A stretch of 64,000 bases of DNA from Kitasatospora cinereorecta. Its GTDB lineage: Bacteria; Actinomycetota; Actinomycetes; Streptomycetales; Streptomycetaceae. Location of the stretch: the NCBI RefSeq assembly GCF_024172095.1, contig NZ_JAMZDX010000002.1, positions 1,116,001-1,180,000 of the forward strand. The letters are read 5' to 3'. Positions 1-64,000 of this stretch are shown here, piece after piece (position 1 is the stretch's first letter; each line of letters starts with the position of its first letter). The translations under genes were made by a program, and so were the position numbers. The notes under the pieces are model-generated. The model was given only the letters and a program-made list of their open reading frames with translations. It did no database searches and was not told the DNA's origin.

Positions 1-2
1 TC

Positions 3-782
3 GTCTCCGGCGAGGCGGCGCTGGCGGCCGTCGACACCGCCGGCCGGCGGCTGTGGACCGTGGAACACGACGCGTGGAGCCGCGGCGGGTCCGGTGACGG
101 AGCGTGCGCTGCGAGCCCCGACGGGCGGTACGTGCTGGCCACCACCCCGGGTCCGGTGAACGCGGACGGCTCCTACGACGGCGACCTGTGCATCTGCGTC
201 GACGCGGCGAGCGGAGAAGTCCTCGACCGCGTCGCCCTCACCGCGGCGTCGGCGACCTACACCTTCCACGGCCGGCCCACGGCTGGCGGAGCGCTGCTGC
301 TGTCTGCCGGCCAGGGACAGGAGGAGGCCCTCTCCTACACCGTCGCCTGCACCGACGGGAAACTCGACATCACCCCCGCCGCCCGCCCAGACGAGCTCCT
401 CGCCGGAACCAACCCCGCCGGCGACCGCCTGATCACCCTCGACCGGGCCGGCACCCGCCTCGAACTCCACGCCCTTACCGACGACGGAACCTGGCAGGCC
501 ACCGCAGCGATCGCCCTCACCGACCTCCCCGCCGCAGCCGGCGACGACCGCTTCGTCAACCGCCCCGGATTCGTCTCCGACACCGCCGTCATCGCCGCGA
601 TCGCCGAGCACGACTTCGCGGAGACCTCCCGCCACTTCCTCCTGGACGCGCAGTCCCTCACCCCCGTCGCCGAAATCGCCTACCCGGCCGCTCCCGGCCC
701 CGACCCGCTCGCCCTCGGCGACGGAACCTGGCTGACCGCGACCGGAGACCATGTCAGCCGCCAGAGCGCCGACCACGAGTAG
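3..782 (+). CDS. beta-propeller-like protein, 5' end outside window
   Basis: The reading frame is open from the first bases of the window to a TAG stop, so the start lies upstream. The visible 259 residues alternate short hydrophobic strands with turns such as SPDGRYVLAT, NPAGDRLITLD and LGDGTWLTATG, the pattern of WD40/PQQ-like blades. No enzyme motif is visible. Such proteins are usually scaffolds or ligand sensors, but nothing here names a partner. The next gene on this strand is 240 bases downstream, so this is probably the end of its transcription unit. The fold is a moderate-confidence inference; the coding frame itself is secure. Confidence 0.7.
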   Translation, partial: VSGEAALAAVDTAGRRLWTVEHDAWSRGGSGDGACAASPDGRYVLATTPGPVNADGSYDGDLCICVDAASGEVLDRVALTAASATYTFHGRPTAGGALLLSAGQGQEEALSYTVACTDGKLDITPAARPDELLAGTNPAGDRLITLDRAGTRLELHALTDDGTWQATAAIALTDLPAAAGDDRFVNRPGFVSDTAVIAAIAEHDFAETSRHFLLDAQSLTPVAEIAYPAAPGPDPLALGDGTWLTATGDHVSRQSADHE

Positions 783-1022
783 AGGACCGTGCTTTCAGCG
801 CGCTTCGACCGCTCCCCAGCAACGGCGAAGCGGCCGTAGCCCACGTCGAGGCTCTGCCGCACGGGACACCCGCGGACTGCCGCCCAGTGGGCGGCTGAGA
901 ACGCCTCCCACGATCGGTGCCGATGGGCATCTGCAGCTCCGTACGCCCGCGTCCGCGTCCACGACCTTCACGACTGCGCTAGCCTCGAACCACCATCACC
1001 GGCAAGTGTTTTGGAGGCTACG

Positions 1023-1235
1023 ATGCGGATGGTGTTCGACCCCAGCGAAGCCGACGCGCTGCGCGCCACAGCCCGGGACGCCGCACTGGAAGACCCCACT
1101 CTCGCCTACGTCCTCCTCGACCTGGCGGACCGCGGCATCGACCTGAACGCCTCCCGCACCTGGGACGACATCAAGGCCGAGCGTGGAATCACCCAGGCAG
1201 CCGCCCCCGCCAGCGAGGAGCAGCGCGTTGCCTGA
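1023..1235 (+). CDS. antitoxin of a type II toxin-antitoxin pair
   Basis: A 70-residue acidic protein, probably the DNA-binding antitoxin of the toxin that follows. The ATG at 1023 is preferred over an in-frame TTG at 1011 because GGAGG lies five bases upstream of the ATG. The C-terminal part (DLNASRTWDDIKAERG) has the Trp-Asp-Asp-Ile pattern seen in the toxin-wrapping tail of many RelB/ParD-like antitoxins. Its stop codon overlaps the start of the toxin gene, so the two are translationally coupled. By family habit the pair would autoregulate from a promoter in the preceding 200 bases; no palindrome there stands out. Assignment rests on size, order and overlap. Confidence 0.75.
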   Translation: MRMVFDPSEADALRATARDAALEDPTLAYVLLDLADRGIDLNASRTWDDIKAERGITQAAAPASEEQRVA

Positions 1236-1485
1236 CCGCCCGCTGCGCCGCGCGGTCATCACCTTCCACGAGGTCGCCGAGCGGCAGATGTCCGAGATGG
1301 ACGACGCCGCCCTGGAGCGGCTCAGTCCGCACCTGGACATCATTGCGCTGAACCCGAAGACCGCGGGTGTCCAGATGCGCCCGGACAGCCCAGTCCTCGA
1401 GTATGCGAAGGACGGCGTACGGGTGGCGTACGTTTCCACGGTGCTCGGCACGATCGTGCTCGTTGCCTATGTCGAGGTCGGCTGA
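1228..1485 (+). CDS. RelE/ParE-family toxin
   Basis: An 85-residue protein with the compact RelE/ParE layout: N-terminal helices (TFHEVAERQMSEMDD), a central ALNPKTAGVQM loop and a C-terminal beta sheet (VRVAYVSTVLGTIVLVAYVEV). The chosen start is the TTG at 1228, with GAGGAG nine bases upstream; it overlaps the antitoxin stop by eight bases. Longer in-frame starts (GTG 1183) would put a low-complexity tail inside the antitoxin gene. RelE members cleave ribosome-bound mRNA and ParE members poison gyrase; the sequence does not decide which applies. It should be neutralised by the upstream 70-residue protein. Confidence 0.75.
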   Translation: MPDRPLRRAVITFHEVAERQMSEMDDAALERLSPHLDIIALNPKTAGVQMRPDSPVLEYAKDGVRVAYVSTVLGTIVLVAYVEVG

Positions 1486-1766
1486 GTCCGTCTGTCGCAG
1501 CAGCCGATCGTTCGCGCCCGTGACGGTTTGATGTGATGCAGGCCTGTCACGCGCAGGGACTGGCGTGGCGCCGGGACAAGGGGCCGTGAACGAGCGACTG
1601 TCGGCCACGGCGGACCTTCGAGCTGATTGCCCTTGCACGTCACCGATGCCGCCACATGAGGCGAGGCTCTGAGCTCTCCATGCGGCCGGTCTCCCGCTCC
1701 CAGCCCTTCGCCTCCACCGGCCGTCGCTCTGGGCGATTTGCGGCGCCCGCCGGTCGGGGCCTCGGT

Positions 1767-2459
1767 TCAGTTGGAGCTGCGGGTCGGGGGCGCCTCCTCG
1801 ATGAGGTGGGCGTAGATGACGGTGTTGTCCTGGTATCCGCCGTGGGCGCGGTCGTAGGGCCAGGCGCAGGTGATGAGGCGCAGCTCGGGGCGGCCGGTGG
1901 TCTGGTAGACGCGGTCGGTGGGGAACGCGGTTTTGGGGTAGTTCTGGATGTCGTCGACGAGGAAGCGGGCGGTGCTGCCGTCGCTGCGTTCGATGGTGGT
2001 GGTCTGGCCGGGGACGAGGGTGGAGAGGCGGTAGAAGACGGCGGTGCCCTGCCGGGTGTCGAGGTGGCCGACGACGACGGCGGTTCCTCCCTCGCCGGGT
2101 GTGATGCCGTCGGCGTACCAGCCGGCGAGGTTGCGGTCGTCCGAGGCGGGCGGCGGGAGGGTTCCGGTGGCGTCCAGGTGCAGGGGCACCAGCGGGGCGT
2201 CGACGGACAGGCCGGGGATCCGGATCCGGAGCGGCTCGGAGCGCGACATCGGTGCCGGTGGCGTCCGGTCGGCAAGCAGAGTCGCGGGCGCTCCCGAGTG
2301 GTGCACGGAGAGGCGCGCCGGCCGGGGGGTGCTGTCCGCGGCGATGGACCAAGCCCCGGCGGAGAGCAGTCCGGCCACCACCAGGAGCACGCCGGGAATG
2401 AACACCGAGCCCGGCCGCGGTGTCGGGCCGGGCTCGGGGTGCGGCATCTGGTCGGGCAC
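1767..2459 (-). CDS. class F sortase (copy 1)
   Basis: A 230-residue transpeptidase that should cut a C-terminal sorting signal and join the surface protein to the cell wall or another acceptor. One N-terminal membrane helix (about residues 18-42) is followed by a Pro/Ala linker and the sortase barrel. The catalytic set is visible: His132 in VVGHLDT, Cys198 in LITCAWPYD and Arg204. The motif ASDDRNLAGWYADG is typical of actinobacterial class F enzymes. GTG start with GGGAGAG just upstream. It lies 82 bases downstream of an Excalibur protein carrying a sorting-like tail, its probable substrate, and the whole pair recurs at 21.8-23.0 kb. Confidence 0.92.
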   Translation of the reverse strand: MPDQMPHPEPGPTPRPGSVFIPGVLLVVAGLLSAGAWSIAADSTPRPARLSVHHSGAPATLLADRTPPAPMSRSEPLRIRIPGLSVDAPLVPLHLDATGTLPPPASDDRNLAGWYADGITPGEGGTAVVVGHLDTRQGTAVFYRLSTLVPGQTTTIERSDGSTARFLVDDIQNYPKTAFPTDRVYQTTGRPELRLITCAWPYDRAHGGYQDNTVIYAHLIEEAPPTRSSN

Positions 2460-2541
2460 CGTGCTCTCCCACTCGCAGGGTTGGGGTGAACGCGTCGGCC
2501 CGGCCGGCGGTCCGTGGCGGGTCGCCGGCCGGGCGGGGGCT

Positions 2542-2991
2542 TCAGCGCCGCTGATCCGCGGTCAGGCGGCGGCGGACCACCACCGCGCCTGCGGCGGTGA
2601 CGACGGCCGCACCGGCGAGACCGGCCGTCAGGAGCCGGGTGTCAGCAGGCCCGCTGCCGGCCGCGACCGCACCCGCGGGAGCCTGGGCGGCAGCAGCCGC
2701 AGCGCCACCGGCGGACGGCGCTGCCGCTGCGCCAGCGCCCGCTGCGCCGGCGGTGGTTGCCGCGGGACTGCTCGCTGCGGCGTGCGGCAGGTCCTCGCAG
2801 GCGATGCCGTCGTGGTCGGCGTCCAGGTGGTTGGGGTCCGACGGGTCGGCGTTGAGGACGGCTTGGGCCTCCTCCTGTGTGGCGAAGTTCGCGCAATCGA
2901 GGTCGCCGGTCTGGGCGTGAGCTATGCCGGCAAGCGGAAGGCCGGCGACGAACGCCAGGAGGGCGGTTGTGGTGGCGGCGCGGAAACGCAT
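2542..2991 (-). CDS. secreted Excalibur-domain surface protein, probable sortase substrate (copy 1)
   Basis: A 149-residue exported protein. Residues 1-26 form a signal peptide ending AHA. An Excalibur calcium-binding motif follows ([10 protein letters not shown], about 57-66) with its partner Cys in DLDCANF. An Ala-rich spacer leads to GSGPADTR (115-119 = PADTR), a hydrophobic helix and an RRR tail. That last block has the architecture of a cell-wall sorting signal with PADTR where LPXTG would be. ATG start with GGAGG four bases upstream. It is transcribed ahead of the sortase gene. The sortase-substrate link is an inference from adjacency and from the conserved duplicate pair. Confidence 0.88.
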
Positions 2992-3020
2992 GGAACCTCC
3001 AGTCGCTATATGGGTCCCCC

Positions 3021-3037
3021 TCGCTACTCAAGGTATG
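3021..3037 (-). promoter_or_regulatory. conserved element upstream of Excalibur gene (copy 1)
   Basis: The stretch TCGCTACTCAAGGTATG, 30-46 bases upstream of the Excalibur ATG, is identical to bases 23049-23065 at the same position before the second copy, although sequence on both sides has diverged. Read on the coding strand it contains ATACCTTGAGTAGCG. Retention suggests promoter or untranslated leader function; it may also be residual identity from the duplication. Confidence 0.5.
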
Positions 3038-3254
3038 GACGGCTCTGTCCGTCGCCAGCCGAGCAGGTACTGCAGACGGGTCTGAGGCGGGGACGTTCGG
3101 CCTGATCGGTCCAGCGATGAGCCGGAGATGCCCCACTAGGCCGACCGTGTACAGACCAATGCGCTGTCGTCCACGCCAGAGATCCGGCTCTGTCGGGGCG
3201 TGCAGGCCACCTTGTGCTCAACGGAGCCGAGGTGAACCGCCCCGGGCGCTTCCT

Positions 3255-3280
3255 CCTTGGCCCCCCAGGTAGGGCCAAGG
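3255..3280. repeat. inverted repeat upstream of XRE gene
   Basis: CCTTGGCCC and GGGCCAAGG (3255-3263 and 3272-3280) form a perfect 9-bp inverted repeat with an 8-base spacer. It sits in the 515-base gap between the divergent Excalibur and XRE genes, so it could be an operator or a transcription stop. The rest of that gap holds only the conserved element at 3021 and no supportable gene. Confidence 0.4.
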
Positions 3281-3506
3281 CACTACCACTGGTGATGGAG
3301 GTTTGGTCTACCCAGCTCCAGCAGGGCTGCGACACTGTGGATCATGATTGACTGGCGACCCCTTGCGTTGCCGCCTTCTCCGAGCCCGCCGCCGATGCTC
3401 CCGTGTCGGTTCGTGCAGCTCGGCGAACCGGCCAAGGGACCGGCCAGCCATGTCCGGTCGGATCGGTTAGCTCCGGCCGATACTTCGGCGAGTGGAGAGG
3501 CGGCCA

Positions 3507-3938
3507 GTGACGAATCAGCTCGGCACGCTGTTACGTCGCCTGCGGAAGCAGGCGGGGCTGACGCAGGAACAGGTGGCGGAACGGTCCGGGGTGAGCGTAA
3601 GTACCATCCGTCGGCTGGAGAACGGCAGGTCCACTGATTACCGCGTGGGAACGGTCAACCTGCTGGCCGACGCCCTCGATGCCGGGCCGGAGGATCGGCC
3701 TCTGCTGGCAGCCGCGATCGCGAGAGTACAGGGGCAAAGTCCGCAGCGGCGCTTGACTCGGATCCCGGTTGCTGCTCGCCCGCGGTCTCGGCCGCCTGCG
3801 GCAGGCAGGACCGGTGGAGGTGGACGAGCTGGCCGGGTTCGCCGGGACCGTGACGACCGGCCGGGGCGCTGCCGTCGTGCCTCCCCAGCCGGCCGGGGAC
3901 TGAGCTATGGCCGCAGGACGAGCTTCCCGGCGGCGTGA
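3507..3938 (+). pseudogene. XRE-family helix-turn-helix protein, probably frameshifted
   Basis: Residues 1-75 form a clean XRE helix-turn-helix (RRLRKQAGLTQEQVAERSG, then VSTIRRLENGRS). It closely resembles the N-terminus of the HTH-NACHT protein at 33081-35414. GTG start at 3507 with GGAGAGG six bases upstream. After about residue 78 the frame turns into Arg/Pro-rich sequence, while the other frame from about 3757 reads plausibly (ARGLGRLRQAGPVEVDELAG, then a stop near 3903). A single base change around 3750 would join the two. I read it as a broken DNA-binding gene; a short natural HTH protein is the alternative. Confidence 0.6.
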
Positions 3939-4801
3939 CCACTCGCGCTCAGCTCCTGCGCCTTCGCGGCGTCCTCCAGCGGAAGGCTCTGCGCGATGCG
4001 CACCGTGAGCTTGCCGTCGGCTGCGAGGCGGGCGTACTCGCCGAGGCGGGAACCGAACGGGGCGGGGCCGGAGAAGGTGACGCCCAGCTCGGCGGCCTTC
4101 GGATCGGCGATGGTGATGATCCGGTCGGTGCCGCTGAGCAGGTCGATCGACACCTCCAGGTCGCCCGCCCCCGCGGCGTCGTACACGGCGTCGATGCCCT
4201 GCGGTGCGGCCTCGCGGACCCGGTCGGCGAGGCCGGTGCCGTAGGCGACCGGGATCGCGCCCAGCGAGCGCAGGTAGTCGTGGTTGCCGGGGGAGGCGGT
4301 GCCGATGACCGTGGCGCCGCGGGCGACCGCGAGCTGAACACCGACGGCGCCGGTCACACCCGCGGCTCCGTGCAGCAGGAGCGTGTCGCCTTCCCCGACG
4401 CCGAGGGCGTCGAGCACGCGGACCGAGGTCTCGACGGCGACGGGCAGTGCCGCGGCGAGGTCCCAGTCGAGGTCCGCGGGCTTCGGGCCGAAGTCGACGG
4501 CCAGCGCGTGCTCGGCGTACGCGCCGGTGACGGTCCAGCCCAGGACCTCGTCACCCACCGCGACGCCGGTCACGCCTTCGCCGACCTCGTCGACGACGCC
4601 GGCCGCCTCCACGCCGGGGATCGCCGGGAACGGCGGCGCTATCTGCGGCCTCCACCCGTTGCGGATCTTGTAGTCGAGCGGGTTGACCGCTGCCGCCACG
4701 ACCTTCAGCCGCACCTGTCCGGGTCCGGCGTGCGGCTCGTCGACCTCTGCGAGGCGGAGGACTTCTGGGCCGCCGAACTCGGTGTAGGTGATCGCCTTCA
4801 T
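3905..4801 (-). CDS. NADP-dependent zeta-crystallin-type oxidoreductase
   Basis: A 298-residue MDR-superfamily reductase. It starts MKAITYTEFGGPEVL, the usual opening of quinone oxidoreductases, and carries AAVNPLDYKIRNG, the GVEAAGVV turn and a Rossmann motif (HGAAGVTGAVGVQLA, about residues 145-160). No structural or catalytic zinc ligands are visible, fitting zinc-free quinone/enone reductases. A longer in-frame extension to 4954 was rejected because GGAGCAGG lies just before ATG 4801. It follows the NmrA-like gene on the same strand after 55 bases filled by a 20-bp tandem repeat. The divergent AraC gene is the likely regulator. Substrate unknown. Confidence 0.9.
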   Translation of the reverse strand: MKAITYTEFGGPEVLRLAEVDEPHAGPGQVRLKVVAAAVNPLDYKIRNGWRPQIAPPFPAIPGVEAAGVVDEVGEGVTGVAVGDEVLGWTVTGAYAEHALAVDFGPKPADLDWDLAAALPVAVETSVRVLDALGVGEGDTLLLHGAAGVTGAVGVQLAVARGATVIGTASPGNHDYLRSLGAIPVAYGTGLADRVREAAPQGIDAVYDAAGAGDLEVSIDLLSGTDRIITIADPKAAELGVTFSGPAPFGSRLGEYARLAADGKLTVRIAQSLPLEDAAKAQELSASGHAAGKLVLRP

Positions 4802-4820
4802 GTCCTGCTCCAGTGCTCGT

Positions 4821-4860
4821 CGCTCTAGGTGAAAGACCAACGCTCTAGGTGAAAGATCAA
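4821..4860. repeat. two tandem 20-bp direct repeats, possible AraC-type operator
   Basis: CGCTCTAGGTGAAAGACCAA (4821-4840) is followed at once by the same 20 bases with one change, C to T (4841-4860). The pair fills almost all of the gap between the NmrA-like gene and the oxidoreductase, and includes the former's stop codon. Two half-sites two helical turns apart on one face are typical of AraC-family binding sites, and an AraC gene lies 1.1 kb away. Confidence 0.6.
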
Positions 4861-5735
4861 CCTTGGCCTGGACCGGCGGGCGCGGTCCAGCCGGTGGATC
4901 GGATCCACTCGGCCAGGTCCAGGGTGGCCGGCTCGATCGCCCGCACCACCGCAAGATCCGACGGGTGTTCCGCCGCCTTCGCGAACTGGCGGAACATCGC
5001 CCTGTCGAGGTCGCTGGGAAGCACGCTCAACGGGAGGGCCTCGTAACGTGCCGGGAGCCCGGCGCGCGCGCCGAACGCCGCGGCGATCTGAGGGCCCGTC
5101 AGCTCGTCGCCGACGAGCTCGACGGCTCCGCCGGGCGCCTCCGCGGTGTCGAGCAGGAGTGCAGCGGCGACCCGGCCGACGTCCCTGACCGAGATCATCT
5201 TCAGGGCGACGTCCTCCGGCAGCGGCAGCCTCAGCACGACCTCTCCGTGCTCCAGGCTCGGTGCCATCTCCTCCATGAAGGGGGTTGGGCGAACCATCGC
5301 GGCCCTGAGGCCGGACTTCCTCAGGTGCTCCTCGATCGAGTGCTTCGAGTCATGGTGCGGCACACCCCGCTCCCGGTCCGCGCCGAAGACCGAGTTGAAC
5401 ACGACGTGCGGGACGCGTGCCGCGACCGCCGCGTCGACGAGCGCGGTGCCGATGCGGATCTCCGTCTCGACCTCTTCGAGGTTGTTCGCCTCCGGGGTCA
5501 TGAAGTAGAACGCCTTGACCGCCGTCAGCGCGGCGGCCAACGACGCCGGGTCGTCGGTCCGGATGGCCGCCAGCTCGACGCCGCGGGCGGCCAGCGCCTG
5601 AGCCCGGTCGGATTGCGGGTTGCGGACCAGGGCCCGCACCGGGGCCTTGCGGTCCAGCAGCGCGTCGACCACCGCCCCGCCCTGTTGCCCCGTCGCGCCG
5701 AAGACTGCGATCGTGCCGGTCGTCTGTGTGCTCAT
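4857..5735 (-). CDS. NmrA-like NAD(P)-binding protein
   Basis: A 292-residue atypical short-chain dehydrogenase. The N-terminus reads TIAVFGATGQQGGAVVDALL, the GxxGxxG dinucleotide-binding loop of NmrA/HSCARG-type proteins, followed by VRALVRNPQS where NADP phosphate is usually held. The Tyr-x3-Lys pair of classical SDRs is not evident, as in NmrA sensors. ATG 5735 is preferred to GTG 5744 because AAGGGTGG is correctly spaced only for the former. A 39-codon reading frame ends on this start codon. It could be a redox sensor or a reductase. It is transcribed away from the AraC gene and toward the downstream oxidoreductase. Confidence 0.88.
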   Translation of the reverse strand: MSTQTTGTIAVFGATGQQGGAVVDALLDRKAPVRALVRNPQSDRAQALAARGVELAAIRTDDPASLAAALTAVKAFYFMTPEANNLEEVETEIRIGTALVDAAVAARVPHVVFNSVFGADRERGVPHHDSKHSIEEHLRKSGLRAAMVRPTPFMEEMAPSLEHGEVVLRLPLPEDVALKMISVRDVGRVAAALLLDTAEAPGGAVELVGDELTGPQIAAAFGARAGLPARYEALPLSVLPSDLDRAMFRQFAKAAEHPSDLAVVRAIEPATLDLAEWIRSTGWTAPAGPGQG

Positions 5736-5851
5736 CGCTGCCACCCTTCACTCAGGGCGTGAGCGAGGTGAGCACGAGTCCGGTGTTGACCTCGGCGGTG
5801 GGGGAAGGACGACGCGGGCGCGGCGTCCTCGAGCTTGATCTGTTGTGACAT
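5732..5851 (-). CDS. possible 39-codon upstream peptide
   Basis: ATG 5851 has GGAGAC just upstream and opens a 39-residue frame (MSQQIKLEDAAPASSF...) whose TGA overlaps the ATG of the NmrA-like gene as ATGA. A second frame within it reads AEVNTGLVLTSLTP and stops, so it may instead be the frameshifted relic of a small gene. Either a translationally coupled leader or debris; no family recognised. Confidence 0.35.
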   Translation of the reverse strand: MSQQIKLEDAAPASSFPHRRGQHRTRAHLAHALSEGWQR

Positions 5852-5942
5852 GTCTCCACGATGCGTCTGCGGCGCCAGGCGTACCACCGGTATCCCGCCA
5901 GGTTCTTCCGATAACCCGCCAGTGTCGGGTAGCCTCAATCGC

Positions 5943-6728
5943 GTGTCCGACCCCAGCGGCGAGCCGAGCTTCTGCACCGACGATGGGCCGTTGTCGGCGC
6001 CACTGGCCCATGGCGCTGACGTGGCCGCGCACTTCCACGACTATGGCCAGCTCCGCTACGCCGCGCGTGGGGCCCTGGTCACAGCGACCCAGGTGGGCAC
6101 CTGGGTGGCGCCGGCCAGTCGGATCATGTGGGTGCCGCCCTTCGCGGTGCACAGCAGCAAGGCGTACGGCGAGACGGACATCCGGGTGCTGTCGCTGCCC
6201 GTGACGCTGACCGGACAGCTGCCGGCCGAGCCGTCGGTTTTCGTGGCGAGCGCGTTGCTGCGCGAGGCCTATCTGGCGCTGATGAGCGAGGGCGAGCCGC
6301 TGGAGAGCCCCCGTGCGCGGCTGCTGATCGACGTCGTACTCGCCGAACTCGCCCACGCCGCACAAGAGCCGCTGCGCCTCCCGGAGCCGAGCGACCGGCG
6401 CCTCAAGGCGGTCACCGACCTGCTTCACGCGGACCCAGCAAGCCCAGCGACCCTGGCCGAGCTGGGCCACCGCACCGGCGCCAGCGAACGCACCCTGAGC
6501 CGACTGTTCGGCAGCGAGCTGTCGATGAGCTTCCACCAGTGGCGTACCCTGCTGCGCATCCAACGGGCGCTGATCGAGCTCAGCGACGGCGCCTCGGTCA
6601 CCGACACGGCGATCCGGCTGGGCTGGTCGAACCCCAGCAGCTTCATCGACGCCTTCACCGTGCTGGTCGGTCAGACACCCGGAGGCTATCGCTCGTCGGC
6701 TCGGTCCTCCCGCAGCACCCATGGGTGA
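5943..6728 (+). CDS. AraC-family transcriptional regulator
   Basis: A 261-residue regulator with an N-terminal cupin-like sensing region (HGADVAAHFHDYGQLRYAARG, then WVPPFAVHSSKAYG) and two C-terminal helix-turn-helix units. The first is TLAELGHRTGASERTLSRLF and the second is VTDTAIRLGWSNPSSFIDAF. The GTG at 5943 begins the conserved part; an in-frame ATG at 5835 would add an Arg-rich tail across the divergent promoter. No strong ribosome site precedes 5943, so leaderless translation is possible. It faces away from the two oxidoreductase genes, its likely targets. The inducer is unknown. Confidence 0.9.
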   Translation: MSDPSGEPSFCTDDGPLSAPLAHGADVAAHFHDYGQLRYAARGALVTATQVGTWVAPASRIMWVPPFAVHSSKAYGETDIRVLSLPVTLTGQLPAEPSVFVASALLREAYLALMSEGEPLESPRARLLIDVVLAELAHAAQEPLRLPEPSDRRLKAVTDLLHADPASPATLAELGHRTGASERTLSRLFGSELSMSFHQWRTLLRIQRALIELSDGASVTDTAIRLGWSNPSSFIDAFTVLVGQTPGGYRSSARSSRSTHG

Positions 6729-6804
6729 GAGGTTGGCGGGGTAGCCGTAGTTCCTGGCGGAACATCGGTGGCAGCCCAATGTTGCGGGAACCCACGCTGG
6801 AAGG

Positions 6805-7548
6805 GTGACTTCCTCCGCCACCACCCAGAGCTCCTCACCAGCATCGGCGGCCTCGGCCGGTGCGACGCTGAGCGACCTCATCGTCCAGTCGCTGACCCCT
6901 GGTGAGATGCTGCTCAAGCTGACCGGCTCCAGCTGTTCGGGCAAGACCACCCTCGCCTACTCCGTGGGCGAGCGGCTGGAGCGGGTCGCCGTGCACGACT
7001 TCGACGAGCTCGGCGTACCGGAAGGCGCCGATCGCCAGTGGCGCAACCGCACGACCGAGATGTGGGTGCGTCGCGCGCTGGAGTACCAGGACCGCGGCGT
7101 CGACCTCCTGCTGACCGGACAGTCTCCCCTGGGAGAAGTCCTGGCCAGCCCCTCCGCCCCGCTGCTGAATGGAATCGCAGTGTGTCTGGTCGACGTGTCC
7201 GACGAGGTCCGGCGCGACAGGCTCACCATGCGCGACTCGGGCCGATGGGACGCTCCGGCAGTTGACGCCTTCCTCGGCTGGGCCGCCTGGCACCGTCGGC
7301 ACGCCGAAGATCCCCGATACCGACCCGACGTCATCATCGACGACAGCTGGCACCGTATGGCCTGGCACCGCTGGACCGGGTGGACTGCCGACGATCGGCG
7401 ATGGCGCACCCATCTGCTCGACACCACGAACCAGCCCGTCGCGGAATCCGTAGACCAGGTTGAGCAATGGGTGATCCAACAGCGCGACTCGCTCCGATCC
7501 GGCGGTCCCCCCCTGTCGCAGGGCTGGTCAGACCAGACAGCCGCCTGA
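6805..7548 (+). CDS. P-loop ATP-binding protein, kinase-like
   Basis: A protein of up to 247 residues with a Walker A loop LTGSSCSGKTTLAY (about residues 39-53) and an acidic strand VAVHDFDELGVP. These are followed by VCLVDVSDEVRRDRLTMRD, the shape of small-molecule or nucleotide kinases. The remainder is Trp/Arg-rich without a recognised domain. The GTG at 6805 directly abuts GGAAGG, which is too close to work well; ATG 6907, just before the P-loop, is the alternative start. It is not coupled to neighbours; the AraC gene ends 76 bases upstream. Function unassigned. Confidence 0.8.
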   Translation: MTSSATTQSSSPASAASAGATLSDLIVQSLTPGEMLLKLTGSSCSGKTTLAYSVGERLERVAVHDFDELGVPEGADRQWRNRTTEMWVRRALEYQDRGVDLLLTGQSPLGEVLASPSAPLLNGIAVCLVDVSDEVRRDRLTMRDSGRWDAPAVDAFLGWAAWHRRHAEDPRYRPDVIIDDSWHRMAWHRWTGWTADDRRWRTHLLDTTNQPVAESVDQVEQWVIQQRDSLRSGGPPLSQGWSDQTAA

Positions 7549-7561
7549 GCCGACCGCGACT

Positions 7562-7589
7562 CTTGATCCACTTTCGCAACAGACCCTAG
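7562..7589. repeat. relic terminal repeat of an IS5/IS427-type element
   Basis: CTTGATCCACTTTCGCAACA followed by GACCCTAG resembles the right end of the IS427-type element at 28801-28829 (CTTGATCATCTTTGAAGACG, then GACCCTAG). Both end on the CTAG target. No transposase is adjacent. A broken reading frame begins exactly at this CTAG, so an element probably inserted here and was later lost. Confidence 0.45.
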
Positions 7590-8116
7590 GCCCGCACCTT
7601 GGTCATCCCGCAACCGCCGCCGAGCAGTTGATGGTGCTGGCCGCGGCCTCGAACGGCGAGGCCGCCGCGGCCTGGCTACCGGACAGTCGCACCGTGTGCG
7701 CGTTCTGGCTCACGCTCGCGGACGACGGCCGGCCCTCCCCGCCGGCGGGACGGCCGGACGGGCGCGGCACGGCGCACACCGTCTCCTGCGGCGACGTACC
7801 TTAGCACCCCGGCACAATCGGCCTGAAGGACGACGCCGCGCAGGCCGACGGCATCAGCTTTGTGGTGCTGCTGGCCGGGACGGACGAACCGCTGGCGATG
7901 TCCGACGGCTGGGGACGCGAGCGCTGCGGTCCGCTGCGCCAGCAGGTCGCCCGCGCCGCGGACGGCCGCACCTTCCACGTGGCCTCGTACCAGTTCCTGA
8001 CCCACAGCGGACCGCAGACCTTCACGCACAGCGGCCGCACACCGGAGGCTCGGTTGTGCACTGCCGGCGGCGACCTCTGCCGCGAGCCGATGCCCGTCGG
8101 CCGAGCCCATGCCGAG
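7586..8116 (+). pseudogene. gene fragment interrupted by an in-frame TAG
   Basis: One frame reads convincingly on both sides of a TAG at 7802-7804: GEAAAAWLPDSRTVCAFWLT before it, ISFVVLLAGTDEPLAMSDGW and ARAADGRTFHVASYQFLTHS after it. Codon use is biased throughout. The 5' end begins at an insertion-sequence relic and the 3' end dissolves near 8110. No family was recognised. The stop could be a sequencing error, but the loss of both ends argues for a true pseudogene. Confidence 0.5.
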
Positions 8117-8179
8117 CCCACCGGTCGACGCGCACCGCCGGGCCCGCGGCGGTGGCCGGGCCCACCCGGTCGCTGCTGG

Positions 8180-8716
8180 CTACGGCGCAGCACTGTCCAC
8201 CATCGCCGCGAGTTGGCCGGCGGATTCGGGGGTGAGGCGGTAGAAGCCCTGGAGGGAGATGGAGTGCTCCAGGCGCCCGTCGGTGACGTGCCTGAGGGTG
8301 CGGGTGTTGCCCCGGTGGTTGCGCCAGGTCAGCTCGGCGAGGAGCTCGCCGGGGACGGGGACGTCGAAGCGCACGGGTGTGGCCTCGACGTGGACGGCCT
8401 GGGCGCCGCAGCCGCCGGCGCCGAGCATCGACCAGTCGCCGTGGCCCGGGAACCTCGGCTGGTCCCAGGACTCGGGCGCGGCCCCGCAGCACTCGCCCCG
8501 CTCCCGGTCGACGATGCGCATCCGGCTCACCACGTGAACGACGCCCCGGTTGACGTGCACCGCGTACACCTCGTCGCCGGGCTCGGCGCCGGACCAGGCG
8601 GGCAGGGAGGTGTGCACGCCGCTGAAGGCGACCGGCGGCCGCCCGCCGGTCCGGCCGGCGCGGCGCAGGGCATGGCAGACGTCGTGGGTCCACAGGACGG
8701 TGAAGGCATCGGGCAT
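8180..8716 (-). CDS. hypothetical protein
   Basis: A 178-residue protein of unknown family. It opens MPDAFTVLWTHDVCHALRRA and includes SGVHTSLPAWSGAEPGDEVY, VHVVSRMRIVDRE and FYRLTPESAGQLAAMVDS. The central PGDEVYAVHVNRGVVHVVSR reads like a small beta-barrel. The ATG at 8716 begins the conserved part; the ribosome site is weak, and an in-frame GTG 11 codons upstream is the alternative. It runs against the broken gene at 7586-8116 and is isolated. No signal peptide or membrane segment. Confidence 0.65.
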   Translation of the reverse strand: MPDAFTVLWTHDVCHALRRAGRTGGRPPVAFSGVHTSLPAWSGAEPGDEVYAVHVNRGVVHVVSRMRIVDRERGECCGAAPESWDQPRFPGHGDWSMLGAGGCGAQAVHVEATPVRFDVPVPGELLAELTWRNHRGNTRTLRHVTDGRLEHSISLQGFYRLTPESAGQLAAMVDSAAP

Positions 8717-9063
8717 GCCCGTGATCGTAGGAACCAGCACCGACACCGGCCCGCGGCCGCCCAGCTGAGGGGTGGGTTCGCGCCCGCTCAAGGGGTGCGC
8801 CTCGGTTACTTGGCTCGCGCTCTCGCGTGGGTGCCGCGCGGGCACAGCCTCATCGGTCCGATGGTGGTTGCCGTCACCAACCGCCAGCGGTCGCAGGCAT
8901 TGTCGGGTTACCGGGCGGCCTCGGGTGAGTCGGCGGAACATGATGCCGATCACCGCCCGGCGGATCATCGTCTCGGAGCGCGCCGCAGTTGCCGGGTCCC
9001 GGCGGGGGCTGTCTGCGGGCCCGCTAGCATCTTCCGATCGGCGACGGCGGCGTGGAGGAATGC
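8717..9063. other. intergenic region with a transposase tail relic
   Basis: The minus-strand frame at 8900-8980 reads SETMIRRAVIGIMFRRLTRG and RPVTRQ, the usual C-terminal pattern of IS5-family transposases. No start, catalytic region or terminal repeats remain. The rest of the gap shows no gene, hairpin or repeat I can support. Confidence 0.4.
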
Positions 9064-10242
9064 GTGGGGCTGATAAGGCAGTGGCGGACGGCGAAGGCGG
9101 GAAGGCTTCAGCGTGAAGCTCGTGGTCTGATGGGCCAGGAGCGCTCGGAGGAGGCCGCAGCTGTCTACCGTGAAGCGATCCGCCTGTGCGCGGCGGTACT
9201 TGGTCCGCGTGAAGCCGCAACCTTGCAGTGCCGCCTGGAGCGGGCGCTTGCACTGAAGCGATTGCAGCGTCTGGACGAGGCGGAATCCGAGACGCTGAAG
9301 GTGCTAGGGGCGGCCCGTGAGGAAGCCCAGCCGGGCCTGATCGCTGAGGCCCGGCTTCAGCTGGCTCAGATCAAGCGTGACCGCGGCCGGCTCGAAGAAG
9401 CGCGGGCGGAGGTCGCCGAGCTCATGGACCTGCCCCACATTCGGGGGAGCGAGTTCCAGTACGACGCCATGGACATCCACGCCCACGCGAATGGTTTTCT
9501 TGGCCACCACCAGGCTGCCGCTTCGGAGTTCGAGGCGCTTGCCGAGGCCATCACGGATGCCCACGGAAGCCAAGACCTGCGGGTGCTCAAGGCGCGGAGC
9601 GACCGAGTGCAGGTGCTCACCTACCTCGGGCGTTACGAGGAGGCGGAACAGGAAGGCAGGGCGCTCATCGACATCGCCACCTCCAACCGGCCGCGCCTGG
9701 TGCCCCTGGAACTCGCCGCGCGCAACGCACTCGTCCTCGCGCTGGCGGCACGCGGTCATGGACCTGAGGCAGAGGCCGAAGCCCGTACCGCCATCAAGCA
9801 GGCCACCGCTGCGGAAGGCACCGATGCCGACATCCTGCTTGTGCTCCAACTGGGCCTGGCGCGTTCCCTGAACGCCCAGAGCCGATTCGACGAAGCTCTC
9901 TCTATCCTCAAGCCTGCCCTCGAAAGCTTTCCCCGGGTGGAGCAGCACCTCGCGGCCGCCCTTCACCTCGTCAGCGGAACCTCGCTCCTCGGCCTGGGCC
10001 GCGGCGCCACGGAACAGGCCCGACTGGCCGTGGACATCTGCCAGAAGAAGCTGGGGTCCCGTCACCACCGTGCTCTGGAAGCCGACACTCTCCACGGACG
10101 AGCCCTCGCCGCCCAGGGCCGCGTCGCCGAAGCGACGGAACAGCTCACCGCCACCACGGCCGCTTGGCGCGAGTACTTCGGGGACAACCACCCCAACACC
10201 CGGACAGCACAGGTCGCGCTGGACGCCCTGATCGCGCAGTAG
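9064..10242 (+). CDS. tetratricopeptide-repeat protein
   Basis: A 392-residue all-helical protein of TPR units: SEEAAAVYREAIRLCAAVLG, LDEAESETLKVLGAAREE, LEEARAEVAELM, YEEAEQEGRALIDIA and FDEALSILKPALES, ending HPNTRTAQVALDALIAQ. The final NHPxTxxA pattern is that of the C-terminal repeats of actinobacterial tetratricopeptide/NB-ARC proteins. Here there is no NTPase or DNA-binding domain. GTG 9064 is chosen because GGAGGAA lies five bases upstream. Presumably a cytosolic scaffold; partner unknown. It converges with the helicase gene. Confidence 0.88.
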   Translation: MGLIRQWRTAKAGRLQREARGLMGQERSEEAAAVYREAIRLCAAVLGPREAATLQCRLERALALKRLQRLDEAESETLKVLGAAREEAQPGLIAEARLQLAQIKRDRGRLEEARAEVAELMDLPHIRGSEFQYDAMDIHAHANGFLGHHQAAASEFEALAEAITDAHGSQDLRVLKARSDRVQVLTYLGRYEEAEQEGRALIDIATSNRPRLVPLELAARNALVLALAARGHGPEAEAEARTAIKQATAAEGTDADILLVLQLGLARSLNAQSRFDEALSILKPALESFPRVEQHLAAALHLVSGTSLLGLGRGATEQARLAVDICQKKLGSRHHRALEADTLHGRALAAQGRVAEATEQLTATTAAWREYFGDNHPNTRTAQVALDALIAQ

Positions 10243-10429
10243 CGGGACCGCTCCTGCATTGTGGCCGGGGCACAGTACGCCACCCGGAGAATGACAGGCT
10301 GCTCCGGCCAGGCGGTGCAGCAATCCGGCCTCGCAGCCGGAGACCGGCGCGATGTCGAACTGCACCCGACCTGACTGCAGCGGCCCCTCGCTTCCGCGGT
10401 GGGCCGGCACGGGTTGATCCACCAGCCCG

Positions 10430-12730
10430 TCAATAAAGTGAGGCCTGCCCGTCGACGGCCCGGCTTGGCCGGGGGAGCACCACGGTGCCGGTTAGCGCTT
10501 CGCGCACTCGCACTGCGAGCGAGGTGTTGCGGCGGTCCGCGGGCTGACTGATCGCCCTCTCGAGTGCGTTCGGGTCGCCGACGAGGACGAGCATCTGCTT
10601 GGCGCGGGTGACGGCGGTATAGAGCAGGTTGCGCCGCAGCAGGAGGTAGGAGGGGCCGGACATGGTCAGGGGGACGACGACCATCGGATACTCGCTGCCC
10701 TGAGCGCGGTGCACGGTGATGGCATAGGCGTGGAACAGTTCGTCGAGCTCGTCCCAGGCGTAGACCACCTCAGTGCCGTCATCGTCGGTGCGCATCCGCA
10801 GCTGGCGCTCCTTGGCGTCGATTTCGGTGACCTTGCCGGTGGTGCCGTTGACGACGCCCTTGCGGGGGTCGTTGCGCACCGCGATGACTCGGTCGCCGCG
10901 ACGGTACGGCCGGCCGTCGGCGAAGTGCTGCGGGGTGTTGTCGCGGTGGGGGTTGACCTTGGCCTGGATGGCGAGGCCGAGGTCGTGGGTGCCGAGCGGG
11001 CCCTTGGTGCCGGGCGCGAGGACCTGGATGTCGCAGGTATTGAGGCCGTACCGCTCGGGCAAGCGGCGGGTGACGATGTCGACGACGGTGTCCTGGATCT
11101 CCTGTGGCTCCGGCAGGGTTCCGTCCTCGGGCCGGCGGACGTCGATGAACCAGAAGTCGGCGCCGTTGCGGATGGACCGGCCGTGGTTGATCTCGCGGGC
11201 ATTGGTGACGATCGCGCTGTCCTGGCTCTGCCGGAAGATATCGACCAGTTCGGTACGGGGAAGCTCGTCGACAGCGAGCAGGTCCCTCAGGACCTGGCCC
11301 GGCCCGACGCTCGGCAGCTGATGAACGTCGCCGACGAGCAGCAGATGCACCCCGGGTGCGAGCTTGCCCAGGAGCCGGTCCAGGAGCGGCAGGTCCAGCA
11401 TGGACGCCTCGTCGATCACGATGAGGTCCGCATCCAGCGGATCGTTGGCCTCGAACAGGCTCACCGGGGTGCTCTCGTCCTCGCGCCGACCTTTGATCAG
11501 CCGGTGCACCGTGGTGGCGCTGCGCCCGGTGAGCTCGGCGAGGCGCTTGGCGGCCCGCCCCGTCGGTGCGGCCAGCGCGACGCGGCCGCTGGCTGCCTCC
11601 ACGAGGTCGACGATCGTCCGGACAGTAAACGACTTGCCGCAGCCCGGTCCTCCGGTCAGGACCGACACCGGCTCGGTGAGTGCCATTCGCACCGCGGCTT
11701 TCTGGGCCGGTGCGAGTTCGACAGCGCCGTCCAGCACCTCCAGCGGCCCGTTGCGCCGCGCGCCGAGTGTGGCCAGACGGGTCCCGGTCGCGCGCAGGCG
11801 GGCGACGCGGCTGGCCACGCTGCTCTCCGCGGCGTGCAGGCGCGGTGTGAAGACTGCGGGGAGCAGCCGACCCGTCCCGTTGGGGATGTCCTGAGCGATG
11901 ACGCGCTGGTCGGCGACGAGGGAGGCGAGTTCGGCCGGAAGCAGGTCGGCGAGGGACTCGTCCTCGCCCAGATTCTTGATCGTTTTGCGGTACAGCTGCT
12001 TCTCCCACAGGAAGCAGTGCCCGCCGGCGTTCTCCAGGCTGTGCAGCATCGCGGCCTGCAGACGCTGCGGACTGCGTTCGGGCAGGCCCAGCCAGAGGGC
12101 GAGCCTGTCGGCGGTGACGAACCCGATCCCGTACACCTCGGTGAGCCGGTACGGGGTCGCCTGGACGATCTCCAGGACGTCGGTGACCTCTTGGGCCTCC
12201 TGCAGGTCGATGCGGAAGTGCCGGACGATGCGCGGGGCGTGGGTCGCGCTGATTCCCGCGCTTTGCAGGAGGACCATGAGCTGGCGGATTTCCTGGTGGG
12301 CCTGCCAGGCGGCGACGATCTCCCGGTACCGGCTGGGCCCGATGAGATGGACCTCCAGCAGCCGCTCGGGGGCCGTGTCGATGATCTGCAGGGTGTCCAG
12401 CTTGAACTCGTCGACGATCGCGTCGGCGAGCTTGGGGCCGATCCCGCGCACCAGCCCGGAGGCCAGGTAGGTGCGGATGGCGTGGATCGTGGCCGGCTCG
12501 ACGTACTGGCAGCCGCTCGCCCGGAACTCGCGGCCGTAGGATGGGTGCACCGCGAAGCTGCCGGTCAGCCGCAGGGTCTCGCCCGGGTGCACTCCGTGCA
12601 GGGCCTCACCCTTGGCGGTCAGGCTCTCTCCGCCCTCCAGGCCCAGTCGCACCGCGGTGAACCCGCCGCCTCCGACGTACAGGATCCGCTCGACACTGCC
12701 GTCGATCGTCTCCAGGCGCTGCTCTTCCAC
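10430..12730 (-). CDS. RecD2-type ATP-dependent DNA helicase
   Basis: A 766-residue superfamily 1B helicase. The N-terminus has an OB-like strand region and helix-hairpin-helix motifs (GLVRGIGPKLADAIVDEF; VYGIGFVTADRLA). The motor follows: Walker A GGPGCGKSFT (about residue 360), Walker B LIVIDEASMLDLP (about 435) and the C-terminal motif AYAITVHRAQGSEYP (about 671). This is the arrangement of RecD2/ExoV-like 5'-3' helicases that act without RecBC. GTG start. It overlaps the 3' end of the CoiA-like nuclease gene by 112 bases in another frame, so the two are co-transcribed. Likely role: processing or unwinding of DNA ends. Confidence 0.92.
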   Translation of the reverse strand: MEEQRLETIDGSVERILYVGGGGFTAVRLGLEGGESLTAKGEALHGVHPGETLRLTGSFAVHPSYGREFRASGCQYVEPATIHAIRTYLASGLVRGIGPKLADAIVDEFKLDTLQIIDTAPERLLEVHLIGPSRYREIVAAWQAHQEIRQLMVLLQSAGISATHAPRIVRHFRIDLQEAQEVTDVLEIVQATPYRLTEVYGIGFVTADRLALWLGLPERSPQRLQAAMLHSLENAGGHCFLWEKQLYRKTIKNLGEDESLADLLPAELASLVADQRVIAQDIPNGTGRLLPAVFTPRLHAAESSVASRVARLRATGTRLATLGARRNGPLEVLDGAVELAPAQKAAVRMALTEPVSVLTGGPGCGKSFTVRTIVDLVEAASGRVALAAPTGRAAKRLAELTGRSATTVHRLIKGRREDESTPVSLFEANDPLDADLIVIDEASMLDLPLLDRLLGKLAPGVHLLLVGDVHQLPSVGPGQVLRDLLAVDELPRTELVDIFRQSQDSAIVTNAREINHGRSIRNGADFWFIDVRRPEDGTLPEPQEIQDTVVDIVTRRLPERYGLNTCDIQVLAPGTKGPLGTHDLGLAIQAKVNPHRDNTPQHFADGRPYRRGDRVIAVRNDPRKGVVNGTTGKVTEIDAKERQLRMRTDDDGTEVVYAWDELDELFHAYAITVHRAQGSEYPMVVVPLTMSGPSYLLLRRNLLYTAVTRAKQMLVLVGDPNALERAISQPADRRNTSLAVRVREALTGTVVLPRPSRAVDGQASLY

Positions 12731-13578
12731 TCTCGGCTTCCCGTCCCCTCGTCCCGCCGACGCCGCGCGCCAGCCATGTTCGTGTCAGCGGCGCGCCGCC
12801 GCCGTGCGGCTTGCTCGTCAGCGAGCACAGTCCGGGCCCGGTCGAGGGAGGCGAGTGCGGTCCATCCCCCGATCGAGACTTTCGGGTCCTCGGTGAACCG
12901 CCGTGGAACGACCTTGCCAGCGAGCACCCAGGCGACGAAGTCCTCCAGGGTGACACCCCCGACCTGGTTCCAACACGCCAGCGGGAGACCGCGAGCAGGG
13001 TCGGGCGTTTGCCCGACAAGCCGCCACAGACCGGCGGCGATCAACCACCTCCCGCCCTGCGGTCCGGGCGGCTGCATTCCGACAGCGGGCTCCACCGCGA
13101 GCCATCGCTCACCGGTACCGAGAGCAACCCAGCATCCCACCACCTCGTCGGCGGCCACCCGCGCGTTCCGCTGCTGCATCTTCTGGGCCGTGATCGACGC
13201 GAGCTGCACCTCCCAGCCGACCCGACGGCCGTCCGGTGCCGTGGCGAGCACGTCTGTGCGCCATCCTCGCCCGGCCGCTTCCAGCTCGGCGTGGCCTCCG
13301 GCTACGCTCAGCAGCGCGGCGATCTCCAGCTTCAGCAGGTGGTGCTCGATCGTCTGCTCGGCGAGATTGCAGCGTTTGTCGCCAAGGTCGCGAGCGAAGT
13401 AGCGCAGTCGCCGTGGAGGCGGAGGGACCTTTGCGGGCATTCCATGCCCGCAGTCCGGGCATCCGAGCGGCACCCGCGGCCGGACCCGGTGGATCGCCGC
13501 CCACGACCACCCGAACCCGAGCACCCGATCGGTCGCGTCCAGGAGAACGCGCTCAGCGTGGACCGCAGTGAACGACAT
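12619..13578 (-). CDS. CoiA-like PD-(D/E)XK nuclease
   Basis: A 319-residue protein resembling the competence protein CoiA. An N-terminal zinc-knuckle-like CPDCG leads to LRYFARD and then the nuclease core. That core has a helix EHHLLKLEIAA (about 74-84), a strand RTDVLATAPDG and GWEVQLASITAQKMQQRN (about 120), consistent with the D...E-x-Q triad of the CoiA nuclease fold. A Trp-rich half of unknown function follows. ATG 13578 with GGGGCAGAGG upstream is chosen over a longer frame to 13665. The gene runs into the RecD2-type helicase, suggesting a nuclease-helicase unit for DNA uptake, repair or defence. Confidence 0.82.
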   Translation of the reverse strand: MSFTAVHAERVLLDATDRVLGFGWSWAAIHRVRPRVPLGCPDCGHGMPAKVPPPPRRLRYFARDLGDKRCNLAEQTIEHHLLKLEIAALLSVAGGHAELEAAGRGWRTDVLATAPDGRRVGWEVQLASITAQKMQQRNARVAADEVVGCWVALGTGERWLAVEPAVGMQPPGPQGGRWLIAAGLWRLVGQTPDPARGLPLACWNQVGGVTLEDFVAWVLAGKVVPRRFTEDPKVSIGGWTALASLDRARTVLADEQAARRRRAADTNMAGARRRRDEGTGSREWKSSAWRRSTAVSSGSCTSEAAGSPRCDWAWRAERA

Positions 13579-13606
13579 CGCCTCTGCCCCACCCGGTCCG
13601 CAGCCG

Positions 13607-14053
13607 TCAGCGGCGGACCTGGCGGCCCAAGCCGAGCCCCACCGGGCGGCCGCGGTTCTCGGCATCCGCCTGCGCCAGCACGCCGGTCATCACGAGGGCC
13701 TGTACGACCGGTGCCCACTGGCCGAGCAGGCCCATCACGTCCGGCAGCGTCGCGGCGTACGCCCACTCCGACTCGAAGACACCTTCCAGGTCAACAAGGA
13801 ACCGCGGTTCGCTGACACGCCGGTACACCCGGAGCTTCAGGGGCACCCACGACTCGGTGTCGTCCTCCGGGGTCCCGCACCACAAGTGGAAGCCGGCCTC
13901 GCGCATGGCGGCCTCCCAGTCCTCCGCGGCCGCGGCGAGGGACATGACGGGGTCCTGGTGTAGGGGCTCCCACCGCCCGTCCTCAAGGACCCGCGCCTGG
14001 GGCACCTCTTCGACGAGGTGGCCGGTAGAGCCATCGACTGCGACGGTCGCCAT
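13607..14053 (-). CDS. hypothetical protein, first gene of nuclease-helicase operon
   Basis: A 148-residue acidic protein beginning MATVAVDGSTGHLVEEVPQA and containing AAEDWEAAMREAGFHLWCGT and FLVDLEGVFESEWAYAA. AGGAG lies seven bases before ATG 14053, fixing the start. The stop is 28 bases before the CoiA-like gene, so the three minus-strand genes form one unit. No family recognised. The Trp/acidic composition recalls small immunity or adaptor proteins, but that is speculation. Confidence 0.7.
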   Translation of the reverse strand: MATVAVDGSTGHLVEEVPQARVLEDGRWEPLHQDPVMSLAAAAEDWEAAMREAGFHLWCGTPEDDTESWVPLKLRVYRRVSEPRFLVDLEGVFESEWAYAATLPDVMGLLGQWAPVVQALVMTGVLAQADAENRGRPVGLGLGRQVRR

Positions 14054-14689
14054 CCCACGCTCCTGATCGAGCGGCAGTCTCGCTGCCACGGTCGGCTGGC
14101 TCCACCGTCCAGCACTATTTGGACAACCCTCGCACAGCCCCGAACCCGGATACGGCCGAATTCATCCGGACGGTGGAACTGGAGCAGTCACGACCATATC
14201 CCCGCGCGGCGCGTGCCCTGACCCGCTGGACAGTCCGTCACACACCGCAGCCGGCAGCGGAGGCGTTGCCCGCTCCCGGAGGACGCCCGGGAAGCACCAC
14301 CGTGCTGCGGGTGAGAAGGAGCAATAGTCAAGATCTCGGGCCGAGGTGACGTGGCGGTCCCGCCGTTCCCGGCGCGTTGGATGCGTGTGCTAGCCAGGGG
14401 AGTCGCGCTCTGGAGGCCGCCACGCTGGGGCGCCCAACAAGGCCGATCCTTATGCTGACGGTCGTGCAGGTACTCGGTATGAGCAGTGAGGACGAGATGG
14501 TCGCCTGCTTCTTGGGTGGCGAGCTGTCCAGCCGGAGGTTAGCGCTCGGCGGGCTCGAGCAAGCGGACGTCCACTGCCTGGCCCCGGGTCGCTCCGCCGG
14601 TACCGACGGCCAGGTCGGGCCGCGCCGGGTCGGCGACGACCAGCGGTCGGTGGATCCCTGTCGTAGCGCTTGAGTGTCGGCTTCCATGG
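14054..14689. other. intergenic region without a supportable gene
   Basis: Open frames exist here but none combines a ribosome site, plausible composition and a recognisable motif. The minus strand at 14500-14690 may be the decayed downstream part of the transposase relic next to it. No hairpin or repeat was seen. Confidence 0.4.
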
Positions 14690-15031
14690 ATGGCTGGTCG
14701 CTCCGTTCGGGCAAGTCAGTTTGCCTTTTCACCAGTTGGGGATGAAGTCTTCCTTGTTGAACCTCGGGTGGGCGTGGGAGGTCGGGGCGAGTCGGACCGG
14801 GCCGATGAGGTCGATCCCGCGGTCGGTCCTGGCCCCGTGGATGGTGCCCGGGGTGACGTATCCGCCGTCGACCAGGTGCTCGGCCAGGGCGAGGCCGCCT
14901 CGGTGGACTGGCCGAGCTGGGCACTGGTCCGGTCGGCACCAGCTCGACGAAGACTTCGCCACCTCTCTGCACTTCCTGGCGACCCAGGACGAGGCGCAAG
15001 ACGGCAGGTGCCCGTTGGGAATGGGAAACAA
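14690..15031 (-). pseudogene. transposase remnant (IS1182/IS5-like)
   Basis: The segment LAEHLVDGGYVTPGTIHGAR, TDRGIDLIGPVRLAPTSHAH and FNKEDFIPNW is the hallmark stretch of IS1182-type DDE transposases, around the second catalytic Asp (VDGGY). It stops at 14729. The same frame continues beyond the stop with KGKLTCPNGATSHPWKPTL, where such proteins have their Cys-containing region. The N-terminal domain and the final Glu region are missing and no terminal repeats were found. A decayed insertion sequence, not a functional gene. Confidence 0.75.
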
Positions 15032-15074
15032 CCGAGCCCTCTCGCTCAGGAGCGAAGAGGGCTCGGCTGTTCCC
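15023..15074 (-). terminator. strong hairpin terminator
   Basis: Arms of about 25 bases (15023-15047 and 15050-15074), each built around CCGAGCCCTC, pair almost completely around a 2-base loop. It lies just past the stop of the minus-strand gene at 15080, whose transcripts it should end. The near-symmetric arms could act in both directions. Confidence 0.8.
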
Positions 15075-15079
15075 GCCGG

Positions 15080-15454
15080 CTACCTCTCGATGAAGGTCTT
15101 GGGCCGTGGCACGTCGACGCAGTACGTTTCGCCGTTGTAGCGGAAGCAGTACTGCCGCGTCGGCGGAAGCGACTGCGGCCCCTCGGAGTGCAGCGCTTCA
15201 GCTTTGGGTCCTGCTCCACCTCGACTTACCTCAATGCCGACCTCGCCAAGCCGCTGCTGCAGCTGGCTAAAGGTCAGGGAGCTGTTGCGGTGGGTGGCTG
15301 CGAGCTGGCTTGCTAGTGCGGCCGCGGCCAGCACCGTGGTTCCCTCTACCTCGGGAGAGGGATCCCCACCATGGATCGCCTTCCACAGCGCGATGATCCA
15401 GGCAACGTCGAGCTCGTGCAGGTACAACTCTCTGGTCTGTGCCATGGACCACAT
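15080..15454 (-). CDS. hypothetical protein
   Basis: A 124-residue protein beginning [20 protein letters not shown], with a helical half ([35 protein letters not shown]) and a C-terminal [18 protein letters not shown]. The two starts (ATG 15454 or 15445) cannot be separated, since neither has a good ribosome site. The ending, with paired YC motifs, looks folded and conserved. It is single and followed by a strong terminator. No function assigned. Confidence 0.6.
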
Positions 15455-15596
15455 ATAGGCCCGTCGGGCTGGCGATCCATGCCGACGCACACGAACGAGG
15501 GAACATACGCCCCACTTGGGCGAGGCTACGCGCCCGCTGGGAGCCGCCCCTCCGGGCAGCAGTCACCGCCTTGGCAGCCGCCAGCCACCCTCACCC

Positions 15597-15958
15597 TTGG
15601 CCACCGACGCCCGCTCCTTCGGCCTCAACGTCGCCAAGGTCCTCAAGCTCCTCGGCCTCGCCACCGGCCACCGACACGCCGTCCAGAAACGGGCCCGTCA
15701 TCGTCGGCAACCCCTGGTATCGGTCGATGTCCGACCCATCGCCGAGGGCCGCACCCCCGTCAGCCCCCGCTCCGGCGTCGCCGGCGCCACGCCGTCGAGA
15801 TCGCCCGCTACGACGACCAACTCCACGAGTACTGGATCACCAACAGCTGGGGCACCGCCTGGGGCGACAACGGCCGCGGCTACCTCACCAGCACCGACGT
15901 CGCCTGGCTCCTCGCCCAGCACGGCGACGTCACCACCCCCGACTTCACCACCGCCTGA
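15597..15958 (+). pseudogene. papain-family (C1) peptidase fragment, frameshifted
   Basis: The last frame reads [20 protein letters not shown] then [15 protein letters not shown], containing the catalytic His and Asn-Ser-Trp-Gly of papain-like peptidases. The preceding part lies in two other frames: [20 protein letters not shown], then [17 protein letters not shown] and [10 protein letters not shown]. At least two indels separate them, and the region with the catalytic Cys is not present in readable form. It is followed directly by a holin-like gene, so it may once have been a phage-type lysis or cargo peptidase. Not functional as it stands. Confidence 0.7.
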
Positions 15959-15981
15959 CCCCAGAAGGGACCCCACCCACC

Positions 15982-16222
15982 ATGCGCGCACCCATCGAAG
16001 CCAAGGTCAAGGCCGCCAGCTTCGCCGCCGGCCCCCTCACAGCCCTCCTCAACGACGTCCAGACCGACAACACCCTCCTCAACCCCCTCCCCACCTGGAC
16101 CCAGGCCATCGCCATCCCCCTGATCCCGCCCGCCCTCACCTTCCTCGCCGGCTACCGGCGCCCGCCACACCCACCGCGACGACCCCGCCGCCCACGCCGC
16201 CGCCGACACCGCGGCCCACTGA
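15982..16222 (+). pseudogene. holin-like small membrane protein with one-base frameshift
   Basis: ATG 15982 opens MRAPIEAKVKAASFAAGPLT, then one hydrophobic segment AIAIPLIPPALTFLAGY. From about 16155 the frame becomes Pro/Arg-rich. Removing one C restores GARHTHRDDPAAHAAADTAAH and a stop at 16222, matching the usual soluble tail of actinophage-type holins. RBS AGAAGGGA precedes the start. The single indel could be a sequencing error, in which case the gene is intact. The neighbours (peptidase fragment before, coiled-coil membrane protein after) support a phage-derived module. Confidence 0.65.
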
Positions 16223-16294
16223 TGAACCGCTGCGCCGACCACCCGGCTGCGCCCGACCGGTCGGCGCAGCACCCGCACAGACCCCGGAGAGGGG

Positions 16295-16663
16295 GTGAGC
16301 AGAATGTCGGACAGCGACCTGACGGTGGGTGAGCTCGGACGGATGGTCGGTGCGCTTCGCGAGGACTTCGAGAAGTTCGTGGAGGGCGTCTACGCGCGCC
16401 TGGACCGGGTCGTGTCCACCGAGGTCTACGCGATCCAGACCGCACACGTTGACCAGCGGCTCAACGACCTCGCCCGGGACATCTCGGTGGCCCAGCGCGA
16501 TGCGCAGACCGCCCTCGCCTCGCTGGAGGCGTACAAGCTGGCCGAGGTGAGCCGCCGCGAACGCGAGCGCCAGACCCGCCTCGCGCAGCTGGTCCTCCCC
16601 GTGCTCCTTGCGGTGTTCTCGGCCGCTGTCTCTGTGGTCACCGCGGTCGTCTCGCTTCACTGA
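16295..16663 (+). CDS. coiled-coil protein with C-terminal membrane anchor
   Basis: A 122-residue protein: about 90 residues of amphipathic helix (LTVGELGRMVGALREDFEKF; DQRLNDLARDISVAQRDAQT), then RRERERQTR and one membrane helix (LAQLVLPVLLAVFSAAVSVV). Proteins of this form are commonly found beside holins in actinophages and phage-tail-like clusters. GTG 16295 follows GGAGAGG; ATG 16304 is nearly as good. It is the only clearly intact member of the presumed lysis remnant. Confidence 0.75.
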   Translation: MSRMSDSDLTVGELGRMVGALREDFEKFVEGVYARLDRVVSTEVYAIQTAHVDQRLNDLARDISVAQRDAQTALASLEAYKLAEVSRRERERQTRLAQLVLPVLLAVFSAAVSVVTAVVSLH

Positions 16664-16810
16664 ACCCGCTCTGGGGTTGGGCGGTCGGTCGTTGGGAGGG
16701 GCATCCAGTGGCCGTTGTGTTCAGCCAGCGTCGTCGGCAGGATGGGCACGGAACGGACCGGCACGGGGGAACTGGTCTCTCGCTGCCGCTGCATGCCCGA
16801 GAGGACCAGC

Positions 16811-17374
16811 ATGAAGATCCGCACGTTCGCCTCCGCAGCCACCGCATTAGGGCTGACCGTTGCCCTCGGCCTGACAGAGGCTGCGAGCGCCCAGGCCGTC
16901 ACCACCAGCGTCCGGCCCGCAGCCTGCAACCGGATCGAGGTCGGCGACTCCATGCCCTACACCGTCCCGGGCTTCGATGTCGTCGGTACTGTCTCGCAGC
17001 AGTACGACTCCTGCAGCGGTAACACCATCGCGCACTGGGACTGGAACCTCATGGCCAGCACGGTGCCTGGCTTCTACAACCTGAAGGTCACGCTCGGCCT
17101 CGGCTCGATGGGCTTCTACGGAGGAGTACCGGACTGGGACTGGACGAACACGAAGACCTTCAGCCAGACACCGGGCGGCGGCTTCGACTACGCCCTGCGG
17201 CACGGAGCTGCCAGCCCCGACTCCTGGCGCGCCGGAGCCATCATCGACAACAGCGGCTGCGCCGCCTGGACCTCACAGCACTGGTACGCCAACGGCTCGG
17301 AGACCGCGGGCCCGTACGCCGGCTGCGGCGACACCCAGAACCTGACTCAGATCCCGTGGACCCGACCCTACTGA
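16811..17374 (+). CDS. secreted protein of unknown function
   Basis: A 187-residue exported protein. The signal peptide MKIRTFASAATALGLTVALG ends near ASA-QA. The mature part has five Cys (ACNRIE, DSCSGN, NSGCAAW, AGCGD) and many Trp/Tyr/Gly, as in small secreted disulfide-stabilised proteins. ATG 16811 is preferred over an upstream frame because GAGAGGA precedes it and the signal peptide begins there. A terminator follows within 33 bases, so it is a one-gene unit. Family not recognised. Confidence 0.8.
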   Translation: MKIRTFASAATALGLTVALGLTEAASAQAVTTSVRPAACNRIEVGDSMPYTVPGFDVVGTVSQQYDSCSGNTIAHWDWNLMASTVPGFYNLKVTLGLGSMGFYGGVPDWDWTNTKTFSQTPGGGFDYALRHGAASPDSWRAGAIIDNSGCAAWTSQHWYANGSETAGPYAGCGDTQNLTQIPWTRPY

Positions 17375-17406
17375 CGCTGTGGTTTTCGCCGCTGCTGTCT
17401 GCGAAG

Positions 17407-17440
17407 CGCCCCGCCCGGCTCAGCCGGACGGGGCGGTTTC
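17407..17440. terminator. bidirectional hairpin terminator
   Basis: CGCCCCG and CGGGGCG (17407-17413, 17429-17435) enclose an inner CCGGCTCAGCCGG stem and are followed by GTTTC. It lies between two convergent genes (the secreted protein and the PLP lyase) and can serve both. Confidence 0.75.
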
Positions 17441-17473
17441 GCCGTGGGGGGCGTCGGAGAAGGTTGTCACCTG

Positions 17474-18517
17474 TCAGCCGTGCATCAAGGTCCTGGCATC
17501 GGTGTTCGATCCGCACAGGACCACGCACACCGTCTCGCCGCTGCCGGGCCGGTAGCTGCGGGCGGCGGCCGCCGTGCGGGTCGGCAGGTCCCGGCCCTCC
17601 TGGTGCCGGTCGGCGGCGGTGAGGGCGGCGAGGGCCGTGGCCGCGCCGTGCTCGACGGCCAGGCGGCGGTGGTCCCACAGGGCCTGCCGGGCGCGAACGA
17701 TGTCCTCGTCGGTGACGAGAACGGAGTGCACGTCGCCCTGCTGGGCGGCCGCGAGGGCCATGGCGGAGGTCCGGCGGGCGCCGAGGGAGTCCGCTGCGAC
17801 GGAGTCGACCGTCACGTCGACCAGGCGGCCGGCCTCGATCGCGGCGTTCAGCGCCCGGCAGTTCTCCGGCTCGACCGCCACCGTGCGGATGCCGTGGTGC
17901 TCCGCGGCGGTGGCGATGCCCGTGAACAGGCCGCCGCCGCCGACCGCGACGACGACGGTGTCCAGGCCGGGGATCTGCTGGCGGATCTCCTCCAGCAGGG
18001 TGCCAGCCCCGGCGGCGATCAGCGGGTGGTCGTAGGCGTGGGAGGCGAGCGCGCCGGTGGCCGCCGCGAACTCCTCGCACGCAGCGAGCGCCTCCGCGTA
18101 CTCCAAGCCGACGAGGCGGACATCCGCACCGAAGCCGCGCAGCTTGGCCACCTTCACCGCCGGGGCCGTCGCCGGCAGGAACACCGTGGCGCGCACGCCC
18201 TGCTGCTGCGCGGCCCAGGCGCACGCCAGGCCGGCGTTGCCACCGGACGCGATCGTCACCCCGGACGCCGGAAGGGTGCCCGCGTCGCGGTGCGCCTCGA
18301 GGAAGTTCCGGGCGCCGCGGGCCTTGAACGAGCCGGTGTGCTGCATGAACTCCAGGGCCAGCCACACCTCGCACGGCTGATCGACCCGGTCGTCGAGCGG
18401 GTCGCGGTGGCCGGTACGGATCGCACCCGGGTCGACCGGGGCCATGGTGACCGGGCGCACGCGCCCGGCGATCCGGTCGGCGGCTGCCTTGATGTCCCCG
18501 TAGGTGAGGGTGTGCAT
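17474..18517 (-). CDS. PLP-dependent amino-acid dehydratase (fold type II, threonine-dehydratase-like)
   Basis: A 347-residue enzyme of the serine/threonine dehydratase family. The PLP lysine is Lys65 in QHTGSFKARGA. SGGNAGLACAWAA (about 91-103) binds the substrate carboxylate, and the tetraglycine phosphate loop is AVGGGGLFTG (about 191-200). The regulatory ACT domain of biosynthetic IlvA is absent, so it is a catabolic or specialised type. ATG 18517 with GGAGCAGC upstream. It is the second gene of an operon behind an Fe(II)/2-oxoglutarate oxygenase. Elimination of a hydroxylated amino acid made by that partner is the natural inference; substrate unproven. Confidence 0.88.
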   Translation of the reverse strand: MHTLTYGDIKAAADRIAGRVRPVTMAPVDPGAIRTGHRDPLDDRVDQPCEVWLALEFMQHTGSFKARGARNFLEAHRDAGTLPASGVTIASGGNAGLACAWAAQQQGVRATVFLPATAPAVKVAKLRGFGADVRLVGLEYAEALAACEEFAAATGALASHAYDHPLIAAGAGTLLEEIRQQIPGLDTVVVAVGGGGLFTGIATAAEHHGIRTVAVEPENCRALNAAIEAGRLVDVTVDSVAADSLGARRTSAMALAAAQQGDVHSVLVTDEDIVRARQALWDHRRLAVEHGAATALAALTAADRHQEGRDLPTRTAAAARSYRPGSGETVCVVLCGSNTDARTLMHG

Positions 18518-18540
18518 GGTGCTGCTCCAGCGGTTGGGGG

Positions 18541-19341
18541 TCACGACCAGGCGACGAGCTGGCCGGTGGTGGTCAGGCCGAGGAAGAACGCGAACGCGAT
18601 CCGGCGGCCGCCCCGGTTCGGCGCGACCGCGTGGTAGTTGGCGGGGTTGAACAGCAGCCCGTCGCCGAGCTGCGGGGTCAGGCTGACGCTCTGGAACCGC
18701 TCCACCGCCTCCGGGCGGTAGCCGTAGGCGTCGCGCGCCTGCTCGTCGGCCGGCTCCCAGCGGTGGCGCCACACCGTCGTCGCGCCGCCGCCCTCGGGGA
18801 CCGCGACCCACACGTTGAACGCCAGCTGCGCGATGACCTCCTGGTCGAACGCGCCGGTGGGGAACTCGCGGTTGATGTCGTCGTAGTGCACCAGGGCACC
18901 CGCGTTGATCTCGCGCAGCGTGCCGCCGAACACCGCCCGGCCGGCGATGGTGGCGGGGGTGACGGCGGCGCCCCACGCGGAGCCCAGCCGGGCGAGGGAG
19001 AGCGCGATCGGGTCCTGACGCAGCCCGGCCCGCTGCCACGCGGCACGGGCGGCCTCGGCGTCGTGCCAGTAGCGCCCGTCCAGGCCGCCGTTCGCGGTGC
19101 GGTAGTCGTTGAGGGCCGGGCCGAACCGCACGATCGGGGTCGGGACCCGGGCGGGGTCGTAGTCCGCGGTGGGGAGCCGGTCCACGGCGGCGAGCGCGGC
19201 CGCGCACACCGCCGGGTCGAGGAAGCCCGGCACGCGGACGGCGGCCAGGGTGCCGGCCGCGAGCGTGGCCAGGTGACGGTCGGTGAAGCGCGGTGCGTCG
19301 GCGGCGTGGAACAGCGGGTCGAGCGCCGTGGTGCCTGGCAT
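18541..19341 (-). CDS. Fe(II)/2-oxoglutarate-dependent oxygenase, halogenase-like family
   Basis: A 266-residue cupin-fold oxygenase. The iron ligands are His152-x-Asp154 (LVHYDD) and His237 (NYHAVAPN), with Arg246/247 placed to hold 2-oxoglutarate. The body (DQEVIAQLAFNVWVAVPEGG; LGDGLLFNPANYHAVAPN) resembles the BesD-type amino-acid halogenase family. True halogenases replace the Asp by Gly; here it is kept, so hydroxylation is expected. GGAGGCGAC precedes ATG 19341. It is 23 bases from the PLP lyase and divergent from a TetR gene across a palindromic operator. Confidence 0.85.
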   Translation of the reverse strand: MPGTTALDPLFHAADAPRFTDRHLATLAAGTLAAVRVPGFLDPAVCAAALAAVDRLPTADYDPARVPTPIVRFGPALNDYRTANGGLDGRYWHDAEAARAAWQRAGLRQDPIALSLARLGSAWGAAVTPATIAGRAVFGGTLREINAGALVHYDDINREFPTGAFDQEVIAQLAFNVWVAVPEGGGATTVWRHRWEPADEQARDAYGYRPEAVERFQSVSLTPQLGDGLLFNPANYHAVAPNRGGRRIAFAFFLGLTTTGQLVAWS

Positions 19342-19367
19342 GTCGCCTCCGTAAGGATGCATGAGCC

Positions 19368-19391
19368 TACCGTGACGGTACGCCGTACCGT
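19368..19391. promoter_or_regulatory. overlapping palindromes, TetR-type operator
   Basis: TACCGTGACGGTA (19368-19380) is a perfect 13-bp palindrome. It overlaps ACGGTACGCCGTACCGT (19375-19391), which is perfect except for its central base. Three TACCGT/ACGGTA half-sites thus alternate in the 62 bases between the oxygenase and TetR starts. Binding there would repress both directions. Confidence 0.75.
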
Positions 19392-19403
19392 ACGCTGTTC
19401 CGC

Positions 19404-20054
19404 ATGCCAAGGCAATCCGCTTCCCTCGACCTCGCCACCCCCGAACACATCGCCGAACAAGCACTCCTGATCGTCGATCAGGACGGCCACAGCGCACTCA
19501 GCTTCCGCACCCTCGCCGCCGCCCTGAACATCTCCGTCGCCTCACTCCAGCGCCGCTGCACCGACCTCGCCGGCCTCCTCGACCTGGTCACCGACCACCT
19601 CGCCGCCCGCCTGCCCGACATCGACCCCCACACCGACTGGGCCACCGCCACCGAAGCCCGCTTCACCGCCCTCTACCGCCTCCTCACCGACCACCCCGGC
19701 CTCGTCGCCCTCCGCGGCGCCCGCCCCTGGCTCGGCGAGAACCTCCTGCGCCGCCTCGTCGAACCCCAGCTCGCCCACTCCATCGACGCCGGCCTCACCC
19801 CCGACGACGCGGCCGCCACCTACCGACGCCTCTACCTGCTCACCCTCGGCAGCGCCAGCTTCGTCGACCACCACGACCCCAAGGCCGCCCAGACCACCAC
19901 CCGCCGCGCCCTCGCCGCCCTCGACCCCGACGAGTTCCCCACCCTCACCGGCCACATGACCGCCGTCCTGAAGGCCGTCGTCGACCACGACGTCTACTAC
20001 GGAGCCCTCCGCCAGCTCATTCAGGCCGCCGACCCAGCGAACGCCCGCCCGTGA
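19404..20054 (+). CDS. TetR-family regulator
   Basis: A 216-residue repressor. The helix-turn-helix is FRTLAAALNISVASLQRRCT (about residues 33-52), where ALNISVASLQRR replaces the usual VSxxxLYxH. The C-terminal domain (ALYRLLTDHPGLVALRGARP; AATYRRLYLLTLGSASFVDH) is the helical ligand-binding part of the TetR_C type. ATG at 19404. It is divergent from the oxygenase-lyase operon and separated from it only by the palindromic site at 19368-19391, its probable operator. Its stop overlaps the start of the next gene as GTGA. Confidence 0.9.
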   Translation: MPRQSASLDLATPEHIAEQALLIVDQDGHSALSFRTLAAALNISVASLQRRCTDLAGLLDLVTDHLAARLPDIDPHTDWATATEARFTALYRLLTDHPGLVALRGARPWLGENLLRRLVEPQLAHSIDAGLTPDDAAATYRRLYLLTLGSASFVDHHDPKAAQTTTRRALAALDPDEFPTLTGHMTAVLKAVVDHDVYYGALRQLIQAADPANARP

Positions 20055-20557
20055 CCACCCCGGCCCCCACCCCGGCCGCCTGGCTCGCCCAGGCCGCCAC
20101 CGACCCACAGGCCGTCCTGCAGCGGCGGGAGTCCAGCCCCACCCAGGTCGTCGCCCTGCCCGCCGGCACCGCCTGGGACCTCGTCGCCACGCGCCTCGAC
20201 CTCGCCGAACGCGTCCTCGACGTCCTCAACCCGCCCCGCAGACCAGGCGCCCCCGTCCTCGTCGACGCCTGCGCACAGCTCGCCTACTTCCTCATCCCGC
20301 CCGGCCGACGCTGGACCTCAGAGATCGGCGGAGCCCGACACCTCGGCCCCGGCAACTGGCTCCCCGTGCCCCACCCGGACGAGCAGAGCAGCCCCTACGC
20401 CCGCTGGCTCATCCCCCCGGACGGCACCGGCACCCTCCACCAGATCAACCGGCTGCGCACCGCACTCGCCTACGCCTTCCCCCTGTACGTCCAGGAGATC
20501 GAGGCCGAGATCGCGCCCACCCAGCGGCTCATCGCCGCCCTCGACAGCACCTGGTGA
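20051..20557 (+). CDS. hypothetical protein coupled to TetR gene
   Basis: A 168-residue protein starting at a GTG that overlaps the TetR stop codon. The sequence PTQVVALPAGTAWDLVATRL and APVLVDACAQLAYFLIPPGR resembles the N-terminal fold of bifunctional primase/polymerase-type proteins common in actinomycete elements, but it is much shorter and shows no catalytic triad. No signal peptide or membrane helix. Translational coupling suggests expression with the regulator. Function unassigned. Confidence 0.75.
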   Translation: MTTPAPTPAAWLAQAATDPQAVLQRRESSPTQVVALPAGTAWDLVATRLDLAERVLDVLNPPRRPGAPVLVDACAQLAYFLIPPGRRWTSEIGGARHLGPGNWLPVPHPDEQSSPYARWLIPPDGTGTLHQINRLRTALAYAFPLYVQEIEAEIAPTQRLIAALDSTW

Positions 20558-20578
20558 CAGCGCAGCCCCGCGCGGCGG

Positions 20579-21349
20579 CTACCGGGTGGGCAGGCGGTAG
20601 ACCATCCCCGAGCGGTCCCCGCGCACCACGGTCCGCTCCACATGCACCGGGCGCCCGTCCTCGCTGGAGTACACCCGGGTCACCTGCAGCACCGGAGAGC
20701 CGGCCCGGGTGACGAAATGCTGCCCCTCCTCGGGCGACGCCGGCCGCGCGGCCAGCATGTCGACCGCGGTCAGCGGCCCGACGCCGAGACTCGCCATCCG
20801 CGCCTCCACCGACTGCCCCGCGAGCGGACCCTCCTCCGGCAGCATCACCGGCGAACCGTCCACCAGCTCCCGCGGCTCCCAGCACGTCGACAACCGCGTC
20901 GTCCGCCCCGCCACCCGATGCAGGTACTGCGTCTCCACCAGCCGCGCACCCGGCTCGACCCTCAGCAGCTGCGCGATCTCCGGCTCCGCCGACACCGACC
21001 GCGTCCGTGACGACCACTCACCGACCGGCCCCGCCTGCTCCTCCTGCGCCCGCAGAGGCAGTGCCACCGGCGCGGCGGCCGGGCCGGTGCGCTCGACCTG
21101 GCGCAGCTTCGCCGGGACGCGCACCACCATGCGGGCGCCGGGCCGGCTGTCGAGGAGCTGCTCGGTGACGAGGATGCCGCGGGCGGCGGCCATCGTGCTG
21201 GAGGCCGCCCCGTACTCCTTGCACAGCTCGCGGTGGCTCGGCAGCTGCTCCCCGGGCTTCCACTCACCGGCCAGGATGCGGCGCCGCAGATCTGCGGCGA
21301 TCTCCACGTAGGAGCTCGACCTGCCAGCCGAGCGCTGTACCTGCTGCAA
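20579..21349 (-). CDS. GntR/HutC-family regulator
   Basis: A 256-residue regulator with an N-terminal winged helix (YVEIAADLRRRILAGEWKPG; EQLPSHRELCKEYGAASSTM) and a C-terminal UTRA-type effector domain (ARLVETQYLHRVAGRTTRLS; GSPVLQVTRVYSSEDGRPVH). The start is the TTG at 21349, backed by GAGGGAGC six bases upstream; the nearby ATG is in another frame. Such proteins control sugar or amine uptake genes, or maintenance of integrated elements in streptomycetes. It converges with the preceding gene and has no obvious co-operonic partner. Confidence 0.88.
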   Translation of the reverse strand: MQQVQRSAGRSSSYVEIAADLRRRILAGEWKPGEQLPSHRELCKEYGAASSTMAAARGILVTEQLLDSRPGARMVVRVPAKLRQVERTGPAAAPVALPLRAQEEQAGPVGEWSSRTRSVSAEPEIAQLLRVEPGARLVETQYLHRVAGRTTRLSTCWEPRELVDGSPVMLPEEGPLAGQSVEARMASLGVGPLTAVDMLAARPASPEEGQHFVTRAGSPVLQVTRVYSSEDGRPVHVERTVVRGDRSGMVYRLPTR

Positions 21350-21454
21350 GACATGCTCCCTCGCTGACCGATAGTCCGGCCTTCACTGGCTCTGACGTGG
21401 AGAATAGACCGTTCTGGATCAGATTACAGAAAGTGTTCGCAGGCGGGCGGCGAT

Positions 21455-21660
21455 CTACTCGGGGCTCCACTCCAGGTCGAGCTTGGCCTGGACCTCGGCG
21501 CGGTGGTGGGCCAAGTCGGCGTCGTAGATGCCCTGGTCGTGGGCGAGGGTGTTGCGCCGGAGGTCGCGACTGACGGTCGACGCGGCTCGGCCCAGGTGTT
21601 CGGCGATCTCCCGTATGCCCAGGTCGCGTTCGCGAAGTGTCGCAAATCTGGGCGCCGACC
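21455..21660 (-). pseudogene. IS30-type transposase fragment
   Basis: The minus-strand frame ending at TAG 21455-21457 reads ATLRERDLGIREIAEHLGRA then ASTVSRDLRRNT, GIYDADLAHHRA and KLDLEWSPE. This is the helix-turn-helix segment of IS30-family transposases. The catalytic DDE domain is missing, the fragment has no start, and no terminal repeats are visible. Debris beside the second sortase. Confidence 0.7.
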
Positions 21661-21767
21661 CGCTGCTCCCGGCGCCGCGGTCTCTGGTTGTCCGCCCACG
21701 GACCTCGCCGCCTTCTTGCCCGCGCGAGGGCCGCAGCGAGGACTACGAGACTTGAGAGCTGACCGCT

Positions 21768-22481
21768 CTACCGGGGGTTGGTGACCGATCCGGCGGCGCC
21801 TGTGGACGAAGGTGTCGTGCCGGTGAGGTGGGCGTAGACGACGGTGTTGTCCTGGTATCCGCCGTGTGCGCGGTCGTACGGCCAGGCGCAGGTGATCAGG
21901 CGCAGTTCCGGTCGGCCGGTGGGCTGGTACACGTGGTCGGTGGGAAAGGCGGATTTGGGGTAGTTCTGCACCTCGTCGATGGAGAAGATTGCGGTGCTGC
22001 CGTCGCCGCGCTGGACGATGGTGGTCTGGCCGGGCGTGAGGGTTGACAGGCGGTAGAAGGCGGCGGTGCCCTGGCGGGTGTCGAGGTGGCCGACGATCAC
22101 GGCGGTTCCCGTCTCGCCCGGTGTGGTGCCGTCGGCGTACCAGCCGGCGAGGTTGCGGTCGTCCGATGCGGGTGGGGGCAGCGTTCCGGTGGCGTCCAGG
22201 TGCAGCGGTACCAGGGGGGTGTTCACTGACAGGGCGGGGATACGGATCCGGACCGGTTCGGCGCGCGGCGTGGGCGTCGGTTTTGAGGCCAGCATGGCGG
22301 TTGGGCGGGCTGCCGTGTGGTCAGTGGCGGGACGCGCCGGTGGAGGAGTGTTGGCGTCCGAGGCCATGGACCAGGAGCTGGCCGCGAGCAGTCCGGCCAC
22401 CACCATCAGCACTCCGGGAATGAACACCGAGCCCGGCCGAGGTGCTCGGCCGGGCGTCGTACGCGATACCTCTGTGGGCAC
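21768..22481 (-). CDS. class F sortase (copy 2)
   Basis: A 237-residue sortase, colinear with copy 1 at 1767-2459 and nearly identical in the catalytic half. An N-terminal membrane helix (about 18-41), His132 (VGHLDT), Cys198 (LITCAWPYD) and Arg204 occupy the same positions. It differs mainly in the Pro/Thr linker and in a longer C-terminus (TTPSSTGAAGSVTNPR). GTG start with GGAG upstream. It follows an Excalibur protein as in copy 1. Retention of all catalytic residues in both copies argues that both are active, perhaps with different expression or specificity. Confidence 0.92.
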   Translation of the reverse strand: MPTEVSRTTPGRAPRPGSVFIPGVLMVVAGLLAASSWSMASDANTPPPARPATDHTAARPTAMLASKPTPTPRAEPVRIRIPALSVNTPLVPLHLDATGTLPPPASDDRNLAGWYADGTTPGETGTAVIVGHLDTRQGTAAFYRLSTLTPGQTTIVQRGDGSTAIFSIDEVQNYPKSAFPTDHVYQPTGRPELRLITCAWPYDRAHGGYQDNTVVYAHLTGTTPSSTGAAGSVTNPR

Positions 22482-22572
22482 CCGGTTCTCCGTCTATCGC
22501 CGGATCGGGCCGATCCGAGTGGGGTGGCCCGGCGGGCGGATCACGGTGGACCCGCCGCCAGGCCCGGGAGCG

Positions 22573-23019
22573 TCAGCGCTGCTGATCCGCGCTCAGACGG
22601 CGGCGGACAACCAGGGCGCCTGCCGCAGTGACGACCGCCGCACCGCCGAGGCCAGCCGCGAGGAGCCGTGTGTCCGCCGGCCCGCTGCCGGCAGCGACCG
22701 CGCCTGCGGGAACCTGGGCAACAGCCGCCGCGGCGCCACCGGCGGCAGGTGCTGTCGTGGTGGCCGCCGTACCTGCGGCAGCGGCCGCGGCCGGGCTGCT
22801 CGCCGCCGCGTGCGGCAGGTCCTCGCAGGCAATGCCGTCGTGGTCGGCGTCCAGGTTGTTCGGATCCGACGGGTCGGCGTTGAGAACAGCCTGCGCTTCC
22901 TCCTGGGTGGCGAAGTTCGCGCAGTCGAGATCGCCTGTTTGGGCGTGCGATATGCCAGTGAGCGGAAGGCTGGCGACGAACGCCAGAGCGGCGATCGATG
23001 TCGCGTCGCGGAGACGCAT
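22573..23019 (-). CDS. secreted Excalibur-domain surface protein, probable sortase substrate (copy 2)
   Basis: A 148-residue paralogue of the 2542-2991 protein. The signal peptide, [20 protein letters not shown] segment, Excalibur motif [10 protein letters not shown] and the GSGPADTR tail are conserved; the Ala-rich spacer differs. The tail (PADTR, hydrophobic stretch, VVRRR) has sorting-signal architecture. ATG with GGAGG four bases upstream. Its conservation together with the following sortase in both copies is the main evidence that they work as a pair. Confidence 0.88.
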
Positions 23020-23048
23020 GGAACCTCCAGTAGCCAGGTGTGTCCCCG

Positions 23049-23065
23049 TCGCTACTCAAGGTATG
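23049..23065 (-). promoter_or_regulatory. conserved element upstream of Excalibur gene (copy 2)
   Basis: TCGCTACTCAAGGTATG, the same 17 bases at the same distance from the ATG as at 3021-3037. It marks either a shared promoter/leader element or the edge of the duplicated block. Confidence 0.5.
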
Positions 23066-23745
23066 AACGGTTCAACCATCCGCCACCCGGGCGGTAGCGG
23101 CGGCGGCCTCCAGGTGGCCCCGCTGCGCGTGGCAGACGCCCTGGTCGGTGGGTTGTGGAGCGGAAATGGCCCACTAGTCCGGTCGTGTACCTACCGGACT
23201 GGTCGTGACGGGTGGCCCGGGGTGGCCGCGCAGTCTGTCCACGAGTGCGCCGAGCGCTGGCGAGGCGGTGCGCTCGAGGACACGCTCGGGTGAGTGCGGT
23301 GGGCGTGGCGGTGAGACCTGCCGGCAAGGTCACCGGCCGCGTGGGGCTGGCCGCGATTCCCTGGCTGTGCTCACTCGCTGTTAACCGAGCGAGTCAGGAG
23401 CCGGATGTGGCCAGCGTGTGTGCGCGGCCTGAGCAGCGCACCACGGGGCGAGCTTTGCCGCCGTGCATCCGCGGTCCCAGCCTGATTACGTTGGCTGCCG
23501 CTCGCGGCGACCCTGGCCGAGCGCGACGACTACATCGGCGTCCCGACCTGGTTCGGCTGGGAGCTCGGCTGGCAGCACGAAGGGATGAGGAGCCGAACCC
23601 CGAGCTCCGCCCACCCCGCCCTGACGGCTGGTCATGGACCGTGCTTCCTGGCCCCCTTCGGATGATCAGGACGGCGCGGCCGTCACCTCGCCCGCGCCCT
23701 CGCGGTTGGGACCAGTGTCGTCCCCGCCGTGTCAGGAGAAACCTC
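23066..23745. other. 680-base gap with a possible gene fragment
   Basis: The plus-strand frame from about 23486 to 23595 reads LAERDDYIGVPTWFGWELGW and QHEGMRSR, which looks like coding sequence, but it has no ribosome site and is followed by low-complexity sequence. I do not recognise the family. The rest of the gap contains only overlapping GC-rich open frames; no hairpin or repeat was noted. Confidence 0.35.
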
Positions 23746-24438
23746 GTGCGCATCCGCCCCTTCCTGTCCGTGGCCGTTGCCGCCGCGGCAGCCATGGTCC
23801 TTGCCGTCCCCGCCGGCGCCGCGGCGCCGGCGACTCCCTTCAGTGGACACCGGGCGGCGGGGGAGGTGGTCGCCACGACGCTGTACGACGCGATCGACGC
23901 GCTGCCGGTCGCGGACGAGGACCGGACCGGGTACGTGCGCACCGCGTTCCGGCACTGGATCGACGCCGACCGGGACGGGTGCGACACCCGCAAGGAGGTG
24001 CTGATCGCCGAGGCGGTCGAGGCGCCGGAGGTCGGACCGAAATGCCCGCTGACCGGCGGAGTGTGGCTGTCCCCATACGACGACCTGGTGCTGGAGGACG
24101 CTCGGCTCCTGGACGTCGACCACGTCGTACCGCTCGCCGAGGCATGGGACTCCGGAGCCTCGAACTGGAGTGCGAAGGAGCGCGAGGCGTACGCCAACGA
24201 CCTGGACGAGCCCCGCGCGCTGATCGCGGTCTCCGCCAGGTCGAACAGGGCGAAGGCCGACAAGGACGTGGCCGACTGGCTGCCGCCCGCGACCGGCTAC
24301 CGCTGCACCTACCTCACCGACTGGACCGCGGTGAAGACCCGCTGGGGCCTGGCCGTGGACCAGCGCGAGGCGGACACCCTCCACCAGCTCGCCGCCGACT
24401 GCCCCAATGAGCCCCTCACCGTCGCCCTCGCCCGATGA
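23746..24438 (+). CDS. secreted HNH endonuclease family protein (DUF1524-like)
   Basis: A 230-residue exported nuclease-like protein. The signal peptide FLSVAVAAAAAMVLAVPAGA ends near residue 28. The HNH core is LLDVDHVVPLAEAWDSGASN (Asp-His pair), then Asn in YANDLDEPRALIAVSARSNR and KADKDVADWLPP. This pattern is shared with the GmrSD C-terminal/DUF1524 family of extracellular actinobacterial nucleases. Cys pairs (CDTRKE, KCPL, YRCTY, DCPNE) probably form disulfides. GTG 23746 is set by AGGAGAA. It could degrade environmental DNA or act against competitors; no immunity gene is evident beside it. Confidence 0.88.
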   Translation: MRIRPFLSVAVAAAAAMVLAVPAGAAAPATPFSGHRAAGEVVATTLYDAIDALPVADEDRTGYVRTAFRHWIDADRDGCDTRKEVLIAEAVEAPEVGPKCPLTGGVWLSPYDDLVLEDARLLDVDHVVPLAEAWDSGASNWSAKEREAYANDLDEPRALIAVSARSNRAKADKDVADWLPPATGYRCTYLTDWTAVKTRWGLAVDQREADTLHQLAADCPNEPLTVALAR

Positions 24439-24617
24439 CCCCGGCGGCGGACGTGAGTGGCGACTGCCCGGCCACGGCCACCGTCCAGCTCGACGGCGTG
24501 CCCTGCACGGCCGTCTGCAACCTGCCGGCCGACCGCCCCGGCACAGGGCACGAGGACCTGATCCTCGGTGCCTGGACCGAGCCGCCGGGCGAGCACCGGC
24601 CGCGCGAGCACGGGTGA
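24435..24617 (+). CDS. small hypothetical protein
   Basis: A 60-residue frame whose ATG overlaps the nuclease stop as ATGA. It has four Cys (DCPATAT, VPCTAVC) and no signal peptide. The overlap and Cys pattern are the only support. It could be a coupled partner of the secreted nuclease or chance. Confidence 0.4.
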   Translation: MTPAADVSGDCPATATVQLDGVPCTAVCNLPADRPGTGHEDLILGAWTEPPGEHRPREHG

Positions 24618-25008
24618 CGTGCCCGCCGGGTTCGCCGGACAGGTGAGGGCCGGCCCCGCCGAGGCCGCGGCTACTCAGAGGGGTGACGGATTCATCGGTT
24701 CGCTCTCGCCCCTGAGGGGCGGGGTGTTTGAAGCGGGCATGACCGGACCAGGATCTTTCTGCCCCGACGTCTTGTTTCGAGCAGGCGTGGGGCTCCACGC
24801 GGTGCACGACGTCGTGGACCGCGTGACTGCGGCCCTGAGGGCTCGTCAGTTTCGGTGCGGTGTCGGGGATCGGCCGGGCGGCCGCGATCCCCGGGCCCGG
24901 TGTGTCTGGCGGCGCTGCGCCAGTGGCCACGCAGTGATCGCGCCGTCCGCGGCCGCTGACGGAGGCCGCCTGTCTGAACCACGAGTGACTCAGGAAAGGA
25001 ACAACAGT
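24618..25008. other. 391-base gap before the propeller gene
   Basis: No supportable gene. A short GCCCCTGAGGGGC hairpin lies near 24710 and GAAAGGA, the ribosome site of the next gene, at its end. It probably contains the promoter of the propeller gene. Confidence 0.4.
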
Positions 25009-26265
25009 GTGACTGGCTCGGCCATGTACCACTTCTATGCGGTTCAGGACGGTTCGACCCCCTCGTTCCAGGACGACGGGGAGACGTTCGCACTGTCGGT
25101 GATCGACCCGGTGGCCGGTGAGCTGGTCGGTACCGCGCGGGTGCCGGGCCAGGACCCCGGGGAGATGGTCGCGCATCCCGACGGCAGCCGCCTCTACATC
25201 CCCGCCAGGACCGCCTACCGCGACTTCGCGATCATCGTCGTCGCCACCGAGTCGATGGACGTCACGGCCAAGATCGACATGCCGAACGCGGCAGCGGACC
25301 TGGCCGTCTGCGCCGACGGCAGTCGCCTGTTCGCCGCGACCGGCGGTTTCGGCGGGGCCGGCACGGTGGCCGAGATCGACACGGTCGCGAACAAGGTCGT
25401 CCGCACCATCGACGGCGTCACCGACGACCTCGGGCACCTGGCGGTCAGCGCGGACGGCCTGCGCCTGTACGGCGGGCTCTCCCGGGACCGGAACCTGGAG
25501 GTGCGCCCGACGCTCCTGGCCGAGGGCACGGTGGGCGACGCGGTGGACTTCAGTGGGCAGGCCTACGGCCCGAGCGGCGTCAAGCTGCTGCCCAGCCCGG
25601 ACGGCACCCGCCTGCACGCCCTCCACGGCTACACGGGGAAGCTCGTCGCCCTCGACCCCCTCACACTCGCCGTCACGGCCCGCTACGACGGCGGGGGCCG
25701 GCCCCGCGACATCGCCCTGTCCACCGACGGGCAACACCTGTACGTCGTGTGCGCCGAAGGCGAGGGCAGGATCCTGCAGCCCGCAACCCTCAAGGAAACG
25801 GGGCGGTTCCCCGCCAACGGGAACACGATCAGCGCGGTGTCCGACGGCACACTCTGCGTCCTCGAAGACCCGATGACCTGTGTGCTGCTCCGCCGCGCAG
25901 ACCCGAAGCAACGGCGGGAGATCAGGCTCCCCGAGATCACGGCGAACGTGGTGGCGGCGGCGCCGACCGCGTGGCGGCCGCCGCCCCCACCGCTGGCGCC
26001 CTCCTACCCCGCCCGCTTCAAGCGGGGCGCATTCCACTACAGCTACAGTCGCGGTTACCTCATGGCTGGCAGCTATCACCAGGCCGGCGAGGGCGTGCCG
26101 CTTCCTGCCGCACCGGAGGTCGTCAAGGGCCGCTATGACAGTGCCGGCGGCAGCACACCGTGGACCCCCTGCATCTGGCCGTTCGGCTCCTACAAGCACT
26201 TCTACAAGGTCCCCGACTGGTCCGACGACGCTTATGTCGACGAGGACGACATCGAGTCCACCTAG
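25009..26265 (+). CDS. YVTN-type beta-propeller protein
   Basis: A 418-residue protein with about six propeller blades of the form MVAHPDGSRLYIPARTAYRD, LAVCADGSRLFAATGGFGGA, LAVSADGLRLYGGLSRDR and IALSTDGQHLYVVCAEGEG. A Pro-rich hinge and an aromatic tail (FHYSYSRGYLMAGSYHQAGE) follow. GTG 25009 with AAAGGA eight bases upstream. No signal peptide, so it is probably cytosolic. Its TAG stop lies inside the CTAG target of the IS427-type insertion; the reconstructed pre-insertion sequence keeps the same stop, so the protein is not truncated. Function unknown. Confidence 0.82.
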   Translation: MTGSAMYHFYAVQDGSTPSFQDDGETFALSVIDPVAGELVGTARVPGQDPGEMVAHPDGSRLYIPARTAYRDFAIIVVATESMDVTAKIDMPNAAADLAVCADGSRLFAATGGFGGAGTVAEIDTVANKVVRTIDGVTDDLGHLAVSADGLRLYGGLSRDRNLEVRPTLLAEGTVGDAVDFSGQAYGPSGVKLLPSPDGTRLHALHGYTGKLVALDPLTLAVTARYDGGGRPRDIALSTDGQHLYVVCAEGEGRILQPATLKETGRFPANGNTISAVSDGTLCVLEDPMTCVLLRRADPKQRREIRLPEITANVVAAAPTAWRPPPPPLAPSYPARFKRGAFHYSYSRGYLMAGSYHQAGEGVPLPAAPEVVKGRYDSAGGSTPWTPCIWPFGSYKHFYKVPDWSDDAYVDEDDIEST

Positions 26266-26281
26266 AGATCGTCTTCAAAGG

Positions 26282-26722
26282 TCAGATCCAGAGCAGGATC
26301 GAGGCGATGGTGACGGCGGCCAGGTAGGACTCGCGGGTCTTGTCGTAGCGGGTGGCCAGGCCACGCCACTGCTTGAGCCGGTTGAAGCATCGTTCGACGA
26401 CGTTGCGGAGCTTGTAGGCCTGCCGGTCGAAGCCGGTCGGCTGGCCGCCGCGAGAGCCCCGGTTCAGACGGTTCAGTACCTGGTCGGCGCGTTCGGGGAT
26501 GGTGTGTCGGATGCCGCGTCTGCGCAGGTAGGTGCGGATCTTCCGGGAGCTGTAGCCCTTGTCGGCGATGACGTGGTCGGGTCGGGTTCGTGGCCGGCCC
26601 GGCCCGACGCGGGGGACACGAATGTCGGCCATCACGGCCTCGAAGCGGGTGCAGTCGTTGCGGTTGCCGCCGGTCAGGACGAAGCCGAGCGGGCGTCCGC
26701 GTCCGTCGCAGGCCAGGTGGAC
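26282..26722 (-). pseudogene. IS5/IS427 transposase orfB, separated from orfA
   Basis: This is the C-terminal half of the transposase: VHLACDGRGRPLGFVLTGG, HVIADKGYSSRKIRTYLRRR (second Asp in ADKGY) and AYKLRNVVERCFNRLKQWRG (catalytic Glu with the R/K signature). It is joined upstream to IS110 sequence and a TAG at the boundary. Matching pieces across the insertion rebuild GLSTK-VHLACDG without a gap. Inactive because of the insertion. Confidence 0.85.
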
Positions 26723-26734
26723 CTAATGGGAACC

Positions 26735-27080
26735 GAAGCCGGCGGATCGTAGACCCGTCGGCTTGTCTTGGGTGGTGATCAGTCGGCACCCGGTCAGAGC
26801 CACAAGATGGACCATGGCGGCCCACGGCACGCCTTCACCAAGAGCTGGCCTCCGGGTGCCGGCCGATCACCACCCAAGGCTGCGGTTGACCGAATACTTG
26901 TGGTCCGAGCCCTCCGCAGGGTGCACCTCTCACCTCACCGGGACGCCTCCGAGCTCCTGCACAGACTGAGGCCCCTGCGGTCAGCTGGGGTCACGAACGA
27001 CCAATCGGATGACGGGCCCGGAGCCCTTCCATTAGGGAGTCGCGTGCCTCCGCACCGGGCCTTGACCAGCGGATACGCAC
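26735..27080 (+). ncRNA. predicted bridge RNA of the IS110 element
   Basis: Four guide segments appear in the order known for bridge RNAs. TGGACC (26808-26813) equals the left target strand beside the core. CACCAAG (26836-26842) is the reverse complement of CTTGGTG, the right target. ATCGGATG (27004-27011) equals the right end of the element (28361-28368). CCATTAG (27029-27035) is the reverse complement of CTAATGG at its left end. The first pair sits inside a long stem formed by 26767-26791 with 26854-26878 (23 of 25 bases pair); a GGGC/GCCC hairpin lies between the second pair. The exact transcript ends are estimates. Confidence 0.75.
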
Positions 27081-27107
27081 ATCGGACGAAGGGATGTGAG
27101 AGCGCCC

Positions 27108-28349
27108 ATGAGGGTGTTCTGCGGGGTCGACTGGGCCAGTGACCATCACGACGTCGCCGTGGTCGACGGCGACGGCAAGCTCCTCGGGCGGGCGCGGATC
27201 GGCGACGACGCGGCCGGCCTGCAGCAGCTGTTCGACCTCCTGGCCGAGCACGGTGACAGCCCCGATGACCGAATACCGGTGGCGATCGAGACCTCCCGCG
27301 GCCTGCTGGTGGCCTGTCTGCGGGCGACCGGCCGCCCGGTCTACGCGGTCAACCCGATGGCCGCGGCCCGCTACCGCGAGCGGCATAGCGTGTCGCGCAA
27401 GAAGTCCGACCACCTCGACGCGATGGTGCTGGCGAACATCCTGCGCACCGACGCCGACGCGCACCGCCAGCTGCCGGCCGACAGCGAACTCGCTCAGGCC
27501 GTCGCCGTCCTGGCCCGCGCCCAGCAAGACGCCGTCTGGGACCGCAACCAGGCCGGCAACAAGCTCCGCTCCCACTTGCGCGAATACTTCCCCGGCTACC
27601 TCGCCGCCGTCGAGTCCCTCAAGGGCGGTCTCACCTCGCAGTTGGCCCGCACCCTGCTGGCCGCCGCACCAACCCCGGAGCAGGCCGCCCGGCTCACCCG
27701 CACCCAGCTGAGGGCCGTGCTCAAGCGGGCCGGCCGCCAGCGCGGGATCGACGATGAGGTTGAGCGTCTGCACGCCGCTCTGCGGGTCCCGCAGATGCGC
27801 CACCTTCCGCTGGTCGAGAGGGCGATGGGGCGCCAGGCCGCGGCGCTGCTGGGCAAGTTCGAGGCGGCCTGCACCGCCGCGGACGAGCTCGCTGAGGCAT
27901 CGGTCGAGCTGTTCGAGCAGCACCCTGACGCGGCGATCATAACCAGCTTCCCGGGCCTGGCGGCCCTGAGCGGCGCCCGGGTGCTGGCCGAGATCGGCGA
28001 CGACCGCACCCGCTTCGCCGACGCCAAAGCACTGAAGGCCTACGCCGGATCAGCGCCCGTCACCCGGGCCTCCGGCAAGAGCCGCACCGTCATGGTCCGC
28101 CGGGTCAAGAACCAGCGCCTGGCCGCAGTCGGCTACGTCTGGGCCTTCGCCTCCTTGCGGGCGTCACCCGGCGCCAGGGCCCACTACGACCGACGACGCG
28201 ATGCCGGCGACCGCCACACCTCTGCCCAGCGCAACCTCTACAACCGCTTCCTGGGCTGCCTCCACCACTGCCTCACCACCGGCACGACCTACAGCGAGAG
28301 CACCGCCTTCCCCGCCCCGCCGAAGATCGAACTGGCCATCGCGGCTTGA
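27108..28349 (+). CDS. IS110-family DEDD transposase (recombinase)
   Basis: A 413-residue recombinase. The N-terminal RuvC-like DEDD domain shows FCGVDWASDHH, VAIETSRG and KKSDHLDAMVLAN. A coiled-coil middle follows, then the Tnp domain with IITSFPGLAALSGARVLAEI and AYAGSAPVTRASGKS, the latter holding the catalytic serine region. ATG 27108 begins at the first conserved strand; GTG 27096 is an alternative. The stop is 20 bases from the element's right end. All signature motifs are present and the frame is intact, so it is probably active, working with the RNA encoded upstream. Confidence 0.95.
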   Translation: MRVFCGVDWASDHHDVAVVDGDGKLLGRARIGDDAAGLQQLFDLLAEHGDSPDDRIPVAIETSRGLLVACLRATGRPVYAVNPMAAARYRERHSVSRKKSDHLDAMVLANILRTDADAHRQLPADSELAQAVAVLARAQQDAVWDRNQAGNKLRSHLREYFPGYLAAVESLKGGLTSQLARTLLAAAPTPEQAARLTRTQLRAVLKRAGRQRGIDDEVERLHAALRVPQMRHLPLVERAMGRQAAALLGKFEAACTAADELAEASVELFEQHPDAAIITSFPGLAALSGARVLAEIGDDRTRFADAKALKAYAGSAPVTRASGKSRTVMVRRVKNQRLAAVGYVWAFASLRASPGARAHYDRRRDAGDRHTSAQRNLYNRFLGCLHHCLTTGTTYSESTAFPAPPKIELAIAA

Positions 28350-28371
28350 CCCTTAACGTCATCGGATGTCT
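28346..28371 (+). promoter_or_regulatory. right half of a circle-junction promoter
   Basis: TTGACC (28346-28351) is followed by 17 bases and then TCT at the element boundary. In a circular form the next bases would be AAT (26725-26727), giving TCTAAT. The joined ends would thus make a near-consensus -35/-10 pair with ideal spacing, reading into the bridge RNA and transposase. Confidence 0.7.
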
Positions 28372-28789
28372 TGGTGCTCAGTCCGCCACGGGATCGGCGA
28401 AGGGCGTGATCACCCGCTTCGTCCCGGTCGACTGCCCCTTTTTTGCCGCCCGCGGCGTGCTGGTGGGCCCGCACGATCGTGGAGTCGATCGACACCAGCC
28501 AGTTGATGTCCCCGGTCGCGTCCTTTTCCGCCTGGACCTGCCGCAGCATGCGCGAGAACGTGCCGTCCAGCGCCCACCTGCGGAAACGTGTGTACAGGGT
28601 CTGCCAGGACCCGTACCGCTCGGGTACGTCGCGCCAGACCGACCCGGTACGCAGCTTCCACACGATGCCGTTCAGCACCACCCGGTCATCGCTGCGTGGC
28701 CGACCCGCGGTTCCCGAACTCGGCAGGAACCGCGAGAGCACAGCCCACTCGGCATCGGAAAGCTCATGACGGCGTATCACGCCCGACAT
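28372..28789 (-). pseudogene. IS5/IS427 transposase orfA, separated from orfB
   Basis: The N-terminal half: MSGVIRRHELSDAEWAVLSR, VLNGIVWKLRTGSVWRDVPE, GSWQTLYTRFRRW and the first catalytic Asp in SIDSTIVRAHQHAAG. The native frame ends at GLSTK, where the IS110 element is inserted. Read-through would add a short meaningless tail. A normal element joins this to orfB by frameshifting. Confidence 0.88.
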
Positions 28790-28949
28790 GATCTCTCATC
28801 ACTTGATCATCTTTGAAGACGGACCCTAGGACCTGCCCGCAACACCGACTCCTCTTCAGCCCCGTCCACCCGCACGGTGCCCGCTCGCCCGCGAGCGGGT
28901 ACCGGACCGGAGCGGTGGGCCGGCCAGGCCGCGTGGGCAGAGCCTCAAG

Positions 28950-29099
28950 CCCAAGGGAGGACTGTCACAGGTCGGCCTCGGCGTCCTCGTGCGCTCGACC
29001 GACGGCGGATCCTCCGCGACCCAGGTCATGCTGCTCATCGCCGAGACCGCCCTGTTCGTCTTCCTCGGTGACCTGGTGAGCCGCTACCGCCAGGTCTGA
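28950..29099 (+). pseudogene. C-terminal fragment of a small membrane protein
   Basis: The frame ending at TGA 29097 reads SLKPKGGLSQVGLGVLVRST, then QVMLLIAETALFVFLGDLVS and RYRQV, with one clear membrane segment. No start or ribosome site is visible upstream. It lies just beyond the IS427-type insertion and may be what remains of a gene. Family not recognised. Confidence 0.35.
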
Positions 29100-29440
29100 C
29101 CAGGAGCGTTGCTGGCGCCAGCACCCCGCCCCGCCGACCGGCTCGTCCGGCGGCTCCGGGACCGCCCGGATCCGCTCCGGGTCGAAGACGAACCAGCCCC
29201 ACGCCGTGTCCTCGCCCCACCGCACGTGCGCCACCCACACCCGGCTCCGGCCGACTTGCGCCACACGGTCAGGATCCCGGTCCGCCACCGGCCGCCGACC
29301 CGGATGTGCACCGCCCGCCACGTCCGGTCCTTCCGCAACGGCCCGGAACCCTCCAGGAGAGCCTGCGGGGCGCGCTCGGCATCGCCCGGCTGCGCCGCGG
29401 GCTGGGAGGGGCGGCCGACCTGTCTCACCGAACTTTGACC
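29084..29440 (-). pseudogene. frameshifted hypothetical gene
   Basis: Two minus-strand frames join into one sensible sequence: RTWRAVHIRVGGRWRTGILT VWRK in the first, then VWVAHVRWGEDTAWGWFVFD and PERIRAVPEPPDEPVGG in the second. The switch occurs near 29260. The Trp-rich pattern resembles small conserved proteins of streptomycete genomic islands. No start was identified. A single indel would restore it. Confidence 0.45.
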
Positions 29441-29518
29441 GCACGACGTTCGGCTCGTCCCTCGGCGGTTCAGCGGTACGGCTGCTGGCCGTGGCAATGG
29501 ACCGCCGGCGTGGCTCCA

Positions 29519-30004
29519 TCAGACCGTGAGCTGATGGACCTGTCCGGGGTCGAGGTGCAACTCGTACGGTGTCGAGCAATCGCTGATCTCCGTGCCCACC
29601 GGGGAACCGCATGGGCACCGGCGGATCATCCCGCCCCGGCCCGACAGGCCGCAGCAGCCGACATCGTCGAAGCTCGGGGCGCGGACCGGCTCCAGGCCCG
29701 GCGCATCGCCAGGATGAAGAACAACCGTCCATCGCGGTCCTGCAGATACCAGGAAGTCGTCACCGTCTGGATCACAAACGCACGGGGCTCCCGGGAAGAT
29801 TGCCACCGGGTCTTCGCACGGCACGAACGGTGCGCCCCAAGGCTCCGGTTCCACCGCGAAGGACCCCCGTGGCACGGTGGCGGATGCCGTCCGCGTCCCA
29901 CTGTCTGTTGGATAGCCCTGGTCCATCGGACGGGCGGGGATCTCAGCCAACTCGGTCAACGGCCCCGTGATCGCAGAACCACAGGCCGCACACGCGAACA
30001 ACAT
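29519..30004 (-). CDS. Cys-rich hypothetical protein
   Basis: A 161-residue protein. It opens MLFACAACGSAITGPLTELA, a CxxC knuckle near the start, and continues with FVPCEDPVAIFPGAPCVCDP and VGCCGLSGRGGMIRRCPCGS. The spaced Cys pairs suggest one or two zinc sites. ATG 30004 has AGGA ten bases upstream. No signal peptide. It stands alone between gene fragments. Function unknown. Confidence 0.65.
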   Translation of the reverse strand: MLFACAACGSAITGPLTELAEIPARPMDQGYPTDSGTRTASATVPRGSFAVEPEPWGAPFVPCEDPVAIFPGAPCVCDPDGDDFLVSAGPRWTVVLHPGDAPGLEPVRAPSFDDVGCCGLSGRGGMIRRCPCGSPVGTEISDCSTPYELHLDPGQVHQLTV

Positions 30005-30114
30005 CACCCGCAGTTCCTAACACCCCCCGAGAAACCCGCCAACCCAATTGGTCTCCGACCAGGGCATTCAGGCTCAGCAGACCGGGCCGGAGCATCATCT
30101 CTGGACCTGGTGGT

Positions 30115-30447
30115 CAAACTTCGATTGCCGAGCTGATCCGCTCCCGCGTCGTGCGCACCGGCAACCACCGCTTCGCGATCCTGGTCGAGGAGTCCGTCCT
30201 CTACTACCGCCTCGGCACCGTCGAGACGATGGCCGAGCAGCTGGAGCACCTGCGGGACGCCATGGCGCTGCCAGCCGTCTTACTCGGCGTCATCCCGTTC
30301 ACGCCGCAGCGCACCATGTGGCCGATGGAGACGTTCAACATCTTCGACGACGCCGAAGCCGGGGTGGAGCTGCTGTCCGCCCAGGTGACCGTCACCGCGC
30401 CCGGGCAGGTCAGCGACCCACCCTGTCAGATCGGGTTACACCGTTGA
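30115..30447 (+). pseudogene. DUF5753 domain fragment of an XRE-type regulator
   Basis: The frame reads IAELIRSRVVRTGNHRFAIL, VEESVLYYRLGTVETMAEQL, PFTPQRTMWPMETFNIFDDA and VELLSAQVTVT. This is the C-terminal DUF5753 domain that follows an HTH in the large actinomycete regulator family encoded next to DUF397 genes. The HTH half is absent. Its TGA stop is inside the 8-bp target duplicated by the ISL3 element, so the insertion did not shorten it further. Confidence 0.75.
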
Positions 30448-30450
30448 TCA

Positions 30451-32081
30451 GGCTCTGTCCCGTAATCGGTGGTAACGAAGGGTGACGGTTCTCGTTGGCA
30501 TGGCATGCGTGATGTCAACGAGCTTGTGAGTGTGGTCTTTTCGGGACTGTCGGCCCTCGTCGTCGAGGGTGTGGTGGACGAGGGCGAGGCCATCCGGGTG
30601 TCCGCACGGACCCGGGACGAACCGGTGCCGTGCCCGATGTGCGGGCAGCTGACGGGACAGGTGCATGCCTTCCACGGGCGGGTGGTGGCGGATGTGCCAG
30701 TGGACGAGCGTCGGGTCGTGGCGTCGGTGCGGGTCCGGCGGATGGTCTGCCCGGTCCTGGGCTGCCCGCGGCAGACGTTCCGCGAACAGGTCCCCGGCCT
30801 GATCGAACGCTACCAGCGGCGCACGCGCCGTCTCGCCGACCAACTCGGTGAGATCGTCAAGGAGTTAGCGGGCCGGGCGGGCGCCCGCCTCTCCGGCGCA
30901 CTGGCCTGCGCGATCTCCCGCTCGACCGCCCTGCGCGTGCTCATGCGCCAGCCGGTGCCGCGGCTGCGCGTCCCGCGCGTGCTCGGTGTCGACGACTTCG
31001 CCCTGCGCCGGCGTCAGCGTTATGCCACTGTGCTCATCGACGCCGAGACCGGCGAGCGGATCGACGTCCTGCCCGACCGCACCACCCAGACCCTGGTCGC
31101 GTGGCTGCGCGAGCACCCCGGGGCCGAGTATGTCTGCCGCGACGGCTCCGGCTCCTACGGCGAGGCGATCCGCCAGGCCCTCCCGGAAGCAGTGCAGGTC
31201 AGCGACAGGTGGCACCTGTGGTCCAACCTGTGCGGCAAGGTCCTGGCCGAGATCCGCTCCCACGCCGCCTGCTGGGCCACCGCCGTGAACCCCGCCCGGT
31301 CCGGAGGCGTACGCGAGCAAACCACCCGCGAACGCTGGCAGCAGGTCCACAAGCTGCTCGGCCAAGGCGTCGGGCTGCTCGAATGCGCCCGCCGCCTCGA
31401 CGTCGCGCTGAACACCGTCAAGCGGTACGCCCGCATGAAAGAGCCCACCGCAGAGCGCCGGGCACCCCGCTACAAGCCCACGCTGGTCGATCCCTACCGC
31501 GACTACCTGCGCCGACGCAGGGCCGAGGACCCCGCGGTGCCCGTCACCCACCTCCTGCGCGAGATCAAGGAGCTCGGTTACACCGGCAGCGCGAACCTCC
31601 TGGTCCGCTACATCACCCAGGGCCGCGCCGACGGCGACAAGCCCGTCACCACCCCACGACGCTTCGCCCGCCTCCTCCTGACCCGTCCCGAGAACCTGCG
31701 CGACAAGGACACCACCCTCCTGAGGGAACTCACCCAAAGCTGTCCAGAGCTGAGCGAACTCGCCCTTCTCGCCCGAAAGTTCGCGCAACTGCTGACGCCG
31801 GCCGAGGGCAACGACGCCAAGCTCACCGACTGGATCACGTCAGTTCGCTCCGTCGACCTGCCCCACCTGCACTCCTTCGCGAACGGCCTGGAACTCGACC
31901 GGGCCGCCGTCGACGCCGGACTCACCCTCCCGTTCCACAACGGCCGCACCGAAGGAGTCAACACGCGAACCAAACGGATCATGAGGCAGATGCACGGCCG
32001 AGCCGGGTTCCCCATGCTCCGCCACCGCATCCTCCTCCGATGATCACCACAGAGCGCTACCACCGATTACGGGACAGAGCC
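30451..32081 (+). mobile_element. complete ISL3-family insertion sequence
   Basis: Perfect 24-bp terminal inverted repeats begin GGCTCTGTCCCGTAATCGGT at 30451 and, inverted, at 32081. The element is flanked by identical 8-bp direct repeats GTTGATCA (30443-30450 and 32082-32089), the target duplication size of ISL3. Length 1631 bp with one intact transposase gene. The perfect ends and duplications imply a recent insertion. Confidence 0.95.
30505..32043 (+). CDS. ISL3-family transposase
   Basis: A 512-residue transposase. The N-terminal zinc ribbon is PVPCPMCGQLTGQVHAFHGR with CPVLGCPR. The helix-turn-helix and DDE core follow: RVLGVDDFALRRRQRYATVL (first Asp), EYVCRDGSGSYGEAIRQALP (second Asp), and near the C-terminus LPFHNGRTEGVNTRTKRIMR with the catalytic Glu. 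ATG 30505 is preferred to earlier starts that would overlap the terminal repeat. Full family length; no frameshift. Confidence 0.95.
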   Translation: MRDVNELVSVVFSGLSALVVEGVVDEGEAIRVSARTRDEPVPCPMCGQLTGQVHAFHGRVVADVPVDERRVVASVRVRRMVCPVLGCPRQTFREQVPGLIERYQRRTRRLADQLGEIVKELAGRAGARLSGALACAISRSTALRVLMRQPVPRLRVPRVLGVDDFALRRRQRYATVLIDAETGERIDVLPDRTTQTLVAWLREHPGAEYVCRDGSGSYGEAIRQALPEAVQVSDRWHLWSNLCGKVLAEIRSHAACWATAVNPARSGGVREQTTRERWQQVHKLLGQGVGLLECARRLDVALNTVKRYARMKEPTAERRAPRYKPTLVDPYRDYLRRRRAEDPAVPVTHLLREIKELGYTGSANLLVRYITQGRADGDKPVTTPRRFARLLLTRPENLRDKDTTLLRELTQSCPELSELALLARKFAQLLTPAEGNDAKLTDWITSVRSVDLPHLHSFANGLELDRAAVDAGLTLPFHNGRTEGVNTRTKRIMRQMHGRAGFPMLRHRILLR

Positions 32082-32130
32082 GTTGATCAGACACTCCCTC
32101 GGGCCGGGTTTGACCGAGCATCGCAGATGG

Positions 32131-33084
32131 TCAGGCTGAGGGCTCGGATGCTCCACGGCGTTTGGATCGCCGGCGGAGGACGGCGGCAGCGGCAAGTGCT
32201 GCGGCGGTGCCTGCGGCGATCGCGGCGGTGACCAGGCCGGCGCCCAGGAGGTGGGCGGTTGGCGCCTGCGGGGCGTCGGTTGTGGTGGGGGCGGACGTGG
32301 TGGGGGCGGACGCTGGCGGTGGAGGAGCTGGCGGGGTGATGCTGGCTGAGGCGGTGCTTGTGACGGTGGAGGCGTCTGTTCCCGGCGGGGTGGTGGCCGG
32401 GCTTGCGGAGGATGGGGCCGGGGCGGACGGAGGGGCGGTGGGGGACGGAGTGGGAGAGGCTTTCGCGGGGGTGACCTCGAAGGGAGCGACGGTGTTGTCC
32501 TGGCCTGCATTCAGAGTGCAGGGGACGTTGACCCGGCCGGGCCCGGCCAGGTTGCCGTCGGCGTCCTTGGGTACGAGGTGGAGGGTGAAGTTGCCGACGG
32601 TCACGCGTCCGGTTCCGGGGCGGGTGAAGGCGAGCCGAGGCGCGTTGCCGGTGGCGGGGATTTCGAAGGCGCCTGAGGCGGGGACGGCGGTGCGGGTGAT
32701 GGTGAGGTGGACGGGGACGGCGGTCTCGTCCTGCGGGGCGAGGACGCGGGTTTCGGCGTCGACCGAGCCTTCGATGGTGCGTACCCCGAGGACGTAGCGC
32801 AGGCCGAGGGTGAAGGAGGCCTCGACGGTGGCGGCCGCCTGGATGGCGAAGGCCGGGCTGGACTCGCCGGCCGGCAGGGTGGCCGGGATGTCGGCGGAGA
32901 TCCTGGCGGTGATGGCCTGTCCGCCGATGGTCGGGAAGACGCAGGTGTAGTGGAGGGTGGAGGCGGCGGGCCGGGCGGCCGCGGGGGCGGTGGCGAGGGT
33001 GCTGACGAGGGCGGTGGCGGTCGCGGCAACGGCCGCGCGCCGGGTGCGCCTGCTTGGGTGGTGCGTACGGGATTCGGCGCTCAT
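32131..33084 (-). CDS. secreted, membrane-anchored DUF6801-type protein
   Basis: A 317-residue exported protein. A twin-Arg-containing signal peptide (RRTRRAAVAATATALVSTLA) precedes a beta-rich domain (LHYTCVFPTIGGQAITARIS; VNVPCTLNAGQDNTVAPFEV) whose two Cys probably pair. A Pro/Ser/Thr stalk follows, then a C-terminal membrane helix with RRRSKRR. ATG 33084 overlaps the stop of the HTH-NACHT gene, so the two are translationally coupled. It may be the cell-surface partner of that membrane ATPase. The ISL3 element ends 50 bases past its stop. Confidence 0.85.
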   Translation of the reverse strand: MSAESRTHHPSRRTRRAAVAATATALVSTLATAPAAARPAASTLHYTCVFPTIGGQAITARISADIPATLPAGESSPAFAIQAAATVEASFTLGLRYVLGVRTIEGSVDAETRVLAPQDETAVPVHLTITRTAVPASGAFEIPATGNAPRLAFTRPGTGRVTVGNFTLHLVPKDADGNLAGPGRVNVPCTLNAGQDNTVAPFEVTPAKASPTPSPTAPPSAPAPSSASPATTPPGTDASTVTSTASASITPPAPPPPASAPTTSAPTTTDAPQAPTAHLLGAGLVTAAIAAGTAAALAAAAVLRRRSKRRGASEPSA

Positions 33085-35414
33085 CGTGCCCCTTCCGTCG
33101 AGTGGTCGTGTCGGCGCTGTAGGCGACCGTGGCGCTGCTGGTGGCTGCGGCTCAGGTGGCTCTGGATCCAGGCGTGGCGGAACTGGTAGACCGCGCCGAC
33201 CTGGCGGAGCACGCCGCGCTGGTGGGCGTCGTCCAGGAAGGCGATCAGTGCCCAGGGCAGTTGGCCCGTGAGCGGCAGCCAGATGCGGGCCAGTGCTACC
33301 CACTGGCCCCAGGCGGTCAGGCTGAGTCCGTAGCTGAGCCCGGCGCCGAACGCGGCCTCCAGTCCGAACACGAGGCCGACCTCGAAGCCGCGCAGCGGCC
33401 CGTACACGATGCCGTTGAGCAGGCCGACGCCGATGCCGAGGACGAGTGCCCAGGTGAGTAGGTGGTAGGCGACGTTGCGGCGGTCGATGTGCAGGTCGGC
33501 GGGGCTGACGACGGATTCGGTGCGGACCGGGGCCTCGAACAGGGCGATCAGGCCGAAGACCAGCCCGGTCGCGAGGGCGATCGGCGGAATGAACAGCAGA
33601 CCGGCGGCGGCCCCGGCGCCCTGTCCGTCGGCGAGTCCGATCGGGGCGATCAGGCCTTCGTCGACCAGGATGAGCAGCGCCATTCCGGCTGCTCCACCGC
33701 ACAGGCCGATCAGGAACCGGGTGCGGGCGTTGCGGCGGGTTGTCGGGGTGCCGGTGCTGAGTCGCATGCGGACCGGCGAGGGTCTGAGGGCGGCGCGGGC
33801 GGAGGCGTGCCAGTAGACGAGTCCGAAGAGCGTGCCGGCGGCGAGGCCGTGCAGGACGCCGACCAGCAGGCCGCGGACGACGGCGAACCGGAGGCTGTGC
33901 GTGGTGGCGACCAGGTCGACGGGGAGGTTGCCGATCGCGGTGGTGACGCCGAAGGCGATGCCAGCCAGGACGGCGATGATCACGGTGCGGGAGAGGCGGC
34001 TCATGCCGGTGCCGACCTCCCACCAGGTGAGGTCCTGTCGTTCGCGGCCGAGCCGGGTCAGGTGGTCGGCGAGGTGGCCGAGCCAGCGTTCGGCGCGTTC
34101 CGCGTCCCACGATCCGGGTCGGCGGTGGGCGGTGTCGAGTCGTTCGGTGGGACGGGGGCGGTAGACGGCGGGGACGAACCCGGCCAGGAGGTGCTCCTCG
34201 ATCGCCTCGGGGTCGGGGAAGCGGGCGGTGTCCAGGAGTTCGCCCGGCCGCCGTTCGGGGTGGTCGCTGTACATGGTGCGGGCGAGGGCGATCATCAGCG
34301 GGGTGCGGAGCGCGGCGGCGAGGTTGGCGTGGCCGGCGCTCTCTGCCGTCCGGGCGGGGTCGAGGGCGGCCTCCCAGGTCGCGCCGTGCTCGTCGGTGTC
34401 GGCGGGCCCGGGGAAGGACGGGTCGGTCCGGGGCAGGTAGCCGCGAAGGTCGTCGAGGTCGAGGTCGCGCAGTTCGAGGACGGCGGCGGCGGCCAGGGGG
34501 GCGTGGGCCGTCCGGACGGCTGCGGTGAACTCGGCGTGCCGGCTGGTCAGGACGAGCGGCAGCCGGGAGAGGTTGAGTGCTTCGAGGGCCGGGGCGCGCA
34601 GGTCTTCGGCGAGTTCGTCGAATCCGTCGAGGACGGGGAGGACGAGGTCGTCGTCGAGAAGGTCCGCGGCCAGTGTTTTGCCGCTGGGGACCCGGCGGGC
34701 CAGGTGCGGGTAGTCGCGCAGCAGTCGGGCGATCAACCAGTCGCGCAGGGCCACGGTGGTCGGGTCCCAGGCGCCGAGGCTGAAGATCACCGGCACCCGT
34801 TCGTTACGGGTGCGGGCGTCCAGCAGGTCGAGGGCGAACCGGACCGCCAGGATCGACTTGCCCGATCCGGCCCGGCCGAGGACCACCAGCCGGCCCGACG
34901 GCACGCGCCGGTAAATCACGGCGACCCGCCGCAGGTCGCCGCTGAGGTCCGGTTCGGTGCGGGCCTCCCCGGGGTCCAGTAGGAGGGCGTTCGCCGACTG
35001 GTCGGCAACCCCCGCCGACACCTGCTGCCAGCGCACCGGCAGTGCGTACGGGTGGTGCACCCGGTGCTGGGCCTCCTCGCGGCGCCAGCGCTGCCGGCTC
35101 TCGCGGGCCAACTCCTCGGCGGCGTCGGCGAGTGGGCCGTGGTCCCGGGACGGCGGCGGTGGTTCCGGTGGAGGCACCGGGGCTTCCGGGACGGTGCCGC
35201 CGCCGAGGGCGCTCAGCTGGCGCCGGTCCCCGGGGCTGGCGTTGAGCGCGTCCGCGATGCGGTTGATGGTGCCGAGCCGGTGGTCGAAGGATCGGTCGGT
35301 CTCGATCCGGCGGACGGTGCTCTCGCCGAGCCCGGCCCGCTCGGCGAGCTCGAACTGCGTCAGACCGGCCTGCTTCCGCAACTGGCGTACCAGTGCTCCG
35401 AGCGTCTCCGCCAC
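33081..35414 (-). CDS. HTH-NACHT ATPase with polytopic membrane domain
   Basis: A 777-residue STAND-type protein. Residues 1-70 are an XRE helix-turn-helix (LRKQAGLTQFELAERAGLGE). The NACHT-like NTPase follows with Walker A GRAGSGKS (180-187) and Walker B VLPVLDGFDEL (258-268). From about residue 470 to 740 there are six or seven membrane segments (TVIIAVLAGIAFGVTTAIG; WALVLGIGVGLLNGIVYG). The C-terminal tail is basic and ends in the cytosol. GTG start with GAGAAGGG upstream. It is divergent from the TerY-type operon, separated by a perfect 18-bp palindrome. It could couple a membrane or envelope signal to transcription. Confidence 0.9.
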   Translation of the reverse strand: MAETLGALVRQLRKQAGLTQFELAERAGLGESTVRRIETDRSFDHRLGTINRIADALNASPGDRRQLSALGGGTVPEAPVPPPEPPPPSRDHGPLADAAEELARESRQRWRREEAQHRVHHPYALPVRWQQVSAGVADQSANALLLDPGEARTEPDLSGDLRRVAVIYRRVPSGRLVVLGRAGSGKSILAVRFALDLLDARTRNERVPVIFSLGAWDPTTVALRDWLIARLLRDYPHLARRVPSGKTLAADLLDDDLVLPVLDGFDELAEDLRAPALEALNLSRLPLVLTSRHAEFTAAVRTAHAPLAAAAVLELRDLDLDDLRGYLPRTDPSFPGPADTDEHGATWEAALDPARTAESAGHANLAAALRTPLMIALARTMYSDHPERRPGELLDTARFPDPEAIEEHLLAGFVPAVYRPRPTERLDTAHRRPGSWDAERAERWLGHLADHLTRLGRERQDLTWWEVGTGMSRLSRTVIIAVLAGIAFGVTTAIGNLPVDLVATTHSLRFAVVRGLLVGVLHGLAAGTLFGLVYWHASARAALRPSPVRMRLSTGTPTTRRNARTRFLIGLCGGAAGMALLILVDEGLIAPIGLADGQGAGAAAGLLFIPPIALATGLVFGLIALFEAPVRTESVVSPADLHIDRRNVAYHLLTWALVLGIGVGLLNGIVYGPLRGFEVGLVFGLEAAFGAGLSYGLSLTAWGQWVALARIWLPLTGQLPWALIAFLDDAHQRGVLRQVGAVYQFRHAWIQSHLSRSHQQRHGRLQRRHDHSTEGAR

Positions 35415-35467
35415 GACCCGCCCTTCTCTCGGGGATTCGAATACAGAGGCGAGCGTACATCTGACGA

Positions 35468-35485
35468 CCGGTCATATATGACCGG
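35468..35485. promoter_or_regulatory. perfect 18-bp palindrome in divergent promoter region
   Basis: CCGGTCATATATGACCGG is fully self-complementary. It lies 53 bases before the HTH-NACHT start and 146 before the TerY-like start, so one bound protein could control both units. The HTH-NACHT protein is the nearest candidate. Confidence 0.75.
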
Positions 35486-35631
35486 CGCGGTGACCTGTGT
35501 GTTTGCCTGACGCGACGCCAGCATCGGCGGTGCGGACAACGGTTCCGCGGCCCCCGGCGCACCCCGTTGCGTGGGTGGGGCCGCCCTGTCCGCGACACCA
35601 GTACGTGAACTTGAGGGAGGCGGTGTTTGCG

Positions 35632-36315
35632 ATGGCGGAGGCGAAGGGCGTCCTGCTGCCGGCCTATGTGGTGGCCGACGAGTCTGGCTCGATGGCCCCG
35701 TACCAGCGGGAGCTGGGGGACGGGGTGGCCTCGCTGTGCGAGGGGCTGCGGGCGGAGCCGATGGTCGCGGCCAAGCTCCGGCTGGCCGTACTGGGCTTCT
35801 CCGACGACGTCCAGGTCCGGCTCGCGGTGGCCGACATGCGCACCGAGACCACGGTGCCCCGGCTGGTGATCCGCGGGGTGACCAACTACCGGGCCCTCTT
35901 CGAGGACCTGCTGGTGCGGATCCCCGGTGACGTGAAGTGGCTGCGCGGCGAGGGCTACCGGGTGCACCGCCCGGTGGTCTTCCTGCTCAGCGACGGCCAG
36001 CCCACCGACGGCTCGTCCTGGCACGCGCCGCACGCCGAGCTGACCGACCGGGACCGCACGCCGACGGCGCCGAACATCATCGCCTGCGGTCTCGGCGACG
36101 CCCGGGCGCAGACCATGGTCGACGTCGCGACCCGCCCTGAGTTCGCCTTCCTCGCCAAGTCCGGCACCGATGTCGGCCGGGCGATCTCGGAGTTCTTCCA
36201 CTCGCTCACCATGAGCCTGGTGGCCTCCGGACACGCCCTGAACTCGGCCAACCCGCAGCTGGTGGTGAACCGGCCCGACCAGTTCACCATGGCCATCGAC
36301 GAGGTCGGCCGGTGA
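35632..36315 (+). CDS. TerY-like vWA-domain protein
   Basis: A 227-residue cytosolic von Willebrand A protein. The metal-ion site is complete: Asp16-x-Ser18-x-Ser20 in ADESGSM, Thr84 in RGVTNYRALF and Asp121 in LLSDGQPTDG. This is the TerY form known from tellurite/stress modules. There, TerY, a PP2C phosphatase and a kinase make the TerY-P triad, and exactly those two genes follow. ATG 35632 with GAGGGAGG eleven bases upstream. Its stop overlaps the phosphatase start. Probably a scaffold binding phosphorylated partners in a metal-dependent way. Confidence 0.92.
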   Translation: MAEAKGVLLPAYVVADESGSMAPYQRELGDGVASLCEGLRAEPMVAAKLRLAVLGFSDDVQVRLAVADMRTETTVPRLVIRGVTNYRALFEDLLVRIPGDVKWLRGEGYRVHRPVVFLLSDGQPTDGSSWHAPHAELTDRDRTPTAPNIIACGLGDARAQTMVDVATRPEFAFLAKSGTDVGRAISEFFHSLTMSLVASGHALNSANPQLVVNRPDQFTMAIDEVGR

Positions 36316-37283
36316 CGCCCGCCCGCCGGGGCGACCCGGACCCCGTGCCGCCGGCGGCGCCTCCGAGGCCCGCCGGGCCGCCCCCGGCTGCCGGGCCGGA
36401 GCTGGTGCCGTGGCAGCGAATCACCGTGGACGTGCCGGGCCTGGAGTTCGAGGCCCGGCCCCCCAGCCAGTACGCCTTCGACTTCCCCGACAGCGAATGC
36501 GAGGGCTGGTCCACCGACCGGCTCACCCTGCGGTTCGCCTCCGTCCGCGGCGCCAAGCACCGCTACTACCGTCAGCCGCGCCAGGACGCGGCGCGCGCCG
36601 CCGTGCACGAGGCCACTGGCAGCATCGTCTTCGCGGTTGCCGACGGCGTGTCCAGCGCCGCCGAGTCCCACCAGGGCGCTGTTGAGGCGTGCCGGGCCGC
36701 CGTCGAACGCATCCTGTACCTGCTCGACCGGGGCGCGGAGCGGCTGGACGGCGCCGACGTCGCGGCCCACGCCGCGGAACGGCTGCGCGAACTGGCGCGG
36801 TGGCGGCTCGGCGTCGCCGTGCCGCAGGCGGCTGAGGTGGCCCGGCTGTACGCGACCACCCTGGTGGCGGGGGTGGTCCGTGCCGCGGGCGACGCCCTGG
36901 AGGCCGAGGTGTTCCGGATCGGCGACTCCGGGGCGTGGCTCCTCGACCGGGCCGGCGGCGGCTATCACCCGCTGTTCGGCGGCAAGGCCGTACCGGGCAC
37001 GCCGCTGGTCAGCAACGAGGTCTCCCCGCTTCCCCTGGTTCCCGACCGGCCGGAGACCGCCGTCGAACGGCTGGCCGAGCCGTGGACGCTGCTGGTCGGC
37101 ACCGACGGGTTCGGCGACCCGCTCGGCGAGGGCGACGGCCGGGTCGGGGAGCTGTTCGCCAGTCAACTCGCCTCGCCACCCACGCCGTTGTGGCTCGGCC
37201 ACGTGCTGGACTTCACCCGGGAGACATTCGACGACGACCGCACCCTGCTGGCGATCTGGCCCCGGGCCGAGGGAGCGAGGTGA
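36312..37283 (+). CDS. PP2C-like serine/threonine phosphatase
   Basis: A 323-residue protein with PP2C motifs in order: RQPRQDA (87-93), FAVADGVSSA (107-116, metal Asp-Gly), FRIGDSGAWL (201-210), LVGTDGFGDP (261-270) and FDDDRTLLAI (306-315). A Pro-rich 30-residue lead precedes the domain. The GTG overlaps the TerY stop and the TGA overlaps the kinase start, both as GTGA. It would reverse phosphorylation by the next gene's kinase; the metal-binding residues appear intact. Confidence 0.92.
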   Translation: MTPARRGDPDPVPPAAPPRPAGPPPAAGPELVPWQRITVDVPGLEFEARPPSQYAFDFPDSECEGWSTDRLTLRFASVRGAKHRYYRQPRQDAARAAVHEATGSIVFAVADGVSSAAESHQGAVEACRAAVERILYLLDRGAERLDGADVAAHAAERLRELARWRLGVAVPQAAEVARLYATTLVAGVVRAAGDALEAEVFRIGDSGAWLLDRAGGGYHPLFGGKAVPGTPLVSNEVSPLPLVPDRPETAVERLAEPWTLLVGTDGFGDPLGEGDGRVGELFASQLASPPTPLWLGHVLDFTRETFDDDRTLLAIWPRAEGAR

Positions 37284-39265
37284 GCGCGCGGCCGGCCGCC
37301 CCGGTCGAGTTCGCCACGCTTGCACTGGACGGGGAACTTGGCCGAGGAGGCCAGGGATCGGTCCACCGGGTGCGCAACAAGCGCATCAACGAGTCGGCGG
37401 CCGACGGCGGTTGGTCGGTCGTCTACAAGGAGTACGACCCCGCGGTGCTGCCGCAGGTGGACGCCGCCGCGCTGGCCGCCGCGGTCGCGCTGCCCGGGCG
37501 GTTGACCGGCGAACAGGGGCGCTGGCTGTGCGAGAAGACCGCCTGGCCGGCCGCCGTGGTCCGGCGCGGCAGACGGACGTGCGGGTTCCTGATGCGCGCC
37601 GTCCCCGACCGGTTCCACTTCACGCTCCGGACCCTGGCGGCCAGCAACCGAGGCTCGCCCCGGCTCGCCACCCTGGAGTACCTCCTCAACGGGGACGCCT
37701 ACGTCGCCGGGATCGGACTGACCGTCACCGACCGGGACCGGCTGCTGCTGCTCGCCGACCTCGCGACCACCCTCGACCGGCTGCACCGCTTCGGTGTCGC
37801 CGTCGGCGACCTCTCGCCGAAGAACCTGCTCTTCGCCCTCGCGCCGCAGCCCGAGTGCTTCCTCATCGACTGTGACGCGGCCCGCATCGACCTTGCGACG
37901 GTGCTGCCGCAGGCCGAGACCCCGGACTGGCACGTTCCCGCAGGCGAGGAACGGGCGACACCGCACAGCGACACCTACAAGCTCGCCCTGCTCGCCGTCC
38001 GGCTCTTCGCTCGCGACCAGAGCACGACCGACCCGGCCGCGTTGGCGGCGATCGACCCGGCCCTCGGTGCCTTGGCCCGTGCCTCGCTCGGGACAGACCC
38101 AGCCGCCCGGCCGGCGCCCGCCGCCTGGGCCGAACAACTTGCCTCGGCGTCTGGCAAGTTGAAGCCCGGCCCCCGCGGGCCGAAAGGCGCCAGGGGAGCG
38201 AAGCCGGCCGGGCGAGCAAAGCCGAAGCAGCCGACCGGGTCGGCTACCCCGCGACCGCGCGTCAACAGCGGGGCAGGTTCGGCGGGTTCAACAGCGGGTG
38301 GCGCGGGAGTGGGCAGCGCGGCGGCCGGGGTCGGCAAGGTACTCGCCGCCGTGGCCGCCGTCGTGGCAGTGCTGCTGTTTGTGACCCACCGTGACGACTC
38401 CCACCCGGCCGGCGCCCGCTCGGCCGCCGACAGCCACCCGCTGACGGTCAGCCACCCCTCGCGCTCCGCCACCAGTTCGTACCGGACCCCGCCGCCCGAT
38501 CCGACCCCCAGCAGCGCCCGCCCGAGAACCCCGACCCCGACCCCGACGCCCACACCCACCCCGACACCCACGCCCACCCCGAGCCCGAGTCCGACCGATC
38601 CGGTCGCCACCGCGGGCGTCGGCGACTGCTTCTTCGACACCGGGACCAGCGGTCACGCCGACCTCACCCCGACCACCTGCACCACCGGGACGTTCAAGGT
38701 CGTCCGGATCAACGAAGGCAGCACCGACCTGGACGGCTGCGCCAACGTGCCCGGCAACGACGAGAGCGTCAGCTCCAAGCGCTACTCGCGGGTCCTGTGC
38801 CTCAGTTACCAGAGTTCCGGCGGGGACTCTTACCACGCCCGGCAGGGCGACTGTGTCTTCGGGCCGAACGGCGCGGGCCCGTGGTCGCTGCTGTCCTGCC
38901 GGCCCGGCGCCTTCAAGGTCCTCGCTGCCTACCGCGGCACCAGCGACCACTCCAAGTGCGACAGCTGGCCCCACTACAACCAGTGGCGGACCGTCTCCGG
39001 TCCCAAGGGCGCCGACCAAGACGTCCTGCAGTGCTTGTCCATGGTGTTCCCCGATGACGCGGGCTACGCCACCGTCCGCGAATGCCTGTTCAAGTCGGGC
39101 TCCACCTTCACCAACGTCGGCAGCTGCGACCGCTCCAACGTCTACGTCACCGGACGCACCAGCACGCCGAACTACCCCGCGTTCTGCGGCCAGGACGCCT
39201 CCACCTACTGGCGCTCCAACGAGTTCCCCGACCTCGGCTACACCGTCTGCTGGCGCTGGCGCTGA
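37280..39265 (+). CDS. transmembrane protein kinase with Cys-rich outer domain
   Basis: A 661-residue protein. The kinase domain spans about 1-290: glycine loop LGRGGQGSV (20-28), Lys50 in VVYKEYD, catalytic GDLSPKNLLF with Asp177 and Asn182, and DCD (197-199) where most kinases have DFG. A basic Pro/Lys linker and one membrane helix (about 353-369) follow, then a Pro-Thr repeat stalk (about 410-440). An extracellular region has three Cys-bearing repeats (GDCFFDTG, GDCVFGPN, RECLFKSG), like lipoprotein LppU-type sensors. GTGA overlap with the phosphatase gene. Likely the signal-receiving member of the triad. Confidence 0.92.
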   Translation: MSARPAAPVEFATLALDGELGRGGQGSVHRVRNKRINESAADGGWSVVYKEYDPAVLPQVDAAALAAAVALPGRLTGEQGRWLCEKTAWPAAVVRRGRRTCGFLMRAVPDRFHFTLRTLAASNRGSPRLATLEYLLNGDAYVAGIGLTVTDRDRLLLLADLATTLDRLHRFGVAVGDLSPKNLLFALAPQPECFLIDCDAARIDLATVLPQAETPDWHVPAGEERATPHSDTYKLALLAVRLFARDQSTTDPAALAAIDPALGALARASLGTDPAARPAPAAWAEQLASASGKLKPGPRGPKGARGAKPAGRAKPKQPTGSATPRPRVNSGAGSAGSTAGGAGVGSAAAGVGKVLAAVAAVVAVLLFVTHRDDSHPAGARSAADSHPLTVSHPSRSATSSYRTPPPDPTPSSARPRTPTPTPTPTPTPTPTPTPSPSPTDPVATAGVGDCFFDTGTSGHADLTPTTCTTGTFKVVRINEGSTDLDGCANVPGNDESVSSKRYSRVLCLSYQSSGGDSYHARQGDCVFGPNGAGPWSLLSCRPGAFKVLAAYRGTSDHSKCDSWPHYNQWRTVSGPKGADQDVLQCLSMVFPDDAGYATVRECLFKSGSTFTNVGSCDRSNVYVTGRTSTPNYPAFCGQDASTYWRSNEFPDLGYTVCWRWR

Positions 39266-39320
39266 CCTCGCCGTCCGGCGACCGATCCACCATCCCACCG
39301 ACAAAGTTCAAGGATCCGAC

Positions 39321-39548
39321 ATGGCATACCGCTACCGGTGCGGCGAGTGCGGCTTCAAGACCTCCTGGGGCACCGAGTCCCAGGGCGAGCGGGCGCAGAT
39401 CGCGCACTACACCGACCGCCACCCCGGCCTGCGCCCCGGCGGAACGGTCGAGGCCAACACCAAGAATCCGGAGGGAGGCATCGGCTGCCTCGGCGTCCTC
39501 GCCGTGCTGTTCCTGCTGTTCGTCCTAGCCGTCGCGTGCAGCCGATGA
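39321..39548 (+). CDS. small zinc-ribbon membrane protein
   Basis: A 75-residue protein. It begins MAYRYRCGECGFKTSWGTES, a CxxC knuckle with HYTDRH providing possible further ligands. It ends in one membrane helix (IGCLGVLAVLFLLFVLAVAC). ATG 39321 with AAGGAT upstream. It lies 55 bases past the kinase and 37 before the next gene in the same operon. Possibly an adaptor between membrane kinase and exported proteins; not otherwise recognised. Confidence 0.8.
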   Translation: MAYRYRCGECGFKTSWGTESQGERAQIAHYTDRHPGLRPGGTVEANTKNPEGGIGCLGVLAVLFLLFVLAVACSR

Positions 39549-39585
39549 ACGGCGCCGACCCGAATACCGCGACCAGGAGGACATC

Positions 39586-40461
39586 ATGACGAAGCATTAC
39601 TGGAACCAGGCCCCGGCCGCACCGGCACCGCCCACCTGGCAGCAGACGCCACGCGCGGTGCCGCCCCAGCTCGGCCGCGGCGGCGGCGCGGTGCCGTCCG
39701 TGCCCGTGCAACCGGCTGCCGGGGCTGGCGCGCAGCCGCCGGCCGCGTCGGTGACGCCGCCCGGGGCGCGGGCAGCGCGCCGGAGAGTTGGGGTGCTGCG
39801 CCACTGGCGGCTGCTGGTGGCCTCAGTGGTGCCCTGTCTCCTGCTGGCCGGCATCGGGTGGTGGCTCTGGCCGCAACAGCCGACGGGCCTCCCTCCGCAC
39901 ATCGCCGAGGGGACCGTCGAGGCGGACCTGCTCAGCGCCGACGGCGTCAGCAAATTGGCCGGAACGACGGTGGTGGCCGGGCCCCAGTCGAACCGGCCCC
40001 ACGCCCCGCTCGCCGTGACCCCGTCGGAATGCGCTGTCGCCGCCGGACCGACGACGCAGTCGGTCTACGGGCAGGCGTGGAAGGCGTTCCTGTCGGCGAC
40101 CTACCAGGACGCCGCAGGCTCGGGCAGCTACACCGTCAGCCAGGTGATCGGCGTGTACCCGGACAGCGAGAGGGCAACCGCGGCCTTCCGCACGCTCGCC
40201 GACGGCCTCACCAAGTGCCCTTCCTCGACACTCACCGACCAGGCCGGACGTACCTCGAAGTGGGCCTACACGGCGCACGCGCCGTTCGCGGTCGTCGTCA
40301 CGTGGAAGGCGACCCAGGACGGCGCCGCGGGCTGGGCCTGCTACCACCAGGCGCGAGTGAAGAGCACGAGCCTGGTGCAGGTTGCCGTCTGTCAGGCCGG
40401 TGACGGTGCGACGACCACCTCGAAGATCGCCGACGAGCTCGCCGGGAAGGTGACCGGATGA
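39586..40461 (+). CDS. membrane-anchored PknH-like sensor-domain protein
   Basis: A 291-residue protein. A Pro/Ala-rich cytosolic part (1-70) leads to one membrane helix (LLVASVVPCLLLAGIGWWLW) and an outer domain. That domain has paired Cys (PSECAVAA, LTKCPSS, GWACYHQ, VAVCQAG) and the strand pattern of the PknH C-terminal sensor (VYGQAWKAFLSATYQDAAGS; VVVTWKATQDGAAGWACYH). AGGAGG fixes ATG 39586. It overlaps the next gene by four bases. In mycobacteria this domain is fused to a kinase; here it is separate but in a kinase operon. Confidence 0.85.
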   Translation: MTKHYWNQAPAAPAPPTWQQTPRAVPPQLGRGGGAVPSVPVQPAAGAGAQPPAASVTPPGARAARRRVGVLRHWRLLVASVVPCLLLAGIGWWLWPQQPTGLPPHIAEGTVEADLLSADGVSKLAGTTVVAGPQSNRPHAPLAVTPSECAVAAGPTTQSVYGQAWKAFLSATYQDAAGSGSYTVSQVIGVYPDSERATAAFRTLADGLTKCPSSTLTDQAGRTSKWAYTAHAPFAVVVTWKATQDGAAGWACYHQARVKSTSLVQVAVCQAGDGATTTSKIADELAGKVTG

Positions 40462-42284
40462 CCCCGGCCCCGCGCAGGGCGGCCGCGCGCCGCCGGGGGA
40501 TGCTGCCCCGCATCGTCCAGCTCGTCCTGATGGCGCTGCTGGCGCCGATCGTCGCCGCAGGGGTGCAGACGATCGCGGCGTCCGACGCCGTGGCGGCTGC
40601 GGCACCGGCGGGCACGCTCGCCCCCGTTCCCCTGGTGGCGCCCGGGGGCTTCGAGGCCGCCCTGGCGACCCTCTTCGAGGAGATCGACAAGGCGAACCGG
40701 CAGGCCGCGGAGATGGCGCAGCAGGAGAAGGAGGTGACGGCCGAGGCGGAGCGGATCACCAAGGAGTCCGCCGCCATACGCGACAGCAAGACCGCGCTCA
40801 ACACCAGAGTCGCCGCGGTGAACCAGGAGATCAGCGGCCACGACGAACGCGCGAAGGCCCTGGAGGGCAAGATCGCCGCCCACAACGCCAAACCGAACAG
40901 GTTCGAACTACCGGCGCAGGCGGCCGCAGCCAATGCCTACGACGCCGAGGCGCGCCAACTGGAGGCCGAGAAGAGCCAGGAAAACGCCGTGGAGGACAAG
41001 ATCCAGGGCGAGGAGAGCCAGATCAAGCAGGAGGCTTCCCAGGTCGACGCCAGGTCGTCCCAGCTCGACGCCGCAGCCAAGGCCAATGATACGAAGGCCG
41101 ACGGACTCAGGACGAAGGCACAGCAGCTCCAGTCCCAGAGCCAGCAACTGCTCGCGCAGATGGCGCAGGTGGTCCAGAGTTTCGCCTCTGCTCCGTCGAA
41201 CCCGGCGGCCGCGATGGACCAGGGCGGGGACGCGCCCGCTCCGGCCCCGCAGGCCGGCAGCCGGTCCGTGAGCCAGGACGAGGACACGGACGACACCCCC
41301 TACCGGCAGCCTCGGGCCTCCGCACTGAAGCAGTACGCGAAGCAGAGCGGGACCACCGTCGACATGCGACCGGGCACGGCGTACTTGACACCCGAAGCCG
41401 TCCGGCGGCTCTCGGCCGCGCAGGCGGCGGCGCTCGGCAGCCCGGCCGTCACCTACGACGGGTTGGTCCGCAAGCCCAACGGGCACTACACGGCGCTGCG
41501 GGTGCGAGCGCCCGGAGCTGCCGCCCTCCCGGCCCCGGCGCCGGAGGTGGTGGCATCCGGCGGGCTCGCTGTTTACCAGGCCGGCGAGCAGCGCGTCGTC
41601 GACGAGGTCACGTCCGTCGAGGAAGCGCCGAGCCTGTCCCAGCCCGGCCCCGCGAACCCGGCGTCCCCCGATTCCGATTCCGATCCCGCCGACTGCCGGA
41701 GCGGTTTCGGTGGCGGATGGCGCACGTACCTGCCGGTCGACCGGTCCGGCCGTGCCCAAGGCGCGGAGGCGTGCCTCACCAAGGACTTCATCGACAACAA
41801 CAAGGGAACCGCGCCTGACACCAAGACGGTGGCTCCACCCGCATACCTCTGGGCGGCGATATACGCGTCCGGCCTCGGCGACCGGCCTGCCAAGTTCTGG
41901 CGCAACGCCTGCCACCTGTTGGCCGGTTCGCTCGGTGGCTCGGGCACCAGCTACGACAATCTCGCCACGTGCTCCCGTACAGCGAACTCCACGAACATGG
42001 GGGGATCGCCGCCTCACCACGCCAGGAACATGGCCGGCTACGAGGATGAAGTCCGGAAGCTGCTGAACAATGAGGTCGGCGTGGTCGTCCACTACACCGT
42101 GACCGCGGAGTACGACGGGACAAGGGTGGTCCCGACGCAATTCCACATGCAGGCCACCAAGTACACGCCCGGCGTCGGGGCGGTGAAACTCTTCGACAAC
42201 TACGTCCCCAACGACATCTTCAGCCTGAAGGACCAGCAGTGGCACAACATGGGCAAGGACGCCCCGACCGAATGGGAACCGTAG
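40458..42284 (+). CDS. secreted coiled-coil protein with nuclease-like toxin domain
   Basis: A 608-residue exported protein. An N-terminal membrane/signal segment (IVQLVLMALLAPIVAAGVQT) is followed by a long coiled coil (about 65-240, rich in Gln/Glu/Lys/Ala) and an Ala/Pro linker. A C-terminal domain from about 420 contains FWRNACHLLAGSLGGSGTSY, DNLATCSRTANSTNMGG, MAGYEDEVRKLLNNEVGVVV and HYTVTAEYDG. This is the layout of DNA/RNA non-specific endonuclease toxins, with the His of CHLLAG as candidate catalytic base. The SUKH-type gene two bases downstream is the expected immunity protein. Confidence 0.85.
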   Translation: MTPAPRRAAARRRGMLPRIVQLVLMALLAPIVAAGVQTIAASDAVAAAAPAGTLAPVPLVAPGGFEAALATLFEEIDKANRQAAEMAQQEKEVTAEAERITKESAAIRDSKTALNTRVAAVNQEISGHDERAKALEGKIAAHNAKPNRFELPAQAAAANAYDAEARQLEAEKSQENAVEDKIQGEESQIKQEASQVDARSSQLDAAAKANDTKADGLRTKAQQLQSQSQQLLAQMAQVVQSFASAPSNPAAAMDQGGDAPAPAPQAGSRSVSQDEDTDDTPYRQPRASALKQYAKQSGTTVDMRPGTAYLTPEAVRRLSAAQAAALGSPAVTYDGLVRKPNGHYTALRVRAPGAAALPAPAPEVVASGGLAVYQAGEQRVVDEVTSVEEAPSLSQPGPANPASPDSDSDPADCRSGFGGGWRTYLPVDRSGRAQGAEACLTKDFIDNNKGTAPDTKTVAPPAYLWAAIYASGLGDRPAKFWRNACHLLAGSLGGSGTSYDNLATCSRTANSTNMGGSPPHHARNMAGYEDEVRKLLNNEVGVVVHYTVTAEYDGTRVVPTQFHMQATKYTPGVGAVKLFDNYVPNDIFSLKDQQWHNMGKDAPTEWEP

Positions 42285-42286
42285 AA

Positions 42287-42892
42287 ATGAGCGACGAACA
42301 GAGCCGGGTGGCTTCCGTGGTGACGGACCTCGCGAAGGAACTGACGGTCATCGGGCCGACCCGCGGCGACGTCATCGACTGGAACGCGGCCGAGGCGGTG
42401 TACGGTCGGCCCTTCCCGGCCGACTACCGGGCCTTCGTGGCACTGATCGGCCACGGCTCGATCGAGGAGATGGTGGGAATTCGCCTGCCCGCCGCAACTT
42501 CTGAAGAGTCATATCAGAACAAGGTTTCACCGCTCGCACCTCACGCGCTCGCCGACGCGACCATTGACAACTGGGCTGCTCCCGTCCAAGCCGGGGAGTA
42601 CCGCCTGGAGGACCTGCTCATCTGGGGAGAGACCGCCGCGGCCGACACCTTCGCCTGGATTGCCACTGATTCGGATCCCGACCGGTGGCCGGTCGCGGTG
42701 TACTCGCGCTTCGAACTCGCCTGGTCCGTGTACCCGGGCGGAATGGCCGAATTCCTGCTCCGGCTGCTGCGTGACGGGTTCGAGGAGTGGCCGATCAGCG
42801 ACACCTCCGTACGAGGTGTCACCCGGCCGCGATTCCTGCATGACCAGGACGAGGAAGCCGCGTGGGAGTCGGGGACCAACCCTTGGGAATGA
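42287..42892 (+). CDS. SMI1/KNR4 (SUKH)-family immunity protein
   Basis: A 201-residue acidic cytosolic protein with the SUKH core: AEAVYGRPFPADYRAFVALI then GHGSIEEMVGIRLP near residues 36-68. LEDLLIWGETAAADTFAWIA, VYSRFELAWSVYPGGMAEFL and a terminal DQDEEAAWESG follow. Members commonly neutralise nuclease toxins of polymorphic toxin systems. It starts two bases after the stop of the secreted nuclease-like protein, as toxin-immunity pairs do. A strong hairpin follows, so it ends the operon that begins with the TerY-like gene. Confidence 0.92.
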   Translation: MSDEQSRVASVVTDLAKELTVIGPTRGDVIDWNAAEAVYGRPFPADYRAFVALIGHGSIEEMVGIRLPAATSEESYQNKVSPLAPHALADATIDNWAAPVQAGEYRLEDLLIWGETAAADTFAWIATDSDPDRWPVAVYSRFELAWSVYPGGMAEFLLRLLRDGFEEWPISDTSVRGVTRPRFLHDQDEEAAWESGTNPWE

Positions 42893-42906
42893 CTGCTGGC
42901 CTGTCC

Positions 42907-42941
42907 GCCGCCCCCGGTGCCTTTGGGTGCCGGGGGCGGCC
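42907..42941 (+). terminator. hairpin terminator of the seven-gene operon
   Basis: CCGCCCCCGG and CCGGGGGCGG pair around a short loop immediately after the SUKH gene. The remaining 240 bases to the next gene contain only the small fragment at 43082. Confidence 0.85.
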
Positions 42942-43081
42942 CGCTGCGTGCGGGCCACGACCCGGCAGCTCCCATGGGGTGGTGAAGTTCTTGTCGATGA
43001 GCAGCTGCAGGACGTTGATGTGGAATGGGAGTCCAGTGCTGTGACCGGGATGGTTCACGGGCGTGGCGGTACGGTCCTCGC

Positions 43082-43160
43082 GTGGCTGAACTGCCCGGTG
43101 GCCCGGACGCGCTGGTGGTGCGCACCGACTTCTCCTCTCCGCCATGCGCGCAACCTAGCC
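43082..43160 (+). pseudogene. possible N-terminal fragment of a DUF6924-type gene
   Basis: The frame VAELPGGPDALVVRTDFSSP matches the opening pattern (ALVVRTDFSD) of DUF6924 proteins. It then departs from the family and no full domain follows. A short relic at best. Confidence 0.3.
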
Positions 43161-43181
43161 GCTTCTATCGCTTGGCCGAGA

Positions 43182-44030
43182 TCATTCAGCTGGCAGCAGG
43201 CTGGCGGCATCCTCGGTCAGGAACTGGCGGGCGCCGCGCAGGGCCGTGTGCAGCCGACTCTGGGTGGCTCGGCTGTCGAGGCGGACGTCGAGCGCGCCGG
43301 GGCGTGGGCTGTTTGCGCGCAGGCCTGCGCGTAGACGGGTGGCGTCGAGTCCGTCGCGTTGGGCGATGAGGACGCCGAGTTCGTGGCGGCTCACGGCATC
43401 GGGTCCTGCGAGGTGGAGGAGTCCGCCTACGTTGCGGGTGGCGAGTTCGAGGAGGGCGGCGGCCAGGTCGGCGACGTGCACGGGGCAGCGGATGTCGTCG
43501 CTGAACAGGACGCCGTCGCGGGTGCCGGCCGCGAGGTCGTGGACCAGGGCGACGTGGTTCGAGCGCTGGTCGCCGATGATCAGCGATGTTCGGGCCACGA
43601 CGGCGTCGGGCTGGACGAGAAGGACCCCGGTCTCGGCCGCGGCCTTCGCCGCGCCGTAGGGGGTGAGCGGGTCCGGGAGGCTGGATTCGTCGTAGTGGAT
43701 GCGGGTGCCGGAGAACACCGCGTCGGACGAGACGTGGATCAGCCGGCTGCCGTGTCGAGCTGAGGCGAGTGCCACGCGGATGGGCCCCTCGGCGGTGACG
43801 GCCCAGTCGGCCCCGCCGCTCGCCGCGTTGATGACCACGCGCGGCTTCACCTCGGCCATGACGGCCTCGAGGCGGCCGGGGTCCCGCAGGTCGAGCGCGT
43901 GCCAGGGGATGCGGGGGGCGTCGCCGGGCCGGGTGGTAAAGGTCGCGGCCACCAGGATTCCTGCCGATGCCGCCTGGCGGACCAACTCGGTGCCCAGGAA
44001 TCCGCTGCCGCCGATGATCAGGATCGTCAC
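43182..44030 (-). CDS. RmlD-like NAD(P)-dependent sugar-nucleotide reductase
   Basis: A 282-residue extended SDR resembling dTDP-4-dehydrorhamnose reductase. The GxxGxxG loop is ILIIGGSGFLGTELVRQ. VINAASGGADW, the serine segment LIHVSSDAVFSG and the catalytic TPYGAAKAAAE (Tyr-x3-Lys) follow in order. The start is the GTG at 44030 just before the first strand; no clear ribosome site is present. No sugar-nucleotide genes are nearby, so the true substrate is uncertain. It converges with nothing obvious and appears monocistronic. Confidence 0.85.
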   Translation of the reverse strand: MTILIIGGSGFLGTELVRQAASAGILVAATFTTRPGDAPRIPWHALDLRDPGRLEAVMAEVKPRVVINAASGGADWAVTAEGPIRVALASARHGSRLIHVSSDAVFSGTRIHYDESSLPDPLTPYGAAKAAAETGVLLVQPDAVVARTSLIIGDQRSNHVALVHDLAAGTRDGVLFSDDIRCPVHVADLAAALLELATRNVGGLLHLAGPDAVSRHELGVLIAQRDGLDATRLRAGLRANSPRPGALDVRLDSRATQSRLHTALRGARQFLTEDAASLLPAE

Positions 44031-44280
44031 GCCATGACGGTAGACGAGAAGCGGGCCCAACTCTGCCGGTTCCGGTGGAACTTCACCGGGGCGAGGCGCC
44101 GATCTGCCCGCCTGGTGCCGTCCGTGCGGTCACGTGCGGCGGCCCCCGGCAGACATCTGCTCCCCGCCGAGGGCCGCCGCGCCGATGGTGTGGTCAGGCC
44201 GCCTCGTCACCGCGACCAGCGAAACCTCCGCGCTTGCCGCAACATGCCGGCGGCTTGACCTGTCGGCAGCCCGTCCAGGG

Positions 44281-44670
44281 TCACCAGCGTCCGGTCTCGA
44301 ACCTGGCCTCGTTCGGGCTGTCCGTCGGCCATGGTGGTGTAGTCACCGCGACCACCTGGAGTCCCGCTGTTCCTGCCCGGAACTGAAACGTCGTGCCGAG
44401 CGGAATGGTGAGGCATGTGCCTGGCTCCAGAACCGTCACTTCCTCGTAGTCGTCCTGCCGGCGCCACATCTCTCCCGCCCCCGAGACGGCGAACCAGATC
44501 TCCTCCACGGTCGCATGGGAGACCGCTCTCGCAGTCTGCCCCGGCGCGAGTTCGAAGTGAGCGAAGCTTGCGACCCCGGGAAGCGCACACAGCGGCCGTA
44601 CCGCAGAGCCGTCCGGCGCGGTTACCTCTGGAGCCTGGTCGAGATGTCCGGTCGTGAAGCGTTCAGTCAT
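44281..44670 (-). CDS. cupin-domain protein
   Basis: A 129-residue single-domain cupin. Motif 1 is SHATVEEIWFAVSGAGEMWR, with Glu in place and one His (SHATVEE) where HxH usually stands. Motif 2 is TCLTIPLGTTFQFRAG, lacking the usual His. Metal binding may therefore be weak or absent. ATG 44670. Small cupins serve as isomerases, epimerases or sensors. It lies downstream of no recognisable partner. Confidence 0.82.
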   Translation of the reverse strand: MTERFTTGHLDQAPEVTAPDGSAVRPLCALPGVASFAHFELAPGQTARAVSHATVEEIWFAVSGAGEMWRRQDDYEEVTVLEPGTCLTIPLGTTFQFRAGTAGLQVVAVTTPPWPTDSPNEARFETGRW

Positions 44671-45108
44671 GGACTCGAAGGTAGGGCACACAGCCCCGCG
44701 CTGACTGTCTGTCGGTGCGTTCCTCAAGTGCGTGGCCCTCCAGCTCGATCCAGCTCGACGACATCGCCGGTGTCAGCCTCGTCCCACGCCGTGAGCGCGG
44801 CCAGGCGCTGCGCGAGAACCTCACTGGACGCCGCCTATTGCGGCCGGCGAGGAAGGCCCTGGTCCAACTCGTCACCGAGAACCGGCACCGGGCCGCCACC
44901 CCGGCTATCGCCGCCGACGGCGCCACCTCCGACGCGGTCGGCACCGTGCGTGCTGCAGCCTTCCGCGACTCGGGTCCGAATGGCCCGCACCGTGTGGGAG
45001 CTGTCCCGGGAGGGTGCCTGGCTGTTCCGGATCCGGTCGGTCCGAAGGTCCAGCAACCCAAGGAGGAGGCACGGACCTGCGTGGCAACACTCGGGGTAGC
45101 ACGTCAGC
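44671..45108. other. 438-base gap without a supportable gene
   Basis: Several overlapping frames are open on both strands, but none has a ribosome site or known motif. A stretch reading MARTVWELSREGAWLFRIRS near 44980 may be a decayed gene. No repeats or hairpins were noted. Confidence 0.35.
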
Positions 45109-45390
45109 ATGAACGAGCAGGAGCCCTGGACGATCGAGCGGATCAGTCAGGCCCTCGGCGCGCCCGCGCTTACCGCCCGGTTCCTCGGCGAGATCAACCG
45201 GACGCCGGCCGGCTGGCTCCTCGAGGTGTTCGATCGCTGGCAGAACATCGCCGAGCGACTGCAGGACAGCGCGCAGCGCGGCCGGGAACTCCTCGCCGTC
45301 GGCGAGCTGGCCGGCGCGGGTGCGGACTGGCGGGACATCACCGACAAGGTCGCTGCGGCCGCAGCCCGCATCCAGGCCCGCGTCGCCTGA
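45109..45390 (+). CDS. small helical protein, possible antitoxin
   Basis: A 93-residue, mostly helical protein (WTIERISQALGAPALTARFL; LLEVFDRWQNIAERLQDSAQ; WRDITDKVAAAAARIQARVA). The pattern is compact and well biased in codon use. It precedes an 83-residue RelE-like protein by 69 bases, so it may be the antitoxin of a second pair. No DNA-binding motif is evident. Assignment is tentative. Confidence 0.6.
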   Translation: MNEQEPWTIERISQALGAPALTARFLGEINRTPAGWLLEVFDRWQNIAERLQDSAQRGRELLAVGELAGAGADWRDITDKVAAAAARIQARVA

Positions 45391-45459
45391 GCCGCGCGCC
45401 TCACCGCCGCCCGCCCCGGTCGGCCGTTCGCCGAGACCGAGACAGCTGGGCTCACCACC

Positions 45460-45711
45460 ATGCCCTATAGGCTCCAGATCACCGCCGACCAGCAGCACGC
45501 CTGGGACCAGCTCCTGCAGGCGGCCAGCGAGCAGCTCACCCTCGCGCTCGCCCGCGTCATCGACGACCCGTACGGAACCACCGAGCCCTACGACAGCGAC
45601 GACCAGGACGACGTCATGCGCCAGCTCGTCCTCTCCGACCTCGTCACCGCGCTGCTCGTCGTCGACGCCACCAAGACGGTCCGCATCATGCAGATCATCT
45701 ACCTGGGCTGA
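45460..45711 (+). CDS. RelE/ParE-like small protein, possible toxin
   Basis: An 83-residue protein beginning MPYRLQITADQQHAWDQLLQ and ending LVVDATKTVRIMQIIYLG. The strand-helix-helix-strand order and the final VxIMQIxYLG strand resemble RelE/ParE-superfamily toxins. The usual basic catalytic residues are sparse, and an acidic loop (TTEPYDSDDQDD) occupies the middle. It may be an inactive relative. ATG 45460; the preceding helical gene is the plausible partner. Confidence 0.6.
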   Translation: MPYRLQITADQQHAWDQLLQAASEQLTLALARVIDDPYGTTEPYDSDDQDDVMRQLVLSDLVTALLVVDATKTVRIMQIIYLG

Positions 45712-45803
45712 ACGACTTTGCCGTTCAGCATGGCAGGATCGGGATCCGCCGGCAACGGGAACCAGGGCCGGGCAGCTGCGAGCAGAGCAAGGGAAGTGAG
45801 CCG

Positions 45804-46460
45804 ATGCGTCTCGCCCTCCTCCAGCCCCCGGCGTGGCTGCGGGAAGGCCCGGCCGATTCGCTGGCTCGGGCTCTGACCGTGGCGCGCATCAACTTCGGCG
45901 ATCTCCTGCGCGCCCATATCCGGCAAGGTACGCAGCTGGGGCTTCGATCCTCCGAGATCCTGCACCGCGGCCCCCTCCCGGACGAGCTCATCACCGAGAT
46001 CGTCCGCGACCACCTGCGCCGGACGGCCCCCGCGGCCTTCCTCCTCGACCACCACCCGCTGAACGCTGCCCAGGCACTGGCTCTGGACGAACTGCTCCAC
46101 GAACTCGGCACACCCCTCGACAAAGTCGTGCACCTTCGCCTTCCCACGGAGGAAGTCGAACGTCGTGTCCGCCACCAGTCGGCCCGTCGTCTCTGCCGGA
46201 GCGACCCGACCCACCACCACAAGCCATCGGCGGGCACCCACGCCCTCGACGCCTGCAACATCTGCGGCGGTGAGCTCTACCAGCGCGAGGACGACACCGA
46301 GAAGAACATCCGCGGCCGCTTCAGCCGACACGAAGCAACGGTGGCGCCCATCAGCCACTACTACGCCAGGCAGGGCCGACTCGTCGTGGTCGACGCGGTC
46401 GGCACGCCCGATGAGACAGCCGGGCGCGTGCTCAGTGCACTGCGCTGGCACGGCCACTGA
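45804..46460 (+). CDS. adenylate-kinase-like protein lacking the P-loop
   Basis: A 218-residue homologue of zinc-type adenylate kinases. Recognisable are NFGDLLRAHIRQGTQLG (NMP-binding), AAFLLDHHPLNAAQALALDE, DKVVHLRLPTEEVERRVRHQ, the lid ACNICGGELYQREDDTEKNI and HYYARQGRLVVVDA. The GxPGxGKGT phosphate loop is missing: the N-terminus reads MRLALLQPPAWLREGPADS. FLLDGFPR is altered to FLLDHHPLN, losing an arginine. It probably cannot phosphorylate AMP normally and may bind nucleotides as a regulator. ATG 45804 with GGGAAGTGAG upstream. Confidence 0.85.
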   Translation: MRLALLQPPAWLREGPADSLARALTVARINFGDLLRAHIRQGTQLGLRSSEILHRGPLPDELITEIVRDHLRRTAPAAFLLDHHPLNAAQALALDELLHELGTPLDKVVHLRLPTEEVERRVRHQSARRLCRSDPTHHHKPSAGTHALDACNICGGELYQREDDTEKNIRGRFSRHEATVAPISHYYARQGRLVVVDAVGTPDETAGRVLSALRWHGH

Positions 46461-46574
46461 CGTCGGCTCGAAGGCGCTGCCAGACTGGTCCGCGTTCGGG
46501 GCCAGGCGTCTTACAACTCTCGCGTCGAGGTGCAGCGGAACGAACGGCGGGCTGCTGGGCGCGCGATCAGGTGC

Positions 46575-46739
46575 TCAGTAGCCCGACCCGCCGCCGTCCG
46601 GATCGCCGCCGCCCTCGAGCAGCACGAGTTTGGGCCGCGGCGGCCGCTGGCTGACCACGATGTGCCGCACGTCGTCCTCGTGCCCGGACAGCTCCTCGGC
46701 CGCCCACTCCGTCGGCCGCTCCCGGCTGCTGTCGTTCAT
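46575..46739 (-). CDS. small hypothetical protein
   Basis: A 54-residue acidic frame, MNDSSRERPTEWAAEELSGH, containing DDVRHIVVSQRPPRPKLVLL and a Gly/Asp tail. The sequence looks conserved rather than random, but the ribosome site (GCGAG) is weak and nothing flanks it closely. No function proposed. Confidence 0.45.
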   Translation of the reverse strand: MNDSSRERPTEWAAEELSGHEDDVRHIVVSQRPPRPKLVLLEGGGDPDGGGSGY

Positions 46740-46970
46740 GCTCGCCACCGCCTTCCCGCGCGCGGCAGGGGAGGGGAGCGTATCCCGGCACCGAGGTGGG
46801 GGCAGGCCCGCGGGCCGGAGTCGGCTGGTGCCGCCTTTGATGCGCCCACACCTTGGGCGCCCCGGTGCGCCGCTGGCCGTTCCCGCCGCTGCCGCAGGAT
46901 GCGGCACTCGTTGTTCGCCGACCTGTAGCAGGCCACCGCGCCGGTCGGGCCGTCGCGGTGGCTGTACAGA

Positions 46971-47420
46971 TCAGTTGACCGGCGGTCCCGGGTTGACCGG
47001 GTGAGCGTGGCTGCCCGGCTCGGGCGGGAGCAGCCGGACCGCGTTCACTGGTGACCTCGTGGTCAGCGGCTCGCCGATCATCAGCTCGGGGTCAGCCGCG
47101 ATCGGGGTGGCGTAGCCGTTGTCATGGACCGCCCAGCCAACCAGGTCCTCCACGTAGTCGGGCTGGCCGTCATCCTGCGCGTAGACCGCTCGCCAGCCGG
47201 CACCCGGCAGCGCCGCCACGACGGGCCGATCACCCGGGACCAACGCCACGAAGTTGTCGAACTCCCGCGCCGGCACCAGCCTGCCCGCGGCCTCGTCGAC
47301 GATCAGCGCCAGACCGTTTTCGTCCCATCGTGTTACCGGGACGAGCCTGCCGGGCTGCTTCGTCTCCCGCTCCTCGGCTGTCTGGAACCTCGCCAGCCAC
47401 CCTGTCGGACTGCTTGCCAC
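46971..47420 (-). CDS. hypothetical protein
   Basis: A 149-residue soluble protein: GRLVPVTRWDENGLALIVDE, AGRLVPAREFDNFVALVPGD and DDGQPDYVEDLVGWAVHDNG. The start is a GTG at 47420 with AGGAGG six to seven bases upstream, a convincing ribosome site. It follows two gene remnants on the same strand. Family not recognised. Confidence 0.7.
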   Translation of the reverse strand: MASSPTGWLARFQTAEERETKQPGRLVPVTRWDENGLALIVDEAAGRLVPAREFDNFVALVPGDRPVVAALPGAGWRAVYAQDDGQPDYVEDLVGWAVHDNGYATPIAADPELMIGEPLTTRSPVNAVRLLPPEPGSHAHPVNPGPPVN

Positions 47421-47468
47421 CTCAGCCTCCTATCCTCGAGGAAGCCAACCTCCCGGAAGCCTCTTCGG

Positions 47469-47660
47469 TTACGCCGCAGCCGACCGGATCGCCTCCACTG
47501 TGTCCCGGGCCGTCCCGCTGAGTGCGTAGCGCGGGCCGGCCAGGATCCCGGCGAGCCGGTGCACGCGCTTCACGATTCATGAGGTCTGCATCTCCGGCGG
47601 CAGGGACAGCACCGGTCCCACGGCCGCGGCGGCGCCTGCGACATCGCCGAGGTGCACCCG
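47469..47660 (-). pseudogene. C-terminal remnant of an XRE-TPR regulator with in-frame stop
   Basis: The frame reads ARVHLGDVAGAAAAVGPVLS then LPPEMQTS, a TGA where Trp is expected, then IVKRVHRLAGILAGPRYALS and ARDTVEAIRSAAA. This matches the C-terminal helices of actinomycete HTH-TPR regulators. The rest of that gene is missing; upstream the DNA changes to an RHS fragment. Confidence 0.5.
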
Positions 47661-47661
47661 G

Positions 47662-47805
47662 GCGGCGGCCGAGGTGGTCGTCTTCTACGGTGAGGGTGCG
47701 GCCGTTGACGGTTTCGGCGACGAGACGGCCGGAGGGGTCGTGGCGGCGGGTCAGTTCGGCGGCGGGCCCCGGGCCGGGCGTCACCCATCGCGCCCGTCCG
47801 AACAC
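47662..47805 (-). pseudogene. RHS-repeat fragment
   Basis: ELTRRHDPSGRLVAETVNGR and TLTVEDDHLGRR have the YD/RHS repeat spacing (xxDPxGRxxxxxxNGR...YDxLGRR) of RHS toxin shells. Only one and a half repeats remain, directly fused to the regulator remnant, so it is recombination debris of a polymorphic toxin gene. Confidence 0.55.
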
Positions 47806-48001
47806 CCCGGGGAGAAGGGCGCGTCAGAGTGGCGCCGCAGCACACGGATTGACACCTGTACCCGCCTCTGGGCCGGCCACCGGCGTAGCCGGGGCCGGGT
47901 AGACACAGTCGCCTGTCGCTTCCCGCACACCGTCGGGATGCCACGGGCCGGCTGCCGCGCCCGCGCCCGGGCGGCCCTGGGCGCGGACGCGGCAGGCACG
48001 A

Positions 48002-48466
48002 TCAAGCGGCCCACAGCACCGCCCACGAGTCGGCGCGCGTCACCCCGCTCTCGTCCAGCCAGCCGTGCGCCTGGAAGGAACACCACCCGCGAGTGACGCT
48101 GTTCGTGTTGTCGTACCACGTTCCCTTACCCTCGTCGGTCGGGCCCGCGTGGGTGCCGCCCCGGTAGGCGGTGGAGTCGACCATCTGCCAGGTGCGGTTG
48201 CCGTCGCAGCTCCTCCAGAGCTGTGTGTAGATCCGAACGTCGGTTGCGTGCGGAACGGCGTCAGCTTCCGTGTACGCACTTATCGTGTTGTAACCGGGCG
48301 TCAACCCCACGCACGCCGTGATCGCCCAGGCTCCCCAGTGGGTCGGGGCCGCGCAGTACGAGCTGGCATGGGCGGTGCCCGCGGCCGTGACGGTGGCCGC
48401 GCCGGCCAGTGACAGGGCGGCGGTTGAGAGCGCGGCCGTGCGTCGAATGTTCCGGAGCCTGAGCAT
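48002..48466 (-). CDS. small secreted protein
   Basis: A 154-residue exported protein. The signal peptide (RTAALSTAALSLAGAATVTA) ends near AHA-SS. Mature part: five Cys-region motifs (SYCAAPTHWGAWAITACVG; LWRSCDGNRTW; RGWCSFQAHGW) and many Trp/Thr. ATG 48466 with GAGGAG upstream. It resembles the 16811-17374 secreted protein only in general style. Monocistronic; function unknown. Confidence 0.78.
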   Translation of the reverse strand: MLRLRNIRRTAALSTAALSLAGAATVTAAGTAHASSYCAAPTHWGAWAITACVGLTPGYNTISAYTEADAVPHATDVRIYTQLWRSCDGNRTWQMVDSTAYRGGTHAGPTDEGKGTWYDNTNSVTRGWCSFQAHGWLDESGVTRADSWAVLWAA

Positions 48467-48646
48467 GGGTGGTGTCTCCTCAACTCTCAGCCGATGGTGG
48501 CGTCCGGGCCCCGTGCCGGGCCGGGCCGAGCCAATGATCGATGCCCGGCACCCACCGCCGCTACGCGCCTTTGCGCCACAACCCAAGGGTTCCGGAACCG
48601 CACACGCCGCGGGCGGGAAGGTCAGACCACGCCGAGGAGGGTGGCC

Positions 48647-48988
48647 GTGAGCATCACGGCCCTCCTTGCCGAGAACGACCACGACCTGTTCTTCGACATC
48701 GCGGTGCCGATCCACCAGCACCCCGACGCCATGTCGGACTACCGCTGGCGCAGCTGGGGTACCGAGCACGGGGAGGACGAGTACCGCTGCCACTACGAGC
48801 CCGACGGCAACCGCCCCGCGCTGCTGACCACCACCGTTGTCCGGATCCCCGCCGCCGACTTGGCGCTGCCCGCACCGGTCGGCCGGCCCGGTGACCACCA
48901 AGCCGACGGCCACTCACGGCTGACGGTGACTGCCTGGCGACCGGTCCGGGTAGGTAGGGCTGCGGAGGGGAGAGGACATGGAACATGA
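48647..48988 (+). CDS. hypothetical protein
   Basis: A 113-residue protein beginning VSITALLAENDHDLFFDIAV and containing YRWRSWGTEHGEDEYRCHYE. GAGGAGG six bases upstream fixes GTG 48647. Its 3' end overlaps the next gene by 11 bases, implying coupling. The C-terminal third is Arg/Gly-rich and less convincing. No family recognised. Confidence 0.6.
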   Translation: MSITALLAENDHDLFFDIAVPIHQHPDAMSDYRWRSWGTEHGEDEYRCHYEPDGNRPALLTTTVVRIPAADLALPAPVGRPGDHQADGHSRLTVTAWRPVRVGRAAEGRGHGT

Positions 48989-49316
48989 GGACAAAACCGA
49001 TGGATCGCGACAAGCCACCGAGTCCACCATCCAGGTAACCAGGGGCCCAGGGGAGCCGACTGTAGTCGGCAGTATTCCCGAAACGGTCAGCACCGTGCTC
49101 GGTTCGGGGGCTGCGATCGGGGCCGCAGTGAAGTGCGCGGCCGACGTGGCGAAGACCGCCCTGACCGAGCGGGGTGAGACGCGACGGGAACAGCTCCGCC
49201 AGGACGGGGAGACCGAGCGCGCGCGGATCGCGAAGGCAGCCGCCGCGCCCGAGTCAGAGGTGGCCGCCGAGCAGGCGGAGACGCCGGAGAACGACGCACG
49301 GTACACGCCGGGATGA
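48978..49316 (+). CDS. hypothetical protein with amphipathic helix
   Basis: A 112-residue protein. A hydrophobic centre (VSTVLGSGAAIGAAVKCAAD) is followed by a charged helix (RGETRREQLRQDGETERARI). GGAGGGGAGAGG precedes ATG 48978 strongly. It overlaps the preceding gene. It could be a membrane-peripheral protein; function unknown. Confidence 0.65.
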   Translation: MEHEDKTDGSRQATESTIQVTRGPGEPTVVGSIPETVSTVLGSGAAIGAAVKCAADVAKTALTERGETRREQLRQDGETERARIAKAAAAPESEVAAEQAETPENDARYTPG

Positions 49317-49522
49317 TCTTCCAGTCGGGCCCTGGACGAGTAGTTCCAAAGTCGGTTGGTGAGCGGGTGAGAGGTCGGCCGGTGGTCGGGTCGTGCCAGA
49401 TCGCGCAGGTCATCGCCAACAGCCGCTGGCCAGCGTGTGCGCCGACACCTCGATGGCGCCATGATCGGTGCGGCCTCTCGACCGCAGACCAGGACAATCC
49501 TTTGATTGCCGCTGGAGAGCCC

Positions 49523-49822
49523 TCATTCGTCAAATTCGGCCGATCTTTCGATCAGGCCGGACAGCCATTTTGGAGGGTTCTCGATCTGCCTGATGAAGTT
49601 ATGAAATCTTGCCCTGTCACTCTCGAGCAGATTGAGAATAAGCGCCGCCGCACCCGACGGCGCCGCGGCGTCCCTGTACAGTTGCCAAAGGCCCGTGCGA
49701 GCAGCGGCCGAACACGCGGCGTCGAGTTCTTCATCTTCCCCGCACAGGCATCGCCAGATGGTGCTCAGAAGCTCGTGGCGCGCTGCAGGCTGGAGCTCCT
49801 CACCCAATGCGGCCACCATCAC
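49523..49822 (-). CDS. hypothetical protein
   Basis: A 99-residue helical protein: MMVAALGEELQPAARHELLS, CLCGEDEELDAACSAAARTG and FIRQIENPPKWLSGLIERSA. Local base composition is less GC-rich than the surroundings, hinting at separate origin. The two adjacent ATG codons make the exact start uncertain. The less GC-rich region upstream probably holds its promoter. Confidence 0.6.
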   Translation of the reverse strand: MMVAALGEELQPAARHELLSTIWRCLCGEDEELDAACSAAARTGLWQLYRDAAAPSGAAALILNLLESDRARFHNFIRQIENPPKWLSGLIERSAEFDE

Positions 49823-50160
49823 CGAGACGGCTACCGGTGTGACCGCGAAAAGGAGCGGCGCACTTTAAACATGCCCGGAAAGGTCGGGTAGAAAATACTT
49901 ATCCGAGGTCGCCGAGATTATCGTCCGCAAGAAATTGGCCAGATGACCGGCTGGGCGGCCGCACCCGCAAGTATATGAGTTCCAGTCGATTCGGTCGATT
50001 TCCATCAGTGACAGTCTCAATTAATCCGCCCTGGTAATCGATGTTGCTGCCGTGTGCCGGCAAATCGCAAGGGAGCTTGGAGTAGATCGGCTGTCGACCT
50101 ACAACCGCGGCATGGTGAACACCTCGTCACCACGGCGGGCCGAACAAACAGCGGACGCGA
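49823..50160. other. AT-richer non-coding region
   Basis: This stretch includes TTTAAACATG, GAAAATACTTAT and TCTCAATTAATC, unusually AT-rich for the window. It probably holds promoter sequence for the minus-strand gene at 49523-49822, or marks a junction of transferred DNA. No RNA gene or repeat was recognised. Confidence 0.4.
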
Positions 50161-50472
50161 TCAACCATGACAGCGCCGCAACCGGCCGGTCGTCGGCCCT
50201 GCCCACTGGGACTGGCCCTCCAGTTCGACGTGATGGTGGCACGAGAATCTGCGAACCTGTCGGCTTCCGGCGATCACCACGTCGCAGCCCGGGATCAGTG
50301 CGGAGACGACCTCCGCCCATTGCCGGCCCGGGTAGTCCGCCGGCAGCGCCCGCCGGATGTCCTGCCCGAACCCCTGATGACGATCCCCGAAAGCGGTCAC
50401 CGCGGACTCGGGCGTTGGACGGACCTGCTCACCCGGAATCCCACCTGCGGGCGGCGGGCCTGGGGACGTCAT
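50161..50472 (-). CDS. possible hypothetical protein
   Basis: A 103-codon frame from ATG 50472: MTSPGPPPAGGIPGEQVRPT, then FGDRHQGFGQDIRRALPADY and EVVSALIPGCDVVIAGSRQV. The middle reads like protein, the ends less so, and there is no good ribosome site. It may be a fragment. Confidence 0.35.
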   Translation of the reverse strand: MTSPGPPPAGGIPGEQVRPTPESAVTAFGDRHQGFGQDIRRALPADYPGRQWAEVVSALIPGCDVVIAGSRQVRRFSCHHHVELEGQSQWAGPTTGRLRRCHG

Positions 50473-50686
50473 ACGCCTGGGCCTGCCCATCGGTCAGATC
50501 GCCGCCAGGGCCCGCCGACCGGTCCAAGGCGCGCAGCCCATCGCGGGTCGAAAGCAGCTCCAACGAGGCGGGTCGGACCGAACACTCAACGACGGGCGGC
50601 CGCGCGCCCCTCGAGGGGTGCGCCCGCTACCGGGTGTCGGCGTACTCGTTTGAGTGCTCCAGTCCGCACGGATCTTTAGGCACCAG

Positions 50687-50890
50687 TCAGGTGTAGACGT
50701 TGCGTCCGTACTCCTCGCCGCTCACCTGGAAGTCGTCCGGCCGGTCGCGGCGGAGCTCCTCATATCGCGCCCCGAAGACATCGATCGCCTCGTGGAGCGT
50801 GCAGCCGGACGTGTCCATGATCGCCTTGAGCGCCAAGACGATCTGATGGTCCAGGATGCGGCGGTCTACGCTCTCGGGCAGCTCTTCCAC
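50687..50890 (-). CDS. small hypothetical protein
   Basis: A 67-residue acidic protein with two helices (RRILDHQIVLALKAIMDTSG; LHEAIDVFGARYEELRRDRP) and a polar end (QVSGEEYGRNVYT). GTG start without an obvious ribosome site. The helical, charged sequence is typical of a small folded protein, perhaps an immunity or adaptor type. It follows the DUF4352-type gene by about 130 bases on the same strand. Confidence 0.6.
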   Translation of the reverse strand: MEELPESVDRRILDHQIVLALKAIMDTSGCTLHEAIDVFGARYEELRRDRPDDFQVSGEEYGRNVYT

Positions 50891-51019
50891 GCGTTGACCG
50901 TACCGAGAGGCGTTCGGCTGCGCCGGTCAATTTCACCTGGCAAGCCGTCGAGATCGGAGCGGAAGCCCTGTACCGCCTCGTCGGCAGCGGGAGCCCGGTC
51001 GGCCGGGTCAGCCGCCGGG

Positions 51020-52027
51020 TCAGCCGGGGGAGCCGGTCCAGATGACGTCGCGGCGCTTCGAGCCGTCGCCGTGGTCGAACTGGACCGAGATGGTGTTCGT
51101 CGAGCCATTGGGCAGGGCGTACACCTCCTGGGCGGTGACCGACTGGCCGGGGTCGAGGGAGGCGGGGATCCGGCTGATCCGGCCCGAGATGTCGACCAGG
51201 GGGAAGAGCAGTTTGTCGTTGGCGTCCTTGACGAAGAGCAACTGCGAGCCGCGCAGCGAGAGCGGCGTCGAACCGGTGTTGACCACGGTGACGGCGAGAA
51301 CGACGACCTTTGCGTTCTCGGGGGCTTTGGACAGGGACTCGTCCGGGGTGAACGGTTGCGGAGCCGCCAGGCTGATCTTCAGCCCGGTCTCCTCGTACGT
51401 GTAGGACCCGCCGAACGACAGCCTTCGGGCCTGTTCGTCCGCGGCCCGCTGCTGCTTCTCGGCCTCGAACTGTGCGAGCTGCCGCGCCACCTCGTCGCGC
51501 TGCCGCGCCGTTTTGGCGTCGGCGGCGGCCGTCGCGGCGCGCTGCTCCTGCCTGAGGTTGTGCACCTGCACCGCGACGAGCACCCCGCTGGCGATCGAGA
51601 CGAGGAGCCCGACGGCACCGAGGATCACACCTGTGAGGGCAATGCCGCGGTTGTTGGCCAGGCCCTTTCGGACGTGGCTCAGCGCGACGGCGCCGAGGAT
51701 GACGGCCAGCAGCGCCGGGAGCCAGGCGAGCCAGAAGAAGGCGATCATCAGCGCGAGGACGGTGCCGACGATCCCGAGCGTCATGGCCGCCACGCCGAGC
51801 CCGTTGCGGGGCTGCGGTGCGGGCTGCGGGAACGGCCAGTACGGCACGCCCGTGCCCGCCCCCGCAGTCATGTCCGGACGCGGCACCGGACCCGGCACCG
51901 GACCTGGGACCGGACCTGGGATCGGGGCCGGGTCCGGTATCGCCCCGGGAGCGGGCGGCGCCCAGGGGTTGACAGCGGCCGGATCCCCGGCGGCCTGCGG
52001 GGTGCCGGGCTGGACGGGTTCGGTCAT
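51020..52027 (-). CDS. membrane protein with DUF4190-like and DUF4352-like domains
   Basis: A 335-residue protein. A Pro-rich cytosolic lead includes three PGPV repeats. Two or three membrane segments follow (MTLGIVGTVLALMIAFFWLA; LAVILGAVALSHVRKGLANN; VILGAVGLLVSIASGVLVAV) in DUF4190 style. A coiled coil (ARQRDEVARQLAQFEAEKQQ) leads to an outer beta domain (VVVLAVTVVNTGSTPLSLRG) like DUF4352. ATG 52027 with GAAGGAC. Such proteins are cell-surface; the beta domain may bind ligands or sense envelope state. No operon partner. Confidence 0.85.
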   Translation of the reverse strand: MTEPVQPGTPQAAGDPAAVNPWAPPAPGAIPDPAPIPGPVPGPVPGPVPRPDMTAGAGTGVPYWPFPQPAPQPRNGLGVAAMTLGIVGTVLALMIAFFWLAWLPALLAVILGAVALSHVRKGLANNRGIALTGVILGAVGLLVSIASGVLVAVQVHNLRQEQRAATAAADAKTARQRDEVARQLAQFEAEKQQRAADEQARRLSFGGSYTYEETGLKISLAAPQPFTPDESLSKAPENAKVVVLAVTVVNTGSTPLSLRGSQLLFVKDANDKLLFPLVDISGRISRIPASLDPGQSVTAQEVYALPNGSTNTISVQFDHGDGSKRRDVIWTGSPG

Positions 52028-52240
52028 GCGGCGGTCCTTCGGGTGGATCGGGCCGTGAACGGATGTTCAGGTCGAATCCCGCAGTCTGCCTGACGAACAA
52101 CCAGATGGCGACTCGTTTCTCCGCAGGTCGGAAGCGGTTCAGCTCCACGTGCGCGGGTCGGTGCCGTACTGGCCGAAGTGTCCTCGGGCCAGCGGCCCAG
52201 TTGGCTCCCGGCCGGGGTTCCAGCGGTGGGTGGTCCGTGG

Positions 52241-52296
52241 CCGCAGTGTGGCGACCGGCGGTGGGGATTCCCCTGTTGTCGGTCGCCACACTGCGG
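52241..52296 (-). terminator. long hairpin terminator
   Basis: Perfect 16-bp arms CCGCAGTGTGGCGACC and its complement (52241-52256, 52281-52296) enclose a loop with its own GGGGATTCCCC hairpin. It lies just past the sulfatase stop, in the gap before the DUF4352-type gene. Confidence 0.85.
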
Positions 52297-52306
52297 GTCG
52301 GGCCGC

Positions 52307-54664
52307 CTATTCGCGGGCGAGCATGGCCTGGGCCTCGGTCTCCAGGTCGATGTACGGTTCGCCGCTGACGTCGACGGCGACGCGGTGCAGGGTGCCGCCG
52401 GTGAAGAACCAGGGGGCGGTGCCGGGGTAGTGGTCGGTGACGGGTTCGCCGGAGTCGCGGCCGACGACCAGGCCCTCGCCGGCCAGGGTGAACCGGCCGG
52501 CCTGGGTGCGGATGCGGCGCTCGCCGACCTTGTGGTCGCCGTGGTAGAGGCTGAGGATGCCGGTGGCGCTGCCGGGCGAGGCCTCGCCGTCCTTCTCGAA
52601 GGCGGCGGCGAGGATCAGCTTCTCGCCGGTGGGCAGGTCCTCGCCGGCGCTGACCACCTGGTGCTCGATGCCGAGGAAGTTGTAGACGTAGTGCAGGCGG
52701 TTGTCGCGGACGTACAGGGCGTGCCCGCCGAACCGGCCGCCGTGCGCGAACAGCACGCCGGAGGCGCCGGGGCCCGGCAGGTCGACCAGGGCGCCGATCG
52801 CATAGGAGCGGTTGCGGATGTTCACCGCGACGGACTCGGGCACCTCGGAGCTGCCGGGCCGGTACACGTAGCGTTCGCGCGGCGGGGTGAGCTGCGGGCG
52901 GGGGGTGGAGAGGATCTCCAGGGCGGAGCGGTCGTCCAATGGGAGGGCCTGGTTGACGCCGGCCTCGTAGAACCAGAGGCCGATCAGTTCGGCGAGCCGG
53001 GCGGGTTCCTGGGCGGCGAGGTCGTTGAGTTCGGCGCGGTCCTCGTCGGTGTGGTAGAGCTCCCAGGTGTCCTGGCCGTAGTGGCCCCAGCCGCTGATCG
53101 CGGGGTGGGTGGTGACGGCCTTCCAGCCCTGGTGCCAGATGCCGCGGGTGCCGAGCATCGAGTAGAACTGCGTGGTGCGGGCCGACGGCAGCGCGGCGGC
53201 GTCGAAGGAGTACCGCATGCTGATGCCCTGCAGCGGGGTCTGGACGTGGCCGCGGACTCTCTCCGGCATCTCGATGCCGATGCAGTCCAGCACGGTCGGC
53301 ACGATGTCCACTGCGTGGTGGTACTGCGTGCGGACCTCGCCGCGGGCGGCGATGCCGGCCGGCCAGGAGATGATGCACGGGTCGCAGGTGCCGCCGTTGA
53401 ACGAGTACCGCTTCCACATCTTGAACGGCGTGTTGAAGGCCATCGCCCAGCCGTTCGGGTAGTGGCCGTACGTCTCGACGCCGCCGATCTTGTCGATCAT
53501 CGCCATGTTCTCGGCGATGTCGTCGGCTACGTTGTTGAAGAACTTGTTCTCGTTGACCGAGCCGTTCGGGCCGCCCTCGCCGGAGGCGCCGTTGTCGGAC
53601 ACCACCACGAAGATCGTGTTGTCGTACTGTCCGATGTCCTCCAGATAGGCGATCAGCCGGCCGACCTGGTCGTCGCAGTGCGACAGGAACCCGGCGTACG
53701 CCTCCGCCATCCGCGCGAACAGCCGCCGCTCGTCCGCGCTCAGCTCTGCCCAGGGCCGGGTGTAGTCCAGCGCCGGGAACGGCTCCCCACCCGGGCCGGT
53801 CCGGGTCTGCGGCGTGCCGATCGGGTTCAGCGGCGGCAGTTCGGTGTTCTCCGGCACCAGGCCCAGCCGCTTCTGACGGGCCAGGATCTGCTCCCGCATC
53901 GCCTCGTAGCCCTCGTCGAAGCGGCCACGGTAGCGGTCGATCCACTCCTGCGGCGCCTGGTGCGGGGCGTGCGCGCAGCCCGGTGCGTAGTACAGGAAGA
54001 CCGGCCGCTCGGGCGCGATCGCCTTGACATCGTCCAGGTACTGGATCGCCTTGTCGGTGATGTCGGTGCCGAAGTGGTAGCCCTCCTCCGGCGTGGCGGG
54101 CTGCTCGACGGGGTGGTTGTCGTGCACGAGGTCCGGGAACCACTGGCTGCTCTCCGCGCCGAGGAAGCCGTAGAAGCGGTCGAAGCCGCGGCCGAGCGGC
54201 CAACTGCGCCGGGTGGAGGCGAGGTTCATCTCGTTCTCCGGGCACAGGTGCCACTTGCCGGTGATAACGGTGGAGTAGCCGCGTTCGACCAGGATCTCGG
54301 CCAGGGTCGCGCACTCGGGCGGGATGTGGCTGTTGGCGTTCGGGAAGCCGATGGCGGCCTCGCTGATGCACGCCATCCCGTTGGTGGTGTGGTTGCGGCC
54401 CGTCAGCAGCGCCGAGCGGGTGGGGGAGCAGAGGGCGGTGGTGTGCCACTGGGAGTAGCGCAGGCCGTCCCCGGCGAGCCGGTCGATGTTGGGGGTCTCG
54501 ATCGGCCCGCCGTAGCAGCTCATCGCGCCGAACCCGACGTCGTCCAGCACGATGTACACCACGTTCGGCGCGCCCTGCGCCGCCCTCGGCTGCTCGAACG
54601 GTGCCCAGTCCGGCACCGAGTCGCGCACGTCGAGGTTCACCACTCCGCGAAATGTCGAGGCCAC
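52307..54664 (-). CDS. type I arylsulfatase
   Basis: A 785-residue sulfatase. The metal-binding Asp pair is IVLDDVGFG (about 39-46). The modification site is Cys79-Ser-Pro-Thr-Arg83, followed by SALLTGR, the form that a formylglycine-generating enzyme converts to formylglycine. TVITGKWHLCPENE and VVSDNGASGEGG complete the active site. A C-terminal beta-sandwich extension (FTLAGEGLVVGRDSGEPVTD) is typical of the large bacterial members. GTG 54664 with GGAAGGCGGGA upstream. No export signal, so it acts in the cytosol unless carried out. The activating enzyme is encoded directly upstream. Confidence 0.93.
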   Translation of the reverse strand: MASTFRGVVNLDVRDSVPDWAPFEQPRAAQGAPNVVYIVLDDVGFGAMSCYGGPIETPNIDRLAGDGLRYSQWHTTALCSPTRSALLTGRNHTTNGMACISEAAIGFPNANSHIPPECATLAEILVERGYSTVITGKWHLCPENEMNLASTRRSWPLGRGFDRFYGFLGAESSQWFPDLVHDNHPVEQPATPEEGYHFGTDITDKAIQYLDDVKAIAPERPVFLYYAPGCAHAPHQAPQEWIDRYRGRFDEGYEAMREQILARQKRLGLVPENTELPPLNPIGTPQTRTGPGGEPFPALDYTRPWAELSADERRLFARMAEAYAGFLSHCDDQVGRLIAYLEDIGQYDNTIFVVVSDNGASGEGGPNGSVNENKFFNNVADDIAENMAMIDKIGGVETYGHYPNGWAMAFNTPFKMWKRYSFNGGTCDPCIISWPAGIAARGEVRTQYHHAVDIVPTVLDCIGIEMPERVRGHVQTPLQGISMRYSFDAAALPSARTTQFYSMLGTRGIWHQGWKAVTTHPAISGWGHYGQDTWELYHTDEDRAELNDLAAQEPARLAELIGLWFYEAGVNQALPLDDRSALEILSTPRPQLTPPRERYVYRPGSSEVPESVAVNIRNRSYAIGALVDLPGPGASGVLFAHGGRFGGHALYVRDNRLHYVYNFLGIEHQVVSAGEDLPTGEKLILAAAFEKDGEASPGSATGILSLYHGDHKVGERRIRTQAGRFTLAGEGLVVGRDSGEPVTDHYPGTAPWFFTGGTLHRVAVDVSGEPYIDLETEAQAMLARE

Positions 54665-54813
54665 AGGTCCCGCCTTCCACCCGCACGCGCGCACCACGAA
54701 CCGGTGTGCGCTCCTGGCAGCCATGCTCGACCGGCGCCCGCCGGTCGGCCGGGCGGCTCGCGGGGCGGTGGGCCGACCGGGTGAGGGCTCGTCGGGCAGG
54801 CGGCGGGGCCCGC

Positions 54814-55791
54814 TCAGCGCATGACGCAGCGAAACCCGAGGTGGCAGGTCGCGGTGTCCTCGGTCTGCCCCTGCCGGGCCGCGGGCCGGTAGCGCAGGCA
54901 GTAGTTCGGCGCGCACAGGTGGGAGCCGCCCTTGGTCACCCGGCGGGGGAAGCGTTCCGGCAGCTGTCCGTCCGGGAGGTCCGGCGATGGGGCGACGGTG
55001 GGCGCGGCGTCGACGCGCGGGTTGCGTGGCGCGCAGCATGCGGCGGGCGCGGGGTCGGGATGGTGGTCGGTGTAGTGGTCGGCGGTCCATTCCCAGACGT
55101 TGCCCGCCATGTCGTACAGGCCGTAGCCGTTGGGCGGGTAGGAGCCGACCGGCGACGTCCCGGGGCCGGGGTCGTTCCTCCCGGCGGCCAGGTACTCCCA
55201 CGGGAACCGGCCGTGCCAGGTGTTCGCCATCCGGCGGCCCCTGGGCGCGACATCGTCACCCCAGGGGAAGACCGCACCGGCGAGGCCGCCGCGGGCCGCG
55301 TACTCCCACTCCGCCTCCGTGGGCAGGTCCTTGCCGGCCCAGGCGGCGTAGGCGCGGGCGTCCTCGTGGGCGACCTGGGTGACCGGATGCCGCTCGCGAC
55401 CGTTCAGGGTGCTGCCCGCACCCTGCGGGTGGCGCCAGGACGCGCCGGGTACATAGCTCCACCACCGACGCCAGTCGTCCAGGTCGACCGGACCGCGGGT
55501 GCCGTGGAAGACCAGCGCCCCCGGCACGAGACCGGCCGGATCCGCGCCCGGGTAGTCGGCCGGATCGAGCGGCCGCTCCGCCACGGTGACGTAGCCGGTC
55601 GCCTTCACGAATCGGCGGAACGCGGCCACGGTGACCGGATGTTCGTCCATCCAGAAGCCGTCGACCGACACCGGGTGCACCGGCCGCTCCTCCGGATAGA
55701 AGTCCTCGGAGCCCATCAGGAAGGAACCGCCCGGGATCCACACCACACCCCGGGCCGGCGCCGCGGACGGGCGCTGCGCAGTCGTCGTCAC
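54814..55791 (-). CDS. formylglycine-generating enzyme (sulfatase-activating)
   Basis: A 325-residue FGE-family oxidase. The opening WIPGGSFLMGSEDFYPEERP, the central YAAWAGKDLPTEAEWEYAAR, YGLYDMAGNVWEWTADHY and the ending CHLGFRCVMR are diagnostic. The copper-binding cysteine pair is Cys293 and Cys298 in GGSHLCAPNYCLRYR, spaced as in the Streptomyces coelicolor enzyme. GTG 55791. It would oxidise Cys79 of the sulfatase encoded 149 bases downstream on the same strand. A dedicated maturation pair. Confidence 0.93.
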   Translation of the reverse strand: MTTTAQRPSAAPARGVVWIPGGSFLMGSEDFYPEERPVHPVSVDGFWMDEHPVTVAAFRRFVKATGYVTVAERPLDPADYPGADPAGLVPGALVFHGTRGPVDLDDWRRWWSYVPGASWRHPQGAGSTLNGRERHPVTQVAHEDARAYAAWAGKDLPTEAEWEYAARGGLAGAVFPWGDDVAPRGRRMANTWHGRFPWEYLAAGRNDPGPGTSPVGSYPPNGYGLYDMAGNVWEWTADHYTDHHPDPAPAACCAPRNPRVDAAPTVAPSPDLPDGQLPERFPRRVTKGGSHLCAPNYCLRYRPAARQGQTEDTATCHLGFRCVMR

Positions 55792-55849
55792 GGCACCGAC
55801 GGTGCACCACCTCCGGCCGGTGCACCCCGACGACACGCCCGGACGACGG

Positions 55850-56887
55850 TCAGTCGAGCGGCACGGTTACGGCCAGCTTGCCGATGACCGTGCCGTCCAG
55901 CAGGTGTCGGACGGCTGCCGCGGCCTCCGTGAGCGGATATGCGCGGTCCACGACCGGGCGGATCGCCCCCGCGTCGATGAGCGTGGTCAACTCGCTCAGC
56001 CCGTCGGCGTGTTCGGACGCGATGAAGGTGCCCAGGTGTCGACGGACGAACGGGGAGAGCAGCTGTGCGCGCAGCTGGCGGTCGGTGCCGCCGAGCAGCC
56101 GACCGTCCGTCTCGCCGCCGGTGATGACCAGCCGTCCGCGGGGCGTCAGGGCGCGGCAGAGGTCCCGCAGGTTGCGGTTGCCGGCGATGTCGACGATGGC
56201 GTCGTAGCGCTGCGGACCGGCGAGGAAGTCCTCCCGGGTGTAGTCGATCACGCGGTCGGCGCCGAGCGCCCGTACGGCGTCGAGCTTGCGGCTGCTCGCG
56301 ACCGCCGTGACGTGGGCGCCCAGGTGGTGGGCGAGCTGGACGGCGAAGGTGCCCACGCCGCCGGCCGCTCCGGTGATCAGAACCTGCTGACCGGGCCGGA
56401 TCCGGCCCTTGTCGCGCACCGCCTGGAGGGCGGTGAGCCCGCTGATGGGCACCGTGGCTGCCTCCTCGAAGGTGAGTCCGGTCGGCTTGGGGGCGATCCG
56501 GTCGGCGCGGGCGGCGGCGAATTCGGCGAACGCCGCGGGCGCCGTCCCGTAGACCTCGTCGCCGGGAGCGAACCCGGTCACGTCCGGGCCGATCCGCTCG
56601 ACCACACCGGCGACGGTGCGGCCGGGGTTGGGGAGTTTCGGCCGGCGCATCCCGCTCACCGGCCGGACCGCGTACGGCAGGCCGGCCATCAGGTGCCAGG
56701 TGCCCCGGTCGACGCCGGCGGCACGCACCCGGACCAGCACCTCGCCGGGCCGGAGTTCGGGGCGGGGAAGCCGTCCCGTGCGCAGCACGGCCTCCGGCCG
56801 GGTGTCGTAACGCTCCTGTACGACGGCTGCCATCGTCTCGATCCCGCCCTCGGCGGCGATCGGCGCACCTGCATCTCTGTCGGTCAT
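55850..56887 (-). CDS. NADP-dependent zeta-crystallin-like oxidoreductase
   Basis: A 345-residue MDR reductase: VLVRVRAAGVDRGTWHLMAG, GRTVAGVVERIGPDVTGFAP and the Rossmann loop ITGAAGGVGTFAVQLAHHLG. AVASSRKLDAVRALGADRVI follows. Zinc ligands are absent, as in quinone reductases. ATG 56887 with GGAGAGGGAC upstream. It is divergent from a TetR gene across three copies of a palindromic operator, so expression should be inducible by the compound that TetR senses, probably an electrophile or quinone. Confidence 0.92.
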   Translation of the reverse strand: MTDRDAGAPIAAEGGIETMAAVVQERYDTRPEAVLRTGRLPRPELRPGEVLVRVRAAGVDRGTWHLMAGLPYAVRPVSGMRRPKLPNPGRTVAGVVERIGPDVTGFAPGDEVYGTAPAAFAEFAAARADRIAPKPTGLTFEEAATVPISGLTALQAVRDKGRIRPGQQVLITGAAGGVGTFAVQLAHHLGAHVTAVASSRKLDAVRALGADRVIDYTREDFLAGPQRYDAIVDIAGNRNLRDLCRALTPRGRLVITGGETDGRLLGGTDRQLRAQLLSPFVRRHLGTFIASEHADGLSELTTLIDAGAIRPVVDRAYPLTEAAAAVRHLLDGTVIGKLAVTVPLD

Positions 56888-56909
56888 GGTGCTCGTCCCT
56901 CTCCAGCGT

Positions 56910-56963
56910 ACTTACGGCGTAAGTAGCTACTTACGCCGTAAGTAGAGCACTTACGGCGTAAGC
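56910..56963. promoter_or_regulatory. three palindromic operators (TetR-type)
   Basis: ACTTACGGCGTAAGT (56910-56924), ACTTACGCCGTAAGT (56929-56943) and ACTTACGGCGTAAGC (56949-56963) are copies of one palindrome, in alternating orientation of the centre, with centres 19 and 20 bases apart. They fill the divergent promoter of the oxidoreductase and TetR genes, placing bound dimers on nearly the same DNA face. Confidence 0.9.
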
Positions 56964-57011
56964 TCGTCAACGGCGACAAGGTCGGAACGAAGAGAGAAGG
57001 AGCTGCCCGCA

Positions 57012-57677
57012 GTGACCCGAGGCACCACCCCGCAGCGGGACCGTCCGCCGCTCACCCGCCGGCGGGTCCTCGAGGCCGCCGTCGAACTGGCCGACGCCGG
57101 CGGCCTGGAGACGCTCTCCATGCGCAAGCTCGGCGAGGCCGTCGGAGTGGAGGCCATGTCCCTCTACAACCACGTCGCCAACAAGGAGGACCTGCTCGAC
57201 GGCATGGTCGACCTGGTCTTCGCCGAGGTGGACCTCCCCGAGCCCGGCCGCGAGTGGCGACAGGCGATGCGGGAGCGGGCCGTCTCCATGCGCGACGTGC
57301 TGTCCCGCCACCGCTGGGCGATCGGACTGATGGAGTCACGCTCCGCCCCGGGCTCGGCCACCCTCCGCCATCACGACGCCGTCCTCGGTTGCCTGCGCCA
57401 AGGGGGCTTCTCCCTCACCCTGACCGCTCACGCCGTCTCGGTCCTCGACAGCTACATCTACGGCTTCGCCCTCCAGGAGAAGGCGCTGCCCTTCGAATCC
57501 CCGGAAGAGACAGCCGAGTTGGCCGCCGCCATCCTGAGCGGCACCGGGGCCGGCGAGTACCCGTACCTCACCGAGATCGCCACATCCCACGTCATGCGCC
57601 CCGGCTACTCCTACGCCGACGAGTTCACCTTCGGCCTCGACCTCATCCTCGACGGCCTCCAGCGGGCGGCGAGCTGA
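57012..57677 (+). CDS. TetR-family regulator
   Basis: A 221-residue repressor of the tetracycline-repressor C-terminal type. The helix-turn-helix is [20 protein letters not shown] (about 38-57), with the usual [14 protein letters not shown] continuation. C-terminal helices: [20 protein letters not shown] and [21 protein letters not shown] 57012 with AAGGAG upstream. The three palindromes at 56910-56963 are its probable binding sites; it should control itself and the divergent oxidoreductase. Confidence 0.92.
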
Positions 57678-57704
57678 CAGTTCGTTGGTGGAGGTCCGCA
57701 CTCC

Positions 57705-57770
57705 GGCTCGGGCGCGTCCTTCACGACTGGCCAGTCGTTGCACGTCGACGGCGGCTGGATTCTCCACTGA
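57705..57770 (+). pseudogene. C-terminal fragment of a short-chain dehydrogenase
   Basis: SGASFTTGQSLHVDGGWILH followed by TGA is the standard end of classical SDR proteins (TGQxLxVDGGW). Nothing upstream belongs to the family. A deletion has probably joined this tail to the TetR locus. Confidence 0.7.
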
Positions 57771-57801
57771 CCGCCGACACCACAGAGACAGGAAGAGCAC
57801 C

Positions 57802-58233
57802 ATGCAGCATCGAGTCCGCGCCGTCCTCCTCACCCCGAACAACACCATGCTGCTGATCAAGCGCATCCGCCCCGGCATCGACCCGTACTGGGTGATCGTC
57901 GGCGGAAAGATCGAACCGACCGACACCAGTCCCGAGGACGCCCTCCGGCGCGAGGTCCGCGAGGAGATCGCCGGCGAGACCCGGATCATCGGCCTCCTCC
58001 ACACCCTGCAGACTGACGAGGAACGCCAGGACTTCTACCTCGCTGCCATCGACAAGTGGAGCTTCGAGGACCGCACCGGTCCCGAGTTCAGCCAGGAAGG
58101 CCGCGGCGAGTACCTCTTGGAGGAGATCCCCCTCACCACCGAGGCCCTCGAGGCGATCAACCTTCTGCCCCAGGAGATCGCCGCCGTCCTCCGCGAGGCC
58201 GTCGAGCGCGGCGAACTCCTCGCTGTCAGGTGA
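57802..58233 (+). CDS. Nudix hydrolase
   Basis: A 143-residue hydrolase. The Nudix box starts at GGKIEPTDTSPEDALRREVR and ends EEIAGE, matching Gx5Ex7REUxEExGU with the metal-binding glutamates. N-terminal RVRAVLLTPNNTMLLIKRIR is the usual first strand. Members hydrolyse nucleoside diphosphate derivatives or damaged nucleotides; the substrate is not evident. ATG 57802 with AGGAAGAG upstream. It converges with the next gene over a shared terminator. Confidence 0.93.
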   Translation: MQHRVRAVLLTPNNTMLLIKRIRPGIDPYWVIVGGKIEPTDTSPEDALRREVREEIAGETRIIGLLHTLQTDEERQDFYLAAIDKWSFEDRTGPEFSQEGRGEYLLEEIPLTTEALEAINLLPQEIAAVLREAVERGELLAVR

Positions 58234-58244
58234 CAGACGGTGCG

Positions 58245-58274
58245 GTCGTCGGGCACTTCCGAGTGTCCGACGAC
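58245..58274. terminator. bidirectional hairpin terminator
   Basis: GTCGTCGGGCACT pairs with AGTGTCCGACGAC (one G-T opposition) around a TCCG loop. It lies between the convergent Nudix and zinc-finger genes. Confidence 0.8.
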
Positions 58275-58291
58275 GCCTGAAGGGGATCGGA

Positions 58292-58960
58292 TCAGGCCAA
58301 GCCCGGGTAGTGGCCCCGTTGGTAGTCCGACAGTTGGGAGACGGCCAGTTCGCCCCCGCCCCGGCAGATCACGCAGACACGCCGGCCGTGACATTCGCGG
58401 CAACGGGCCAGTCCGTGGGGTTCGCTGGGCACCCACCCGCGGCCGCCGCATCCGGGGCACCACCCGAGGCCTTCGCACTCGTAGCAGAGGACGTGGCCAG
58501 GCGTCACGGTGTCCGGCGTCCGTACCGGCTCCGGCCACTGGAACGGTTTCGGCGGGCGGAGCGCCAGTGCCGGGGTCTGGCCGCTGAACATCACGGCGGA
58601 CGTGTGGTCGCCCGCCCGGATGCGGAGGTGGTTTCCGTCGCGGTGGGCGACGACCACGCTGCAGAGCCAGCCGCCGTCGTCCACCTCTGACGTCGTGACG
58701 TCCCAGCCGGCCGAGCGGAGGAGGACGGCCCCGCGGGAGGCGATCTCGGCGGCGGTGACCGCCGCCGGACGTTCGCCGCGGAACAGGGCCGAATAGTGGT
58801 AGCGCGGCGGCTCGTGCCAGTCGGCGACCGACGGCTCGTCGAGGAACAGCAGGCGGAGGTCGGCGCCGGGTGTCAAGTCGGTGATCAGCGCGACCAGTTG
58901 CTCACGCAGAGACCGACCCAGCCGGTCCAGTTCGCCACGTGCTTCCGACGTCTCACCCAT
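58292..58960 (-). CDS. protein with DnaJ-like CxxCxGxG zinc motifs
   Basis: A 222-residue protein. The N-terminal 140 residues are helical then beta-rich (REQLVALITDLTPGADLRLL; NHLRIRAGDHTSAVMFSGQT). The C-terminus has clustered cysteines: CYECEGLGWCPGCGGRGW, then CRECHGRRVCVICRGGG. This resembles the zinc centre of DnaJ, but the J domain is absent. ATG 58960. Possibly a protein-binding or redox module. No operon partner. Confidence 0.78.
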   Translation of the reverse strand: MGETSEARGELDRLGRSLREQLVALITDLTPGADLRLLFLDEPSVADWHEPPRYHYSALFRGERPAAVTAAEIASRGAVLLRSAGWDVTTSEVDDGGWLCSVVVAHRDGNHLRIRAGDHTSAVMFSGQTPALALRPPKPFQWPEPVRTPDTVTPGHVLCYECEGLGWCPGCGGRGWVPSEPHGLARCRECHGRRVCVICRGGGELAVSQLSDYQRGHYPGLA

Positions 58961-59028
58961 GACAGCCCCCCGGTCCCGGAACGTACCACAGGGCCCGGCG
59001 CCGCTGGTGTCCGCAGACGATCGGGAGG

Positions 59029-60381
59029 TCAGGGGGATGCCGGTCGAGCGGCAGCGGTGAGGAGGTCGGGAAGGGTGCCCCGGTAGGCGGGCATCAGGGA
59101 GTTGACCTCGCGCCAGAAGCCGGGGGAGGGCGGGTGCGTGGCCAGTCGGCGGGCCACCACGGCGAGGGCGGCGGCGTGGAAGGCGGCGCGTCCGCCGCCC
59201 GGCTCCTGGACGTCGGCGTGGAAGGAGGAGGTCTGGCCGGCGTAGCCGGCGACGACGGCGGCCGGGCGGGTGTGGGCCACCGCCTGCTCGGCGGTGATCA
59301 GGCCGAGTTCGACGGCGGAGTAGACGTGGTGGATGGTCAGACCGTCCTCGCTGACCTCCGTGGTGGCGAGGACGGTCAGCGGGTCGTGCTCGGCGAGGCG
59401 GCCGGGGATCAGCGGGCCTCGGTGCCAGGTCGACGGCTGCGACGTCCGCGCCGGGGGCGGGGGTTCGGGGGCGGGCGGCCTGCGGGGCAGGTCGCGAGGT
59501 GCCGGACGGCCCGTGAGCAGGACGCGGGCGGTGGCGGGCGGGCAGTCGGGGTGGCGCGACAACAGGTAGGCGGCCAGCCGCGGCAGGCGGCGGAGCAACC
59601 CGGCCGCCGAGACCAGCGCCCAGTTCACGTGGTACGGCTCGGCCAGGATGGCCCGGCCCCGGGCGGCGTCCGCGACGGTGCGGATCTCGCCGAGGCGTTG
59701 CAGCAGCGCCCCGGTGCCGATCAGGCGCTCCTCCGCACTGGTCAGGTACGCCTCCGGGTCCGCCTCGGCGGAGGCCTCGGCGATCCGGCGGGTCGCCTCG
59801 TCCAGCGGCCGGCCCGGCGGCAGCGCGTCCAGCACTTCGCGCACCCACGCGGGTCCGCCCGCGAGCCGTACGGTGCGCCAGGCGGCAGCCCATTCGGTGG
59901 TCAGGATGAGCCCCTCCCAGCGGGAGCTGCGGCGGTCGATCAGCGCGGCGGCGGCCAGCTCGGGGTCGTCGGAGCGCAGCGCGGCGCGGTGGTGTTCCGC
60001 CTGGTAGCAGGCACCGGCGGCGACCAGGGCCGGGTTGCGGCGGCGCAGGTGGTGTTCCACCGCGATCGCCAGACGGTAGTTGTCGGCGAGCGCCGCGTCG
60101 ATGCGCGGGTCGTCGAAGTCCAGCAGGCGCTGCTGCGCGGCGTGGTTGCGGACCATCTCCGCCGCGGCGCGGCGCACGGCCGGGGTGCCGTCGTCGACGG
60201 CGCTGTCGACCACGGTCGGCGGGTGCTCGTGGCCGAGGCGGAAGAAGCCGGGGTCGGTGTCGACGAGTTCGGCGAGTGCGGGCGCGCGGTGGGCGCGGGG
60301 CAGCAGCGCCACCAGGCAGCCGACGTTGAAGCGCCGCGCCTGGGTCGCGACCCTCTCGGCGTGTTCGCTGTCGGCTGTCAT
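59029..60381 (-). CDS. large helical protein of unknown function
   Basis: A 450-residue, Ala/Arg-rich helical protein. The repeats of helix pairs (ALVAAGACYQAEHHRAALRS; LVSAAGLLRRLPRLAAYLLS) suggest a HEAT-like solenoid. A Pro-rich break (APEPPPPARTSQPS) divides it near residue 310, and a smaller C-terminal half follows (VVAGYAGQTSSFHADVQEPG). No catalytic motif. ATG 60381. Divergent from the ABC transporter operon. Function unassigned. Confidence 0.8.
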   Translation of the reverse strand: MTADSEHAERVATQARRFNVGCLVALLPRAHRAPALAELVDTDPGFFRLGHEHPPTVVDSAVDDGTPAVRRAAAEMVRNHAAQQRLLDFDDPRIDAALADNYRLAIAVEHHLRRRNPALVAAGACYQAEHHRAALRSDDPELAAAALIDRRSSRWEGLILTTEWAAAWRTVRLAGGPAWVREVLDALPPGRPLDEATRRIAEASAEADPEAYLTSAEERLIGTGALLQRLGEIRTVADAARGRAILAEPYHVNWALVSAAGLLRRLPRLAAYLLSRHPDCPPATARVLLTGRPAPRDLPRRPPAPEPPPPARTSQPSTWHRGPLIPGRLAEHDPLTVLATTEVSEDGLTIHHVYSAVELGLITAEQAVAHTRPAAVVAGYAGQTSSFHADVQEPGGGRAAFHAAALAVVARRLATHPPSPGFWREVNSLMPAYRGTLPDLLTAAARPASP

Positions 60382-60542
60382 GGCGGGACGCTAACAGGCG
60401 GTGACGGTCGCGGGCAGCCGGTTTGCACCGGGCGCTGCCGACCTCCAGTGCACGGACGGTGACGCCCCGGGGCCGGCCGGAACAGTCCGTGGCTCCACGG
60501 GTCCATACTGGGCCGAACTGCTTGTCGAGAGGCGTCGTCCAC

Positions 60543-61277
60543 ATGGCCAAGAACTCCGCCCCACCGCGCGCCGCCGCGCGCAGGGCGCTGCTGCAACTGA
60601 CCGGGGTGAGCCGCTCGTACGGCGGCCGTGAGGTGCTGCACCCCGTCGACCTCGAGCTGGCGGCCGGTGAGTGCGTGGCGCTGCTCGGGCACAACGGGTC
60701 CGGCAAGTCGACCCTGCTTCGAGTCGCGGCGGGCCGCGACCTGCCGACCGGCGGGACGGTGCGGTTCGACGGTCTGGCGATGAACGAGAACGACCCCCGG
60801 ATCCGGGCCAGGGTCGCGGTCGTCGGCGACACGGTCGCCTGCTATCCCGACCTGACGGTGCGCGAGCACCTGCTGCTGGTCGCCGTCGCGCACGGGGTCG
60901 CCGACGCGGCCGACTGGGTCGCGCAGGTACTGGAGAACCGGTCGCTCACCGAGCGGGCCGACGCGCTGCCGTCCGCCCTCTCCTCGGGCCAGATGCAGGC
61001 CCTGCTGCTGGCCTGCGCACTCGTCCGGCCCCGCGACCTGCTGCTGCTCGACGAGCCCGAGCAGCGTCTCGACCCGCAGGCGCGCCGGCGGCTCGCCGAA
61101 CTCCTGGCGGCGGAGCTCGCCGACGGGGTGGCGGTGCTGCTGGTCACCCACCACACCGACCTCGCGCTGGAGATCGCCGACCGAGTGGTGGTGCTGGAGG
61201 AGGGACGGATCGTCCGGCAGGGCGCGCCCGCCGAGATCCTGACGGCCGAAGCAGCCGCATCGGCCGGCGCCCGGTGA
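60543..61277 (+). CDS. ABC transporter ATP-binding protein
   Basis: A 244-residue ATPase. Walker A is LLGHNGSGKSTLL (about 47-59), the signature is ALSSGQMQALLLACALV (SSGQ in place of LSGGQ), Walker B is DLLLLDEPEQRLDP and the switch is TLLVTHHTD-like VLLVTHHTDLALE. ATG 60543 with GAGAGGCG eight bases upstream. Its stop overlaps the start of the permease as GTGA. Probably an exporter for a drug or peptide; substrate not evident. Confidence 0.95.
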   Translation: MAKNSAPPRAAARRALLQLTGVSRSYGGREVLHPVDLELAAGECVALLGHNGSGKSTLLRVAAGRDLPTGGTVRFDGLAMNENDPRIRARVAVVGDTVACYPDLTVREHLLLVAVAHGVADAADWVAQVLENRSLTERADALPSALSSGQMQALLLACALVRPRDLLLLDEPEQRLDPQARRRLAELLAAELADGVAVLLVTHHTDLALEIADRVVVLEEGRIVRQGAPAEILTAEAAASAGAR

Positions 61278-63046
61278 GCCGCCCCGAGGCCGTGGCCGGT
61301 CTGCCGTCCCCCACGACGGGACAGCCCACGCCCACGGACCCCATGGAGACGGCCGCGGACCCGGGCGAGGACGCGATCGCGGCCGAGTGGACGGCGGACG
61401 ACGACTGGACCGACGAGGCACTGGCGCTGCTGCGCGCCCTGCGCGCACCGCACCGGCGCAACCGGGCCAAGCAGGCCGGCTTCGCGCTCTACTGCACCCT
61501 GCTCATCCTGGTGATCTGGGGCGGCATCCCCAGCCTCGGCCTCTTCCTCCAGGCGTCGATGGGCGCCGACTACACCCGGCACGGCCCCGACCTGCTGGCC
61601 GCCATGCCCAGCGGCATCGCCGCGGTCGGGCTCGCGACCCTGCTGCTGGCTGTCCGCGACGGGCTGTGGCGCGGGCCGGTGGTGCCGCCGCGGGCCACCA
61701 CCGACTGGCTCCTCGCGCACCCGGTCCGGCCGCGTCCGGTGCTGCGGCCGTGGTTCTGGCTCTCCTGCGGGCTGGCCGTCTTCCCCGGGCTCGTGATCGC
61801 CGTCGGCGGCATGGTGGCGCTCGGACTGACCGAGCGCGTCGGCCTGCCCGCAGCCCTCGGCTGGTGCCTGGCCGGCGCCGTCTGCCTGCCGCTGCTGGGC
61901 GTCTGCGCCGGGCTGCTGGTGCAGCGCAGCCCGCTGGCCGCCCGCTGGGCGCGCCGGCTCACCCCGTACGTCACCGTGCTGATCCTGGCGCTCGCAGTGC
62001 AGAGCGCGCTGGCCGTCGCGGGGCACCCCGTCCGCTGGCTGGAGCGGGTGGAACTGTGGTCGGGCCCCTGGGGCTGGGCGGGGCTCGCGGCGCTGGCCCC
62101 GACGCCCGCCGCCGTTCCGGGAGGCGGGCTCGCCGCCGCCCTGCTGGTCGTGCCGACCGTGGTCTGCCTGGTGCTCGCGGACCGGGCCGCCGCCGCACTG
62201 TCGCTGCCCCTGCTGCGGGAGCGGGCCCGGACGGCGGCCGGGGTGCTGGCCGCGCTGCGGACGGTCGAGCTGCGCGCGGCACGGCTGGCCGTGGCCGGCG
62301 CGTCCGGTAGCGGCCGACAGCTCCGGGTCCGGCTGCCCGTGCCCCGGCAGTCCTGGCTGATCCTGTACTGGCGGGACGCCCTCGCACTGCTCCGCGCACC
62401 CGCACGGCTCGGTCGCGCGGTGCTGCTGACCGTACCGGCCGTGCTCTGCGCGGTGCTGGCCCACGGCACCCGGGGCGGGGTCTCCTGGGCCGTCACGGCC
62501 GTCGCCCTGCTCTTCGGCTACCTGGCCGTCGCCCAACTGCTGGAGCCCGCCCGGATCGAGACCGACGACGTGCGCCGGGCATCCTGGTCCCCCTACCCGT
62601 TCGCCGGTCTCATGCTGCGCCATGCGGTGGTGCCCGCCGTCCTCGGCCTCGTCCTGGCGGCAGGGGGAGCGGCCGTCGTACTCGCGTCCGGCGGAGGGTC
62701 GGCGGCCTGGCTCGCGCCCCTCGCCGTGCCGGCCCTGGTCGCGGCCGGGCTGGTGAACGCCTGCCGCGGGGCGGCCCGCCGCGATCTGCTGTACCGCTCG
62801 TCGCAGGCGGCCGGCGGGAGCATCGGGACGGTGGTGTTCGCCGCCTGGTACGCGGCCGGTCCGGCCGTGGCCGTGCCGGTGCTGGCCCTGCCGTTCTCGG
62901 CGGCGCTGCGCAGCGGGTCGGCGGGCTCTCTGAGCCAGGCGACCGCGGTCGGTCTGGTCCTGGCTGTCGCGCTGCTGCGGTGGGCGTGGGTCAGGGCGGG
63001 CAAGCTGCCCGCGCAGGCGCGGCCCGGCACGGTGGGCCGGCCGTAG
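61274..63046 (+). CDS. ABC transporter permease
   Basis: A 590-residue polytopic protein, with an acidic cytosolic lead of about 75 residues and some ten to twelve membrane segments. Examples are GFALYCTLLILVIWGGIPSL, GLAVFPGLVIAVGGMVALGL, YVTVLILALAVQSALAVAG and AVTAVALLFGYLAVAQLLEP. The large central loop and size fit ABC-2-like exporter permeases that work as a single polypeptide. GTG 61274 overlaps the ATPase stop. The two form the whole transporter. Confidence 0.9.
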   Translation: MSRPEAVAGLPSPTTGQPTPTDPMETAADPGEDAIAAEWTADDDWTDEALALLRALRAPHRRNRAKQAGFALYCTLLILVIWGGIPSLGLFLQASMGADYTRHGPDLLAAMPSGIAAVGLATLLLAVRDGLWRGPVVPPRATTDWLLAHPVRPRPVLRPWFWLSCGLAVFPGLVIAVGGMVALGLTERVGLPAALGWCLAGAVCLPLLGVCAGLLVQRSPLAARWARRLTPYVTVLILALAVQSALAVAGHPVRWLERVELWSGPWGWAGLAALAPTPAAVPGGGLAAALLVVPTVVCLVLADRAAAALSLPLLRERARTAAGVLAALRTVELRAARLAVAGASGSGRQLRVRLPVPRQSWLILYWRDALALLRAPARLGRAVLLTVPAVLCAVLAHGTRGGVSWAVTAVALLFGYLAVAQLLEPARIETDDVRRASWSPYPFAGLMLRHAVVPAVLGLVLAAGGAAVVLASGGGSAAWLAPLAVPALVAAGLVNACRGAARRDLLYRSSQAAGGSIGTVVFAAWYAAGPAVAVPVLALPFSAALRSGSAGSLSQATAVGLVLAVALLRWAWVRAGKLPAQARPGTVGRP

Positions 63047-63062
63047 GTCCGGCGGCGGCCGG

Positions 63063-64000
63063 TCAGCAGACGGCGGTGAGCGAGTCGACGAGGATGCCGA
63101 GTCCCTCACTCGCCTCGTCCTCGGCGAGGGTCAACGGGGGAGCCATCCGCAGGGTGTGGCCGTACAGGCCCCCCTTGCCGATGAGCAGGCCCCGCCGCTT
63201 CGTCTCCTCCAGGACCCTGGTGGCCAGCGCCGGGCTGGGCGCCCCGCTGTCGGGGTCCACCAGGTCGACGGCGAGCATCAGGCCCTTGCCCCGGACGTCG
63301 CCCACGGCCGGGAGCTTGTCGACGGCGGTGCGCAGGCCGTCGATCAGTAGCCGGCCGAGGTGTTGGGCGTTGGCCTGGAGGTCGTGCGCGAGCAGGAAGT
63401 CGAGGGTCGCCTTCGCCGCCGCCGTCGCGATCGGGTTGCCACCGAAGGTGGAGATGCCGTTGGCCGGAAGGGCGTCCATCAGCGCGCCGTCCGCGACGAC
63501 CCCGCCGATTGCGAAGCCGTTCCCGAGGCCCTTCGCGAAGGTCATCACGTCCGGAGTGACGCCGTGGGCCTGGATGCCCCAGAAGTGCTCCCCGGTACGG
63601 CCCCAGCCGGTCTGCACCTCGTCGGAGACCAGCAGGATCCCGTGCTCGTCCAGGATCTCCCGGTACCTCGCGAGGAGCCCGTCGGGTGCGGCGGTGAAGC
63701 CGCCCACACCCTGGACGGGCTCCGCGATCAGGCAGGCGACGTCGGTGGCGGTGGCCGTGGCGATGACCTGCCGCAGGTCGTCCGCGCAGAAGGTCAGGTA
63801 CTCCTCGTCCGACAGGTGCGGGAAGCGGTCGCGGTCGGTGCCGTGCAGGTAATGCACGTTGACGGGCGACAGCGAGGAGTTCTTCCAGCCCCGGTTGCCG
63901 GTGACGGCCATCGCCCCGTACGAGCGCCCGTGGTAGCTGTTGCGCAGGGCGAGCACCTGGTCGGAGCGGCGGGCGTTGGTGGCGAGCAGCAGCGCGGTCT
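63063..64000 (-). CDS. class III PLP aminotransferase, 5' end outside window
   Basis: The frame stays open to the window edge, so the N-terminus is missing; 312 residues are visible. The aminotransferase motifs are NSYHGRSYGAMAVTG, LIAEPVQGVGG, ILLVSDEVQTGWGRTGEHFW (Asp binding the pyridine nitrogen) and TFAKGLGNG with the PLP lysine. STFGGNPIATAAA and GLMLAVDLVDP follow. This is the AGXT2/4-aminobutyrate branch. The reaction would transfer an omega- or alpha-amino group to a keto acid; the exact substrate cannot be told. It converges with the ABC permease, 16 bases away. Confidence 0.92.
   Translation of the reverse strand, partial: TALLLATNARRSDQVLALRNSYHGRSYGAMAVTGNRGWKNSSLSPVNVHYLHGTDRDRFPHLSDEEYLTFCADDLRQVIATATATDVACLIAEPVQGVGGFTAAPDGLLARYREILDEHGILLVSDEVQTGWGRTGEHFWGIQAHGVTPDVMTFAKGLGNGFAIGGVVADGALMDALPANGISTFGGNPIATAAAKATLDFLLAHDLQANAQHLGRLLIDGLRTAVDKLPAVGDVRGKGLMLAVDLVDPDSGAPSPALATRVLEETKRRGLLIGKGGLYGHTLRMAPPLTLAEDEASEGLGILVDSLTAVC

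What the first reader, a model, noticed from the sequence alone, without database searches (positions are those of the whole stretch)
26725..27107. A bridge RNA can be read directly from the IS110 left end
The element's insertion point is fixed because removing it with one CT restores the split IS427 transposase frame. With target and ends known, four guides appear in the order expected for a bridge RNA. TGGACC (26808) copies the left target, CACCAAG (26836) complements the right target CTTGGTG, ATCGGATG (27004) copies the right end, and CCATTAG (27029) complements the left end CTAATGG. A long outer stem (26767-26791 with 26854-26878) encloses the target guides. Bridge RNAs are established for IS621; this instance and its IS427-transposase target are read here from sequence alone.
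Basis: partly seen in the sequence, partly recalled or inferred. Interest (0 to 1): 0.85.

Follow-up and report, generated by a model that had tools for sequence, protein, structure and literature searches.

The report
Bridge RNAs with several target loops
A bacterial jumping gene carries what looks like an RNA that aims it at one short site inside another jumping gene, and many of its close relatives carry two to four such aiming loops in a row, so that near-identical copies of one element sit at different addresses.

Summary
The window carries an IS110-group element (core CT at 26723-26724 and 28370-28371); two uninterrupted target copies in the same genome fix its ends. The four guides are where stated. 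Across relatives, target guides follow targets (own target at least 15/18 in 23 of 37; foreign targets 11 of 1122, most of these a second loop), and right donor guides follow left ends (64 of 78; other words 5 of 702). Circle junctions carry a promoter-like TTGAC at 17-18 bases in 35 of 35. Alone, this is a new member of a known kind.

The larger result lies in the relatives: in 25 of 44 left-end clusters (22 if every member must show it) two to four target loops precede one donor loop. In three genomes copies identical to within one base occupy different targets, each matched by a different loop: Trebonia kvetii (loops 1 and 4 of 4), G722 and G340 (loops 1 and 2). Loop-2 stems covary. Several targets are transposase genes. 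The window element keeps one intact loop and apparently the stem of a lost one. RNA and activity are untested.

The parts
26723..26724 (.). Left copy of the core dinucleotide CT
   Evidence: 2-bp overlap of both flanks with two empty copies in the same genome
26723..27107 (+). Left end (LE), non-coding, with the bridge RNA region
   Evidence: conserved ends in relatives
26736..26764 (+). Short hairpin; probably the stem of a first target loop whose guides are deleted
   Evidence: RNAfold; aligns with both arms of loop 1 of L189/L159 with the middle missing; inference
26765..26880 (+). Target-binding stem-loop
   Evidence: RNAfold
26804..26813 (+). Left target guide AAGATGGACC (8 of 10 to target CAGGTGGACC)
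26835..26842 (+). Right target guide TCACCAAG (7 of 8 to target CTTGGTGC)
26899..27000 (+). Conserved central domain between target and donor loops; loop-like, no target found
   Evidence: alignment A4 and consensus fold
27004..27011 (+). Left donor guide ATCGGATG
   Evidence: identical to RE 28361-28368; relatives with other words
27029..27035 (+). Right donor guide CCATTAG
   Evidence: reverse complement of LE CTAATGG; covaries in relatives
27108..28349 (+). IS110 recombinase, 413 aa from ATG (417 aa from GTG 27096), PF01548 + PF02371
28346..28351 (+). TTGACC, -35-like word of the circle junction; overlaps the recombinase stop codon
28369..28371 (+). TCT, first half of the -10-like word TCTAAT, completed by AAT 26725-26727 in the circle
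28370..28371 (.). Right copy of the core CT
28372..28789 (-). N-terminal half of the interrupted IS5/IS427-type transposase gene (DUF4096)
   Evidence: ORF 28289-28789
26282..26722 (-). C-terminal half of the interrupted transposase gene (DDE_Tnp_1)
   Evidence: ORF 26282-26635; codons STKVHL span the junction

Best explanation
An IS110-group insertion sequence whose left end encodes a bridge RNA. After excision as a circle, the joined RE-LE is predicted to drive transcription from a promoter made at the junction. The donor loop pairs with the circle junction; a target loop pairs with both strands of a site centred on CT, here the STKVHL codons of an IS5/IS427-type transposase gene; the recombinase then joins them. 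The element belongs to an actinobacterial clade in which the target loop is a repeatable module: one to four modules, each with its own guide pair, precede a single donor loop, and different modules can direct different insertions. The window element has one intact module and the remnant stem of another. Shown from sequence: ends, core, guides, covariation, which loop matches which insertion. Inferred: transcription, pairing in the complex, and that each loop works.
For: Empty target in the same genome. Own target at least 14/18 in 28 of 37 and at least 15/18 in 23 of 37 (one of these, L042, out of register on the right), against 43 and 11 of 1122 foreign targets. RDG words at LE 64 of 78, foreign words 5 of 702. 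-35-like word 35 of 35, control 20 of 2600. Same element in different targets through different loops: L063 17/18 loop 1, L064 16/18 loop 4 (1845 of 1846 bp identical); L223 17/18 loop 1, L224 16/18 loop 2 (1707 of 1708, guides identical); L136/L142 17/18 loop 1, L143 14/18 loop 2 (1696 of 1696). Chance per case about 1e-7 to 2e-4 under a simple binomial. Loop-2 stem: 95.4% of cells paired, 36-52% when slid, 13 of 32 pairs with changes on both sides.
Against: No RNA, protein or transposition data. Four of 37 elements score under 13 (L065, L131, L177, L073), all of one target group; L076 scores 13 but outside its loop; right flanks of L042 and L086 do not fit the in-register right guide. L106, L107, L109, L174, L184 and L185, known on the left only, reach 6-7 of 10. 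L143 is the weakest in-genome case (14/18; foreign targets reach 14 in 43 of 1122). LDG control is only fair: foreign-class pairs match in 146 of 1720. The window's own loop spacing is unusual. In most multi-loop elements only one loop has a known target.
Confidence: 0.85

Rival explanations
1. An ordinary bridge RNA with one working target loop; the extra hairpins in relatives are dead relics of past duplications, and only one loop per element works.
For: The window element itself has one loop and a remnant. In most multi-loop elements only one loop has a known match.
Against: Near-identical copies in one genome match through different loops; loop-2 stems covary although 10 of the 13 aligned elements sit in loop-1 targets.
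Confidence: 0.12
2. The guide matches are chance similarities in GC-rich DNA.
For: Foreign targets reach 13/18 in 158 of 1122 comparisons, so any one weak match means little.
Against: Own targets reach 15/18 in 23 of 37 against 11 of 1122, and right donor words covary.
Confidence: 0.02
3. The multi-loop copies moved by other means (homologous recombination, segmental duplication) and only look targeted.
For: Some copies do share flanks, e.g. four copies with the same junction letters on plasmid NZ_CP109328.
Against: In the three key genomes the flanks differ, each junction is CT-centred, and each flank pair matches a loop of that same element.
Confidence: 0.03

Closest known systems
IS621 bridge RNA (IS110 group), Durrant et al. 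2024, PMC11208160
   Same: Guide order LTG-RTG-LDG-RDG, LE location, CT core, donor = RE-LE junction, junction promoter, DEDD recombinase (sections 5, 6, 7, 12 and part 1 of the extended-data legends read, plus passages).
   Different: IS621 has one target loop and about 177 nt of RNA; here the LE has one to four target loops plus a conserved central domain, and several sites are transposase genes rather than REP elements.
seekRNA of IS1111/IS110 elements, Siddiquee et al. 2024, PMC11187229 (passages read)
   Same: Short guide RNA of 70-100 nt, with a longer possible precursor, directs site choice.
   Different: Tandem target modules are not mentioned in the passages seen ('tandem' occurs 0 times); IS1111 elements carry the region downstream of tnp.
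TIGR-Tas tandem interspaced guide RNA arrays, PMC12045711 (passages read)
   Same: Tandem arrays of dual-guide units, each pairing opposite DNA strands; a proposed common origin with IS110.
   Different: TIGR has Nop-domain Tas proteins and no donor unit; [quoted passage not shown]

Membership tests
IS110 family, IS110 group | Recombinase with PF01548 and PF02371 | tested here: met
   1.9e-36 and 9.5e-14
IS110 family, IS110 group | Long non-coding left end upstream of tnp, short right end | tested here: met
   LE 385 bp, RE 20 bp
IS110 family, IS110 group | Insertion at a short core without target duplication beyond it | tested here: met
   2-bp overlap CT
Bridge RNA (IS621 type) | LTG, RTG, LDG, RDG in order, matching target and donor | tested here: met
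Bridge RNA (IS621 type) | Promoter formed at the circle junction | tested here: met
   by sequence only, 35 of 35 distinct junctions; the TCTAAT half is fixed by how elements were picked
Bridge RNA (IS621 type) | Single target loop and single donor loop | tested here: inconclusive
   window: met, one intact target loop; clade: not met, 25 of 44 LE clusters have 2-4 target loops
Bridge RNA (IS621 type) | RNA is transcribed and binds the recombinase | not testable with these tools
   no expression data; no Rfam match at gathering score in the window
IS1111 group | Bridge RNA downstream of tnp in a long right end | tested here: not met
   RE 20 bp
TIGR-Tas | Nop-domain Tas protein with processed tigRNA array | not tested
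   no Tas protein looked for; resemblance is in array layout only

The most novel reading that the evidence does not exclude
IS110 elements of this actinobacterial clade carry arrays of independent dual-guide target modules that share one donor module, so that a single element has a repertoire of addresses, several of them conserved codons in the transposase genes of unrelated insertion sequences (by Pfam: DEDD IS110, DDE_Tnp_4, Mutator, DUF4096 and DDE_Tnp_1_4 types). Modules are gained and lost, and the window element is a reduced descendant. The array layout resembles TIGR arrays and could be an evolutionary link.
Probability: 0.75. Interest if true: 0.9.

Novelty: new variant of a known kind. 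Interest (0 to 1): 0.8.

Why it matters
The published accounts seen here give a bridge RNA one target loop. If one donor loop works with any of several target loops, a natural system already does multiplexed, RNA-addressed insertion. It would give engineers a multi-target layout, show how IS110 elements change target, and make a proposed tie between IS110 and TIGR arrays testable. It would also mean mobile elements that favour rivals' transposase genes, at codons those rivals are unlikely to change.

Tried and rejected
Rfam scan of the window: nothing at gathering score. Viral contigs (by protein) and phage records (by donor-region DNA): no relatives. The first guide scan with a wide gap was too permissive and was replaced. 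A covariance model of the target loop was planned but not built: outer stems differ too much in length (A1); a script detector was used instead. It is trained on these sequences; background was 0.49 hits per kb at score 8.4 / -20 kcal on 325.9 kb of partly redundant flanks and coding DNA. The counts use 8.3 / -22, add the own-target loop when undetected, and take the first member of each cluster: 25 of 44 with two or more; 26 by any member, 22 by every member. Second loops in the L065 and L076 groups are doubtful, and L142 (same element as L136 with a duplication) forms a cluster of its own. Alignment A3 used wrong coordinates and was discarded. Two frames of the L224 target gave no Pfam match, and one of them no BLAST match to the window's transposase halves; calling it IS5-type rests on reading GDKAYSS by eye. 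In the tree row L189 has a branch of 10 changes per column (apparently a wrong frame); the tree is used only to say that multi- and single-loop elements are mixed. In one search, L053, L215, L218 and L222 were dropped by hand, rows without a CT-starting right flank were left out, and 51 rows were reduced to 37 distinct targets. Idea rejected: that the central domain is a further target loop; it was not the site of a strong own-target match.

Full report
Ends and target. The window lies in an 8.64-Mb genome of 9 contigs, probably a Kitasatospora (inferred: genomes of its genus hold loci identical in the printed left-end stretch to named Kitasatospora loci, e.g. L011 and L095, L015 and L047). 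The element encodes a 413-417 aa protein with PF01548 and PF02371. One full copy was found; two short stretches on contig 8 match the window's outer flanks with a 2-bp overlap, and their sequence shows the uninterrupted site GGTGGAC-CT-TGGTGCTC. So the core is CT and the ends are AATGGG... and ...ATCGGATGT.

The four guides. All four words are at the stated places. LTG-RTG and LDG-RDG follow the order given for IS621 in sections 6 and 7 of PMC11208160. RNAfold puts the target guides inside a long stem, with a weak three-pair clash between them.

Do guides follow targets? The donor-loop pattern occurs in 20 of 394 family genomes. From 84 distinct rows (one, L055, is a mis-called end) I scored the left guide over 10 letters and the right over 8. 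With 37 distinct two-sided targets, own targets scored at least 15 in 23, at least 14 in 28, at least 13 in 33; dissimilar foreign targets did so in 11, 43 and 158 of 1122. Most of the 11 are the other loop of a multi-loop element: L063 with L064's target and the reverse, L115, L143 and L224 with targets of L043/L050, L043 with that of L224, L056 with that of L115. The window's own score is 15. L010 (88% identical protein) has the same guides at a TGGAC-CT-TGGTG site in other surroundings; L110 (58%) has TAGATGGATC and CCACCAAG at AGATGGAC-CT-TGGTGG.

Do donor guides follow ends? Of 78 relatives with a recognisable donor block, 56 repeat at least 7 letters of it next to a CT at the right end, in several words (ATCGGATG, ATGGGGTG, GTGGGATG, CATGAGAT and others). 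Foreign-class pairs did so in 146 of 1720, so this control is only fair. The right guide is cleaner: 64 of 78 have its reverse complement 140-750 bases upstream of tnp, against 5 of 702 for the other words. The central and donor region folds with 13 of 39 pairs changed on both sides in at least one of 20 sequences.

Promoter. Joining RE to LE gives TTGAC plus one base, 17 or 18 bases, then TCTAAT in 35 of 35 distinct junctions; at random positions of recombinase genes a -35 word of 5/6 or better at any of five spacings occurs in 20 of 2600 trials. Two cautions: TCTAAT follows from how elements were picked (CTAATGG and ATCGGATG-N-CT were required), and the -35 overlaps the recombinase stop codon, so part of its conservation may be coding. 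Durrant et al. report a junction promoter for IS621 (section 5).

Tandem target loops. Left ends range from about 210 to 700 bases before the donor guide. A detector built on hairpin, right guide and tail finds repeated units; it scores the donor loop as the same kind of unit in 15 of 15 left ends printed. Among 44 left-end clusters it counts one target unit in 19, two in 20, three in 3, four in 2 (22 clusters have two or more in every member). Background is about 0.5 per kb, so a few second units will be false. RNAfold of G340's left end shows two separate stem-loops, each with both guides largely unpaired around a small hairpin. In 13 aligned second loops, 10 of them from elements whose own match is loop 1, 95.4% of stem cells pair, against 36-52% when slid, and 13 of 32 pairs change on both sides.

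Different loops in use. Trebonia kvetii carries two copies, 1845 of 1846 bp alike: L063 at CTGGTACCC|CT|TGTCC (loop 1, 17/18) and L064 at GACATCAC|CT|TCGAC (loop 4, 16/18); only these two were found there. G722 carries two copies, 1707 of 1708 bp alike with the same guides: L223 at GGCCCACC|CT|CTTTCC (loop 1, 17/18) and L224 at GAGTACGC|CT|TGTCC (loop 2, 16/18). G340 carries three copies identical over 1696 bp: L136 and L142 at GGCCCACC|CT|CTTTCC (loop 1, 17/18) and L143 at TTCACCCC|CT|TGACC (loop 2, 14/18). A fourth, looser case is L189 (loop 1, 15/18) and L159 (loop 3, left side only, 8/10), relatives with a left end 96% alike and the same guides in loops 1 and 3.

What they hit. I scanned 36 flank reading frames of 21 elements, most frames surely not coding. 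In the frame at the junction Pfam named transposase-type domains for seven: L136 (IS110), L063 (DDE_Tnp_4), L064 (Transposase_mut, 1e-57), L105 (DDE_Tnp_1_4), L196 and L078 (IS110), L040 (DUF4096); the window is an eighth. L056 has DDE_Tnp_4 and L138 helix-turn-helix domains close by, in frames that do not reach the junction. L071 lies in an AAA ATPase gene, L045 in a zinc-binding dehydrogenase gene, L110 has a VTT-domain gene on one side. L143, L223, L224, L189, L115, L194, L054, L108 and L101 gave nothing. Read across the junction, several sites look like conserved codons: STKVHL in the window, ADKGYQG (L063), GDKAYSS (L224), GKKINGRK (L040), LLEAHPLS (L136, L223). That these are conserved motifs of those families is from my own knowledge.

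The window element. Its first hairpin aligns with both arms of loop 1 of L189/L159, the guide part missing. I infer a reduced multi-loop ancestor. In the recombinase tree multi- and single-loop elements are mixed (10 changes, at least 8 forced by well-supported branches; 118 of 500 shuffles as low), so loops seem to come and go.

How it may work. One donor loop with a choice of target loops fits a recombinase dimer on each loop. [quoted passage not shown] Which applies is unknown.

Literature. Searches on bridge RNA with IS110, target-binding loop, IS110 in Streptomyces, multiple target, seekRNA/IS1111, tandem and guide array showed no report of tandem target loops in the listings or in the passages I read; 'tandem', 'multiple target' and 'two target' do not occur in Durrant et al.. 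Preprints, most subscription papers, supplements and part 2 of the extended-data legends were not seen.

Noticed in passing
L142 (G340), LE: A 53-bp piece of the left end (first bases through the loop-1 hairpin) is duplicated, joined at a CT inside loop 1, as if the donor end had recombined into its own guide DNA.
   Followed up: partly
L105:1799-2068 and the same place in L054: A reading frame of about 90 codons lies between target loops 1 and 2 inside the left end; the L105 copy has no Pfam match.
   Followed up: partly
window 26899-27000 and relatives: The central domain before the donor loop is built like a guide module (hairpin, variable flanking letters, AGAC) but was not the site of a strong own-target match; role unknown.
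   Followed up: partly
window about 28436-28441: T-run of six in the interrupted IS5-type gene, five in the intact copies L003/L004; may matter for its reading frame or frameshifting.
   Followed up: no
L045 (Streptomyces sp. NBC_01669): A multi-loop element sits in a zinc-binding dehydrogenase gene, so targets are not only transposases; a second copy, L184, is identical for 804 bases and then breaks off.
   Followed up: partly
L190, plasmid NZ_CP115939: A relative lies near a cas2e gene on a Streptomyces goshikiensis plasmid.
   Followed up: no
window 30469-32043: An ISL3-type transposase gene (PF01610) lies about 2 kb downstream.
   Followed up: no
L011, L095, L051: Relatives with a donor loop and tnp start but no recognisable left terminus, apparently 5'-truncated.
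   Followed up: no
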